Assembly (NCBI GenBank): GCA_945863035.1
Contig: CAMAZH010000012.1
Location: 1 to 48,368, forward strand
Direction of reading: 5' to 3'
DNA: 48,368 nucleotides
Source of the DNA: Chitinophaga pinensis
GTDB lineage: Bacteria; Bacteroidota; Bacteroidia; Bacteroidales; GCA-2748055
In this document: positions 1-48,368 of the stretch, piece by piece
Layout: the number at the start of each line of letters is the position of its first letter
How positions within the stretch are numbered: position 1 is the first letter of the stretch
The notes under the pieces: model-generated
Seen by the model: only the letters and a program-made list of their open reading frames with translations
What the model was told of the DNA's origin: nothing
Database searches by the model: none
Translations under genes and position numbers: made by a program

Positions 1-866
1 AGTTCGGTCATCTCCCCCGTTTTGATATTTATGGTATTCTGGGCCAGCGATATACTGCTCGTGGGTTTTACGGCAACTCTGAAAACAATGTCGTTTCCGT
101 TGGATATACCGCCGTTTATTCCCCCGGCATGGTTGGTTTGGGTTTTCCCTTCGGGGGATACAAACAAGTCGTTATGCTCACTGCCTTTCATTTTCACCGA
201 TGCAAACCCGGCTCCAAACTCAATGGCTTTAATGGCTGGGATGCTGAAAGCAATATGTGCAATCAGGGATTCAACCGAATTGAAAAAAGGCTCACCCAGT
301 CCTGCCGGAATTTCGCTTGCCGTGCATTCAACAATTCCCCCGATGGAATTCTGTTGCTCAATGGCCATATCCACAGCTTTCCCGATATCTTTCATTCCCC
401 CGGCTTCAGTGAGTTCTGCTTTTATTTTAACGGGGGAGATAATCTTTCGGGCTATTACGCCTGCCGCAACCAGTCCCAGAGTAAGCCTGCCGCTGAAATG
501 TCCGCCGCCGCGGAAATCCTCATAACCGCCAAACTTTTTGAATGCAACAAAATCGGCATGTCCGGGTCGGGGTGTCTCCCGTAATTTCTCATAATCTTTA
601 AAACGTGTATTCGTATTCTCAAAAAGAATTGTGATGGGGGCTCCTGTTGTGGAATCGTTAAAAACCCCACTCATGAACCTGGGTAAATCGGCTTCTTTGC
701 GCGGGGTGGTGCCTTTTGAACCACTTCGCCTTCGATTAAGGTCGGGCGTGAAATCGGATTCGAGCAAAGGCACCCCGGCCGGACAACCATCAATTGTTAC
801 CCCGGTGGAGTTCCCGTGCGATTCGCCAAAAATACTTACCCTGAAATGGGTTCCGAAACTATTCAT
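1..866 (-). CDS. aroC: chorismate synthase, 3' end cut off by the window
   Basis: Chorismate synthase converts 5-enolpyruvylshikimate-3-phosphate to chorismate using reduced FMN, the last shikimate-pathway step, in the cytosol. The 288 visible residues start MNSFGTHFRVSIFGESHG and contain the family motifs GESHG, a basic DLNRRRSGSKG stretch, RPGHAD and FRGGGHFSGR. Bacterial AroC is usually about 350-360 residues, so roughly the last 60-70 (including the RHDPC-type motif) lie beyond the left edge. The ATG at 866-864 lies two bases after the aroD stop codon, so the gene is translationally close-coupled in the pheA operon. Frames open on the plus strand here are shadows. Identity is secure from motifs; only the C-terminus is unseen. 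Confidence 0.96.
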   Translation of the reverse strand, partial: MNSFGTHFRVSIFGESHGNSTGVTIDGCPAGVPLLESDFTPDLNRRRSGSKGTTPRKEADLPRFMSGVFNDSTTGAPITILFENTNTRFKDYEKLRETPRPGHADFVAFKKFGGYEDFRGGGHFSGRLTLGLVAAGVIARKIISPVKIKAELTEAGGMKDIGKAVDMAIEQQNSIGGIVECTASEIPAGLGEPFFNSVESLIAHIAFSIPAIKAIEFGAGFASVKMKGSEHNDLFVSPEGKTQTNHAGGINGGISNGNDIVFRVAVKPTSSISLAQNTINIKTGEMTE

Positions 867-868
867 CT

Positions 869-1501
869 CTATTGAATTTTTTTGATAATATCCCCCATCT
901 GGTCGTAACTCAACTGACCTTCTGCAGTAGCATCGCCCTCCCCTGCCGATGCAAAGGTGAACTCGGCACCCAGCAGAGTGGCCGCAACCCGCGTAATCTT
1001 ACCCATCTTTCCCATTCCAAGAACTACCTTGCGTCCCGAAATAGTATAAAGAGAAAGAAGTCTGGCCGAATCGGCCGGCGAATAAACCCTGCAGGCCAAT
1101 TTGGCCACATCGGCACCAGCCAGAAAGCAATCGTTCAAAAGGGATTCCAGAGTTTCTGAGGCAGGTGTGAGTTCATAATTATGGTATGATATAATGAGTT
1201 CAGTTGCGGATTGCCCGATAATCTTCCTCACTGAATCGAGAAAGGATGCTTCTGAATCCACTTCAACATCAATATACTTAGCTCCCGAAGCAGCTGCCAT
1301 CTCAAAAAGCGCAAGCCTTTCATCGTCCATAAATTTCCCGGGTCTGCAGGTAAAAACAGTCTTGCCACCCGAAAGAATCACTTCCCGGTATTCCTCAGGT
1401 TTCCAATTAAGAAGATCCGCCCTGAGTTCAATGAATCCTGATTTCCGCAATACTTTTTTTGCTTCTGCAGGACTCCCGTTTCCAAAACTAACGCAAATCA
1501 T
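869..1501 (-). CDS. aroD: type I 3-dehydroquinate dehydratase
   Basis: Dehydrates 3-dehydroquinate to 3-dehydroshikimate through a Schiff base. The 210-residue protein is the type I (class I aldolase-like) form: ELRAD at 25-29 and TCR at 51-53 bind substrate, H107 in SYHNY is the general acid/base, K134 in AKLA is the expected Schiff-base lysine, R171 in MGKITR and Q196 in AEGQL close the site. It is slightly shorter than the enteric enzyme (about 250) but all catalytic positions seem present. The start overlaps the end of aroB by 14 bases. Many bacteria use the unrelated type II enzyme (AroQ); this one clearly does not belong there. Confidence 0.95.
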   Translation of the reverse strand: MICVSFGNGSPAEAKKVLRKSGFIELRADLLNWKPEEYREVILSGGKTVFTCRPGKFMDDERLALFEMAAASGAKYIDVEVDSEASFLDSVRKIIGQSATELIISYHNYELTPASETLESLLNDCFLAGADVAKLACRVYSPADSARLLSLYTISGRKVVLGMGKMGKITRVAATLLGAEFTFASAGEGDATAEGQLSYDQMGDIIKKIQ

Positions 1502-2516
1502 AGAGCATTGATTTAAGATCGTTTACAGGTAATTTTTGTATAAGAGCTTTCCCTATGTCTTCAAGGAGAATAAAACTAATCTCCCCCCCTGCTCTTTTCT
1601 TGTCTTTTTTCATTGCCTCCGCCAGTAAATCAGGATCATATTCAAGCTGCACCGGCAACCCGCTTCTTTTTATGAGGTTTTCGAGTTCGACGGCTTTGGA
1701 GGCTTCAAGCAAACCAAGGTTAACAGAAAGCCGCGATGCAAGAATCATTCCAAGGGCAACCGCTTCGCCATGAGGTACTTTATAGAGCTTCTCGAAGGCA
1801 TGGGCAAAAGTATGACCAAAGTTAAGGGTTTTTCGCTCACCAATTTCATTTTCATCCCCATGAACCACTTCAATTTTGTTCCGTACCGACTCATATATCA
1901 TCCTTTCAAGCACCAACAAATCTTTGGCTATCCCCTTTTCAATGTTCTGATCGAGGTAGATAAAGAATTCCCTGTCGCGGATAGCCCCGTATTTTATGAT
2001 CTCGGCAAATCCCCCGAGAAATTCCCTTTCTGGCAGGGTAGAAAGGCTATCCACATCGCAGTAAACAAAATCCGGCTGGCGGATTATCCCAACCATGTTT
2101 TTATATCCATCGAGGTTCACGCCGTTTTTGCCACCTATAGCGGCATCGACTTGTCCCAGAAGGGTTGTGGAGACGAATCCGAACGGGATACCCCTGAGGA
2201 ATGTAGAGGCAACAAATCCCGACAAATCGGTAGCAATCCCTCCGCCTGCGCCAATCAACGACCAGCTACGATCGACTTCCATTTCAAGGAGCTTGTGGTA
2301 AAGCACAACGGCCTGATCCATCGATTTGGCCTTTTCTCCCGAACCAATTGAAATTACGGGAAATCCGGCAAATTTAGCGGAGTGGAAATGCAGCAGGTTT
2401 TCATCGGCCATCACAACGGTTTTGCTTTTGGTAAAGCTGGAAATCGCAGTGCCTATATCTCCCCCGATAAAAACCTCGCTTTTACCGCCTGAAGTTACCA
2501 ACTCAAGCTTTTTCAT
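1488..2516 (-). CDS. aroB: 3-dehydroquinate synthase
   Basis: Cyclises DAHP to 3-dehydroquinate using NAD+ and a divalent metal, the second shikimate step. The 342 residues carry the NAD-binding GAGGGIATDLSG (89-100), the STTLLGQVDAAIGGKNGVN block (116-134), and the metal-ligand regions FAEIIKYG (E172), GHTFAHAFE (H235/H239) and PHGE (H249). Length fits the family. Its ATG overlaps the stop codon of the upstream DAHP synthase gene as ATGA, and its 3' end overlaps aroD by 14 bases, so it sits inside a translationally coupled operon. Confidence 0.96.
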   Translation of the reverse strand: MKKLELVTSGGKSEVFIGGDIGTAISSFTKSKTVVMADENLLHFHSAKFAGFPVISIGSGEKAKSMDQAVVLYHKLLEMEVDRSWSLIGAGGGIATDLSGFVASTFLRGIPFGFVSTTLLGQVDAAIGGKNGVNLDGYKNMVGIIRQPDFVYCDVDSLSTLPEREFLGGFAEIIKYGAIRDREFFIYLDQNIEKGIAKDLLVLERMIYESVRNKIEVVHGDENEIGERKTLNFGHTFAHAFEKLYKVPHGEAVALGMILASRLSVNLGLLEASKAVELENLIKRSGLPVQLEYDPDLLAEAMKKDKKRAGGEISFILLEDIGKALIQKLPVNDLKSMLYDLR

Positions 2517-3610
2517 TTTGCATCTTCCTGTTTGCGGTTCATTACCACCGTTTGCTTATTGATGGATTCCTGATGGATGGCCTGGAATACCTTCAGGATA
2601 AACTCTTCGCTGAGACCTTTTCTGCTGCCGAGGTTTATGCGGTTTCTCACAATATCGTCCCATCGTTGCGATTGCAGGATCGTGATATTGTTGTCTTTCT
2701 TGTGCTTTCCGATTTCTTCAACAACCTTCATTCTTTTTTCGAAAATCTGTATCAGTTTGTCATCAAGCTTATCGATCTGCTCCCGGAGTTCAGCCAGACT
2801 CAGCATTGCGTTAAGGTCGCCCTCGTCTCTGAATACGAGTCTTTTAAGAAGCGTATGCAGCTCTGCAGGCGTGATTTGCTGTTTTGCGTCGCTCCATGCC
2901 TCATCGGGGCTTATGTGTGTCTCGATGATCAAACCGTCGAAGTTCAAGTCCATTGCTTTTTGAGAAATATCATAGAGCATATGACGGTTTCCACAGATAT
3001 GGCTGGGGTCGTTGATAATTTTCAGCTCCGGGATCCTGCGGCGCAGTTCGATAGGCACCTGCCATTGTGGGTCGTTCCTGAAAAGGGATTTGTCATACAC
3101 TGAGAAACCGCGGTGTATTGCAACAAGCTTCTTCAATCCCGAATTGTTAAGGCGTTCGAGTGCCCCGATCCAAAGTTCAATATCAGGGTTGACGGGGTTT
3201 TTAACCATTACGGTGATATCCACACCTTTGAGCGCATCGGCGATATCCTGCACGGCGAAAGGATTTGCGGTTGTGCGCGCACCGATCCATAGTATGTCAA
3301 CGCCCGACTTCAGGCATTCCTCAACATGCTTTACCGTGGCAACCTCAGTGGTGATGAGCATGCCCGTTTCTTCTTTCACCTTGCGCAACCATTCCAGACC
3401 GATGGATCCGATACCCTCAAAGGCATTTGGGCGTGTGCGGGGCTTCCATATCCCCGCCCGGTAAATATTGATTCCCCGTGAATGCAGTTCCCTGGCCGTA
3501 GCCAGAACTTGTTCTTCGGTTTCAGCGCTGCAAGGACCCGCAATGATGATGGGCCTTTTCATGCACTCGCCACAAAGTGCGAGAGGTTCAAGATCGAGTT
3601 TGATTCCCAT
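2513..3610 (-). CDS. bifunctional DAHP synthase / chorismate mutase type II
   Basis: A fusion of two enzymes at opposite ends of the chorismate pathway. Residues about 18-262 form a short, KDSA-like (type I-beta) DAHP synthase: GPCSAE at 25-30, YRAGIWKPRTRP at 50-61, KNPVNPDIELW, INDPSH with the metal-binding His near 204, and IIETH at 228-232. Residues about 272-352 form an AroQ-type helical chorismate mutase (LAELREQIDKLDDKLIQIFEKRM, then GKHKK). The domain order (DAHPS then CM) is the one usual in Bacteroidota. The CM part probably also serves as the prephenate source for the adjacent PheA, and in related fusions it mediates feedback inhibition (family knowledge, not visible here). M1 is followed by M17; I kept M1 because relatives have a similar short N-terminal extension. 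Ends in an ATGA overlap with aroB. Confidence 0.93.
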   Translation of the reverse strand: MGIKLDLEPLALCGECMKRPIIIAGPCSAETEEQVLATARELHSRGINIYRAGIWKPRTRPNAFEGIGSIGLEWLRKVKEETGMLITTEVATVKHVEECLKSGVDILWIGARTTANPFAVQDIADALKGVDITVMVKNPVNPDIELWIGALERLNNSGLKKLVAIHRGFSVYDKSLFRNDPQWQVPIELRRRIPELKIINDPSHICGNRHMLYDISQKAMDLNFDGLIIETHISPDEAWSDAKQQITPAELHTLLKRLVFRDEGDLNAMLSLAELREQIDKLDDKLIQIFEKRMKVVEEIGKHKKDNNITILQSQRWDDIVRNRINLGSRKGLSEEFILKVFQAIHQESINKQTVVMNRKQEDAK

Positions 3611-3621
3611 AATTGTAGTTA

Positions 3622-4485
3622 TTATTCCATTATTGATTTTCCTTTGATATATTCCCCCAAGACTCCCAATTCACTGGTGAACGGACGAATTGCGTCGAGG
3701 GATTTCCTGTACCAGTCGTAATCGTCAAAAATCACATCCACATAAAACTGGTACTCCCAATCTTTTCCCATGATCGGAAGGGATTGGATTTTCGAAAGGT
3801 TGATGTCGTAATACGACAGGATAGAGAGTATTTTTGAAAGCGAGCCTGATTTGTGAGCAAGGGCGAAATGTAAAGATGCCTTATTAACTATGGAATTGTC
3901 CGTTTGGTCACCATTCGTTTCTTTGAGGATGAGGAACCGGGTGTAGTTCATTTTATTGGTTTCTATACCTGGTGCAAGAATTTCGAGCCCGTATTTTTCT
4001 GCAGCAAGATCACTTGCGATGGCGCCTTTGCCGATGAGTTTGCCCTCCTGAAGCATTTTTGCGCTAAGGGCCGTATCGATGCTCTCGATAAGAGTGATAT
4101 GCGGGTAATTGTCGAAAAAAAGCTGGCATTGAAGAATTGCCATGGGATGCGAATACACTTCCTTAAGGTCTTCGATCTTCTGTCCCTTTAAAGCCACCAG
4201 ATTCTGGCGAATCCTCAGGTAAATCTCTCCCACGATATGCATTTTGGAATCCTTTATCAAGGCGTAATTGGGGATAATACTCCCGGCCAGAGAGTTCTCA
4301 ATTGCCATGATGCCATAATCTACTTCCCGCTGGGTAAGCGATGTAATGAGATCTTTAAAAGTATTGTTAGGCTTTATGTCAATCTCCAAAGGCTCGAAAT
4401 ATGCCTTGGCCGCAATTTCATGAAACGCTCCGTACCCGCCCTGAATGGCAATTGTGATCGGTTTGATTTCTGAGTTTTCTTCCAT
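3622..4485 (-). CDS. pheA: prephenate dehydratase with C-terminal ACT domain
   Basis: Decarboxylates and dehydrates prephenate to phenylpyruvate, the committed step to phenylalanine. Of the 287 residues, about 10-190 form the periplasmic-binding-protein-like catalytic part, with IAIQGGYGAFHEIAA, NSLAGSI, SHPMAILQC and the catalytic T182-R183-F184. Residues about 204-280 form the regulatory ACT domain (SGSLSKIL, LSKIQSLPI), expected to bind Phe. No chorismate mutase domain is fused to it; that activity is in the next gene. An in-frame ATG at 4545 is possible, but its extra 20 residues precede the family N-terminus and lie almost directly after the terminator hairpin at 4549-4579, so I start at 4485. 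First gene of the operon, 11 bases before DAHPS-CM; controlled by the tandem leader described separately. Confidence 0.94.
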   Translation of the reverse strand: MEENSEIKPITIAIQGGYGAFHEIAAKAYFEPLEIDIKPNNTFKDLITSLTQREVDYGIMAIENSLAGSIIPNYALIKDSKMHIVGEIYLRIRQNLVALKGQKIEDLKEVYSHPMAILQCQLFFDNYPHITLIESIDTALSAKMLQEGKLIGKGAIASDLAAEKYGLEILAPGIETNKMNYTRFLILKETNGDQTDNSIVNKASLHFALAHKSGSLSKILSILSYYDINLSKIQSLPIMGKDWEYQFYVDVIFDDYDWYRKSLDAIRPFTSELGVLGEYIKGKSIME

Positions 4486-4548
4486 AATAATAATTAATAA
4501 AAAGATTTCGACCTGAAGCTCCCTTGTTTTGAGAAACTGAAACAAATT

Positions 4549-4579
4549 AAAAAAGGCCCCGTGTCGACCGGGACCTTTT
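4549..4579 (-). terminator. attenuator terminator 2, upstream of pheA
   Basis: On the minus strand, GGTCCCG (4575-4569) pairs with CGGGGCC (4561-4555) around a 7-base loop, with AAAA (4579-4576) facing the T tract. Six T follow (4554-4549). It sits 63 bases before the pheA ATG and inside the transcript, so it looks like a conditional, not a gene-end, terminator. The 5' arm can alternatively pair with 4621-4614 (8 pairs, one G-U), just after leader peptide 2. Confidence 0.82.
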
Positions 4580-4621
4580 ATATGATTTTCTCTGCTCTGA
4601 AACCCATACGTTATCCCGGCC
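4566..4621 (-). promoter_or_regulatory. candidate antiterminator 2
   Basis: Minus-strand GGCCGGGA (4621-4614), starting two bases after the leader-2 stop codon, complements TCCCGGTC (4573-4566), which includes most of the 5' arm of terminator 2. The two pairings cannot coexist. A ribosome stalled on the Phe/Tyr run of leader 2 would leave this region free to form; a ribosome reaching the stop codon would cover 4621-4614 and allow the terminator. Pairing is seen in the sequence; the mechanism is inferred. Confidence 0.68.
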
Positions 4622-4623
4622 TG

Positions 4624-4689
4624 TTAATTCAGACTAAAATAAAAGTAATAAAAGAAGAATCCAGCAGGTATGTGTTTGAATCTGTCCAT
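4624..4689 (-). CDS. Phe/Tyr-rich leader peptide 2
   Basis: A 21-codon minus-strand frame from ATG 4689-4687 to TAA 4626-4624. It begins MDRFKHIPAG and then has the run FFFYYFYF at residues 11-18, ending SLN. Six of 21 residues are Phe and three Tyr; there is no Trp. The start lies directly after the T tract of terminator 1, the stop directly before antiterminator arm 2. No clear Shine-Dalgarno is seen, which is normal for this phylum. It repeats the design of leader 1 without being a close sequence copy. Function is regulatory by inference: translation speed over Phe/Tyr codons should decide folding of the RNA downstream. Confidence 0.75.
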   Translation of the reverse strand: MDRFKHIPAGFFFYYFYFSLN

Positions 4690-4692
4690 GTT

Positions 4693-4723
4693 AAAAATAA
4701 AAAATCCCGATAAACACCGGGAT
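4693..4723 (-). terminator. attenuator terminator 1
   Basis: Minus-strand ATCCCG (4723-4718) pairs with CGGGAT (4709-4704) across an 8-base loop, followed by TTTTTATTTTT (4703-4693). It lies between leader peptides 1 and 2. The 5' arm is also an exact complement of 4747-4742, immediately after the leader-1 stop codon, so the hairpin is mutually exclusive with that pairing. Confidence 0.8.
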
Positions 4724-4747
4724 CAATTGATATAAAAGTTTATCCCG
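4718..4747 (-). promoter_or_regulatory. candidate antiterminator 1
   Basis: Minus-strand CGGGAT (4747-4742), two bases after the leader-1 stop codon, is a perfect complement of ATCCCG (4723-4718), the 5' arm of terminator 1. The stem encloses 18 bases. It forms the same 1:2 against 2:3 choice as in the second leader. Short (6 pairs), so the thermodynamic balance needs a folding calculation. Confidence 0.65.
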
Positions 4748-4749
4748 AC

Positions 4750-4800
4750 TTATTTCAGCTTGCTATAAAAATAGAAATATGTAAAAGTAAAGCGGGTCAT
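4750..4800 (-). CDS. Phe/Tyr-rich leader peptide 1
   Basis: A 16-residue peptide, MTRFTFTYFYFYSKLK, read from ATG 4800-4798 to TAA 4752-4750. Four Phe and three Tyr fall within residues 4-12. It starts about a dozen bases after the predicted transcription start and its stop codon precedes antiterminator arm 1 by two bases. This is the classic arrangement of a ribosome-mediated attenuation leader for an aromatic amino acid operon; the operon makes chorismate (needed for Phe and Tyr) and phenylpyruvate. Composition and position are seen; regulation is inferred. Confidence 0.78.
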   Translation of the reverse strand: MTRFTFTYFYFYSKLK

Positions 4801-4817
4801 TTTTTTAAAGATTTGTG

Positions 4818-4848
4818 CAAAGTAAATCAATTTGCTTAATATATGCAA
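4818..4848 (-). promoter_or_regulatory. promoter of the pheA operon leader
   Basis: Minus-strand TTACTTTG (4825-4818) is a one-mismatch match to the Bacteroidota -7 element TAnnTTTG, with TTG (4848-4846) 20 bases upstream as a -33 element. Transcription would start near 4812, putting the leader-1 ATG very close to the 5' end. Confidence 0.55.
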
Positions 4849-4860
4849 GGAATTGCACGA

Positions 4861-4997
4861 AAAAAGTATCAAGATGAAGTCGGGCAGAGTCTATCTCGAA
4901 ATGTTTATCTTGCAGCGGCAGAAGGGCAAAGTTTTTTGCCTTCCTCCTATGGTTATAGGTATGCTTTGAAATATCTTGCTGTCAGCAATTTAAAACT
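4861..4997. other. spacer between the pheA leader and nth
   Basis: 137 bases between the divergent pheA-operon promoter and nth. It must hold the nth promoter. A TATGCTTTG-like string near 4960 resembles the phylum's -7 element but is off by one base in spacing, so I do not call it. No reading frame or hairpin of note. Confidence 0.4.
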
Positions 4998-5642
4998 ATG
5001 AGCAATAAAGAGTTATTCCACAAAACGATTACCTGGTTTCAGGAAAACATGCCAATTGCAGAGACAGAGTTGCATTACTCGAATACCTTTCAGTTGCTTG
5101 TTGCCGTTATCCTGTCGGCCCAATGCACCGATAAAAGGGTAAATATCATAAGCCCGCCGTTTTTCGATCGTTTCCCGGATCCTCAAACTCTGGCGGCTTC
5201 GTCGGTTGAGGAAATTTTCTCCTATATTAAAACATGCTCCTATCCCAATAACAAAGCTAAAAACCTGTGGGGTATGGCGAATAGTCTGGTGAGTGATTTC
5301 GGGGGAGTGGTACCGGACGAGCCGGAGCAACTTCAAAAATTGCCCGGAGTTGGCCGTAAGACAGCAAACGTCATTCTTTCGGTTGCCTTCAATAAGCCAG
5401 CGCTTGCGGTGGATACTCATGTCTTCAGGGTTGCGGCCAGAATAGGACTTTCGGTAAACGCAAAAACCCCGCTTGAGACGGAAAGACAATTGGTGAAGTA
5501 TATTCCCGAAGAACTTCTGAGTGTGGCCCACCACTGGCTTATTCTTCATGGGCGATACACATGCATCGCTCGCAAACCGAAATGTTTGGAATGCGGTTTG
5601 AGGGAATTCTGCCAATATGCTTCACGAGCAGTAAACCAATGA
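4998..5642 (+). CDS. nth: endonuclease III (DNA glycosylase / AP lyase)
   Basis: Removes oxidised pyrimidines and cleaves at abasic sites in base excision repair. The 214 residues match the usual length (about 211). The helix-hairpin-helix LPGVGRKTA spans 115-123 with catalytic K121, and D139 in VDTHV is the conserved aspartate. The 4Fe-4S cluster loop is complete: C189, C196, C199 and C205 give the expected C-x6-C-x2-C-x5-C. ATG at 4998 gives the family N-terminus. Single-gene unit divergent from the pheA operon. Confidence 0.97.
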   Translation: MSNKELFHKTITWFQENMPIAETELHYSNTFQLLVAVILSAQCTDKRVNIISPPFFDRFPDPQTLAASSVEEIFSYIKTCSYPNNKAKNLWGMANSLVSDFGGVVPDEPEQLQKLPGVGRKTANVILSVAFNKPALAVDTHVFRVAARIGLSVNAKTPLETERQLVKYIPEELLSVAHHWLILHGRYTCIARKPKCLECGLREFCQYASRAVNQ

Positions 5643-5690
5643 AGTGTATAGTTATAATTGGGTAAAGCTATAAATATTAACGAAAAGTAC

Positions 5691-5698
5691 TATTTTTG
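5691..5698 (+). promoter_or_regulatory. -7 element before the 5718 gene
   Basis: TATTTTTG matches TAnnTTTG exactly, 19 bases before the ATG at 5718. No TTTG at the preferred -33 distance; the nearest TTG is 30 bases upstream, so support is moderate. Confidence 0.4.
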
Positions 5699-5717
5699 TG
5701 ACTAAAGCCTTTCCAAA

Positions 5718-6602
5718 ATGAAAAACTCTCTCAAACTTGCACTACTTAGCCTCCTGATTCTAACCCTATCCGGGGCCAGTTTCGAGAAGATCGATTACCG
5801 CGCCGCAAGACTCAACAACGTTTGTAAAGACCTCAAAAACGATGTACTGCTCTATTTTGTCTTTGTGGACACCAAGACTACCAGTCCCTGGTCCGAGTTT
5901 GATATCCGGTCAACAATCGATTCGATGGACGTCGCGGTTACCTGGATCGAAAAACAAGCTGAAATAAATAATATTTCTTTAAATATTAAAACCGACTATT
6001 ATATAGGTAAAGAGTTTGCAACGGTGAGCAAAGATCTGCCATCGGGTACCGTTGACGAGTCTATTACCCAACCCAATTTGAAGGCTGGCATTGTGAAAAT
6101 CAACAAATGGGCCGACAGCCTCTCGAAAATCGTTGGAGGTTCTTTTATTATAGTAGGGAAAGACGGTATCCCCTTACTACAGAGTCCAAAAGATACCGAA
6201 CGCCTGATTGCTTTGCTGCGCGATGAGTACAAGGTTGAAAGTGTTGCCCTGATTTTCATGGTAAACAATTATTTCCGCAACGATATTTCATTTGCTGTCA
6301 ACACTTTCACAACCGAAAAGGTCGAATTTGCAATCGTAAGTTACAAATATCCGGCCGAAATTGCCCACAGCTTCCTTAATCTCTATGGTGCTGCGGATTT
6401 GTATGCCACACCCTTGCGAAAGTCCGATAAGAAGATTAAGATGGCACATGAGTTTTTTCCAAATGAGATCATGCAGGATCCCTATGCGAAGAATATTTGG
6501 GCACAAGAAATTTCCGACTTCACAAAATATCTGATTGGCTGGACCAATGAGCTTGATCCCCGATACGAGCCTTTGCTTTCCGACAAGCCTTTCGGGTTTT
6601 AA
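5718..6602 (+). CDS. secreted protein with degenerate metzincin-like HExxHxxGxxD site
   Basis: 294 residues with an N-terminal signal sequence (about 1-20, KNSLKLALLSLLILTLSGA). I cannot assign a named family with certainty. Residues 212-230 read PAEIAHSFLNLYGAADLYA. This has the frame of an HExxHxxGxxD zinc-protease motif, but Glu218 is Ser and the second His (221) is Asn, while H217, G224 and D227 remain. A following FFPNEIM segment (246-252) is where such secreted Bacteroidota proteins usually have a PN-IM motif. So it looks like a relative of a zinc protease that cannot be catalytic in the usual way: a binding protein or a decayed enzyme. The gene is intact, 30 bases before the desulfurase-SelD gene on the same strand; a shared transcript is possible. 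Confidence 0.6.
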   Translation: MKNSLKLALLSLLILTLSGASFEKIDYRAARLNNVCKDLKNDVLLYFVFVDTKTTSPWSEFDIRSTIDSMDVAVTWIEKQAEINNISLNIKTDYYIGKEFATVSKDLPSGTVDESITQPNLKAGIVKINKWADSLSKIVGGSFIIVGKDGIPLLQSPKDTERLIALLRDEYKVESVALIFMVNNYFRNDISFAVNTFTTEKVEFAIVSYKYPAEIAHSFLNLYGAADLYATPLRKSDKKIKMAHEFFPNEIMQDPYAKNIWAQEISDFTKYLIGWTNELDPRYEPLLSDKPFGF

Positions 6603-6632
6603 CTTCACCAAGCAACGTTTAACCCATATTTC

Positions 6633-8840
6633 ATGCAAGCAGTATACCTGGATTATAATTCCACGACCCCAATTGACAAGGAAGTGGCTGATTTTATGAT
6701 CCCTTTTCTTCGCGGTCATTTTGGAAACCCATCAAGCACTCATGTTTATGGGGTTGAAAGCAAGATCGCCATTGAAAATGCGCGGAAAAGTCTCGCCGCC
6801 TTGCTCAACTGTTCTTCTTCTGAAATAATATTTACCAGCGGGGGTACCGAATCCAACAATTTCGCCATTAAAGGAGCCGCCCGGGCCAATCGCGACAAAG
6901 GCAATCATATTATTACCACCAACATAGAACATCCTGCTGTTCTTGAGGTATGCCGGTCGCTTGAAAACGAAGGCTTTGAAGTCAGCTACCTGCCAGTTAA
7001 CAAGGAAGGAATACTCGAAACAGAAACCCTGAAAAATGCCATTAGGGCCGAAACCATCCTGATTTCTGTGATGCATGCCAACAATGAGACTGGCACTATA
7101 CAAAACATCGCTGACCTCTCTTCGCTTGCCAGGGAACACCAAATCATTTTCCATTCCGATGCCGCACAGTCGGTTGGGAAAATCAAAACGGATGTTCGGG
7201 AATTGGGAGTGGATCTGCTATCGGTTGCTGCACACAAATTTTATGGCCCAAAGGGTATCGGTGCACTTTTTATTCGCGAGGGAGTCAACCTGAACAAAAT
7301 CATGCACGGGGCCAACCATGAGCACAACCTCCGTCCGGGAACTGAAAATGTTCTTGAAATTGCCGGTCTGGGTAAAGCAGCGGAAGTGGCCCTCCGCGAT
7401 TTCAACCGCAATTTCGGGAACATGCAACAAACGCGCGATTTGCTCTACCAAATTTTAAAAGCGGAAATTCCGTCAATTGTCCGTAACGGTCACCATGAGC
7501 AGGTTTTACCGAACACATTGAACATAAGTTTTCCGGGAATGGATGCCGGAGCCTTGCTGTCAGAGCTGGTTGAAGTTGCAGCCTCAGCCGGAGCAGCCTG
7601 TCATGCCGATGACGTAGAAATATCCTATGTTTTGCAAGCCCTGAAAATACCGATCGAAATTGCAATGGGAACCATCCGCTTTTCCACTGGAAAAAACACT
7701 TCGCAAAAAGAGATCACCGACGCTGCATCCCACATCGCATCCCGGGCAAAAAAGTTGATGAGCAATGCCATGGATTCGTCGCTTCCGCAAGTCAAAGCCG
7801 ACCAGATCAAATTAACTCATTTTACCCATGGGCTGGGATGTGCCTGCAAAATCAGTCCAAGAATCCTGGAAGAAATCCTTCGGGGAATTCCCTCCCCGAT
7901 TCACCCGGATATCCTCGTTGGTTCTGAAACGTCGGATGATGCTGCGGTTTACAGAATAAATGATGAGACAGCCCTCGTGCAAACGGTCGATTTCTTCACC
8001 CCGGTTATCGACGACCCATTTGAATTTGGGGCAATTGCAGCCGCAAACGCGCTAAGCGATATTTATGCAATGGGGGCAAAACCGCTTTTTGCGCTCAATA
8101 TTGTTGCCTTCCCGGTTAACAGGCTGCCAACCCAAACATTGCGGGATATCCTCAACGGCGCCCAATCCGTCGCCGACGAAGCTGGCATTTATATTCTCGG
8201 GGGACACACCATAGAAGACAATGAGCCGAAATTCGGTATGGTTATCAGCGGTTTGGTTCATCCCTCGAAAATACTCAGGAATTCGACCTGCAAGCCGGGT
8301 GACAAACTTATTCTTACCAAACCCTTGGGTACAGGAATCCTCAGCACCGCTCTGAAGAGAAACATGATTAGTGGCCAAGTAGAGAGAGAACTTTATCAGA
8401 CCATGAGAAAGCTCAACAAACAAGATGCTGAAATCATGGTGAAATACCGGGTTAATGCCTGTACCGACATAACGGGTTTCGGACTCTTAGGACACATGAA
8501 GGAAATGCTGGAGTCTGCAAATGTTTCGGCCGAGCTGAATGCCTCTTGCATTCCCCATTTAACAGGAGCACTTGATCTGGCCTCACAAGGGATAATCCCG
8601 GGTGGAACATCCAACAACATTAGCTTCACTTCCGGAATCGTGCGTTTTTCGGGAGAGATTAGTAAGGCAATGCAGGTATTACTTGCAGATGCTCAAACTT
8701 CCGGCGGGCTTCTTATTTCAGTCGATCCTGCTGATGCGGAGGCCTTGCTTGATGAAATAACATCATCGGGCAACCGTTTCGCAAGCGAAATCGGGAGGAT
8801 TATGACAAGGAATAGTTCACTTGTTTATGTAATCAATTAA
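6633..8840 (+). CDS. selD: cysteine desulfurase / selenocysteine lyase-like domain fused to selenide, water dikinase
   Basis: A 735-residue two-domain protein. Residues 1-375 are a class V PLP enzyme of the NifS type: GGTESNN (70-76), EHPAV with H100, HANNETG (148-154), D176 in HSDAAQ, PLP lysine K202 in AAHKFYGPKG, and C323 in SAGAACHAD as persulfide/selenide carrier. Residues about 392-735 are full-length SelD (E. coli protein is 347), with LTHFTHGLGCACKIS: C403 matches catalytic Cys17, C405 and K406 follow. SelD makes selenophosphate from selenide and ATP; the NifS part would release selenium from selenocysteine and hand it over within one chain. The catalytic residue is Cys, not selenocysteine. 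No selA, selB, ybbB or yqeBC homologue is in the window, so whether selenophosphate feeds Sec, selenouridine or a molybdoenzyme cofactor cannot be told. Uninterrupted frame, so not an assembly join. Confidence 0.93.
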   Translation: MQAVYLDYNSTTPIDKEVADFMIPFLRGHFGNPSSTHVYGVESKIAIENARKSLAALLNCSSSEIIFTSGGTESNNFAIKGAARANRDKGNHIITTNIEHPAVLEVCRSLENEGFEVSYLPVNKEGILETETLKNAIRAETILISVMHANNETGTIQNIADLSSLAREHQIIFHSDAAQSVGKIKTDVRELGVDLLSVAAHKFYGPKGIGALFIREGVNLNKIMHGANHEHNLRPGTENVLEIAGLGKAAEVALRDFNRNFGNMQQTRDLLYQILKAEIPSIVRNGHHEQVLPNTLNISFPGMDAGALLSELVEVAASAGAACHADDVEISYVLQALKIPIEIAMGTIRFSTGKNTSQKEITDAASHIASRAKKLMSNAMDSSLPQVKADQIKLTHFTHGLGCACKISPRILEEILRGIPSPIHPDILVGSETSDDAAVYRINDETALVQTVDFFTPVIDDPFEFGAIAAANALSDIYAMGAKPLFALNIVAFPVNRLPTQTLRDILNGAQSVADEAGIYILGGHTIEDNEPKFGMVISGLVHPSKILRNSTCKPGDKLILTKPLGTGILSTALKRNMISGQVERELYQTMRKLNKQDAEIMVKYRVNACTDITGFGLLGHMKEMLESANVSAELNASCIPHLTGALDLASQGIIPGGTSNNISFTSGIVRFSGEISKAMQVLLADAQTSGGLLISVDPADAEALLDEITSSGNRFASEIGRIMTRNSSLVYVIN

Positions 8841-8891
8841 TTATCTGATATTTGCAAAATGAAAATTTAAGATTAACTTAAGATTGGAAAT

Positions 8892-8922
8892 TTTGCCGTG
8901 TGGACTGTATATGTTACTTTTG
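8892..8922 (+). promoter_or_regulatory. promoter upstream of the MORN-repeat gene
   Basis: TTTG (8892-8895), 19-base spacer, TACTTTTG (8915-8922): a full match to the Bacteroidota housekeeping promoter. The start would be near 8929, giving an untranslated leader of about 80 bases. Confidence 0.72.
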
Positions 8923-8933
8923 TTTTAAGCTAA

Positions 8934-8952
8934 TGTTAATTTAACGTTAACA
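8934..8952. promoter_or_regulatory. palindromic site TTAACGTTAA inside the 5' leader
   Basis: A perfect 10-base palindrome TTAACGTTAA (8941-8950), flanked by TGTTAA (8934-8939) and ending ACA, lies just after the expected transcription start. It could be an operator. AT-rich, so chance cannot be excluded. Confidence 0.3.
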
Positions 8953-9011
8953 CAATTTGAAAGGCTTACAAGCCAACGAAAAGAAAGTTTTACAAACAAA
9001 AACCAGCCACG

Positions 9012-9473
9012 ATGAAAAAAATAACAGCAATTCTGGCCGTTCTATTCACATTTACAGTGTCGCAGGCACAAATAGCAAGTGGTGAAGACGGGAAATACTA
9101 TGCCGATAACAATTCATTGTACTCTGGAAGCTATACCGAAAACTTTTCGGACGGAACCATACGAATGAAAATGGAGTTGAAGAACGGGGTTGCGGATGGC
9201 AACACCTATATATATAGTGAAGGCGGAAATTTACTTGAAACCCGATCCTATTCTGAAGGTAAATTTAACGGGACATGGTTGACTTATAGCGACAGTGGGA
9301 TAAAAGTTGCAGAGGCTCACTACCTTAACAACAAAAAAGATGGAATTTGGTTAATCTGGGACAATTCCGGAAAACTTCGTTACCAGATGGAATACAAAGC
9401 AGGTGAAAAAACCGGATTGTGGAAAGAATGGGATGAAAATGGCAGTCTGATTCGCGAAAAAAATTACGATTAA
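9012..9473 (+). CDS. exported MORN/YwqK-type repeat protein
   Basis: 153 residues. A signal peptide ends near residue 19 (TFTVSQA-Q). The mature part is a chain of short repeats of the MORN_2 / YwqK type, with the recurring pattern G-x-W/Y-x-x-Y/W, seen around SGSYTENF, DGNTYIYSEGG, FNGTWLTYSDSG, KDGIWLIWDNSG and KTGLWKEWDENG. These beta-hairpin repeats are common in Bacteroidota exported proteins; a molecular function is not known (the 'antitoxin' label on the family is not supported by any toxin here). Own promoter upstream and a terminator after it, so a monocistronic unit. Confidence 0.8.
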   Translation: MKKITAILAVLFTFTVSQAQIASGEDGKYYADNNSLYSGSYTENFSDGTIRMKMELKNGVADGNTYIYSEGGNLLETRSYSEGKFNGTWLTYSDSGIKVAEAHYLNNKKDGIWLIWDNSGKLRYQMEYKAGEKTGLWKEWDENGSLIREKNYD

Positions 9474-9502
9474 ATATATAATCCTGTTATTTAGCAAGAT
9501 AG

Positions 9503-9538
9503 CCGCATGGGACAAGGAATCCAGCGGTTTTCTTGTTT
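9503..9538 (+). terminator. terminator after the MORN-repeat gene
   Basis: CCGC-A-TGG (9503-9510) pairs with CCAGCGG (9521-9527) with one bulged A, 10-base loop, followed by TTTTCTTGTTTT. Lies 30 bases after the stop codon. Confidence 0.55.
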
Positions 9539-9617
9539 TATGACGAAACCAATGACAATAAGGATGAATGAAGAAAGAAATGCTTCTAATCATGGGTATT
9601 TAGTGGATTGGTTTTTA

Positions 9618-9625
9618 TACTTTTG
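9618..9625 (+). promoter_or_regulatory. -7 element before the 9734 lipoprotein gene
   Basis: TACTTTTG matches TAnnTTTG but has no convincing TTTG 19-21 bases upstream. A second candidate, TACTTTCG at 9686-9693, has TTTG 24 bases upstream (9658-9661). One of the two probably drives the 9734-11131 gene pair. Confidence 0.35.
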
Positions 9626-9733
9626 TAGAAACCAATAATTACGGATCATTCATGAGTTTTGTTTTTTAAAAAAAAATAGTATTTTTACTTTCGAAATGAG
9701 CGTCAAATATCAGATAAATTTAAACTGACCTAT

Positions 9734-10675
9734 ATGAATATAAAGCTACTGGAATCTGGAAAGCAATTCATACTTCTGTTCGCCATTCTGGCGTTTATTT
9801 CTGGAAGTTGTGCATCAGACAAGAGTAAGGAAAACAAAAATGCCGACAATTCCGGACTTTCCGATGATTTCAATTCCGAAATGGATGATGATCTTGCAGA
9901 GAAGATAAACACGGCAAAAAGAATTTTCTATTCCCTACCCTCGCCTCTTGAAACGGCTATGTTAATAAAGAGTGCAGGAGCAAACTACGATGGTGATTTG
10001 CTAAACAAGGTAGAAAACACATCCAAATACAATACAAATCTCAAAATGGCCCTGAACCTCGGTATTTACACCACCGACCTCAGCTATGCAAGTCTTTTTG
10101 ATCAAACCCAGGCAACATTAAGCTACATCAACGCCGCAAAAAAAATGGCTGATGGCCTTGAAATACTGGATGCCATTGATGAAGCTACTATCCGCAGGCT
10201 TGAGGAAAACATCAACAACAGGGATGTTATCATTGATATTATCTCTGAGACCCTCCTGAATTCAAATTCATTTCTTGAAGATAAAGGTCTTCAAAACACA
10301 TCCGCAATTATATTAGTTGGCGGCTGGGTTGAGGGCTTGCACATTGCAACCAGTTTGGTGGAAAAGGGAGCAAACCTTAAGACCAACAAACTCGTGGAAA
10401 GAATTGTGGATCAGAAGCTCTCCCTGAATATTGTTGTCAGTTTGCTCGAAAACAATAAAGATAACGCTGAAGTGCAGATCCTCTTAAAAGATGTTGCTGA
10501 ACTCAGTGCTATATATGATAAAATCACTATTGAGCAATCAGAAATTACTCCGGTTGAAGATCCAAATACGAATGTAACTACTTTGAAGTCCGAATCGACT
10601 ATCAAAATAACTCAGGAAGTATTTGACGAGCTTGCCCGGAAAGTGAAAGAATTAAGAACCCGATATATTTCATAA
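9734..10675 (+). CDS. predicted lipoprotein, conserved Bacteroidota type, function unknown
   Basis: 313 residues. The N-terminus has a lipoprotein signal with lipobox ISGSC and lipidated C26, followed by a charged Ser/Asp/Glu-rich linker (27-55). The rest is predicted mostly helical: SLPSPLETAMLIKSAGANYD, a GIYTTDLSYASLFDQTQ segment, and a C-terminal helix ending VKELRTRYIS. I recognise the general look of a conserved hypothetical of this phylum but no enzyme motif. Fifteen bases separate it from the next gene, so the two are probably cotranscribed. Confidence 0.75.
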   Translation: MNIKLLESGKQFILLFAILAFISGSCASDKSKENKNADNSGLSDDFNSEMDDDLAEKINTAKRIFYSLPSPLETAMLIKSAGANYDGDLLNKVENTSKYNTNLKMALNLGIYTTDLSYASLFDQTQATLSYINAAKKMADGLEILDAIDEATIRRLEENINNRDVIIDIISETLLNSNSFLEDKGLQNTSAIILVGGWVEGLHIATSLVEKGANLKTNKLVERIVDQKLSLNIVVSLLENNKDNAEVQILLKDVAELSAIYDKITIEQSEITPVEDPNTNVTTLKSESTIKITQEVFDELARKVKELRTRYIS

Positions 10676-10690
10676 ATAAATATCTTCGTT

Positions 10691-11131
10691 ATGAAAAGAA
10701 GTTTATTTGTTAGCATCCTATTTGTTGTATTTGCTCTGACTCCCTTTAAAGCTGATGCTCAGTGTAAACAGTTTGCTAAAAATACCTGTAAAGTTGGTCT
10801 TTCCCCTTTTCAACACGATGGGAATTACCACGCAGCTATCCTGCTTGAAGGAGAAGAAGCCGAATTGTACAAAACTTTTTATTCCGATACCCAGTACCGG
10901 ATTGGAATATGCGGTGCTAATAACCTCGGTGAAGTTGAGTTCAGCATTGTTGATGGCAGCGGTAAAGTGTTATATAACAACAAGTTTCACGGATATGAAT
11001 GGAAGTGGGACTTTAAATTGGAATCGAGTCAGCAATTAAAAATTGTTGTTAAGGTACCCGTTACCAATGGCATGTCCAATGAACCCAAAGAAGGTTGTGT
11101 TGCAATTATGTTTGGTTTCAAAGAAAAATAA
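10691..11131 (+). CDS. small exported protein, function unknown
   Basis: 146 residues with a signal peptide ending near residue 23 (FKADA-Q). The mature protein has four Cys (in QCKQFAKNTCKVG, GICGANN and GCVAIMFGF), suggesting disulfides, and a beta-rich pattern (EVEFSIVDGSGKVLYNNKF, QLKIVVKVPV). No family recognised. Directly after the lipoprotein gene and before a strong terminator, so the last gene of that unit. Confidence 0.7.
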   Translation: MKRSLFVSILFVVFALTPFKADAQCKQFAKNTCKVGLSPFQHDGNYHAAILLEGEEAELYKTFYSDTQYRIGICGANNLGEVEFSIVDGSGKVLYNNKFHGYEWKWDFKLESSQQLKIVVKVPVTNGMSNEPKEGCVAIMFGFKEK

Positions 11132-11153
11132 GCCCGGTATAATTAGAATTACG

Positions 11154-11182
11154 GCCTATGAAAACTCATAGGCTTTTTTTTT
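11154..11182 (+). terminator. rho-independent terminator
   Basis: GCCTATGA (11154-11161) pairs perfectly with TCATAGGC (11166-11173) around AAAC, followed by nine T. It lies 22 bases after one stop codon and only 13 bases before the ATG of the DUF4197 gene. Confidence 0.85.
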
Positions 11183-11195
11183 AAAATTTTATCCA

Positions 11196-12014
11196 ATGAA
11201 AACCTTTCGTCTATTTCTAGTCGTTGTCTTGTTATCCCAACTGTTACAAGGTTGTGCCGAGCTCATGAGCATTGCGACCCAGGTTACTCAGACTCCGGCA
11301 GCATCGAACCCGCTTTCGGGAAACGAGGTTATCGAAGGTCTTAAAACAGCTTTGTTGGTTGGGACCGACACTTCGGTATCGAAAACATCCCGTGTTAATG
11401 GTTTTTACAAGGATGAGGCAATTAAAATACTTCTTCCTCCCGAAGCACAGAAAATTTATGAAAACAAGGATAAGCCTATCTTCAAGGCTACCGGTCTGGA
11501 TAAGAAATTGGAAGATGCGGTGTTGGCTATCAACCGGGCTGCAGAGGATGCCTCGAAAGAAGCTGCGCCAATATTCAAATCGGCTATTACAGGTATGTCA
11601 TTCAGCGACGGTTGGGCTATATTAAAAGGAACAAATCCGGCTGCAGCAAATCAGCCTGCTGGTTTTGACTCTACCGCTGCGACAGGCTATCTCCGATCAA
11701 CAACCTATGCTCAACTTACCGCAGCCTTCAGCCCGAAAGTGAATACCTCCCTCGATAAAAAACTCGTTGGGAATTATTCCCCCAACCAGATATGGAGCAC
11801 CTTAACCTCCAGTTATAATACCGTTGCAAAGAATTCCCTGGGAATGATTGAACCCGTTAAAACAACCGACCTTGGAACCTATGTTACTGAAAAAGCTCTC
11901 GACGGACTATTCTATAAGGTCGCCCTTCAGGAAAAGGAAATCCGCAGAGATCCTTTGAAATGGGCCAAAACAGCTGTCGGAAATATTCTTCAACGCGTTT
12001 TCGGGAAAAGCTGA
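11196..12014 (+). CDS. DUF4197 lipoprotein
   Basis: 272 residues: lipoprotein signal with LLQGC and lipidated C20, then a DUF4197 domain (SGNEVIEGLKTALLVGTDTSVSKTSRVNGFYKDEAIKILLPPEAQ, and the C-terminal ALDGLFYKVALQEKEIRRDPLKWAKTAVGNILQRVFG). The domain has no established activity; in other bacteria it is found as a periplasmic or outer-membrane lipoprotein. The gene follows a terminator by 13 bases, so it needs readthrough or a promoter inside the upstream gene. Tail to tail with uvrA, 10 bases apart. Confidence 0.85.
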   Translation: MKTFRLFLVVVLLSQLLQGCAELMSIATQVTQTPAASNPLSGNEVIEGLKTALLVGTDTSVSKTSRVNGFYKDEAIKILLPPEAQKIYENKDKPIFKATGLDKKLEDAVLAINRAAEDASKEAAPIFKSAITGMSFSDGWAILKGTNPAAANQPAGFDSTAATGYLRSTTYAQLTAAFSPKVNTSLDKKLVGNYSPNQIWSTLTSSYNTVAKNSLGMIEPVKTTDLGTYVTEKALDGLFYKVALQEKEIRRDPLKWAKTAVGNILQRVFGKS

Positions 12015-12024
12015 GCCTACAGCA

Positions 12025-14832
12025 CTATTTTTTAAGTTTCTCTTTCAGATAATTGGCGGTGTAGGAATCCGAGAAACCAGCAAGTTGCTCCGGTGTGCCT
12101 TCGAATACAACGCGCCCCCCGTTTTCCCCGCCCTCGGGTCCCATATCGATTACCCAGTCGGCCGATTTTATTACATCAAGGTTATGTTCAACCACCAGGA
12201 TGCTGTGCCCCCTTTTAATAAGAGCATTAAAGGCGTCGAGCAGTTTGCGTATATCATGGAAATGCAATCCGGTGGTCGGTTCATCGAAAATGAAGAACAT
12301 ATTTTCCGAACTGCCTTCTTTGCTAAGAAAAAAGGCCAGCTTTACGCGTTGGCTTTCGCCTCCGCTGAGCGTACTCGACGATTGCCCGAGTTTGATATAC
12401 CCTAATCCCACATCCTGTAAGGGCTTCAACTTCGACACAATCCGCTTCTCGGTAGAGGAATCTTTTTGACCGAAAAACTCAATCGATTCATCTACCGTCA
12501 TCTCTAAAACATCAAAAATGCTTTTGCCTCGGTATTTCACCTCAAGTATTTCATCCTTAAACCTCTTCCCTTTGCAACTCTCACAAAGCAGGTTAACATC
12601 GGCCATAAATTGCATTTCGACCTTAATAAACCCATCTCCCTGACATTCCTCGCATCTGCCCCCGTCGATATTGAAAGAATAATGACTGGCTTTAAACCCG
12701 TTTATGGCTGAAGCAGGCAAGTCTGCAAACAGTTTCCTTATCTCGTCATAGGCTTTGAGGTAGGTCACCGGATTTGATCTTGAAGATTTGCCGATGGGAT
12801 TCTGGTCAACGAATTCCACATTCTTCACCAGATCAATGTCTCCCTCAAGAAAATCGAACTTGCCGGTCTTCTCCCCCACTCCATTCAAGCGCTTGCTCAA
12901 AGCAGGGTAAAGTATTCCTTTCACAAGGGATGATTTCCCGGATCCACTCACACCGGTAATAGCAGTCATTATATTCAAAGGGATTTTAACATCCACATTT
13001 TTGAGATTGTTCTCTCTGGCTCCTTTAATAAGCAGATAATTATTCCATTTTCTTCTTGAAATAGGGATTTCGATTTGTCTTTTCCCGGTGATATAGTCGG
13101 AGGTAAGACTTGATTCCGATTTTATGAGCTCAGCGTGATTGCCGGCGAAAACTACTTCTCCGCCATTTCTTCCCGCCCGTGGCCCGATGTCGATAATCAT
13201 GTCGGCAGCACGAATGATGTCCTCGTCGTGTTCAACTACCACCAGGGTATTACCCATATCCCGGAGTTCCTTCAGCACCTCGATTAAGAGCATGGTGTCG
13301 CGCGAATGCAGTCCAATGCTGGGTTCATCGAGTATATAAAGGGAGCCGACCAAAGCGCTGCCCAAAGATGTTGCCAGATTTATTCTTTGTGATTCTCCCC
13401 CGGAAAGAGTGGCTGAAAGCCTGTTAAGCGTCAGATAGTTTAACCCTACATGCAACAAGAAGCCAAGTCTGCTGCGAATCTCAGTGAGCAAACGCCCGGC
13501 GACTTTCTCTTCATGAGGCGATAATTTAATGTTATCGAAGAACTCGGCGAGTTTATTTATGGGCATAAGGACCAATTCGTGGATTGGTTTTCCGTTTATC
13601 CGAACATACGAAGCCTCCTTACGGAGGCGACCGCCTTTGCACTCGTGACAGATGGTCTTTCCCCGGTACCGGGAAAGCATAACCCGGTATTGGATCTTAT
13701 ATTTTTTTTCCTCCAGATGCTCGAAGAAATTGCGAATGCCTTTAAAATGTTTGTTTCCCTTCCACAGCAATTCCTGTTGTTCAGGAGCAAGTTTGTAATA
13801 AGGTGTGTGAATAGGGAAATCGAAATTATCAGCCGAATAAATCAGCTTTTCGAGCCATTTGCTCATTTTCTCGCCTTTCCAGCAAACAATAGCCTCTTCA
13901 TAAACCGAAAGACTTTTATTTGGTATCACCAGGTCTTCATCGATTCCAATAACCTGTCCGTAGCCTTCACATACCGGACAGGCACCAATCGGGTTATTAA
14001 AGCTGAACATGTGTTCGTCGGGCTCTTCGAACACTATACCATCAGCCTCAAAGGAATCGGTAAATTCATGGTGCTTTTTCTCTTCGGGCTTGCGGATCCG
14101 GCAAATCCCCTTGCCGATGCTTAGAGCTGTTTTGACAGAATCGCCGAACCTGCTGACAGAATCTTCGTCTCTGCTCACCACAAGCCGGTCGATAATCAGA
14201 TTGTTCCCGGAGGTTGCTGCCACCAGGTCCTTGTTTTGCAGAACATCTTCAATTTGAACAATCTCACCATCCATTTCTATGCGGGTAACCCCCTGACGAA
14301 GGTAAAGCTCCAACTGGTAAGCAATGCTTGTCCCGTCGCAGCAGTGAAATGGGGCCAATACAAGCAAGCGGGTGCTGTCTTCAAAGGAAAGAATATAGTC
14401 CACAACATCCGAAACCGAATGTTTCTTCACCTCTTTGCCGGAGACTGGAGAATAGGTTCTCCCGATTCTTGCGAAAAGGAGTTTCAGGTAATCGTATATT
14501 TCGGTAGAAGTTCCAACGGTAGAGCGGGGATTCCGTGTGTTTACCCTCTGCTCGATGGCCACTGCGGGTGGTATCCCATGAATAAAATCGACATCGGGCT
14601 TATCAATCCTTCCTAAAAACTGACGGGCATAGGCAGAGAGGCTTTCCACGTATCGACGCTGACCCTCGGCATAAAGCGTATCGAAAGCAAGTGATGACTT
14701 GCCAGAGCCTGACAGGCCAGTGATAACTACAAACTTATCTCTTGGAATGGCAATATCAATATTCTTCAGGTTATGGACTCTGGCTCCCTTAATAAAAATC
14801 TCACTCCTTTTTTCTTTCTTCTCTTCTGGCAT
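12025..14832 (-). CDS. uvrA: UvrA excinuclease ATPase subunit
   Basis: Damage-recognition ATPase of nucleotide excision repair. 935 residues, normal length. First ABC module: Walker [10 protein letters not shown] at 39-47, signature LSGGESQ, Walker [11 protein letters not shown]. Second: Walker [10 protein letters not shown] at 627-635, signature LSGGESQ at 822-828, [10 protein letters not shown]. The C-terminal zinc module is complete (C727, C730, C750, C753). The first zinc module is not: the second pair CPVC in [17 protein letters not shown] is present, but the position of the first CxxC, just upstream, reads [10 protein letters not shown] with no Cys. Bacteroidota often carry two uvrA copies; this may be the second paralogue. 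Single-gene unit. Confidence 0.95.
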
Positions 14833-14892
14833 AATAATTGCTGGCCTATTTAAGCTTTTAACAATATTTAACGAAATTCAAAGTTAATATTT

Positions 14893-14923
14893 TTTGGACA
14901 AAACAATTTTATTGTTACTTTCG
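14893..14923 (+). promoter_or_regulatory. promoter of the sigma factor gene
   Basis: TTTG (14893-14896), 19-base spacer, TACTTTCG (14916-14923; one mismatch to TAnnTTTG). Predicted start near 14930, giving an unusually long leader of about 97 bases before the GTG. Confidence 0.55.
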
Positions 14924-14996
14924 CTTTCTCTCAAGTATTTAACCAGTAAGAATATTCACAAGTAAGTTAAAAGGAGGACTGCCTATAGTTATTTTT

Positions 14997-15024
14997 CTAC
15001 CTAATTAACCAAACAAGGAGGTAG
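14997..15024 (+). promoter_or_regulatory. strong Shine-Dalgarno inside a potential hairpin
   Basis: AAGGAGGT at 15015-15022 is a full-consensus Shine-Dalgarno placed correctly for the GTG at 15027, rare in a phylum that hardly uses them. Its AGGTAG part (15019-15024) is the exact complement of CTACCT (14997-15002), so it can be masked in a six-pair hairpin. A second consensus site, AAGGAGGA at 14971-14978, has no start codon at working distance. Confidence 0.5.
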
Positions 15025-15026
15025 TT

Positions 15027-15617
15027 GTGAAAACAAGCAGAAAAACAGATTTCGAACTTGTACAGGAGTTCGTTGACGGTAGTCAGTCTGGTATTGAAAT
15101 TCTTATTAAACGCCATAAAACCCGGGTTTTTACCTATATCATGCTCATGGTTAAGAATAACCAGTTGGCGGAAGATATCTTTCAGGATACCTTTATTAAG
15201 GTTATTCATTCATTAAAAGCGGGGAAATATAAGGATAATGGCAGGTTCTTGTCATGGGTTATCCGCATTGCCCACAATCTGGTTATCGACCATTTCAGAA
15301 AAGAAAAGCAAATGAATATGCTTTCCAATGATGACACGGTTGTCGATTTATTCAACAACAGGAAATTGGCTGAAAAGAATATTGAGGACAATATAATCCA
15401 CGAGCAGATTTGCCAGGATATCAGAACCCTTATCGAGAGACTGCCCGATGACCAGAAGGAGGTTATTCTTCTGAGGCATTACGGCGATTTGAGTTTTAAG
15501 GAGATTGCCGAGCAAACGGGCGTTAGCATAAACACAGCTCTTGGGCGAATGAGGTATGCTTTGATTAATCTGCGCAAGTTGATTGAGAAACACGACATCA
15601 GTCTTATGCTTCCATGA
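15027..15617 (+). CDS. ECF-type RNA polymerase sigma factor
   Basis: 196 residues, a group IV (ECF) sigma-70 protein. Region 2 is at about 23-92 (IKRHKTRVFTYIMLMVKNNQLAEDIFQDTFIKV, then FLSWVIRIAHNLVIDHFRKEKQ) and region 4 at about 134-185 (LIERLPDDQKEVILLRHYGDLSFKEIAEQTGVSINTALGRMRYALINLR), a helix-turn-helix that reads the -35 element. It starts with GTG behind a perfect Shine-Dalgarno. No anti-sigma factor with a membrane segment and no SusCD pair follow, so this is not a carbohydrate-uptake ECF unit; it resembles the conserved stand-alone Bacteroidota ECF factor. Promoter targets cannot be told. Confidence 0.9.
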   Translation: MKTSRKTDFELVQEFVDGSQSGIEILIKRHKTRVFTYIMLMVKNNQLAEDIFQDTFIKVIHSLKAGKYKDNGRFLSWVIRIAHNLVIDHFRKEKQMNMLSNDDTVVDLFNNRKLAEKNIEDNIIHEQICQDIRTLIERLPDDQKEVILLRHYGDLSFKEIAEQTGVSINTALGRMRYALINLRKLIEKHDISLMLP

Positions 15618-15696
15618 CAAATATATAGGGTTAGCCGCAATAATTTTTTTTCTTAAGCGTTTAAGTTCTACCTAACGCTAAAAAAGCTTATTGCCT

Positions 15697-15879
15697 ATGA
15701 ATGGAAATTCTACTCTGGTTTTTATTTTTGACAGTACCGAGGGAGTAAATGATTGTATTGATATCGACGAAATGCTTGATCCATATGGAAAATCCAGCCT
15801 TGAGCTCGAAAGAACTTTTAGAAACATTCAATTTTCCCCGAGTAACGAAGTACTGGAAAGAATACTCATGAATGCCTGA
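15697..15879 (+). CDS. 60-aa protein downstream of the sigma factor
   Basis: Small acidic protein starting MNGNSTLVFIFDSTEG and ending NIQFSPSNEVLERILMNA. Start chosen at ATG 15697 (a TTG at 15691 would add two residues). No membrane segment or signal peptide. The closing pattern PSxEVLERIL is reminiscent of short proteins found directly after ECF sigma genes in this phylum, so it may be a partner or modulator of the sigma factor; this is inference from position. It lies 79 bases after the sigma gene and before a terminator, consistent with cotranscription. Confidence 0.6.
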   Translation: MNGNSTLVFIFDSTEGVNDCIDIDEMLDPYGKSSLELERTFRNIQFSPSNEVLERILMNA

Positions 15880-15911
15880 AAGACAGGATGATTTCATGCA
15901 GGAAAAATTAA

Positions 15912-15948
15912 GCCCCAATGAAGATTTGATTCTTCTGCGGGGTTTTTT
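15912..15948 (+). terminator. terminator of the sigma factor unit, overlapping the rsmE stop
   Basis: CCCC (15913-15916) and GGGG (15939-15942) form the base, with GAAGA/TCTTC (15920-15924 / 15931-15935) stacked inside, then six T. The rsmE stop codon (15949-15947) lies in the T tract, so the gene end and terminator overlap. Confidence 0.65.
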
Positions 15949-16654
15949 ATTTCAAGGACTGGAGATCGGATATAATCTGACAAGCTACCACGCCGGCCGT
16001 TTCTGTTCTAAGCCTGGATGAACCAAGACTTACAGGAGCATAACCATTCCTTATCGCAGACTTCACTTCCAATTCAGAAAAATCACCCTCCGGACCGATC
16101 AATATCGTGAAACCGGGATTTGCGAGCTCCATTTTAATAAGGTCCTGCCTATTCCCTTCCATACAATGAGCAATAAGTTTATGACCCGGGATTTGTGCAT
16201 TAATAAAACTGTCAAATGTGGTTAAGGGATGAAAGACAGGGTGATATGCCTTTAAGGATTGTTTCATGGCCGAAGTTATGACTTTTTCCAATCGGTCGTG
16301 TCGGATAATTTTTCTTTCCGAGCGCTGGCATAAGAGTGGGGTAATCTCATCAACCCCAATCTCTGTTGCTTTTTCCAGAAACCATTCATAACGTTCAATG
16401 TTTTTTGTAGGGGCAAGGGCGATATGCAGGTTGAAATTTCGTTTCCCGAATTCAAAATGCGATTTCGCAATTTGGATTGAGCAGGCTCTGTGATCAGCTA
16501 CAGAAATGGTTCCCTCGAAGAATCCTCCCTTTCCATCAACCAGATAAACCTCATCGCCAAGCTTCTGCCTCAATACTTTTATGCAATGATGGCTTTCGGT
16601 TTCATCCAAGATACCGGTGTTTCCATAAATATTTTGAGAGTAAAAAATGTTCAT
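15947..16654 (-). CDS. rsmE: 16S rRNA m3U1498 methyltransferase
   Basis: Methylates N3 of U1498 in 16S rRNA using SAM. 235 residues, usual length. An N-terminal PUA-like part (ESHHCIKVLRQKLGDEV) is followed by a SPOUT/trefoil-knot domain with LAPTKNIERYEWFLEKATEIGVDEITPL, IGPEGDFSELE and the knot loop LGSSRLRTETAGVVA. These last two motifs are diagnostic for RsmE. Converges with the sigma factor unit. Confidence 0.96.
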   Translation of the reverse strand: MNIFYSQNIYGNTGILDETESHHCIKVLRQKLGDEVYLVDGKGGFFEGTISVADHRACSIQIAKSHFEFGKRNFNLHIALAPTKNIERYEWFLEKATEIGVDEITPLLCQRSERKIIRHDRLEKVITSAMKQSLKAYHPVFHPLTTFDSFINAQIPGHKLIAHCMEGNRQDLIKMELANPGFTILIGPEGDFSELEVKSAIRNGYAPVSLGSSRLRTETAGVVACQIISDLQSLK

Positions 16655-16976
16655 TTGCCAAAATTGGTTTATAATTAATCTGAGCCCTTCAAATTTACAT
16701 AAGAAATTGAGCTTTTTTGAAATTATTTAAGTCTGGCAGTTTAAATTAGCGTATTTTTAAATTCCGGGATCGTGCAAGATTAATAAGGTCATTTGTTTGC
16801 AAAAATCACTATTCCCGCTATAAGTAACACTTAATAAATGCTTTGCTTCACAAGAAATAAGGGAAGACGTCCTGACCAACCGGGGTGTTTATGAAATAAA
16901 TAATTTAGAAGTTCTGAGAGCTTTTGACACAGCAATCACTTTTTTAAGATATCCGAAAGTAAACCAAACAATCACT
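16655..16976. other. 322-base intergenic region between rsmE and the phosphoesterase gene
   Basis: AT-rich divergent spacer. On the minus strand TAAATTTG (16697-16690) matches the -7 consensus and could start rsmE transcription about 30 bases before its ATG. On the plus side I see no good promoter, no hairpin with a T tract and no credible small gene. Confidence 0.45.
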
Positions 16977-17474
16977 ATGTCACAAATAGGTCTTTTATCA
17001 GACACTCATGGTTTTTTTGATCCCCGCCTGAAAATCTTCTTTGAGAATTGCGATGAAATATGGCATGCCGGCGATATCGGGAATATTCAGACCGCAGATG
17101 AGATTGCTGGTTTCAAACCCCTGAGGGCTGTTTTCGGAAACATCGACGGGCATGAGATAAGAATAGTATATCCCGAGCACCAGAGGTTTTATTATGAAGG
17201 CATGGATGTCTGGATTACTCATATTGGCGGGTATCCGGGCAATTACGATTCCCGGATCAGAAATCAGATCAGAACCAATCCCCCGGAATTATTCATCAGC
17301 GGGCACTCCCACATATTAAAAGTGATGCCTGACAAGAAACAGGGATTGTTGCACATAAATCCCGGGGCTGCAGGCAAATCAGGTTTTCACCTGGTTCGCA
17401 CTGCAGTACGGTTTGTTATTGAGATGGGACGAATCAAAGATCTGGAGGTTATTGAGCTGGCAGCTCGTTATTAG
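16977..17474 (+). CDS. YfcE/MJ0936-type metallophosphoesterase
   Basis: 165 residues of the calcineurin-like phosphoesterase fold. Metal ligands appear in order: D9 and H11 in SDTHG, D33 in HAGDIG, N55 in GNID, H82 in THIGG, and H110/H112 in SGHSH. Length and order match the single-domain YfcE family, phosphodiesterases with no agreed physiological substrate. Its last 26 bases overlap, tail to tail, the end of the 1501-aa gene. Confidence 0.92.
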   Translation: MSQIGLLSDTHGFFDPRLKIFFENCDEIWHAGDIGNIQTADEIAGFKPLRAVFGNIDGHEIRIVYPEHQRFYYEGMDVWITHIGGYPGNYDSRIRNQIRTNPPELFISGHSHILKVMPDKKQGLLHINPGAAGKSGFHLVRTAVRFVIEMGRIKDLEVIELAARY

Positions 17475-20400
17475 GCAAGCTTTCATCAGACTCAGCATTC
17501 AAGGCATCTTCAGCCTCCTGGTATCTCCTTAGAAATAATTCCACCCTACGATCGGGGGCAAGTGCATAGATATAGCCGGTTTGCCCCGATTTCGCCTTAA
17601 CTCTTCTCTCGGTATCTTTCAAAGCCAATAAAATGGAGTTGAAATTCTTATTGGATGATGTGACCTGCATACTACCCGGGTTATAACCAAAGTAATAATA
17701 GGTGTTTGGATCCAGTACCAAATATATATCCAGAAGATCGCCGGAACCACGGTTTGACAATTCTATATAAGCTTCAACTTCCTTATTTACAGCCTTGTCC
17801 CCTACCCTGATTACTCCCACAGGACCGTGATACCTGAACGAACGTGTGCTTTGGTTCCATTTGAGTTTCACATTTGAAAATATCAGGTTCTTTTTGAAAC
17901 TTTCCGGGACTAGTTTATAATTCCCATAGAGACCAAGTTCCGTTTCCATAATTTCAGCATTCTCCAAACCAATGAAATCGCGCAGCGCCTGTTTATAGAA
18001 GGTGCTTGTGAGATCGAAGGCTTTCAGGTTGGTAAGGCTGTCCAGTTCCTTTCCCAGGATTGTAAGTGCCTCCGGTGAGAAAAAGAAATCTACGCCCATA
18101 AGTACATTTGATTCGTAGCTGCTTCTCTCAATATCATGCGTTGCATTTCCGGTAGATACAACTTTGACCTGTCCGTAATCCATGTTGTATTCGATCTGTC
18201 CTTCCCCAAACACATAACACGAATCGGTATCCATCCTGAGGTAATTCCCCGGCAATGACTTATCTGTGAGCTTACTTATGCTGCCAATCTCAAAATGCCT
18301 CTTGTATTTATCGTACCTCAGCATCCCATCAGATCGGGTAAGATAGGAATCGAAGTAATCCTTTCGGCCAGACAAGAATGTTGAATAAATATGAGTTGAA
18401 TCCCTGGTGATCATTGTGCCTGCATATATCTTCTTTAGATTAATGTCGATAGGTTCGGCCGGCACAGGGATCAGTATGCTATCGGGATTGATTTCGGCTT
18501 CGAATTTCAGCCAGCTTTTCCCGGGTCTGCACTGATGAACAAGCCGGGTGGCACCGTCAAAGGTAAGATCAGGCCGTCGGGCGGCAAGCCTTACCTCTCC
18601 CTGGTACTCAAAATTCGGACTTAGCATAAACGAATCAATGACGGTAAGTGTAGCTTTACCGATTGTTTGAATCGAGGTATCAACCTTAATCTCGGCAAAA
18701 TGAACCGTCCAGGGCTTTTTATTCTCATCGATATAATCGTAATCCCCTGAGGCTGTATAGTCTTTACGTGCAGCAATATCAACATTGCTGTTGTAGATGG
18801 AATAGTAACGATTGGTGAAATCCGCAAGAATATCAGCCTTGGTGAGTCTTCGTATTTTCGCGTTTTTCTCAACTGTAAGTTTCCCTTTAAGGGGGAATAT
18901 GCGAGCATCGGCAACTTGGATGTAAGGGACCTCCTGAGCGTTAAGCAAAAGGTTTCTGTAATCAAAGATCGTTTTCTCTGAAACAAAACTAAGCGAATCC
19001 TGTGAGGGGACCACCGAGATATACCTGGCTCCGGAAAGGCTATCCTCATGAACTACAGAGCTTATTTTTTTGGAAAGGCCCAACTCGATTTCCTTTTTCA
19101 TCATGTCCCAATTGAAGAAGTCGAGCTTACTTATGTATCGGTTTTCCTGAAATTCCACCAACGTGAAATCATCATTGGAATGAACTTTACCTTTCCTTGC
19201 AGTAAAATCAATATCAAGATTAATATTATCGGTATTCATTGAGGGTATTTTCAAACCCGGACTCACCAGACGGAAGTCGGCTGAATCGGATAAAATCCGT
19301 TCTGATTTATACTTAAAAAGATCTGAACCAATGGTTGCGTCCACAAGGTTCATTCTCCCATTACCAGAAAGCCCTGCAGGTTCAAGGAGCAGATCCCCGT
19401 TTAATTGCACGGTATCGCTAAACATTGTAAAATCCCTGTCTTTCTTGAATGCATAGAACTGATCTTTCTTGGTATACCAGGTAATTCTATTGTTTGAGGA
19501 GTTAACCTTTGGATATTCCATTGAGGCAATCTGCTTTCTGATTAGGAAATCCCTGCTGACCGCCATAACCGAGTCGGGATGAAAAAGGAAATCGTCGGAG
19601 TGGGTTGTGGAGGTAATGTAATCGAGTTGACCATATCCATGCAGACCGCGAACCGAGAATTCGATATCGTTATAAAAGTTGGCTTTGCCATTATACATCG
19701 GGATGCCCGCTGTTGGCGTTTTGTAATAAAAACCAAGCGAATAGTCATCGCGCAAGGATAAGGTTTGCTCCAGTGGGGGCAGAATTCCCCCTGATTCAAA
19801 CTTGCCGTCAAGGAGCATTCCCTCTTTTGAAAAGTTATCAAGACTGTCGATTGTAAAAGGATACACAACAAAATAAATATCCTTTCTTCCATAAACCCCT
19901 TTTTGTATTTCAGGTTCATCGAAATACACAAAAGCATCCTCACGACTTTGAAAAATTGGGTATTCCGGATGATCCACCAGTCCGGATTTATTGGCAGGAG
20001 CGTCGATGAGCAACTCCCCCGTTACATTTTCTATCTTGTTGCTTATGCCTTTTATTATTGACTGGCCATAATTATCAATTTCATTCGTCTTTACTTGCAA
20101 ACTCAGGGAATCGATATTTTGGAGGTTCAGTTTGAAACCATCATATTCAAAAAAGAAGTTGTTTCCGAAATAGGTAAACAAACCCGCACGGATTGAGCCA
20201 TCAAACTGAAAGTTCCGGTTGCGTTTCATGATAATCTGGTTCTTATCGGGAATGAGCACAACGTTTTGGGAATCGCTAAGGAAAATCCGCTGGATTCCGT
20301 TAATAAGAAGGTCATTGTTTTTAAGATTCAACCTCGCATTTTCCAGGGGAGCCTCGGTTTGTGAAGTAAAGTAGATAACATCGTAATCGATTTTCCCAAT

Positions 20401-21954
20401 ACTCGCATCAAGAAAATAATTTAGTTTTTCACTTAAGGTTACCAAATCAGCCACATCGTCGAAAAAAATAAATCCGAGTCGGGACAATTTCATGAGTTGC
20501 TGCCTGACTTGGTATTCATCGATCCCAAGATATTGCGCGTAGTTCGAAACAGGAAAGCGTTTAAGTCCAACCGACCGCCCATATTGCCATAATGCCACCA
20601 AGGGGTGAATGTTATCCATCCCCTGAAGCTTTTCAAAAAACTCATAATTAAAAAAACTGTTTGACTCGAATGTTGCCTGCCCAATAGAGGCACCGGTAAT
20701 GGGTTTAAAGAGAATTTCCCCCGACTTTCGTCTCCAAAGCCATTCTTCGAAGTTCATATCGATTTTATGATAGCTGTTTTTGTAGGGGCCCTCGGAAGTA
20801 TAACTTTTAGACTTTGTAAACCTTAATTCATCAACAGTTTCCAAAAAATTGAATTGAAGATCGGGATGATAAATGGAATCGGTATCCAGGTACATTGACA
20901 TACTGACGTTCACCGACCGCATGCCGTTTTCGGTTATTAGGACCTGATTGGTCTTGAGTTTCATACGTAACGTGTCATTCTCGTATATATCAAGAATTGC
21001 CGGGTCATGCTCGTTTCCGGTTCCGGCGAGCTTTGCTCCCTGCATGGAGAGTCCACCTACAAAATCGATTCCGGTAAAAAGCTCCGGAAGAATATATTTG
21101 TTCTGATAGGAAAAGAATTTTGGGTAAAGCGCATTCTCAGCCTTATTAATCAGCATGACTTTTTCCTCAATTCTTCCTTCCAGGGGAGAATCAAAATACT
21201 TTTTGTAGTGAAATAACACGGAATCAGCCTTGTACTCTGTTTTTTGAAGTGAAATGGAATATTTTGAAAGTTCCGCATAAACCTCATCTGCATCATATCC
21301 TGCCCGCTCCCAGCTGATGAGTCCTTTTGATCCCGACCAGCTAAGATCCACAGGATTAAGGGAACCTAAAGTATTGTTGATTATGATGCTATCGCGTTTG
21401 GAATTACATATCAGGTCGACGTTTTTAAAGTCAACGCTTGGAATTCCTCCATTAAATTCAAAAGTATAGTTTGTTTGAGGCACTCTCCATACAGTGGCTG
21501 AGCTGTTGTAAAGAATATTGGATTTGAAAAGGTTAAGTGTAAGATCAAGGTACTGATCAACCACTTTCAGTGAGGTTGATTTGTTTTCGAGGAAAAAAAG
21601 AAGAGACTGTTTCCATTCCGTAATATTCAGCTTATCGAAGTTCCCACTTGAAATCAAAACCAGTGCTTCATAATAGGCAATAAAGTGTGGGGAAGGACGG
21701 CCGTTTTTTTTCAGGAGAAGGTTGGAAAACCTTACAATTTCCTCACGATCGGAAGCAGAACAATCCTGTGAATTCCAATATTTGAGGTAGTCTTCCAGAA
21801 TTAGTTCTTCCGCAGCGCTGATATAGTTATCCGTGAATTTGTCAACCTCCTGCAAGTATATTGCCGAGTCGGATGTGAAGTTTCGCAACTGCTGCGTAAA
21901 TGCAGGAAATGCCAGTGCGATTGAAGCAAGGAAAATCAGAAGGGTTTTCTTCAT
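17449..21954 (-). CDS. 1501-aa exported protein of unknown function
   Basis: Very large protein with a clear signal peptide (MKKTLLIFLASIALAFPAFTQ). Residues about 25-130 look helical; the rest is strongly beta-rich, made of many short segments alternating D/N-rich turns with aliphatic strands, e.g. GNGRMNLVDATIGSDLFKY and GKLTVEKNAKIRRL. This resembles long beta-solenoid or groove proteins of the envelope (LptD-N, AsmA-like) more than an enzyme, but I recognise no named domain. There is no T9SS C-terminal domain, no TonB box and few Cys, so a periplasmic location is most likely. It is far larger than any neighbour and forms a unit of its own upstream of the phosphoesterase end; prmA lies 28 bases upstream on the same strand and may be cotranscribed. 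Confidence 0.8.
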   Translation of the reverse strand: MKKTLLIFLASIALAFPAFTQQLRNFTSDSAIYLQEVDKFTDNYISAAEELILEDYLKYWNSQDCSASDREEIVRFSNLLLKKNGRPSPHFIAYYEALVLISSGNFDKLNITEWKQSLLFFLENKSTSLKVVDQYLDLTLNLFKSNILYNSSATVWRVPQTNYTFEFNGGIPSVDFKNVDLICNSKRDSIIINNTLGSLNPVDLSWSGSKGLISWERAGYDADEVYAELSKYSISLQKTEYKADSVLFHYKKYFDSPLEGRIEEKVMLINKAENALYPKFFSYQNKYILPELFTGIDFVGGLSMQGAKLAGTGNEHDPAILDIYENDTLRMKLKTNQVLITENGMRSVNVSMSMYLDTDSIYHPDLQFNFLETVDELRFTKSKSYTSEGPYKNSYHKIDMNFEEWLWRRKSGEILFKPITGASIGQATFESNSFFNYEFFEKLQGMDNIHPLVALWQYGRSVGLKRFPVSNYAQYLGIDEYQVRQQLMKLSRLGFIFFDDVADLVTLSEKLNYFLDASIGKIDYDVIYFTSQTEAPLENARLNLKNNDLLINGIQRIFLSDSQNVVLIPDKNQIIMKRNRNFQFDGSIRAGLFTYFGNNFFFEYDGFKLNLQNIDSLSLQVKTNEIDNYGQSIIKGISNKIENVTGELLIDAPANKSGLVDHPEYPIFQSREDAFVYFDEPEIQKGVYGRKDIYFVVYPFTIDSLDNFSKEGMLLDGKFESGGILPPLEQTLSLRDDYSLGFYYKTPTAGIPMYNGKANFYNDIEFSVRGLHGYGQLDYITSTTHSDDFLFHPDSVMAVSRDFLIRKQIASMEYPKVNSSNNRITWYTKKDQFYAFKKDRDFTMFSDTVQLNGDLLLEPAGLSGNGRMNLVDATIGSDLFKYKSERILSDSADFRLVSPGLKIPSMNTDNINLDIDFTARKGKVHSNDDFTLVEFQENRYISKLDFFNWDMMKKEIELGLSKKISSVVHEDSLSGARYISVVPSQDSLSFVSEKTIFDYRNLLLNAQEVPYIQVADARIFPLKGKLTVEKNAKIRRLTKADILADFTNRYYSIYNSNVDIAARKDYTASGDYDYIDENKKPWTVHFAEIKVDTSIQTIGKATLTVIDSFMLSPNFEYQGEVRLAARRPDLTFDGATRLVHQCRPGKSWLKFEAEINPDSILIPVPAEPIDINLKKIYAGTMITRDSTHIYSTFLSGRKDYFDSYLTRSDGMLRYDKYKRHFEIGSISKLTDKSLPGNYLRMDTDSCYVFGEGQIEYNMDYGQVKVVSTGNATHDIERSSYESNVLMGVDFFFSPEALTILGKELDSLTNLKAFDLTSTFYKQALRDFIGLENAEIMETELGLYGNYKLVPESFKKNLIFSNVKLKWNQSTRSFRYHGPVGVIRVGDKAVNKEVEAYIELSNRGSGDLLDIYLVLDPNTYYYFGYNPGSMQVTSSNKNFNSILLALKDTERRVKAKSGQTGYIYALAPDRRVELFLRRYQEAEDALNAESDESLPNNELPAQ

Positions 21955-21982
21955 AATCAGGGCTGTTGATGTAATAGCAAAA

Positions 21983-22819
21983 TTATTTCCTCAAATTAAG
22001 TGAAATCCATTTATTTTCATTTAAACTGCTCGCAAAACTAAATCCTGACTCTTTTGCCTTTTCGAGTACGACCGCTTTATCATCCTGCAGTATCCCGCTT
22101 AGGATAAGAATCCCGTGATCTTTTAGGGTGTTGTAATAAACGGCCATATCTTCGAGCAAAACATTCCTGTTAATATTCGCTAAAATAATATGAAAGGTGT
22201 GGCCTTCGAGGGCAGATCGGTCACCCGGAAAAACATCAAAGGGTTGCCTGATCTGGTTTCGCTGATAATTTTCCACTGAATTCTGATATGCCCACTGGTC
22301 GATATCGACAGCCAGAACATAGGAAGCCCCCTTCATTTTAGCCACGATACCCAGCACGCCGGTTCCACATCCCATGTCGAGTACTTCCTTTTCCGAAAAG
22401 TCCATTTGGAGCATTTCACGGAGCATCAAACGTGTTGTTTCATGATGACCCGTACCGAACGACATTTTGGGCTCAATGATAACGGTTGTTTCAAGATCCG
22501 GCAGCTCGTGAAAAGAAGCTTTTACCAGTATTTTGTCTTCAATAACAATGGGAGAAAAATTTTTCTCCCATTGTTCATTCCAGTTTTTCTCGGGCATTAC
22601 TCTGAATGAATACTTGTATTCAATGCTTCCGGTTAGGGGGAAGGATTTGAGAATGCCTTGGATATCTGATTCCATGGCTTTTTCAGGACAAAAAGCCTTT
22701 ATTGCAATGTCGTTCTCCTCGAAACCTTCAAAGCCGGCATTGAGTAATTGGGCAATAAGGATTTCCTTTACATCTTCATTTAATCCGGCTTTTTCTATTG
22801 AGAGTTCGAGTTGATTCAT
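21983..22819 (-). CDS. prmA: ribosomal protein L11 methyltransferase
   Basis: SAM-dependent trimethylation of ribosomal protein L11. 278 residues with the N-terminal substrate-recognition part, the linker motif NWNEQWEKNFSPI, FGTGHHETT, SAM motif I in VLDMGCGTGVLGI, VDIDQWA, and ANINRNVLL as the motif IV active-site segment. Lies 12 bases after tpiA on the same strand, so the two are likely cotranscribed. Confidence 0.95.
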   Translation of the reverse strand: MNQLELSIEKAGLNEDVKEILIAQLLNAGFEGFEENDIAIKAFCPEKAMESDIQGILKSFPLTGSIEYKYSFRVMPEKNWNEQWEKNFSPIVIEDKILVKASFHELPDLETTVIIEPKMSFGTGHHETTRLMLREMLQMDFSEKEVLDMGCGTGVLGIVAKMKGASYVLAVDIDQWAYQNSVENYQRNQIRQPFDVFPGDRSALEGHTFHIILANINRNVLLEDMAVYYNTLKDHGILILSGILQDDKAVVLEKAKESGFSFASSLNENKWISLNLRK

Positions 22820-22831
22820 GTGTATGGCAGA

Positions 22832-23581
22832 TCAGAATGCATTAACAATTTGCAAAAACTCTTCAGCTTTGAGGGCTGCACCTCCAATAAGGCCACCATC
22901 CACATCAGGGTTCGCGAAGAGTTCTTTTGCGTTGGATCCTTTGCAACTGCCGCCATAGAGAATACTTGTATTAGCAGCGATAGTCTCACCGTATTTGCTA
23001 CGTATTTCCGAACGTATGAACTTGTGCATTTCCTGAGCCTGCTCGGGACTTGCAGTAACACCGGTACCGATAGCCCAGACAGGCTCATAGGCCACAATAA
23101 TATTTTCGAATTCCACAGGGCTTAAATGGAAAACGCCCTCGGCAAGTTGAGATTTAACCACATCAAAATGCTTGTTTGCATTGCGCTCCGGCAGAACTTC
23201 ACCGATACAGAAAATTGGTTTAAGACCAGCTGAAAGGGTCAGATTAATCTTTTTTGCCAGGATTGCATTATCTTCATGATAATAAGCTCTTCTTTCCGAG
23301 TGTCCTATAATTACATACTCTGCCCCTACGGATTTCAACATGCTAACCGAAACTTCGCCTGTATAGGCTCCGGATTCTTCAGATGCGCAGTTCTGGGCTG
23401 ACAATTTAACAACACTCAGAACCTTTTTAATTTCGGCAAGGTGCGTAAAAGGAGGCGCAATGATAACTACTGCGTCGCTTGTTTTTTTTGTTGCCAGAGA
23501 GTTAACCGCTGTGGCAAGTTCGAGCCCATCTTTGTACACGGTGTTCATCTTCCAGTTTCCAGCTACAATTTTTTGTCTCAT
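22832..23581 (-). CDS. tpiA: triose-phosphate isomerase
   Basis: Interconverts dihydroxyacetone phosphate and glyceraldehyde 3-phosphate. 249 residues after choosing the ATG at 23581, which gives [13 protein letters not shown], the family N-terminus; a start at 23641 would add 20 hydrophobic residues with no homology. Catalytic N9, K11, H94 (GHSERR) and E166 ([11 protein letters not shown]) are all present, as are the phosphate-binding YGGS and the GLIGGAAL loop. First gene before prmA. Confidence 0.97.
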
Positions 23582-23622
23582 ATCAATACTTTTAAATGTT
23601 AAAGGGATTAAAAAACGAAGCT

Positions 23623-23630
23623 CAAAAGTA
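23623..23630 (-). promoter_or_regulatory. -7 element for tpiA-prmA
   Basis: Minus-strand TACTTTTG (23630-23623) matches TAnnTTTG and lies about 40 bases before the tpiA ATG. No TTTG at the standard -33 distance. Confidence 0.45.
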
Positions 23631-23677
23631 ATAAACATCAATGGAAAATCATTGTTTACCTTCTATATTAAATCGGA

Positions 23678-24763
23678 TTATTTTCGAATCCGAGGATCTA
23701 GCAGCGCGTAAATGATATCCATTGAAATATTCACTGCAACGAATATTACCGAGGTGGTTAACACACAGCCAAGAACCACAGGAAGATCATAAAAATTCAG
23801 GGCATTCACAAGCATATATCCCAAGCCCCTCCAGCCAAAAATGTATTCAACAAAAACCACTCCTGCCAGCATACTGGCGAACCATCCGCTGATGGCTGTT
23901 ACCACCGGGTTTAATGAATTTCTCAGGGCATGCACACCAATAACCCTCGATTTCTTCAGACCCTTTGCATAAGCGGTCCGGATGTAATCCTGATTTAAAA
24001 CCTCAAGCATTGAGTTTCGGGAAAGCTGAACCACAACCGAAAGGGGCCTGATGCCGAGGGTAATAGCGGGAAGTATCAGGTTTTTGAGCTCCAATTTGAT
24101 CCCTCGGCCAAAATCGTCGATTTCATAGATGTTCCCGGTAAGGTTCAGATGGGTGATATGCCCGAGCTTATAGGCGAAAAACCAGGCTATCAGAATAGCG
24201 GCGAAAAAGGATGGGACACTCATACCTAAAGCGGAGAACAGCAAGGTTCCGCGATCGTACCAACTGTCCTTTTTCAATGCGGAAAAAGTCCCCAACAAGG
24301 TTCCTGCAAAAAAAGCGATCAGAATGGCGGCCAAAGCTAAAGCCATGGTATTCGGAAAAGCTTCTGAAACCATCTCGCCTACGGGCTTTCGGCTCTGAAA
24401 CGACCGACCCAGCCAGGGGAGCTTTACCACCATACTAATACCGCCTGAGCTTGTGAAAACTGTTTTGGAGGACTTGTATTTTCCGGGATCAAGAAAGAAA
24501 TATGAATCCTTATCAGCAGAATTATGCAAGGAAACAGGAGAAAGGTCGTTTAGGTATCGGATGTACTGCAGATAAAGCGGTTTGTCAAGCCCGAGTTCTT
24601 TGCGGATTCCCTCAAGGCTCGACATATCGGCACGCTGCCCTAACATCATACGGGCCGGATCGCCGGGGAGAACATTAAACAGAAAGAATATCAATGTAAC
24701 AACGCCCAATAAAACGGCGAGGCCATAAAGCACTCTTCCTGCGAGTTTTTTGAAAAAAATCAT
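23678..24763 (-). CDS. DppB-type ABC transporter permease, without partner genes
   Basis: 361 residues. N-terminal LAGRVLYGLAVLLGVVTLIFFLFNVLPGDPARMMLG is the standard start of oligopeptide/dipeptide/nickel permeases of the DppB/OppB class, including the GDPA motif; about six membrane helices follow. The EAA-loop that docks to the ATPase is visible as YIRTAYAKGLKKSRVIGVHALRNSLNPVV. It differs from typical DppB (about 310-335) by a polar insert at 75-125. No DppC, ATPase or binding protein lies nearby, so its partners are elsewhere or it works alone. Between the DoxX-like gene and tpiA, same strand. Confidence 0.88.
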   Translation of the reverse strand: MIFFKKLAGRVLYGLAVLLGVVTLIFFLFNVLPGDPARMMLGQRADMSSLEGIRKELGLDKPLYLQYIRYLNDLSPVSLHNSADKDSYFFLDPGKYKSSKTVFTSSGGISMVVKLPWLGRSFQSRKPVGEMVSEAFPNTMALALAAILIAFFAGTLLGTFSALKKDSWYDRGTLLFSALGMSVPSFFAAILIAWFFAYKLGHITHLNLTGNIYEIDDFGRGIKLELKNLILPAITLGIRPLSVVVQLSRNSMLEVLNQDYIRTAYAKGLKKSRVIGVHALRNSLNPVVTAISGWFASMLAGVVFVEYIFGWRGLGYMLVNALNFYDLPVVLGCVLTTSVIFVAVNISMDIIYALLDPRIRK

Positions 24764-24791
24764 AGGCGAAATCTAAAGACTACCTCCTTGT

Positions 24792-26693
24792 TCATTTTCC
24801 TTTTTTATATGGGTCTTCCAAAAAAACCCTGATAAAAAGGGTAAGAAAAAGAAATCCCAGCAATAAAACATAAATCCTGTTTGTTTCAATCGATGCCCTG
24901 TATTTTGTAATTAGGTACGGAATCATTGCAACCTCGAAACCCATTTGGTTTTCCTCCCCCGAGACAATGGATTGGATTTCTTCAGGTGCAGGGATCGAAG
25001 CATCATCCCAACGGTTTTTGACTTTGCCGTTTTTAATATGAATCAGTGAAACACCATCGCCGCAAACCGATTCAACAAATCCGGCAGGGCTCGAACAAAA
25101 TGCGATGGGAGTTATGAACGACTCGATAAAGCCATAAATCTCGTTGGAAGAAAGAGCTGTCATTCCATAAAAAAGCGCAGGTTCCCCCTGTATTGATGCC
25201 CCGGCTATCGAAAGCCTATTCAGCCGTTCAAGCATATCGGGATCCAAGTTCTGTGGATCTTTTGAAGCAATTAGAAACACATCCCTACTTTGCTGAAGAA
25301 CATTTTCACTGATATCGATGCCTTCAGGGGTAACCAGCTTGAAGTCCTCAATTGAGGATTTAAAACCGGATTTCGTTTTCTCTGAATGAGAGTTCACAAA
25401 CTCCCAGTCGGGGCTCTGTGGAAAATTGTCCATACTGAAATTCGCGATGCTGTCATTCAGCACATTTCTGTAAACGAGGCTTGTGTGAAACAAATCAATT
25501 CGGGATCCCGTGGGAGGTGTTTTGAGACTTCTCAGATCGACATCTTCAGCCAGAGGGAAATTATGGATCAGTTGTCCAAAACTGCTGTTTAAACTGGAAA
25601 CTTCGGGGAAATCGTTGAAGTGCCATTTCCCGAGAATAGTCCCGTTTTTAAGGAGAACCAAACCGGGGTTGGAACGGATTATGGTCTTTAAGGCAATCTC
25701 ATCGGCACTTCCAAAATCGTAAAGTAAATCCAACGTATCCCTTAACTGCTCGATATCATCCTCAAGGCTGGCTGTTACAGCGAAGAATTGAACATCGGAA
25801 AAGGATGCCGAGAGCTTGAAATAATCATTGGCTTTTTTCAGGGAAGCAGGATCAGCTTTCGGGAGATTATACGACACGAGCAGAAAGACAAACCCAGAGC
25901 TTCCTTTAATTGTTTCGGTAAGATCTTCCTTATTGGGGGCCGAAATCGAAAAGTCGTGGATTGGAGGCTCATATCCCTTTGAAATCAGCACGGATTTTGT
26001 ATCCACAAATTCCCAAATCGAGTCATCCGGGAAATTTTCAATAGTAAACTCACTGGTTTTACCATCGGTGGTATTTCGGTAAAACAATCGGGTCTCATAC
26101 ACATCAGCTGGTGATCCCGGAGGTATGGCGGAGGCTGAAGGAATATGAGTACCGGTTTTGTAGGGACGGAAATCGAGTATAGGTAGATGGTTGTTGCAGT
26201 AAATCGACAATCCCAGAACCGCCGCAAAGAAGAATGACAAGATTCCCCACTCTGCCAAAGCTCCGCGGACGGGAACAAAGGTATTCCTTCCTATGAAAAC
26301 AATAAGGGTAAATGCCATCAGTACCACATTTTTCCAGAAGGTTTGCCAATTGGTAAGAATCAATGCGTCGCCAAAACAACCACAGTCGGTGACGGGATTA
26401 TAGAGAGCGAGGATAAATGTCAGCACGGTAAAAAACGACATAAAAAGCAATACTGTCCATGAAACAATTTTCATTCGGTAGCCCAGCAGTAAACCAATAC
26501 CAATGACCAGCTCAATGGCAGACAGTATCAATGCCATTGGGAAAGCCAGCCCAACAAGAAAGTCGAGGCCAAAAGCATTGAAATAATCGGTGAATTTATA
26601 GGTTGATCCAAGGGGATCCACTGCTTTTACAAAGCCCGAGAAAATAAACACTATGCCAACAACAATCCGGCTGAATGATTTTATGATTTTCAT
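24792..26693 (-). CDS. DoxX/BT_3928-family membrane protein with a duplicated periplasmic half
   Basis: 633 residues. Residues 1-165 are a four- to five-helix DoxX/MauE-like membrane domain with a TDCGCFG motif (102-108), typical of redox-linked members. The rest is a soluble part that repeats: 192-360 and 394-562 align over their length, including LFYRNTTDGKTSEFTIENFPDD / LVYRNVLNDSIANFSMDNFPQS, WEFVD / WEFVN and VLLKNGTILGKWH / IHIKNGKVKNRWD. Each repeat looks like a degraded thioredoxin-like fold without CxxC. A C-terminal helix (605-625) anchors it again. Relatives I know are about half to two-thirds this size with one soluble unit, so a tandem duplication is likely. Role unknown; proposed links are to thiol/quinone redox. 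Confidence 0.85.
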   Translation of the reverse strand: MKIIKSFSRIVVGIVFIFSGFVKAVDPLGSTYKFTDYFNAFGLDFLVGLAFPMALILSAIELVIGIGLLLGYRMKIVSWTVLLFMSFFTVLTFILALYNPVTDCGCFGDALILTNWQTFWKNVVLMAFTLIVFIGRNTFVPVRGALAEWGILSFFFAAVLGLSIYCNNHLPILDFRPYKTGTHIPSASAIPPGSPADVYETRLFYRNTTDGKTSEFTIENFPDDSIWEFVDTKSVLISKGYEPPIHDFSISAPNKEDLTETIKGSSGFVFLLVSYNLPKADPASLKKANDYFKLSASFSDVQFFAVTASLEDDIEQLRDTLDLLYDFGSADEIALKTIIRSNPGLVLLKNGTILGKWHFNDFPEVSSLNSSFGQLIHNFPLAEDVDLRSLKTPPTGSRIDLFHTSLVYRNVLNDSIANFSMDNFPQSPDWEFVNSHSEKTKSGFKSSIEDFKLVTPEGIDISENVLQQSRDVFLIASKDPQNLDPDMLERLNRLSIAGASIQGEPALFYGMTALSSNEIYGFIESFITPIAFCSSPAGFVESVCGDGVSLIHIKNGKVKNRWDDASIPAPEEIQSIVSGEENQMGFEVAMIPYLITKYRASIETNRIYVLLLGFLFLTLFIRVFLEDPYKKGK

Positions 26694-26815
26694 TGATGTG
26701 AAAAAAAAAATTCGACTAAGGTTTCGCCACGCAAGATAGAAAAATCAAGCCAATTGATTAAACAAAATCCGAAAAAACCAGGCTGTAGCAAAAGATGGAC
26801 CAGATGCTTGTATGC

Positions 26816-28150
26816 TTAATCTCTCATCGGCAGGGTGAAGTAGAAGTCTGTCCCTTTTCCTTCTTCTGATTCCACCCAAATCTTCCCGCCCAGCAATTCC
26901 ACATAGGCTTTGGCAATTGTAAGTCCAAGGCCGGATCCCTCATAACCGCTGGAGGTACTGGAATCGACCTGGTGGAAACGTTCGAAAACGGCTTTTTGCT
27001 TTTCCGGTGAAATGCCTATTCCTGTGTCCTTTACATAAAATTTCAGGTCTGAATCGTGCAGATCAAAACCGAATTCAATGCTTCCCTTGTTGGTAAACTT
27101 TATGGCGTTTTTTATGAGATTGGTGAGAATGGCATAAACTTTTTCCTTATCGGTAATAATAATGACTTGTGTGCCATTGATTGAGAAATGCCCCGTCAAC
27201 CTAAGCCCCTTTTGCTGAGCCTCCTGATGGAAAAAATTATAAAGGAATTCCAGCTGTTTGTTTACGTTCGTTTCAGAAAAAACAAGTTCCATTTGACCTG
27301 ATTCGACTTTAGAAATGTCAATCAGGTCATTTATAATATTCAACATGCGAGTACCGCTTTTCTGAATAATCCCGATAAACTGCTGTTGCTTTTCATCTGT
27401 AAGATTCGGCTTTTTCAAAAGCTCAGCGAAGCCAAGGATACCATTCATTGGGGTACGTATCTCGTGGCTCATGTTGGCCAGAAAAGCGGATTTCAACCGA
27501 TCACTTTCCTCCGCTTTTTCCAATGCTCTTTCCAATTGCCTCTTTTCTTCCTTAAGTTCATTGTGAACTTTCCGTATTTGCTTTTCTTTTTTCTCCAGCT
27601 GGTATGCTCCAATAATGCTTAATAGCGCAGCAGAAGCCAGGAAAAAGTTGTTATTCAAGAGAACTGTCATTTCATAGGAACCTTTGGGCGAGGATATATA
27701 ATCCTGGAAGAAAAGAGCAGTAAGATTATAAAGAATGATGGTTGAGATCGCAATGTAGGCTGCGGTATAAAAGCTCAACATAAATACGAAACTTGACCAT
27801 AAAATAATAAGGATTAAGCCCGCATAATAGGTAAAATAAGCCATATCACCCGGTTGGCTTATGGCAATCATTATCAGGATTCCAAACTGGCCCAGACTCA
27901 TGAGAAGTAACAGGAAAATTTTCCTGAAATGATAAAAAGGCTTGTAGTAGGATAGGAAATATGAAAAGACAATTAAACTGAGAATGACAGATCGAATGAT
28001 CCAGAGTGACCCATGACGGGAAGGCATCGCGAACACGTCCAAAAATCCAAATCCACCATAAAGCAATATGCCCAAAACCAATCCAATACGCAAAGTACTT
28101 GGGGAAAAGTTGCTCTCATTGGAATTAAAAAAGGGCAATTGGATTTTCAT
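26816..28150 (-). CDS. membrane sensor histidine kinase, orphan
   Basis: 444 residues from the ATG at 28150 (a TTG two codons upstream would add MI). Six membrane helices fill about 20-182, followed by a coiled coil (185-220), a HisKA domain with phospho-accepting H229 in MSHEIRTPMNG, and a HATPase with NLIKNAIKFTNKG (N box), DTGIGI (G1) and GSGLGL (G2). No periplasmic sensor loop of size and no receiver domain, so the signal is probably sensed in or at the membrane. No response regulator is adjacent. Own transcription unit. Confidence 0.92.
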   Translation of the reverse strand: MKIQLPFFNSNESNFSPSTLRIGLVLGILLYGGFGFLDVFAMPSRHGSLWIIRSVILSLIVFSYFLSYYKPFYHFRKIFLLLLMSLGQFGILIMIAISQPGDMAYFTYYAGLILIILWSSFVFMLSFYTAAYIAISTIILYNLTALFFQDYISSPKGSYEMTVLLNNNFFLASAALLSIIGAYQLEKKEKQIRKVHNELKEEKRQLERALEKAEESDRLKSAFLANMSHEIRTPMNGILGFAELLKKPNLTDEKQQQFIGIIQKSGTRMLNIINDLIDISKVESGQMELVFSETNVNKQLEFLYNFFHQEAQQKGLRLTGHFSINGTQVIIITDKEKVYAILTNLIKNAIKFTNKGSIEFGFDLHDSDLKFYVKDTGIGISPEKQKAVFERFHQVDSSTSSGYEGSGLGLTIAKAYVELLGGKIWVESEEGKGTDFYFTLPMRD

Positions 28151-28471
28151 TATCAATAATTAATTATTCCAGGCAGATTTGAATAATTAATTCAGATACG
28201 ATCTAAATACTATTCGCTCTAAACCCTTGTTCCAAATATATACATTTTTCCTCCACATAAGAATAATGGACAAATTTATCTTTCAGTTGATGACAGTGAT
28301 TTCATCAATGAACTGTCAAACACTTTCTGTATATAAGATATTTCCGCATATATCGTTTGGCTTCTTTCAATTCCATTCCTTAAAAACTGACTATAAACGA
28401 AATAGAAAATTTGAGGCAACATAGAAGCCTGATGGAGCCTTATCCTCTGATGGCGTATAAAAATTGAAATA
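28151..28471. other. 321-base intergenic region between the histidine kinase and tmk
   Basis: AT-rich, no credible gene. It holds (1) a 12-base perfect inverted repeat right before the kinase start; (2) minus-strand TATATTTG (28240-28233), an exact -7 match without a good -33, a likely kinase promoter; (3) a hairpin with arms TTGATGA (28287-28293) and TCATCAA (28302-28308) and possible outer pairing CAG/CTG, with no T tract; and (4) a repeated CTGATGG near 28428 and 28447. Confidence 0.45.
28158..28192. repeat. 12-base perfect inverted repeat before the histidine kinase start
   Basis: AATTAATTATTC (28158-28169) and GAATAATTAATT (28181-28192), 11-base spacer, ending eight bases upstream of the kinase ATG. 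Could be an operator or an RNA hairpin covering the ribosome entry site. Low complexity weakens the case. Confidence 0.5.
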
Positions 28472-29152
28472 CTAGAGTAAGGAGTTGATTTCCCGAACTA
28501 TTTTTTCAAATATTGCATAAGGGGGAAGTACTTTACCCTGAAAAGCGCCGCAATTAATAACCGAGAAATTTTTCTGTTGCACTCCAAAACTCAGATAAAC
28601 TTCTCGCACCCGTTTTTGAAATTCAAGGTCATCCTCGTGAATATCCTTAGCGCCCAGCAGATAGGCCCTTTCATCGCCGATTCTGGCATTGGAGAGCTGC
28701 GTCTGGGTAAATTCGAAAGGTACGTCAAGAAAAATATTCAGATCAGGAACAGGTATTTTGAAATGCCTGTATTCCAGATTAAGAATCCAGTCGTTTAGTT
28801 TCTGCCTTTCCCCTTGATCCTTAAGCTTTGCGCATTGAAAAGCGATATTGGAAATTACGTATCGGTCAACCAGCACGAAATAGTCGTCTTCAAGCCACTT
28901 TCTGATCTGATCGCCGGCATCGTTGCGGTCGCCTGCATAGATAAGGGCAACTAGGTATGGATCAACACTGTTGTTATCGCCCATTTCCCCTCTCAGGAAT
29001 CGGGCAATAAGTTCTCCGTAAACGGGCGCATCCATTCGGGGGAAATGAAGATACTGATGTTTTATTTGTTTCTGTTCGAGATACTCTCTGAGGAGCCTGA
29101 CCTGGGTTGACTTACCCGACCCATCCAGTCCTTCCAATACAACAAACTTCAT
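28472..29152 (-). CDS. tmk: thymidylate kinase
   Basis: Phosphorylates dTMP to dTDP. 226 residues with P-loop GLDGSGKST at 8-16, the DRY motif (VDRYVIS) for nucleotide binding, and the lid region RIGDERAYLLGAKDIHE. The sequence is of the longer Bacteroidota type that also starts KFVVLEGLDGSGKS. An AAGGA lies just upstream of the ATG. Divergent from folP. Confidence 0.94.
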   Translation of the reverse strand: MKFVVLEGLDGSGKSTQVRLLREYLEQKQIKHQYLHFPRMDAPVYGELIARFLRGEMGDNNSVDPYLVALIYAGDRNDAGDQIRKWLEDDYFVLVDRYVISNIAFQCAKLKDQGERQKLNDWILNLEYRHFKIPVPDLNIFLDVPFEFTQTQLSNARIGDERAYLLGAKDIHEDDLEFQKRVREVYLSFGVQQKNFSVINCGAFQGKVLPPYAIFEKIVREINSLL

Positions 29153-29224
29153 GTAATTCCTTTTTATGTCTTTTTAAATGGGCTTTTGCTATTGATTTTA
29201 TGGGTATACCTTACCGCATATTAC

Positions 29225-29275
29225 TTCCGGCCAAAACACAAGATTTCCGGCCAAATCCCTCATATGTTTGCCAAA
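29225..29275. repeat. 20-bp-phased direct repeats between tmk and folP
   Basis: TTCCGGCCAAA occurs exactly at 29225-29235 and 29245-29255, and a partial third unit TGTTTGCCAAA (7 of 11 matches) at 29265-29275, so the spacing is 20 bp twice (two helical turns). It sits directly upstream of the folP -7 element, in the divergent region with tmk. Looks like binding sites for a regulator on one face of the helix. Confidence 0.5.
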
Positions 29276-29279
29276 ATGC

Positions 29280-29287
29280 TAACTTTG
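29280..29287 (+). promoter_or_regulatory. -7 element for folP
   Basis: TAACTTTG matches TAnnTTTG exactly, 18 bases before the folP ATG. The -33 region is occupied by the phased repeats, without a proper TTTG, which suggests activator dependence or a weak promoter. Confidence 0.5.
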
Positions 29288-29305
29288 CGGTATCAATAAT
29301 CCAGC

Positions 29306-30187
29306 ATGAAAGATCCAAGGCATAAAGATACATTTTTTTCAGGGAAACACAGTCTGAACTGCCGGGGTAAGTTGCTCGATCTTTCCCGGCCTGCCATAAT
29401 GGGCATTTTGAATGTCACCTCTGATTCGTTTTTCGATGGGGGCAAATATAAAGGAGGCCCCGCCCTTTCGCGGCGAATTAGCAGGATAATTGAGGAGGGG
29501 GCCGACATAATTGATGTTGGAGCCATGTCAACCCGGCCCGGTTCGTCGCCTGTAACTGAGGATCTGGAAATACAAAGGTTATCCGAAGCTATAGGTATCA
29601 TAAGAGAGAATTACCCTGATATTCCTATTTCAGTAGACACATACAGAACGGGGGTTGCCAGAAAGGCAATTGTCGATTTTAAAGCGGACATGATCAATGA
29701 CATCAAAGCCGGTGACGAATCCGAAGAGATGTTCAGTGTTATTGCTGAACTGAAAGTCCCTTATATTATAATGCATATGCAAGGGAATCCTTCAACTATG
29801 CAAAATAGCCCCCAATATATTGATGTTGTTGACGATGTTCTTTTCTTCCTTGCTAAAAAAGTGGCAAACCTCAGAAAAAGGGGAGTAACTGACATCGTTG
29901 TGGATCCCGGCTTTGGATTTGGAAAAAATGTCGATCACAATTATCAGTTGCTGGCCCATCTCAATGTGTTCCGATCGCTTGAATTGCCAATACTTGCGGG
30001 ACTTTCGCGAAAATCAATGATATCCGGCTTTTTAAATACGGACGCTGATAATGCCTTAAACGGAACCACAGCATTGAACATGTTTGCTTTATTACAGGGG
30101 AGTTCTATTTTGCGCGTTCATGATGTAAAAGCAGCCGTTGAGACAAGAAACCTTTTCTGCAAACTGCAGGAAAGTGCCTTGTTGTAG
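29306..30187 (+). CDS. folP: dihydropteroate synthase
   Basis: Condenses p-aminobenzoate with dihydropterin pyrophosphate in folate synthesis; target of sulfonamides. 293 residues with GILNVTSDSFFDGG, DVGAMSTRPGS, SVDTYR, MINDIKAG, DPGFGFGK, LAGLSRKSMI and the C-terminal RVHDV. All pterin- and pyrophosphate-binding loops are in place. Precedes cdaA on the same strand by 45 bases, a neighbour pair common in this phylum. Confidence 0.96.
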   Translation: MKDPRHKDTFFSGKHSLNCRGKLLDLSRPAIMGILNVTSDSFFDGGKYKGGPALSRRISRIIEEGADIIDVGAMSTRPGSSPVTEDLEIQRLSEAIGIIRENYPDIPISVDTYRTGVARKAIVDFKADMINDIKAGDESEEMFSVIAELKVPYIIMHMQGNPSTMQNSPQYIDVVDDVLFFLAKKVANLRKRGVTDIVVDPGFGFGKNVDHNYQLLAHLNVFRSLELPILAGLSRKSMISGFLNTDADNALNGTTALNMFALLQGSSILRVHDVKAAVETRNLFCKLQESALL

Positions 30188-30213
30188 AAATGTAAATGAT
30201 TTTTCTAATTTTG
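30182..30213 (+). promoter_or_regulatory. possible internal promoter for cdaA
   Basis: TAATTTTG (30206-30213) matches TAnnTTTG, with TTG (30182-30184) 21 bases upstream at the end of folP. Would give cdaA its own short transcript besides readthrough from folP. Confidence 0.5.
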
Positions 30214-30232
30214 TACCAAATAATAAACCACA

Positions 30233-31018
30233 GTGCTGAATTTGTTTATCCATCTGCGTATCCTTGATATCCTCGACATTATCCTGGTAGCTATATTGTT
30301 GTATCAGCTGTATATGCTTGTTAGGGGTACGGTTGCCTTAAATATTATTTTGGCAGTAATTATCATTTATGTTTTCTGGGGTTTGGTGAAAATGCTCAAA
30401 ATGGAGCTTCTAAGCAACATTATCGGGCAGGTAATCGGAGTTGGGGTGATTGCGTTAATTATTGTGTTTCAGCAAGAGATCCGGAGATTTCTGATTATGA
30501 TTGGAACCCGTTACATCAGCAAAAACAGACTTAGACTTGAGGGATTTTTTAAAATGGAAATGGATACAAGACCCCGTCTGAGAATCAAATCCATTGTGAA
30601 AGCAGTCATTAACCTATCCAATTCAAAAACCGGGGCACTGATTGTGATCAGAAGAAAATCGAATCTTGAAATGTATGCACAAGCGGGCGACATTCTCGAG
30701 GCAAACACTTCCAGCAGGCTTATAATCAGCATATTTAATAAGCTAAGCCCTCTTCATGACGGTGCGATTATTATTGATAAGGAGAAAATATTTGCAGCAA
30801 GGGTTGTTTTGCCCGTTACTGATAATCCCGATCTTCCCCCCGATTATGGCCTGCGGCATCGCGCTGCTATGGGAATAACTGAAGTAACCGATTCATTGGT
30901 TATAGTAGTCTCGGAGGAAACCGGCAAGATTTCTCTGGCACAAAGCAGTGAAATGCGCAGAGCGATATCGTCAAAAGAACTGATGGAAAGTCTGGAGGAA
31001 GAATTCCAGAATGTTTAG
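30233..31018 (+). CDS. cdaA: diadenylate cyclase, c-di-AMP synthase
   Basis: Makes c-di-AMP from two ATP at the membrane. 261 residues from a GTG start (no in-frame ATG until the region of the third membrane helix). Three N-terminal membrane helices (about 11-82) precede a DAC domain with the DGA motif in LHDGAIII and the RHR motif in GLRHRAAMGITE, both needed for catalysis. This is the CdaA class, which in Firmicutes is regulated by CdaR/GlmM; no cdaR-like gene is adjacent here. c-di-AMP usually controls potassium and osmotic balance. Confidence 0.95.
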   Translation: MLNLFIHLRILDILDIILVAILLYQLYMLVRGTVALNIILAVIIIYVFWGLVKMLKMELLSNIIGQVIGVGVIALIIVFQQEIRRFLIMIGTRYISKNRLRLEGFFKMEMDTRPRLRIKSIVKAVINLSNSKTGALIVIRRKSNLEMYAQAGDILEANTSSRLIISIFNKLSPLHDGAIIIDKEKIFAARVVLPVTDNPDLPPDYGLRHRAAMGITEVTDSLVIVVSEETGKISLAQSSEMRRAISSKELMESLEEEFQNV

Positions 31019-31175
31019 AAAACCATTGAATCCTCACAGCCGGAATTTGCTCCATCCTGTCGGGCAGACATGATTTAAAGAGCTCTGTCGGCCAAGTCCG
31101 GATATCTGTATTTGATTTGACAAAACTTTTTAAAGACAGGACTTGAGCTTTTATCTTACCCTCAATTCATTTCCT

Positions 31176-31823
31176 TTAATTCCTGTTTTTGGATTTTGAA
31201 GAGAAGCTTGTTTTATTTTCCTGGCCATTCCAAAGCCTGACAATGTTTTTTCGGTGGGTAAAAATTATCAAAGCGGATACCATTCCGGAGAATATTTTCA
31301 GATGAAGATAAGGAGTATGGAAAACAAGGATAATCCAAATTGGAAAAGATAAACCAGCGAGTATTGAACCTACTGAGGAATAACGTGTGCTAAAGAAACC
31401 TATAAGGAAAACTCCAGCTGCACAAAGTGTTGCCAAGGGATGTAATCCGATGAGCACACCAAAGACCGTTGCAACCCCTTTCCCACCACGGAATCCTTCA
31501 TAAACAGGGTAAATATGGCCTAAGACAGCAGCAATACCAAGGATTATTTGAATGTTGACGAACTCCGGAGAGCTTTTATGGACAAAAGAATAAAAATTTA
31601 CAAGGTAAACTGCTGCGAAACCTTTAAACATATCCATCACAAGAACAAATATTCCAACCACCGGACCAAAAACCCTTATTGCATTTGATGCACCGGCGTT
31701 GCCGCTTCCAAACTCCCTGATATCAATCCGGTAGAATATTTTCCCTATCCAGATTGAAGTGGGTATTGCACCTATCAGATAGGCAAGAACCAGCATTATA
31801 AAGAAATCTATGAAATGTTCCAT
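31176..31823 (-). CDS. plsY: glycerol-3-phosphate acyltransferase PlsY
   Basis: Integral membrane acyltransferase that uses acyl-phosphate for the first step of phospholipid synthesis. 215 residues, about seven helices. Motif 1 GSGNAGASNAIR (family GSGNxGATN, here with Ser for Thr), motif 2 GHIYPVYEGFRGGKGVAT and the final short loop (FTHRKNIVRL) are as in PlsY. Convergent with cdaA, 157 bases apart; I saw no clear terminator in that gap. Own promoter upstream. Confidence 0.95.
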   Translation of the reverse strand: MEHFIDFFIMLVLAYLIGAIPTSIWIGKIFYRIDIREFGSGNAGASNAIRVFGPVVGIFVLVMDMFKGFAAVYLVNFYSFVHKSSPEFVNIQIILGIAAVLGHIYPVYEGFRGGKGVATVFGVLIGLHPLATLCAAGVFLIGFFSTRYSSVGSILAGLSFPIWIILVFHTPYLHLKIFSGMVSALIIFTHRKNIVRLWNGQENKTSFSSKSKNRN

Positions 31824-31842
31824 TCTTGAGAATTTGAGGGTT

Positions 31843-31871
31843 CAAAGTTAACTAATTTGGATAAAAAGCAA
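31843..31871 (-). promoter_or_regulatory. promoter of plsY
   Basis: Minus-strand TTG (31871-31869), 18-base spacer, TAACTTTG (31850-31843), an exact -7 match, 19 bases before the plsY ATG. Confidence 0.6.
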
Positions 31872-32007
31872 TGGCTTGGTTATTACGCATGAGACGAACA
31901 ACTAAGCCATTAACAATAAGTGATTTACACATCCAAAAACTTCACCCGAACACAAAACGACTATTTCCCGAACGCTTCGGATTGGGTGAATTTCGCAATA
32001 CTTTTCT

Positions 32008-33597
32008 TCAAATCTGTGGTCCGGCCTTTATTAGTGCCTTTCCTGCCTCGGTATCGGCAAATTGTTGGAAATACTTGAGATATCTGGCCGAAAGGTTTTT
32101 CGCCCGGGTCTCCCATTCTGAAACCTCTGCATAGGTCTCCCGGGGATCAAGTATCCCATCGCTTACGTTATTCAGTTTCTCAGGAATGGTAAGATTCATA
32201 ATAGGAATATGCTTGGTTTTGGCCTGTTCGATTGATCCGTCAAGAATTGCATCAATAATGGCACGTGTATCCTTAATCGAAATACGTTTACCTGTGCCGT
32301 TCCAACCCGTGTTTACAAGGTATGCCTTTGCCCCATGCTGATCGATCTTATTAGCAAGGACTGATGCGTAAGTTGTGGGGTGCAGGGTTAGGAATGCCTC
32401 ACCAAATGCAGGTGAAAACGATGGTACGGGTTCAGTGATTCCCCGTTCGGTACCCGCCAGCTTAGAAGTATATCCACAAAGAAAGTGATACTGCGCCTGG
32501 TCACGGTCAAGAATAGAAACCGGAGGTAAAACGCCATAAGCATCTGCCGATAGGTAAATAATTTTATTGGCATGACCTGCTTTGGAGGGTAAAACGATTT
32601 TGTTAATATGGAAGATGGGATAAGAAACCCTGGTGTTTTCCGTAACCGAGGAATCGTTAAAATCGATCGACCCATCCTCTAGAACCGAAACGTTTTCAAG
32701 TAGCGCGTTACGTTGGATTGCGTTCCAAATATCGGGCTCGTTTTCCTGACAAAGCTTAATAGTTTTTGCATAGCATCCACCTTCGAAGTTAAAAACGCCC
32801 TGATCGTCCCAACCGTGCTCGTCGTCGCCAATCAGGTAACGCTTCGGGTCGGCCGAAAGTGTAGTTTTCCCTGTTCCTGAAAGCCCAAAAAAGATAGCCA
32901 CATCGCCTTTTTCACCCACATTGGCAGAGCAATGCATAGCAGCTATGCCGCGCTGCGGGAGATAATAATTCATTAAGGAGAAAATCCCCTTCTTCATTTC
33001 GCCACCATACCATGTGCCGCCAATAACAGCAATTTTTTCGGTGAGATTGAATAACACAAAAACCTCTGAATTCAAACCGTGCTCTTTCCAATCGGGATCG
33101 GTTACTTTTGAACCCATCATCACCACAAAATCGGGTTCTCCAAATCTTTCCAACTCATATGAACTAGGAAGGATAAACATATTGGCAACAAAGTGTGCCT
33201 GCCATGCAACCTCCATAATAAACCGCACCTTCATTCGCGAATTCGGATTCGTTCCACAAAAAACATCCATTACATAAAGTTTCTGGGAAGAAAGCCTTGA
33301 ACTTACAATTTTCTTGCAGGCAGAATAGGTCTCATTCGAAACAGGACGGTTTATAACTCCATCCCACCACAATGTGTTTTCAGTTAGGCTATCCTTGACA
33401 AAAAATTTATCTTTTGGGGAACGACCGGTAAAAACCCCTGTTTTTACTGCAACTGCGCCAGTATTGGTTAGAATGCCCTTTTCAAAACCCTGCAGTGAAG
33501 GATTCGTTTCATGTTGAAATAATAACTCGTATGTTGGATTATAAAATATCTCTTTGGTATCCCTTATTCCATATATACTTAAATCTGGTATTTTCAT
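32008..33597 (-). CDS. pckA: ATP-dependent phosphoenolpyruvate carboxykinase
   Basis: Interconverts oxaloacetate + ATP and PEP + CO2 + ADP. 529 residues, the standard size. Kinase-1a/Walker loop [14 protein letters not shown], kinase-2 LIGDDEHGW, the oxaloacetate-binding R in [10 protein letters not shown], and the metal-binding region [12 protein letters not shown]. In fermenting Bacteroidota this enzyme usually runs in the carboxylating direction toward succinate, making ATP. It lies downstream of ppdK on the same strand but separated by a strong terminator and its own -7 element. Confidence 0.97.
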
Positions 33598-33629
33598 GCT
33601 TTATATAATTTATGTTATAGTTTTCACAA

Positions 33630-33637
33630 CAAAGATA
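33630..33637 (-). promoter_or_regulatory. -7 element of pckA
   Basis: Minus-strand TATCTTTG (33637-33630) matches TAnnTTTG exactly, about 32 bases before the pckA ATG and just after the ppdK terminator. No TTTG at the right -33 distance. Confidence 0.5.
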
Positions 33638-33659
33638 CGCCTTTTATGTTAAACGGCAT

Positions 33660-33698
33660 AAAAAAAAGTAGCGTTACAATACATTGTAACGCTACTTT
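33660..33698 (-). terminator. strong terminator after ppdK
   Basis: Two 16-base arms (33665-33680 and 33683-33698) are exact complements with a 2-base loop on paper. On the minus strand eight T follow the stem (33667-33660). Separates ppdK from pckA. Confidence 0.88.
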
Positions 33699-33744
33699 AA
33701 TATATAAAAATCAGGCTCACAAAACCTTGCGGGCACTAAAAATA

Positions 33745-36468
33745 CTAATTATTAATTGCAGCCTGCGCAGCAGCCAGTCTTGCGATTGGCACGCGGAACG
33801 GGGAACAGCTAACATAGTTCATCCCAACCATATGACAGAACTCTACCGAACTGGGCTCGCCACCATGTTCACCGCAGATACCAACTTTAAGTTTTGGATT
33901 CACGCCGCGACCTTTTTTGGTTGCCATATCGACTAACTGTCCAACTCCTTCGCGGTCAAGAATCTGGAAAGGATCGTTTTTCAACAGACCTTTTTGCAGA
34001 TACACGGGAAGGAATTTTCCAGCATCGTCTCTGGAATAACCAAAAGTCATCTGGGTAAGATCGTTCGTACCGAAGGAGAAGAACTCTGCTTTTCCTGCAA
34101 TCAAATCAGCAGTAAGAGCAGCTCTGGGGATCTCAATCATAGTTCCCACGAGATATTCGACTTTCTGTCCGGTTTCCGCAAATACTTTTTCAGCAGTTTC
34201 CCTGATAATTTTCTCCTGAAGCTCATATTCTTTAAGCGTGCCAATAAGTGGCACCATAATTTCAGGGATAGTCTCAATACCCTTTTTCTTAAGGTTGATG
34301 GCAGCTTCGATGATAGCTCTTGCCTGCATCTCAGTGATTTCAGGATAGGTATTACCTAAGCGGCAACCTCTGTGACCCAACATCGGGTTGAATTCTGCAA
34401 GATCCTCAACTTTTTGTTTCACTTCTTCAGGAGTAATGCCTAATTCTTTAGCCATTTGCTTCTGATTTTCTTCTTCGTGAGGAACAAATTCGTGAAGAGG
34501 TGGATCTAGAAGACGAACTGTTACTGGCAAGCCTTTCATTGCCTCGAAGATACCTTCGAAATCAGCTCTCTGAATGGGAAGAAGTTTAACCAGTGCTTTT
34601 CTTCTTCCAGCCTCGTCGGCAGCAAGGATCATTTCGCGCATAGGCTTGATGCGATCACCTTCGAAGAACATATGCTCGGTACGGCAAAGTCCGATTCCCT
34701 GTGCTCCAAAGTTTCTTGCAATAATCGAATCATTGGGGGTATCGGCATTGGTACGAACCTTCATGGTAGCGTATTTATCAGCCAAAATCATAAGTTCGCC
34801 AAAGTCTCCGCTCATTTCAGGATCAATAGTTCCGATTTTTCCTTCGTAAACTTCTCCTGTTGAGCCGTTAAGCGAAATCCAATCACCTTCTTTTAAGGTC
34901 TTTCCATCACAAACCATTGTTCTGGTTTTGTAATTGATTTTCACAGCGCCGGCACCGGATACGCAGCATTTGCCCATACCCCTTGCAACAACTGCTGCGT
35001 GGGAGGTCATTCCGCCTCTGGCTGTCAGGATACCCTGAGCAAGGTTCATTCCTTTAAGATCTTCAGGGGATGTTTCTATACGAACAAGAACAACTTTTTC
35101 ACCTTTTGAGGAGAATTCTTCTACCTCATCAGCAAAAAACACAATTCTACCTGTAGCAGCACCTGGAGAGGCGGGAAGTCCTTTTGCAAGAACAACGGCA
35201 TTCTTAATAGCTGTTTTTTCGAAAACAGGGTGCAGGAGCTCATCAAGTTTGCCTGCTTCACAACGGTTCAGAGCTTTTTTCTCATCAATTGAGCCTTCTC
35301 TGAGCATGTCCATGGCAATTTTCACCATTGCAGCACCTGTACGTTTTCCGTTACGGGTCTGAAGGAGCCAAAGCATGCCGTCTTGCATGGTAAATTCCAT
35401 GTCCTGCATATCTTTGTAATGCATCTCCAGTTTATGCTGTGTTTCAAAAAGTTCTTTGTAAACATCAGGCATGATTTCTTCCAGAGAAGGGAACTTTGAA
35501 GCTCTTTCGCTTTCAGAAACGAGTGCAAGAGCAGCCCAACGAATTGAACCTTCTTTGGTAATCTGCTGTGGGGTTCTGATACCCGCAACAACATCCTCCC
35601 CCTGCGCATTGATAAGATACTCGCCGTTGAAAATATTCTCACCGGTACCAGCGTCTCTTGAAAAACAAACTCCTGTACCCGAGTTACTGCCCATGTTTCC
35701 GAAAACCATTGCCTGAACGGTAACTGCGGTTCCCCATTCTTCGGGGATGTTGTTCAATGAACGGTAGTAAATTGCTCTTTCGTTCATCCAACTGTCGAAC
35801 ACAGCACAAACAGATCCCCACAACTGCTCCCAGGGATCAGAAGGAAAATCTTTTCCGGTTTGTTTTTTTACAGCTGCTTTAAAACGCTTAACAAGCTCTT
35901 TAAGATCCTCTACAGCAAGGTCGGTATCGTCTTCAACACCTTTTTGTTCTTTCATGTGATCAATAATCTCTTCAAAAGGATCCGGATCCTCTTTGGAAAC
36001 TGGCTTCATGCCAAGCACTACGTCACCATACATCTGAACAAAACGTCTGTATGAATCCCATGCGAAACGGGCGTTTCCTGTTTTGATAATCAGACCTTCA
36101 ACAGCATCATCATTCATACCCAGGTTCAGAACAGTGTCCATCATACCGGGCATAGAAGCACGTGCACCGGATCTGACCGAAACCAGACAAGGGTTCTCGT
36201 TGCTTCCGAACTTGGTGTTCATGATGCTTTCAATGTTTTTTACTGCAGCCTCAACCTCAGCTTTAATAAGCTCAACTACCTTAGCCTGGCCAAGTTTGTT
36301 GTATTCTGCGCAAACTTCAGTGGTAATAGTAAATCCCGGAGGAACGGGAACGCCGATAAGATTCATTTCGGCCAGGTTGGCACCTTTACCACCAAGCAGA
36401 TTCTTCATGTCAGCTTTACCTTCGGCTTTCTTGTTCCCAAAGGTATAGACGCGTTTCACTTGTGACAT
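33745..36468 (-). CDS. ppdK: pyruvate, phosphate dikinase
   Basis: Reversible pyruvate + ATP + Pi to PEP + AMP + PPi. 907 residues from the ATG at 36468, which has AAAGGA nine bases upstream and gives the family N-terminus MSQVKRVYTFGNKKAEG; an ATG at 36501 would add 11 unrelated residues. Order: ATP-grasp nucleotide domain (GGKGANLAEM, SVRSGARASMPGMMDTVLNLG), phospho-histidine domain with GGMTSHAAVVARGMGKCCVSG, PEP/pyruvate barrel ending in GICGEHGGEP with the catalytic Cys. With pyk and pckA nearby, the cell can route carbon both ways between PEP and pyruvate, with pyrophosphate saving energy. Confidence 0.97.
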   Translation of the reverse strand: MSQVKRVYTFGNKKAEGKADMKNLLGGKGANLAEMNLIGVPVPPGFTITTEVCAEYNKLGQAKVVELIKAEVEAAVKNIESIMNTKFGSNENPCLVSVRSGARASMPGMMDTVLNLGMNDDAVEGLIIKTGNARFAWDSYRRFVQMYGDVVLGMKPVSKEDPDPFEEIIDHMKEQKGVEDDTDLAVEDLKELVKRFKAAVKKQTGKDFPSDPWEQLWGSVCAVFDSWMNERAIYYRSLNNIPEEWGTAVTVQAMVFGNMGSNSGTGVCFSRDAGTGENIFNGEYLINAQGEDVVAGIRTPQQITKEGSIRWAALALVSESERASKFPSLEEIMPDVYKELFETQHKLEMHYKDMQDMEFTMQDGMLWLLQTRNGKRTGAAMVKIAMDMLREGSIDEKKALNRCEAGKLDELLHPVFEKTAIKNAVVLAKGLPASPGAATGRIVFFADEVEEFSSKGEKVVLVRIETSPEDLKGMNLAQGILTARGGMTSHAAVVARGMGKCCVSGAGAVKINYKTRTMVCDGKTLKEGDWISLNGSTGEVYEGKIGTIDPEMSGDFGELMILADKYATMKVRTNADTPNDSIIARNFGAQGIGLCRTEHMFFEGDRIKPMREMILAADEAGRRKALVKLLPIQRADFEGIFEAMKGLPVTVRLLDPPLHEFVPHEEENQKQMAKELGITPEEVKQKVEDLAEFNPMLGHRGCRLGNTYPEITEMQARAIIEAAINLKKKGIETIPEIMVPLIGTLKEYELQEKIIRETAEKVFAETGQKVEYLVGTMIEIPRAALTADLIAGKAEFFSFGTNDLTQMTFGYSRDDAGKFLPVYLQKGLLKNDPFQILDREGVGQLVDMATKKGRGVNPKLKVGICGEHGGEPSSVEFCHMVGMNYVSCSPFRVPIARLAAAQAAINN

Positions 36469-36526
36469 TTTATTATCCTTTCTTTTAATTTGTTTAAACA
36501 ATTAATCTAAGCTAAATTTTAGTGTA

Positions 36527-36534
36527 CAAATGTA
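36527..36534 (-). promoter_or_regulatory. -7 element of ppdK
   Basis: Minus-strand TACATTTG (36534-36527), exact TAnnTTTG match about 60 bases before the ppdK ATG; -33 region AT-rich without TTTG. Confidence 0.45.
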
Positions 36535-36585
36535 TTCAAAAATTATTTAAAATAATTCTAAATTGAGGGAGCGGAGACCGATTTT

Positions 36586-37488
36586 TCACTGTGACCGAGG
36601 GTGAAAACTTATTATGGTATTGCGGAGATACTCCCGGTCGAGGTGCGTATAAATTTCCGTTGTAAGAATGCTCTCATGCCCAAGCATTTCCTGCACAGCC
36701 CTCAGATCAGCGCCTCCCTCGATAAGATGCGTAGCAAAGGAATGGCGGAATGTATGCGGACTCACATGCTTTTTTAGCCCGGTTTGCTTTGCCAGGTCTC
36801 TGATGATCGTGAAGATCATAACACGGGTAAGTTTTTTCCCCCTCCGGTTTAAAAAAAGTATGTCTTGGCTATCCTTCTGAATTTCGGGCAGACCGTTCCT
36901 GTCGGGAAGGTAATTGTTGATTTCTCGAATTGCTTTGCCGCCAATGGGGACGAGCCGTTCCTTATCCCCCTTCCCGATAACCCTTATAAAACCTTTATCC
37001 AGATATAAATTCGAAATCTTTAAGTCGGTAAGTTCAGAAACCCTGAGCCCACAACTATATAAAACTTCCAGAATTGTGCGGTTGCGATGTCCCTCAGCCT
37101 TGCTCAAGTCAACTCCGGAAATTAGCTTGTCGATCTCCTCCACACTGAGAACGTCAGGAAGTTTGCGCCCAATCTTAGGGGTTTCGAGTAACTCGGTTGG
37201 ATCGACCAGAATTTTTCCCTCGATAATCAGAAACCTGTAAAATGCCTTTATTCCCGAAACTACCCGTGCTTGTGTGCGAGGGCTTGCACCAAGTTCGTTT
37301 ATCCATTGCAGCATGCCGCTTATGTGCGCAGGACTTACCTGATCGGGATTTTTGTCGAGGGATTTGTATTCAAGATATTGAACAAGTTTATGAATATCAG
37401 TGTTATACGCAACAACTGAATTTTTGGACAGCGATTTTTCAAGTTTTAAAAAAGTAGAGAAATCCCTAATATATTCGTTCCATTCCAT
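36586..37488 (-). CDS. tyrosine recombinase of the XerC/XerD type
   Basis: 300 residues, typical of Xer proteins that resolve chromosome dimers at dif with FtsK. N-terminal SAM-like core-binding domain (1-105) and catalytic domain with R149 (CGLRVSE), K173 (IGKGDKER), H245-x-x-R248 (HTFRHSFATHL), H271 (LGHESILTTEIYTHL) and nucleophile Y280, all intact. The sequence looks like housekeeping XerD rather than an integrase of a mobile element: no flanking att repeats, transfer genes or tRNA. XerC versus XerD cannot be settled without comparison. Confidence 0.92.
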   Translation of the reverse strand: MEWNEYIRDFSTFLKLEKSLSKNSVVAYNTDIHKLVQYLEYKSLDKNPDQVSPAHISGMLQWINELGASPRTQARVVSGIKAFYRFLIIEGKILVDPTELLETPKIGRKLPDVLSVEEIDKLISGVDLSKAEGHRNRTILEVLYSCGLRVSELTDLKISNLYLDKGFIRVIGKGDKERLVPIGGKAIREINNYLPDRNGLPEIQKDSQDILFLNRRGKKLTRVMIFTIIRDLAKQTGLKKHVSPHTFRHSFATHLIEGGADLRAVQEMLGHESILTTEIYTHLDREYLRNTIISFHPRSQ

Positions 37489-37540
37489 AAAAACTCAAAC
37501 ATTTTGGGTAAATACTCAAACGACTTAAATCTGTTTTGAA

Positions 37541-37548
37541 TATATTTG
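37541..37548 (+). promoter_or_regulatory. -7 element of pyk
   Basis: TATATTTG, exact TAnnTTTG match, 83 bases before the pyk ATG; no good -33 TTTG. Just upstream, ACTCAAAC occurs twice (37493-37500 and 37514-37521) at a 21-bp interval, in the divergent region shared with the recombinase gene. Confidence 0.42.
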
Positions 37549-37630
37549 CAGATTTTTTAGCCTTAGCATAGGCGAAAGTATGACAAATATTTAGCTTTGA
37601 CACGAAATTAGGAAAATCAACAGAATCTAT

Positions 37631-39085
37631 ATGAAGAGGAAAACCAAAATTATTGCAACCATATCCGACCTTAATTGCGAGGTTGAGTTTATTACAAAAT
37701 TATATAAAGCCGGAATGAGTGTTGTTCGACTGAACACTGCACACCAATCGCCCGAGGACACTCTTCGTATAATTGAAAACGTTCGCAAAGTTTCGGATAA
37801 AATCGCTTTGCTTCTCGACACAAAAGGACCTGAAATACGCATAACCAAAGCTGAAGCCGACATCCCTGTTACTACCGGCGACGAGATAAAGCTTACCGGA
37901 CGGGCTAAAGGCATCAGCTCTCCGAATATGGTATTTGTAAACTATGATGATTTTGCGGATGAAATGAAGAAAAACGACCGCATTCTCATCGACGACGGTC
38001 AGTTGGAACTCGAAGTTGTTGAGGTTAAAAAGGGTCACCTTGTGTGCAAGGCCTTAAATAACGGGGTCATAAAGGGAAAGAAGTCGGTGAATGTTCCTGG
38101 TGTGAGTTTCAAATTACCATCGGTGACTGATAAAGACCGTGAGTATATTGAATTTGCCGCAAAGAACGATCTCGATTTTATTGCCCACTCTTTTGTCCGG
38201 AATAAGGAAGATGTGAAAGAAGTTCAAAAAATTCTTGATAAGTTTAAGAGCAACATAAAAATTATTGCCAAGATCGAAAACCAGGAAGGGGTAAAAAACA
38301 TTGATGAAATCCTGGAGCATGTATATGGGATTATGGTGGCTCGTGGTGACCTTGCCATAGAAATTCCCTACGAAAAAATACCCGGCATACAAAAGATGCT
38401 TGTTAACAAATGCATAGAAAACCGGAAACCCGTTATTATTGCCACCCAGATGCTGCATTCAATGATCACCGAACCCCGACCAACAAGAGCTGAGGTAAGC
38501 GATATTGCAAATGCCATCTATAGCAAAACCGATGCAATCATGCTAAGTGGCGAAACGGCTAGTGGGAAATATCCAATAGAGGCTGTAGAAACCATGGCAA
38601 AGGTTGCCAAGGAGGTGGAAAAAAGCCGTAACGATATTCATGACGTGCCCACTGTAATAATGAGCACTGCCATTTCGGCTTACCTGAGCAGGTCGGCTGT
38701 TGAAGCAAGTATTCAGCTCAATGCCAAAGCCATTATCGCCGACACCACGACTGGCAGAACCATTAGGAATATGGCGGGATTCAGAGGGCGAAAACCGATT
38801 TACGCAATGTGTTACGACAAAAAAACGGTTCGACTCTTAAGTTTGTCATTCGGCATATTCCCGGCATATATTGAGCCTCAGGATTCGGATGAGATTTTCA
38901 TTCAGCAAGCATTGGAGAAGCTTATCAAGAAAGATGATCTTAAGGAAACGGATATCATTGTGGTATTGGGAGGGAATTTCGGAAGGCCTCACGGCGCTTC
39001 ACATATAGAGATATCAACGGTATCCAACCTCTGTAAAAAAGCAAACGATTTACCAGGGAAACCGGTCGATCATCAGAACTGCTGA
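37631..39085 (+). CDS. pyk: pyruvate kinase
   Basis: PEP + ADP to pyruvate + ATP. 484 residues with TKIIATI, SVVRLNTAH (usual N-F-SH here N-TAH), LDTKGPEIR, the catalytic KIENQEGVKNIDEI, metal-binding MVARGDLAIEIP, and MLHSMITEPRPTRAEVSDIANAI with LSGETASGKYP. C-terminal regulatory domain present. Overlaps the end of the HupE-like gene tail to tail by 36 bases. Confidence 0.96.
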   Translation: MKRKTKIIATISDLNCEVEFITKLYKAGMSVVRLNTAHQSPEDTLRIIENVRKVSDKIALLLDTKGPEIRITKAEADIPVTTGDEIKLTGRAKGISSPNMVFVNYDDFADEMKKNDRILIDDGQLELEVVEVKKGHLVCKALNNGVIKGKKSVNVPGVSFKLPSVTDKDREYIEFAAKNDLDFIAHSFVRNKEDVKEVQKILDKFKSNIKIIAKIENQEGVKNIDEILEHVYGIMVARGDLAIEIPYEKIPGIQKMLVNKCIENRKPVIIATQMLHSMITEPRPTRAEVSDIANAIYSKTDAIMLSGETASGKYPIEAVETMAKVAKEVEKSRNDIHDVPTVIMSTAISAYLSRSAVEASIQLNAKAIIADTTTGRTIRNMAGFRGRKPIYAMCYDKKTVRLLSLSFGIFPAYIEPQDSDEIFIQQALEKLIKKDDLKETDIIVVLGGNFGRPHGASHIEISTVSNLCKKANDLPGKPVDHQNC

Positions 39086-39634
39086 TACCCCAAGAGCAAC
39101 ACCGGACCATACCAGAATCCATTCCCGGCGTTTGGTTTTCAGAAGGTCGACCACAAGTATTGAAAGTGCTGTTATTATAAGGACTATAATAATCTGGCCT
39201 ATTTCGATCCCAATGTTAAACGAGAACAGCGGGGCAACAAGGTTTCCCGAGTCTCCAAGCATGCTCGAAAGATAGTTTGAAAACCCCATCCCGTGTATCA
39301 TTCCGAAAAACAATGCAGCCAGATATTTGAATTTATGCAGGTTGCTGCTGAAATTGTCCGATTTTTGCAGGAGATTCAGCGCTGCAGTCAAAAAAATCGT
39401 GGCTGGAATCAAAAATTCTATGAGCCCGGTATTAATTGTTATTAGTTTCAGCGTGGCTAAAGCAAGCGTTAGGCTGTGCCCAATTGTAAATGCCGTTATA
39501 AGAATCAGGATTTTCATCCAATATTTAATTGGATAAACAACACATAATGAAATAATAAACAGTATATGATCGTAACTTTGCAAATCAGCAATGTGTTCAA
39601 TACCAATTTTTAGATAGAGGTGAAATTCAGACAT
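39050..39634 (-). CDS. HupE/UreJ-family membrane protein
   Basis: 194 residues, six or so helices. Conserved GIEHIADLQSYDHILFIISL (usual GxxHxxxGxDHxLF), FTIGHSLTLALA, FGMIHGMGFS and FNIGIEIGQ are the HupE/UreJ metal-transport-like signature, rich in His in the membrane. HupE and UreJ import nickel for hydrogenase or urease, but neither enzyme is in the window and this shorter Bacteroidota branch usually sits next to a DUF6702 gene, as it does here. Substrate therefore unknown. Confidence 0.88.
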   Translation of the reverse strand: MSEFHLYLKIGIEHIADLQSYDHILFIISLCVVYPIKYWMKILILITAFTIGHSLTLALATLKLITINTGLIEFLIPATIFLTAALNLLQKSDNFSSNLHKFKYLAALFFGMIHGMGFSNYLSSMLGDSGNLVAPLFSFNIGIEIGQIIIVLIITALSILVVDLLKTKRREWILVWSGVALGVSAVLMIDRFPW

Positions 39635-39642
39635 ACAGGGAT

Positions 39643-39677
39643 TTTGGTGTCAAAATAAGTATTTTATTGTAATTTTG
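39643..39677 (+). promoter_or_regulatory. possible promoter of the DUF6702 unit
   Basis: TTTG (39643-39646), 23-base spacer, TAATTTTG (39670-39677). It overlaps the TTG start proposed for the DUF6702 gene, so if real, translation must begin downstream, for example at GTG 39693. Confidence 0.4.
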
Positions 39678-40190
39678 AGCAAAAGCAAAAAGGTGAACTT
39701 TTTAATTATTAATCTGTTTTTATTTATTTCGGGTATGGCGAGCCCAGCTTTCCATCCCATTCATGTTTCTGTTTGTAATATTGAATTATCCGGAACTGAG
39801 AACATGGTATCAGTAAAGTTGTTTAAGGACGATTTTGCTTTAGCTCTAAAAAACAACTACCAGAAGAATATCCCAATGGAAAAAGCAAATGAAAAAACAA
39901 ACAGTGAAATAATCAGTACTTACATTAACTCATGTTTACAGATAGAATCGGTTCAAGGCAGCAAACTTAAACTTATTTTTAAAACAACTGTAATAAATGA
40001 AGAAGCTATCTGGGTTTACTTCCAGGCTGAAAATTTAACCAACGCAAGCAAACTCAAGATTAAAAACACCTTAATGCTTGATCTTTGGGACGACCAGACA
40101 AACCTTGTGATCCTTAACTGGAAAGGCAAAGAAAGCGGTTATCGGTTTAACCGGAGAGAAGTTGAAATTGAAATTGATTTGAACAAATAG
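39675..40190 (+). CDS. DUF6702 family exported protein
   Basis: About 171 residues. A hydrophobic signal (residues about 8-24, NFLIINLFLFISGMASPA) precedes FHPIHVSVCNIE, then a beta-rich domain with VKLFKDDFALAL and EAIWVYFQAENL, ending SGYRFNRREVEIEIDL, the DUF6702 pattern. In this phylum the gene is usually next to a HupE-like gene and sometimes an M1 aminopeptidase. The start is uncertain: TTG at 39675 gives a Lys-rich n-region good for export but overlaps a -7-like TAATTTTG; GTG at 39693 fits that promoter but leaves no basic residues. Its stop codon abuts the next ATG. Confidence 0.8.
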   Translation: MSKSKKVNFLIINLFLFISGMASPAFHPIHVSVCNIELSGTENMVSVKLFKDDFALALKNNYQKNIPMEKANEKTNSEIISTYINSCLQIESVQGSKLKLIFKTTVINEEAIWVYFQAENLTNASKLKIKNTLMLDLWDDQTNLVILNWKGKESGYRFNRREVEIEIDLNK

Positions 40191-42812
40191 ATGAATAACA
40201 TTTCGGCGCTTTTGAAACACACGATTTTGCTCAGCTTAATGCTGTGCATAAATACTTTGATGCTTCTTGCCACCCATAACCGCGCAGGAGAAATCACCTT
40301 AAAACAAATCAATGATCTGACCTACGAAATAACAATCACAACCTATACCTACACCTTGTCGGGTGCCGACCGGCCTGAGCTTGAGGTTCGATGGGGCGAT
40401 AACAGCAACTCTATTGCTACCCGGGTGCTGATTCTAAACCTGCCTAACGATTATCGCAGAAACGTATATGTGAGTCAGCACACCTTTCCGGGCCCGGGGA
40501 CCTACACCATTGTGGTGCAGGATCCTAACCGGAATTTCGGGGTCAAGAACATACCCAACTCGGTTAATGTGATTTTTTCGATCAAAACCACCATCAGCAT
40601 AAATCCGCAAATCGGTCAAAACAGTACCCCCGTACTTCTGAATCCCCCATTCGACAAGGCCGGGCTCTTTCAAACCTTTATTCACAATCCTGCAGCTTAT
40701 GATGCCGACGGTGACAGTATTTCTTACTCCCTCACCATATGCACGCAGCAAAATGGCGAACCAATCCCCGGATATACCTATCCACGCTCCAGTGATACCC
40801 TTTATGTGAACCCGGTAACAGGCGATTTGGTTTGGGATGCCCCCATTGACACAGGGATCTATAACATCGCCATGAATATTGAAGAGTGGCGTAAAGGTTT
40901 TAAGATCGGCAATATTGTAAGGGATATGCAGGTGGAAGTTTACCGAACCACCAATCTTCCTCCTGTTAACGACAGTTTGCCCAGGCTGTGCGTTATTGCC
41001 GGAAGTGAAATCATGTACAATATAAAAAGTCGGGATGAGAATGGAGACCGTATGCAGCATTTCATAACAGGCGGGCCTTTTGTTGTGGAAGGCAATCCTG
41101 CTGAAGACACCCTTATTACCGACCTCCCCGGTGAAATATCGACTCGTTTCACTTGGAAGACCAACTGCTCCAATGTCAGAATTCAACCCTACAGTGTGCT
41201 GGTCAAAACCAACGACGTCAACAGCAAGCTTTCCTTGATCGACATCGACAATATGGACATCAATGTTCTGGGTCCTCCGCCCCAAAATCCAAGTCTGGTT
41301 CCGGCCAGCAGCCTGGTGCGGGTTCAATGGGAATCAGGCGAATGCGAAAACGTCCAGTACAACAATATCTACCGAAAAATCGGATCCAGCGGATATATTC
41401 CGGATAGTTGCACCTATGGCATTCCCGGTTTTACCGGTTTTAAGCTCGTAGGAAAAACCTCTTCCGGCAACGACAGCGTTTTCATCGACGACAATAATGG
41501 CAAAGGCCTCGCCCAAGGAACCGATTACTGCTATCGGGTGGTGGGTGTTTACCCCGACGGGGCGGAGAGCATCCCTTCGCAGGAGGTTTGCACCATTTTA
41601 ATACCCGGATCCCCCTTAATACTGAACACATCGGTTATTAAATCCGATCCTAACTCAGGAGAAGTATTTCTTGCCTGGGCCAAGCCTCTGGATTTGGACA
41701 CAATCCCTGCCACAGGACCCTACGAATATATTATTTACAGAGCCAACAACCTTTTCGGAATCAATCTTACTGAGATTCACAGGTTCACAACCAGCAATCT
41801 GAATGACACTTTCTATATTGACAAAAACCTAAACACTGAATACTTTCCATACTCCTATTCTGTCGAACTTTTTAACAATGCTCCCGAAAACAGGTTTAAA
41901 ATCGGCAAACCGGAGATTGCCTCCACCCTGTATCCGGAACTTACTGTTTCCGACAACACCGTTGATATGCAATTCATCAGAAATGTCCCTTGGCTGAACT
42001 ATGAGAACACGGTGTACCGTTACAACAAATTGTCGGAGACTTACGATTCCATCAGTGTCACAGAAAACGATTATTACTCCGACACCAACCTCCGGAACGG
42101 CGAGGAGTTTTGCTACCAGATAAAATCGAAAGGCAAACGTTTCATTAACGAAATTGAATATTTTACGGAAAACATTTCACATATTTCCTGCGGCACACCG
42201 GAAGACAATGTCCCCCCCTGTCCGCCAATTTTATCGGCCTATTCAAAATGCGATAGCGCTTATAACTTTTTAAGCTGGACCCTGCCGGATGAGCTTTGTG
42301 CTGAAGATATTGTGAAATATCACATTTATTATACTGCAGAACTTGCAACTGCGCATATCCTCCTCGACAGTACCCTCAACAGATCGTACCTGCATGCTCC
42401 GGAATCTACCCTTGCTGCTTGCTACTACATTATAGCGGTAGACTCTGCCGGGAATGAAAGCCTTCCCTCGGCAAGCATTTGCCTGGATGAGTGCTTCAAC
42501 TATGAAATACCGAATGTTTTCACCCCCGATGGAGACGGAATAAACGACCAGCTCCGGCCATTCCCGTATCAGTTTGTAGATTTGATCGACCTGAAAATAT
42601 TTAACCGCTGGGGCCAATTAATCTTTCAGACGGATAATCCGGACATCAACTGGGATGGGAAAATTGACAATTCAAGCCAATTTGCTTCTCAAGGGGTATA
42701 CTATTATATCTGCGATGTTTATGAGAAACGCCTAACCGGCACCGAAATCAGAAATATAGTGGGTTTTATTCACTTATACTCTGATAAAAACGCTTCAAAT
42801 TCCGAAAAATGA
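40191..42812 (+). CDS. large surface protein with T9SS type B sorting domain
   Basis: 873 residues. After a signal peptide (about 1-27), ATHNRAGEITLKQINDLTYEITITTYTYT starts a beta-sandwich region with PKD-like features, then several fibronectin-III-like units (about 360-760, e.g. VQWESGECENVQYNNIYRKI, VFLAWAKPLDLDTIPATGPYEYIIYRA, NFLSWTLPDELCAEDIVKYHIYY). Residues 768-870 are a CHU_C/gliding-motility C-terminal domain: NVFTPDGDGINDQL, IFNRWGQLIFQTDN, WDGK, GVYYYICDVY, the type B signal for secretion by the type IX system. Adhesin-like; ligand unknown. Start is one base after the upstream stop codon; the next gene overlaps by ATGA. Confidence 0.92.
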   Translation: MNNISALLKHTILLSLMLCINTLMLLATHNRAGEITLKQINDLTYEITITTYTYTLSGADRPELEVRWGDNSNSIATRVLILNLPNDYRRNVYVSQHTFPGPGTYTIVVQDPNRNFGVKNIPNSVNVIFSIKTTISINPQIGQNSTPVLLNPPFDKAGLFQTFIHNPAAYDADGDSISYSLTICTQQNGEPIPGYTYPRSSDTLYVNPVTGDLVWDAPIDTGIYNIAMNIEEWRKGFKIGNIVRDMQVEVYRTTNLPPVNDSLPRLCVIAGSEIMYNIKSRDENGDRMQHFITGGPFVVEGNPAEDTLITDLPGEISTRFTWKTNCSNVRIQPYSVLVKTNDVNSKLSLIDIDNMDINVLGPPPQNPSLVPASSLVRVQWESGECENVQYNNIYRKIGSSGYIPDSCTYGIPGFTGFKLVGKTSSGNDSVFIDDNNGKGLAQGTDYCYRVVGVYPDGAESIPSQEVCTILIPGSPLILNTSVIKSDPNSGEVFLAWAKPLDLDTIPATGPYEYIIYRANNLFGINLTEIHRFTTSNLNDTFYIDKNLNTEYFPYSYSVELFNNAPENRFKIGKPEIASTLYPELTVSDNTVDMQFIRNVPWLNYENTVYRYNKLSETYDSISVTENDYYSDTNLRNGEEFCYQIKSKGKRFINEIEYFTENISHISCGTPEDNVPPCPPILSAYSKCDSAYNFLSWTLPDELCAEDIVKYHIYYTAELATAHILLDSTLNRSYLHAPESTLAACYYIIAVDSAGNESLPSASICLDECFNYEIPNVFTPDGDGINDQLRPFPYQFVDLIDLKIFNRWGQLIFQTDNPDINWDGKIDNSSQFASQGVYYYICDVYEKRLTGTEIRNIVGFIHLYSDKNASNSEK

Positions 42813-44029
42813 GCGCACTAGTTAAATATTGTCTTTCAGTTACGATTTTCTTGGTTTTAATGAGTCATGCCTACGCTCAACCTGCAAAGGATTATAATTA
42901 CCTAAGGGGAAAAGCACATCTGCAGTCCGGACAATATGACTCTGCACTGGTTTATTTCGACAAAGCCTTAGCCAACGGTAGCGGAGGTGTTGGTTTACTT
43001 TTGGACAAAGGTTTGGCTCTTTATCACAAATCGCAATATACCATGGCAATTCATGAATTCGAAAAGGTTGAAAAAACAAACAAGGGAAGGGCTTCCATTT
43101 GGTTGGCGAGAAGTTACGCAAATCTCAGGGACATAGACAATTGTCTTTTAGCCTTGGAGACTCACCTTTCGAGCCCTTACAGACTTCCTGAAAGCGAGCT
43201 CCTACTTGATCCGGATCTGATGATTCTTGAAAACGACCCGAAATTCAAGGAGTTTTGGAAAGCAGGAAAATGGTACACCGGATTGGATCAAACACTTGCG
43301 GAAGCCGAATACCTGATGAGGTCAAAACAATATCCTGAGGCTGTAAATCTTTTATCGGCTGGGGTAAAAAAGGGGTACCGCAAAGCACCTCTATATGCCA
43401 AAAGGGCCGAGGTGTATCTGGCTGCATCCAATTACAGGCTTGCTCTGGATGATTTAAACCAGGCAATTGAAATGGACCGCCGCAATGCGGAAATACTCTC
43501 GTTAAGGGCAGAGATTCATTACACAACCGGGAAATTCAAAGCAGCCCTCGACGATTACAACTCGGCAATGAAAATCGAGCCCAATGAAATGAAATACTTC
43601 ATTGGGCGTGCAATGTCGTTGAATAAAACCGGATTATATGAGGAAGCGGCAAAGGATATCGAAACCTACCTAGGGTTTTACCCCGGAAACGATACAGCCT
43701 GGTATCATTCGGGCATGATTCATTACGAGAACGGAAATTATTTTGAAGCCATCAACAGCTTAAACAACGCCCTGAAAATCAGTCAGCATGACGCGCGCTA
43801 TTTTGCCGCCCGGGGTGCCACCTACCTCAAGACCCGAACCTATCAATACGCATGGAAAGATCTCTCAATGGCTCTCGATCTGAACCCGAAAGATTCGCAG
43901 TCGTATTTGAACAAAGGAATTGCAGCCTTGAACACCGGCATGAATGACGATGCTTGTTTCTGTTTTGAAATGGCAAAAAAGCTAGGGAACAAAGAGGCAT
44001 TCTCTTTTTCTGAAAAGCACTGCAAATAG
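42809..44029 (+). CDS. exported tetratricopeptide repeat protein
   Basis: 406 residues with a signal peptide ending near residue 23 (SHAYA-Q) and about eight TPR units, for example YNYLRGKAHLQSGQYDSALVYFDKAL, PLYAKRAEVYLAASNYRLALDDLNQAIEMDRR, AWYHSGMIHYENGNYFEAINSLNNALKI, ARYFAARGATYLKTRTYQYAWKDLSMALDLNPKD. A periplasmic protein-binding scaffold. The ATGA overlap with the T9SS cargo gene means coupled translation and suggests the two act together, perhaps the TPR protein aiding folding or secretion of the cargo (inference). Confidence 0.9.
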   Translation: MSALVKYCLSVTIFLVLMSHAYAQPAKDYNYLRGKAHLQSGQYDSALVYFDKALANGSGGVGLLLDKGLALYHKSQYTMAIHEFEKVEKTNKGRASIWLARSYANLRDIDNCLLALETHLSSPYRLPESELLLDPDLMILENDPKFKEFWKAGKWYTGLDQTLAEAEYLMRSKQYPEAVNLLSAGVKKGYRKAPLYAKRAEVYLAASNYRLALDDLNQAIEMDRRNAEILSLRAEIHYTTGKFKAALDDYNSAMKIEPNEMKYFIGRAMSLNKTGLYEEAAKDIETYLGFYPGNDTAWYHSGMIHYENGNYFEAINSLNNALKISQHDARYFAARGATYLKTRTYQYAWKDLSMALDLNPKDSQSYLNKGIAALNTGMNDDACFCFEMAKKLGNKEAFSFSEKHCK

Positions 44030-44095
44030 GTAAACCCTGATAGGTCTTAAAGTGAGAAGCCATAATTCAAAAAAGAAATAAAATAAGCAGGAACA

Positions 44096-44647
44096 GTGGA
44101 AAGCAGAGAAAACACCAACAACGATTTAATTGCAGGGTTAAATTCCCCCGACGAAAATATTGTAGCAAAAACCATTGATGAGTTAAGGATTCACGGAAAC
44201 ATTCATGTGCTTCCCTCCGTTTTCAAGCTGCTATTTTCAAAGCGAATGGAGTCGCTAAACGATAGCCTGGTCAATCTGATTAATGACATAAAAGATCCAG
44301 CTGCAGTGCCGGTCTTCATGGACGCGATTGAACTGTACCGGGGAAAAAGCGGTTTTGAACAGTTGGTTTCGGCTTGCTGGCAATGCGGACTGGATTTTTC
44401 AATGCACCTTGACAGGTTCATCGATCTGGTTATAGAAGAGGATTACTACACCTCACTTGAAGCCTTTTCGGTTATTGAGGAAAACATATCCCTTTTGAAT
44501 TCTCAGCAAAGAACCGCCAGACTCGAGCTGATACGTTCAAGGCTGGAGTTTTTACCCCCTGAAAAAAGATTGCTGGTAAATGAGCTCTTGTCGATGATGA
44601 GCTTGGTATCCGGGCCGCTGAGGCTTGATCCGGATCACATGAATTAG
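44096..44647 (+). CDS. HEAT-like helical protein, function unknown
   Basis: 183 residues, GTG start at 44096 with AGCAGGA upstream. No signal peptide. Repeated helix pairs such as NSPDENIVAKTIDELRIHGNIHVLPSVFKLLFS and LIEEDYYTSLEAFSVIEENISLL-like segments point to a short HEAT-repeat solenoid, which binds other proteins. Conserved hypothetical of this phylum by appearance; no enzyme motif. Lies 66 bases after the TPR gene and its end overlaps the next gene tail to tail by four bases. Confidence 0.78.
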   Translation: MESRENTNNDLIAGLNSPDENIVAKTIDELRIHGNIHVLPSVFKLLFSKRMESLNDSLVNLINDIKDPAAVPVFMDAIELYRGKSGFEQLVSACWQCGLDFSMHLDRFIDLVIEEDYYTSLEAFSVIEENISLLNSQQRTARLELIRSRLEFLPPEKRLLVNELLSMMSLVSGPLRLDPDHMN

Positions 44648-45621
44648 TGCTGGGACGAAAAATATTTCATAAACTGGGCCCGCTCATAAATCGCAGGATT
44701 CCCTATGTTTGAATAGTTCATTTTTCCCCGGAATTCATCAATTGATTTGAAATTCTGCTCAATCATCCACGATTCCAGACGGTCGATGAGTTTAGGAAGG
44801 AATTCGATTCCATTCTTATATAAAACGGAACAAACCTGCACGGCTTTGGCTCCGGCCAGAATTTGTTTAACGGCCGCTTCTCCGCTATGAATCCCTGTGG
44901 AGGCTGCTATATCGATAAGAGGAACCTCGCTGGATATAATCCCTACCCAGCGAAGACTGTTGCGAATGTCCGCAGGAGAGCTGAATACCTCTGAGGAAGT
45001 TGCTTTCAGATCGTTAATATTGATGTCGGGTTCGTAAAAGCGGTTGAAAAGCACAACCCCGTCGGCCTTCCTGAAATACAGCTGGTTTACCAGATACGTG
45101 AGATTGGAAAAATGATAGCCCAACTTAATGATAACCGGAATGCTGATCTTTTTCCGTATCCCTTCAAGAAGATCGAAATATACCTTTTCGTAATCCTGGG
45201 ATGGTTTCTCTTTATTCAGAGGGAGGAAAAACACATTCAATTCGAGCGCGTCGGCTCCTGCATCCTGCATCTGTGTGGCAAAACCCATCCATTCCGCAGC
45301 GCTTATGCAATTTATGCTTGCGATAATCGGGATATTAACGGCCCGTTTGGCATCACGAATTAGATTCAGATACTCACCGATACTGTTGTCGCGGGTGTAA
45401 GCTTTAACATAATCGAGGGCTTCAGGATAATCGGAACCCTCAAGGTTCTTTGTGGTTTCATAACTAATCTGTTCCTCAAACAAAGACTTCAGAACAATCG
45501 CCCCTGCCCCAAGGGCGTCGAGTTTCCTGATTTTATCGAGCGAACTGGTAATTCCTGAGCTGCTAATAATAAACGGATTTCTGAGTTTTAAACCCGCATA
45601 AGTAGTAGAGAGATTGGCCAT
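44644..45621 (-). CDS. dihydroorotate dehydrogenase-like flavoprotein
   Basis: 325 residues, a beta/alpha barrel of the DHOD/PreA kind: LSTTYAGLKLRNPFIISSSGIT at the N-terminus, GAGAIVLKSLFEEQI, IPIIASINCISAAEW, GADALELNVF, IPVIIKLGYHFSN, and the FMN-phosphate loop IHSGEAAVKQILAGAKAVQVCSVLY. True class 1 PyrD has NxSxPN with the active-site Cys/Ser; here the equivalent segment reads LELNVFFLPLNKE, without it. So it is a paralogue (the widespread Bacteroidota 'DHOD-like protein'), and the substrate is unknown. Separated by 18 bases from yggS, same strand. Confidence 0.88.
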   Translation of the reverse strand: MANLSTTYAGLKLRNPFIISSSGITSSLDKIRKLDALGAGAIVLKSLFEEQISYETTKNLEGSDYPEALDYVKAYTRDNSIGEYLNLIRDAKRAVNIPIIASINCISAAEWMGFATQMQDAGADALELNVFFLPLNKEKPSQDYEKVYFDLLEGIRKKISIPVIIKLGYHFSNLTYLVNQLYFRKADGVVLFNRFYEPDININDLKATSSEVFSSPADIRNSLRWVGIISSEVPLIDIAASTGIHSGEAAVKQILAGAKAVQVCSVLYKNGIEFLPKLIDRLESWMIEQNFKSIDEFRGKMNYSNIGNPAIYERAQFMKYFSSQH

Positions 45622-45639
45622 GATTTATGAATATTTGAT

Positions 45640-46314
45640 TCAAAGATAATTTCTTTCGCCAAATAGTAGGCTTCCTACCCTGATTATAGTTGCCCCTTCC
45701 TCGATTGCAATTTTATAATCCCCCGACATACCCATCGATAGTTCTGAGAATAAGTCGCTTTTGCTAAAAAAAGTTTGCTTGCAAAACACAAAAATTTCTT
45801 TCAGAGTTCTGAACTCCGATCGTATCTGGGACATATCATCGGTATAGGTGGCGATCCCCATTAAACCCCTTATCCTTACATTTTCCAGGGTTTTTATCTC
45901 GGGGGATGAGAGAATGTCAAGAAGTTCCTGTTTGTCGAGACCAAATTTCGTTTCTTCTCTGGCGATATAAACCTGAAACAAAACATCGATAAGCCGGTTA
46001 GCTTTTTTGGCCTCCTGATTAATTGTAGCAAGAAGTTTCATGCTATCAACAGAATGAATCAGATGAACAAAATGTGCAATATACTTAACCTTGTTTGATT
46101 GCAAATGTCCTATCAGGTGCCACTCAATATCATGGGGAAGGATTTCGGATTTACCGGTCAATTCCTGTACACGATTCTCGCCGAAAATTTTATGCCCGGT
46201 GTTGTAAACAGTGAGAATATCCTCAACCGGTTTGGTTTTGCTAACGGCCACAACCTTTACCTCTCGAGGAACAGAATTAAGAAAAGATTTTATATCGTTT
46301 TCGGAAAATTTCAC
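45640..46314 (-). CDS. YggS/PROSC pyridoxal-phosphate homeostasis protein
   Basis: 224 residues, single-domain alanine-racemase-like barrel that binds PLP without known catalysis and buffers its level. VAVSKTKP with PLP lysine K26, GENRVQE, WHLIGHLQSNKVKYI, SVDSMKL, RGLMGIATY, and LSMGMSGDYKIAIEEGATIIRVGSLLFGER are the diagnostic motifs. Likely cotranscribed with the DHOD-like gene. A -7-like TACATTTG (46337-46330, minus) lies just upstream. Confidence 0.95.
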   Translation of the reverse strand: MKFSENDIKSFLNSVPREVKVVAVSKTKPVEDILTVYNTGHKIFGENRVQELTGKSEILPHDIEWHLIGHLQSNKVKYIAHFVHLIHSVDSMKLLATINQEAKKANRLIDVLFQVYIAREETKFGLDKQELLDILSSPEIKTLENVRIRGLMGIATYTDDMSQIRSEFRTLKEIFVFCKQTFFSKSDLFSELSMGMSGDYKIAIEEGATIIRVGSLLFGERNYL

Positions 46315-46581
46315 ATCGGATTATTTTCTCAAATGTACGAAATTTAGAAAGAGAGCTGAAAGGGGGCGAAATGTTTTTCGAAATAAGCAGGGATTGGGTA
46401 GTATAACTCCCAGAGGTTCTCATCCTAAAAAAAGAAATTCGGTTTTCAGCCATTACATTTGAAGCACACCCAAATTCTTTGGTCCTGAGTCGCTTATTCC
46501 ATGGAACTTTTAAGTTCTTCAAATGCTGAGAAAACGAATTAATTCCCTATACTTGCACTCGAAATAAAAATGCTACAGAAC

Positions 46582-47517
46582 ATGAAGATAACAGTAGTTG
46601 GCGCGGGAAATGTGGGTGCAACAGCAGCCAATATTCTTGCCGAAAAAGAAGTGGCAAGCACGGTTGTATTACTGGATGTTGTTAAAGGACTTGCCGAGGG
46701 GAAATCTCTCGATATCATGCAAATGGCACCACTTGCTCTATTTGACACAAGAACTCTTGGAGTAACAGATGATTATTCGGCCACAGCCGATTCTCATATA
46801 GTAATTATTACCTCGGGACTCGCCCGCAAACCCGGAATGAACCGCGAGGATTTGCTGGAAGCCAATGCCCATATTGTAAAGAACGTTACTGAGAATATCA
46901 TGAAATATTCTCCAAATGCGATATTGATTGTTGTGAGCAATCCGTTGGATGCTATGACCTATGTGGCATGGAAGGTAGCGGGCATCCCCAGCTCGAGAGT
47001 AATGGGAATGGCCGGACTGCTCGACACAGCTCGTTACAGAGCTTTTCTGGCAGAAGAGTTGAATTGTTCGGTTAAAGATATACAAGCAGTGATTTTAGGC
47101 GGGCACGGCGACGATATGGTTCCGCTGATGAATTATACAACCCTAAGCGGAGTACCCATACGGCAGTTGTTACCCGACGAGAAGTTAAATGAGATTATCC
47201 TGCGCACCCGAAAAGGAGGAGGAGAGCTTGTAAATCTCATGGGCAAATCGGCCTGGTACGCTCCGGGATATGCGGCTGCCCGCATGGCAGAAGCGATCGC
47301 AAAAAACCAGCGAAGGTATTTCCCTTGCAGCGCCTACCTTGAAGGACAGTATGGCCAAAACGATTTATACTTCGGCGTTCCGGTGAAGCTGGGCAAGAAG
47401 GGAATTGAACACATACTCGAAATTACCCTGGATAAGGATGAAAAAGCATTAGTAGAGATTTCCGCAAACAGTGTGCGGGAGAATATTGTTTTCCTTGAAA
47501 GTCTCAAACTTTGGTAA
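46582..47517 (+). CDS. mdh: malate dehydrogenase (NAD-dependent, LDH-like type)
   Basis: Interconverts malate and oxaloacetate. 311 residues from the ATG at 46582, which gives MKITVVGAGNVGAT, the usual start of this class; the ATG at 46570 would add four residues and would lie within about eight bases of the predicted transcription start. NAD-binding GAGNVGAT, LLDV ending beta-2, substrate Arg residues in ARKPGMNRED, VVSNPLDAMTY, DTARYR and catalytic His in GGHGDDMVP. The Arg in ARKPG (not Gln) marks malate over lactate. TATACTTG (46548-46555) is a one-mismatch -7 element. Confidence 0.95.
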   Translation: MKITVVGAGNVGATAANILAEKEVASTVVLLDVVKGLAEGKSLDIMQMAPLALFDTRTLGVTDDYSATADSHIVIITSGLARKPGMNREDLLEANAHIVKNVTENIMKYSPNAILIVVSNPLDAMTYVAWKVAGIPSSRVMGMAGLLDTARYRAFLAEELNCSVKDIQAVILGGHGDDMVPLMNYTTLSGVPIRQLLPDEKLNEIILRTRKGGGELVNLMGKSAWYAPGYAAARMAEAIAKNQRRYFPCSAYLEGQYGQNDLYFGVPVKLGKKGIEHILEITLDKDEKALVEISANSVRENIVFLESLKLW

Positions 47518-47625
47518 AAGATATTTAGAAAATGGATGTGGATCCCATGAAGAAAAAAAGCAATAAAGAACCTCGGTAGCATTCGAAAATCCGTCAGTTC
47601 TTATTTTCGGAGGACAGGAAAAAAA

Positions 47626-47673
47626 TAACCCGAATCTCAGGAATAAATCCCAAAGATTCGGGTTTTTGTTTTT
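47626..47673. terminator. bidirectional terminator between mdh and the DUF1015 gene
   Basis: ACCCGAATCT (47628-47637) and AGATTCGGGT (47654-47663) are exact complements, extended by AA/TT, with a 16-base loop. T tract TTTTTGTTTTT on the plus side and A tract (AAAAA) before it give a T tract on the minus side as well. Confidence 0.8.
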
Positions 47674-47696
47674 AAACTGTTTATTAAGGGGGAAGC

Positions 47697-48368
47697 TTAT
47701 TCCAAATCGTGAATAACCAATCCACTTCTCAGCTTGGGTTCAAACCATGTGGTTTTTGGGGGCATGATATTGTTGGTATCGGCAATATCCATCAACTGTT
47801 TCATACTAACCGGATACAAAGCAAATGCAACTGCCATTTCCCCGCTGTCCACCCGTTTCTTCAATTCACCCAATCCACGGATCCCTCCCACGAAATCAAT
47901 TCGGGTTGACTTCCGAAGGTCGGTAATATTCAGAATCGGGGTCAAAACTGTTTCCGACAAGACGTTTACATCAAGGCACTCAATAGGATCATCGTCGTTA
48001 TAATTCCCGGGCTTTGCGGTCAAGGAATACCAGATTCCATCAATGTACATGCTGAAGTTATGAAGTTCGGCGGGCTTGTAAACTTCCTGACCTTTTTCAA
48101 CAACAACATAACTAGCCTTCAACTTCTCGATAAACTCTGAAACCCTGAGGCCATTAAGATCTTTAACGAGTCGGTTGTAATCGATAATGGTCAGTTCGCC
48201 TGCGGGAAAATGAACTGCCAGAAAAAAATTGTACTCCTCCTTACCCGTATGCGAAGGATTATTCCTTTTGCGTTCACTTCCTACCAGCGCAGCTGCTGCA
48301 GTGCGGTGGTGACCATCAGCCACATAGGTAAACGGGATGTCGTTTTTGAAAATCTCAACAATTCTCTT
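47697..48368 (-). CDS. DUF1015 family protein, 5' end cut off by the window
   Basis: 223 residues of the C-terminal half, reading in frame to the right edge (KRIVEIFKNDIPFTYVADGHHRTAAA...). ADGHHR is the defining motif of DUF1015, with ECLDVNVLSETVLTPIL and KTTWFEPKLRSGLVIHDLE as the usual end. Full-length members are about 410 residues, so the N-terminal half lies outside. Members are predicted ParB/sulfiredoxin-like nucleotide-binding kinases; in this phylum the gene is often next to serC/serA, which cannot be checked here. Confidence 0.9.
   Translation of the reverse strand, partial: KRIVEIFKNDIPFTYVADGHHRTAAAALVGSERKRNNPSHTGKEEYNFFLAVHFPAGELTIIDYNRLVKDLNGLRVSEFIEKLKASYVVVEKGQEVYKPAELHNFSMYIDGIWYSLTAKPGNYNDDDPIECLDVNVLSETVLTPILNITDLRKSTRIDFVGGIRGLGELKKRVDSGEMAVAFALYPVSMKQLMDIADTNNIMPPKTTWFEPKLRSGLVIHDLE

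Follow-up and report, generated by a model that had tools for sequence, protein, structure and literature searches.

Two probable Phe/Tyr leader-peptide attenuators in series upstream of the pheA operon of a Bacteroidales genome

In this study, a stretch of DNA of 48,368 nucleotides (the window) was found to contain two complete leader-peptide attenuators in series on its minus strand (4800-4551). Direct reading of the sequence shows that a short ORF rich in Phe and Tyr opens each unit and is followed by an antiterminator arm and then by an intrinsic terminator. Leader-peptide attenuation is a classical mechanism, and we consider it likely, with a probability of roughly 0.83, that the two units are ribosome-mediated transcription attenuators acting in series on one transcript. 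Tandem Phe/Tyr leader-peptide attenuators ahead of the pheA operon, as the original prediction had it, are the best reading of this region, on which anatomy, conservation and arm complementarity agree.

The first unit opens with leader peptide 1 (4750..4800, minus strand, as for all features of the two units), which has 16 residues, MTRFTFTYFYFYSKLK, with its ATG at 4800 and its stop codon ending at 4750. Antiterminator arm 1 (GTCGGGAT, 4742..4749) follows, and its CGGGAT begins 2 nt past the stop codon; its pairing amounts to 8 pairs (GTCGGGAT) if two G-U pairs are counted. Terminator 1 (T1) with its U tract occupies 4691..4724 and reads GATCCCGGTGTTTATCGGGATT plus a T tract, the stem lying at 4724-4703. 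The gap from T1 to leader 2 is about 14 nt in the window. Leader peptide 2 (4624..4689) has 21 residues, MDRFKHIPAGFFFYYFYFSLN, with its ATG at 4689 and its stop codon ending at 4624, and antiterminator arm 2 (GCCGGGAT, 4613..4620; 8 pairs including two G-U) begins 3 nt past this stop. Terminator 2 (T2) with its U tract occupies 4542..4579 and reads AAAAGGTCCCGGTCGACACGGGGCCTTTT plus a T tract (4579-4551). The predicted hairpin energies, -10.9 kcal/mol for T1 and -17.1 kcal/mol for T2, make T1 the weaker of the two. When the fold is computed with the T2 3' arm absent, a nested hairpin (4580..4609) appears inside the antiterminator-2 loop, and it is predicted to shorten this loop and bring arm 2 beside terminator 2. 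The order originally described on the minus strand (leader 1, arm, terminator, leader 2, arm, terminator, pheA) and the 21 residues given for leader 2 therefore needed small corrections only: arms starting 2 bases after the stop codon were right for unit 1 and wrong for unit 2, and the complementarity claimed between the arms and the terminator 5' arms holds with 8 pairs per unit, two G-U included in each. An intrinsic terminator is present between the leader ORF and the first structural gene, and the leaders appear to be short ORFs enriched in codons for the pathway products, from their residue composition (F 24%, Y 17%) and from the codon pattern in relatives. When the 48 kb window was searched on both strands, with 21 residue groups, for leader, arm and terminator together, this pair of units was all that came up apart from one weak serine match.

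A promoter-like site precedes unit 1 (4818..4848, minus strand), with TTG at 4848-4846 and TTACTTTG at 4825-4818. Of the 6 positions that the Bacteroidota -7 motif (TAnnTTTG) specifies, the latter element matches 5, and owing to this one mismatch the site is assigned with moderate confidence. Within at most 70 nt ahead of the start codon, TAnnTTTG was present at 97/145 single units, 17/30 first units and 0/30 second units, the background being 17/525. Since the motif lies ahead of single and first units and of none of the 30 second units, both terminators are probably on one transcript, and one promoter-like site probably serves both units of the window, with no promoter between them.

The operon downstream, all on the minus strand, starts with pheA (prephenate dehydratase, 3622..4485; Pfam PF00800), followed by a DAHP synthase fused to chorismate mutase (2513..3610; PF00793 and PF01817), aroB (3-dehydroquinate synthase, 1488..2516; PF01761/PF24621) and aroD (type I 3-dehydroquinase, 869..1501; PF01487). 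These Pfam matches agree with the fused DAHPS-CM/shikimate operon that the attenuators were said to precede. The last ORF (3..866), which runs off the window, has in its translation a chorismate-synthase-like start, GTHFRVSIFGESHG, and is presumably aroC-like from its FGESHG motif. The neighbour at 4998, an endonuclease III homologue, is divergent from the attenuators, so neither T1 nor T2 ends an upstream gene. Elsewhere in the window, a 735-aa ORF on the plus strand (6633-8840) combines, by Pfam, a cysteine-desulfurase-like class-V aminotransferase domain with an AIR-synthase-type N/C pair of the selenophosphate-synthetase kind, which we take to be a NifS-SelD fusion.

In the mechanism that we infer, RNA polymerase would start shortly before leader 1, and the charging of Phe- and Tyr-tRNA would be sensed by the translating ribosome. 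When both are well charged, the ribosome would reach the stop codon and cover the adjoining arm, the terminator would form and transcription would end. When charging is low, the ribosome would stall in the F/Y run and leave the arm free, and the free arm would pair with the terminator 5' arm and let the polymerase pass. A polymerase past unit 1 would face the same test at unit 2; expression of the operon would need both escapes, the readthroughs would multiply, and two units may reduce basal expression and make the range wider and steeper than it would be with one.

The computed folds are consistent with such a switch. When a ribosome footprint was masked within the F/Y run, arm and terminator paired (about -8 and -20 kcal/mol) at the stage at which the 3' arm had still to be synthesised; moving the mask to the stop codon abolished this pairing. 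The pairings are mutually exclusive by computation and are placed such that ribosome position would decide between them. In every full-length MFE structure the terminator is present, which means that switching has to be kinetic and co-transcriptional. Both arms did better than shuffles of their own spacers (0/300 for unit 1 and 0.017 for unit 2). For units chosen blind to the arm, 85% of 209 had p<=0.05, and observed against swapped arms gave p = 2e-38. In 198/205 units, at least 5 bases of the terminator 5' arm can pair with the antiterminator arm as well as with the 3' arm, covering 122 different core segments, a count in which the arms had been selected for pairing. Among 20 family relatives, leader columns -10 to -5 vary almost only between F and Y or synonymously and adjacent columns vary freely; the spacing between F/Y run and arm varies little (median 11 nt, 5-95% 7-16). 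It is very improbable that the short ORFs act otherwise, by re-initiation of translation, by Rho or by a leader peptide working in trans, and that the hairpins are incidental. A trans-acting attenuator peptide is described elsewhere, namely peTrpL (PMC7298713), but in our units the peptide sequence is poorly conserved outside the F/Y run and each arm shows complementarity to the terminator of the same unit.

The occurrence of the design was followed in pheA homologues drawn from named genome contigs and from samples of relatives and of the family, order and phylum, whose upstream DNA was retrieved and searched with three versions of a unit detector (strict, relaxed and a final one with ViennaRNA terminators). 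The strict detector found a unit in 95/147 distinct Bacteroidales-set loci, with 0/147 in reverse complements and 0/735 in Markov shuffles, and the relaxed one in 133/147 (21 tandem), with 0/147 and 0/1470, respectively. In the final search at least one unit was present in 139/147 distinct Bacteroidales-set pheA upstream regions, 27 of them tandem, and a unit was present in 36/67 (3 tandem) of a set from other orders and classes; these final counts are used, with the controls belonging to the two earlier versions, because those versions overlooked terminators with bulges and arms that lie inside the 3' end of the leader. On inspection, two further loci (L121 and L129) have a second F/Y leader. 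Single units are also seen by the final detector at pheA in other orders of the class, and the tandem arrangement recurs in about 20 family groups. No unit was found in 18 rows that branch together outside the main group of the pheA tree. A leader-peptide attenuator is thus near-universal at pheA among the Bacteroidales sampled, and both the F/Y frames and the alternating stems, whose lack of conservation would have spoken against the prediction, are conserved in relatives. Chance AT-rich ORFs rich in TTT/TAT codons beside ordinary terminators can hardly account for this. F and Y codons are indeed common in AT-rich DNA, but the control sequences of the same regions gave no match with the two earlier detectors and the design recurs in relatives; the early judgement that chance is very unlikely is borne out by the 48 kb scan, the spacer shuffles and this recurrence together.

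Two other explanations accept attenuation and differ on what the units do. It is unlikely, though the best of the alternatives, that regulation comes from the pheA-proximal unit 2 alone and that unit 1 is a relic or a weak constitutive terminator which does no more than lower expression. The lower predicted stability of T1 fits it, as does L121, where the unit-1 hairpin stands without a U tract and units can therefore decay. Against it, only unit 1 is preceded by a promoter-like site, and L169 and L170 lack the unit-2 type and retain the unit-1 type. Moreover, in the congener L002 leader 1 is identical, and leader 1 to T1, arm 1 included, is without substitution over about 107 nt, whereas the leader-2 N-terminus and the pheA 5' UTR diverge; the two genomes are close. 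Leader 2 of L002 retains FFFYYFYF, its N-terminal part being changed. Somewhat less likely still is that the units sense different things, one mainly Tyr and the other mainly Phe, or different thresholds, as an AND of two amino acids. Both leaders hold both residues and the operon feeds both products, which would suit such a gate, but the window units are both mixed in F/Y, and the Tyr fraction does not clearly separate first from second units in 30 tandem loci (F131/Y109 vs F150/Y103, Wilcoxon p = 0.10). As first and second units are alike in their Phe/Tyr codons, a series gate for the same signal is preferred over separate Phe and Tyr sensors, and the earlier suggestion of Phe and Tyr charging being sensed at two thresholds finds no unit difference in codon content behind it.

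The number of units is labile. Counted on a quick pheA tree with 214 rows, tandem and single states replace each other at least 17 times, or at least 16 times with L121 and L129 scored tandem (32 tandem, 143 single), the counts being approximate because the tree comes from a short search on 170 columns and has many weak branches. These 16 changes were counted against the series-attenuator explanation, and the second unit is dispensable, a single one being enough for most relatives. Operon content showed no link with unit number, the same pheA-DAHPS/CM-aroB-aroD order being found with one or two units. In f60, f88, f78, f68 and f96, unit similarity places first units closest to first units and second units mostly closest to second units, which suggests an old tandem across them. 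Because first units resemble first and second resemble second within clades, most pairs are not recent copies, L161 being the only possible one. Recent local duplication in the window was rejected, since the similarity score of unit 1 with unit 2 is 0.56 and each of them scores higher with its best match at another locus. At L121, about -304 to -190 before pheA, unit 1 retains leader and hairpin and has lost the U tract; it is apparently a decaying first attenuator. On balance, we lean slightly towards same-signal attenuators in series being a recurrent pheA design in Bacteroidia, gained or lost many times and retained as a gate of multiplicative type, with a sharper response to Phe/Tyr-tRNA charging. 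If so, the contribution of a second checkpoint of the same kind could be examined on naturally occurring examples. With many natural single/tandem pairs, even inside one family, it may be asked whether a second like attenuator steepens the response or cuts leakage or noise.

An Rfam search of the window gave no family above threshold. The top-scoring sub-threshold match at the site, lying over unit 2, was the E. coli-type pheA leader (RF01859, Phe_leader; 23 bits, E 0.13, cut-off 55), a score that leaves the site outside this family. The two share a short Phe-rich leader ORF, alternative antiterminator and terminator, and a Phe pathway target; in contrast, the window units mix Phe and Tyr codons, are two in series and belong to Bacteroidota, and their arm sits at the stop codon, without a clear conserved protector stem. 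In the open literature no same-signal tandem leader-peptide attenuators were found, an earlier mention being possible, for example in Lopatovskaya et al. 2010 (Mol Biol 44:128; cited in PMC4833913), which reportedly surveys attenuation of amino-acid operons in bacteria.

In the same phylum and at the same gene, a study of the F. psychrophilum transcriptome reported that pheA of Flavobacteriaceae is preceded by a structured 5' element, and it noted leader-peptide clues ahead of operons for amino-acid biosynthesis; the main text of that paper carries no mention of a tandem attenuator (PMC9723704). With these elements already reported there, as far as that text goes only the tandem arrangement appears new. 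The original view of a tandem undescribed in Bacteroidota is kept in so far as no description was found, but the arrangement recurs beyond this genome and a structured pheA element was on record. The nearest parallel with two attenuators and short ORFs in one leader mRNA is Salmonella mgtCBR, called singular by its paper, in which mgtM and mgtP respond to ATP and proline, independently and additively (PMC3641672). The mgtCBR signals differ, whereas the pheA units share design and codon content and precede a biosynthetic operon. Tandem riboswitches, such as B. clausii metE as cited in PMC3641672, also place serial terminators on one leader, but they are ligand-binding RNAs for two different ligands, and the pheA units would rely on a translating ribosome. 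Two same-signal attenuators in series before a biosynthetic operon thus appear to be a new arrangement of a known mechanism.

Leaders at other amino-acid operons were also examined. A thr leader search gave nothing convincing. Single Ile/Leu/Val leader attenuators (e.g. MKKSFAHIIINILVLVVLVVVKI) stand ahead of ilvD in the window genome, where the operon carries just one, built on the same plan (L299, position 1244), and in the majority of the relatives inspected (loci L289-L315). The idea that these genomes use tandem units generally was rejected, as no ilvD locus has more than one convincing leader and those found at his are single. One weaker his leader candidate only (L260) was seen in the window's own family, and His-rich leaders with arm and terminator lie upstream of hisG in other families of the order (L252, L254, L262, L266 and L244).
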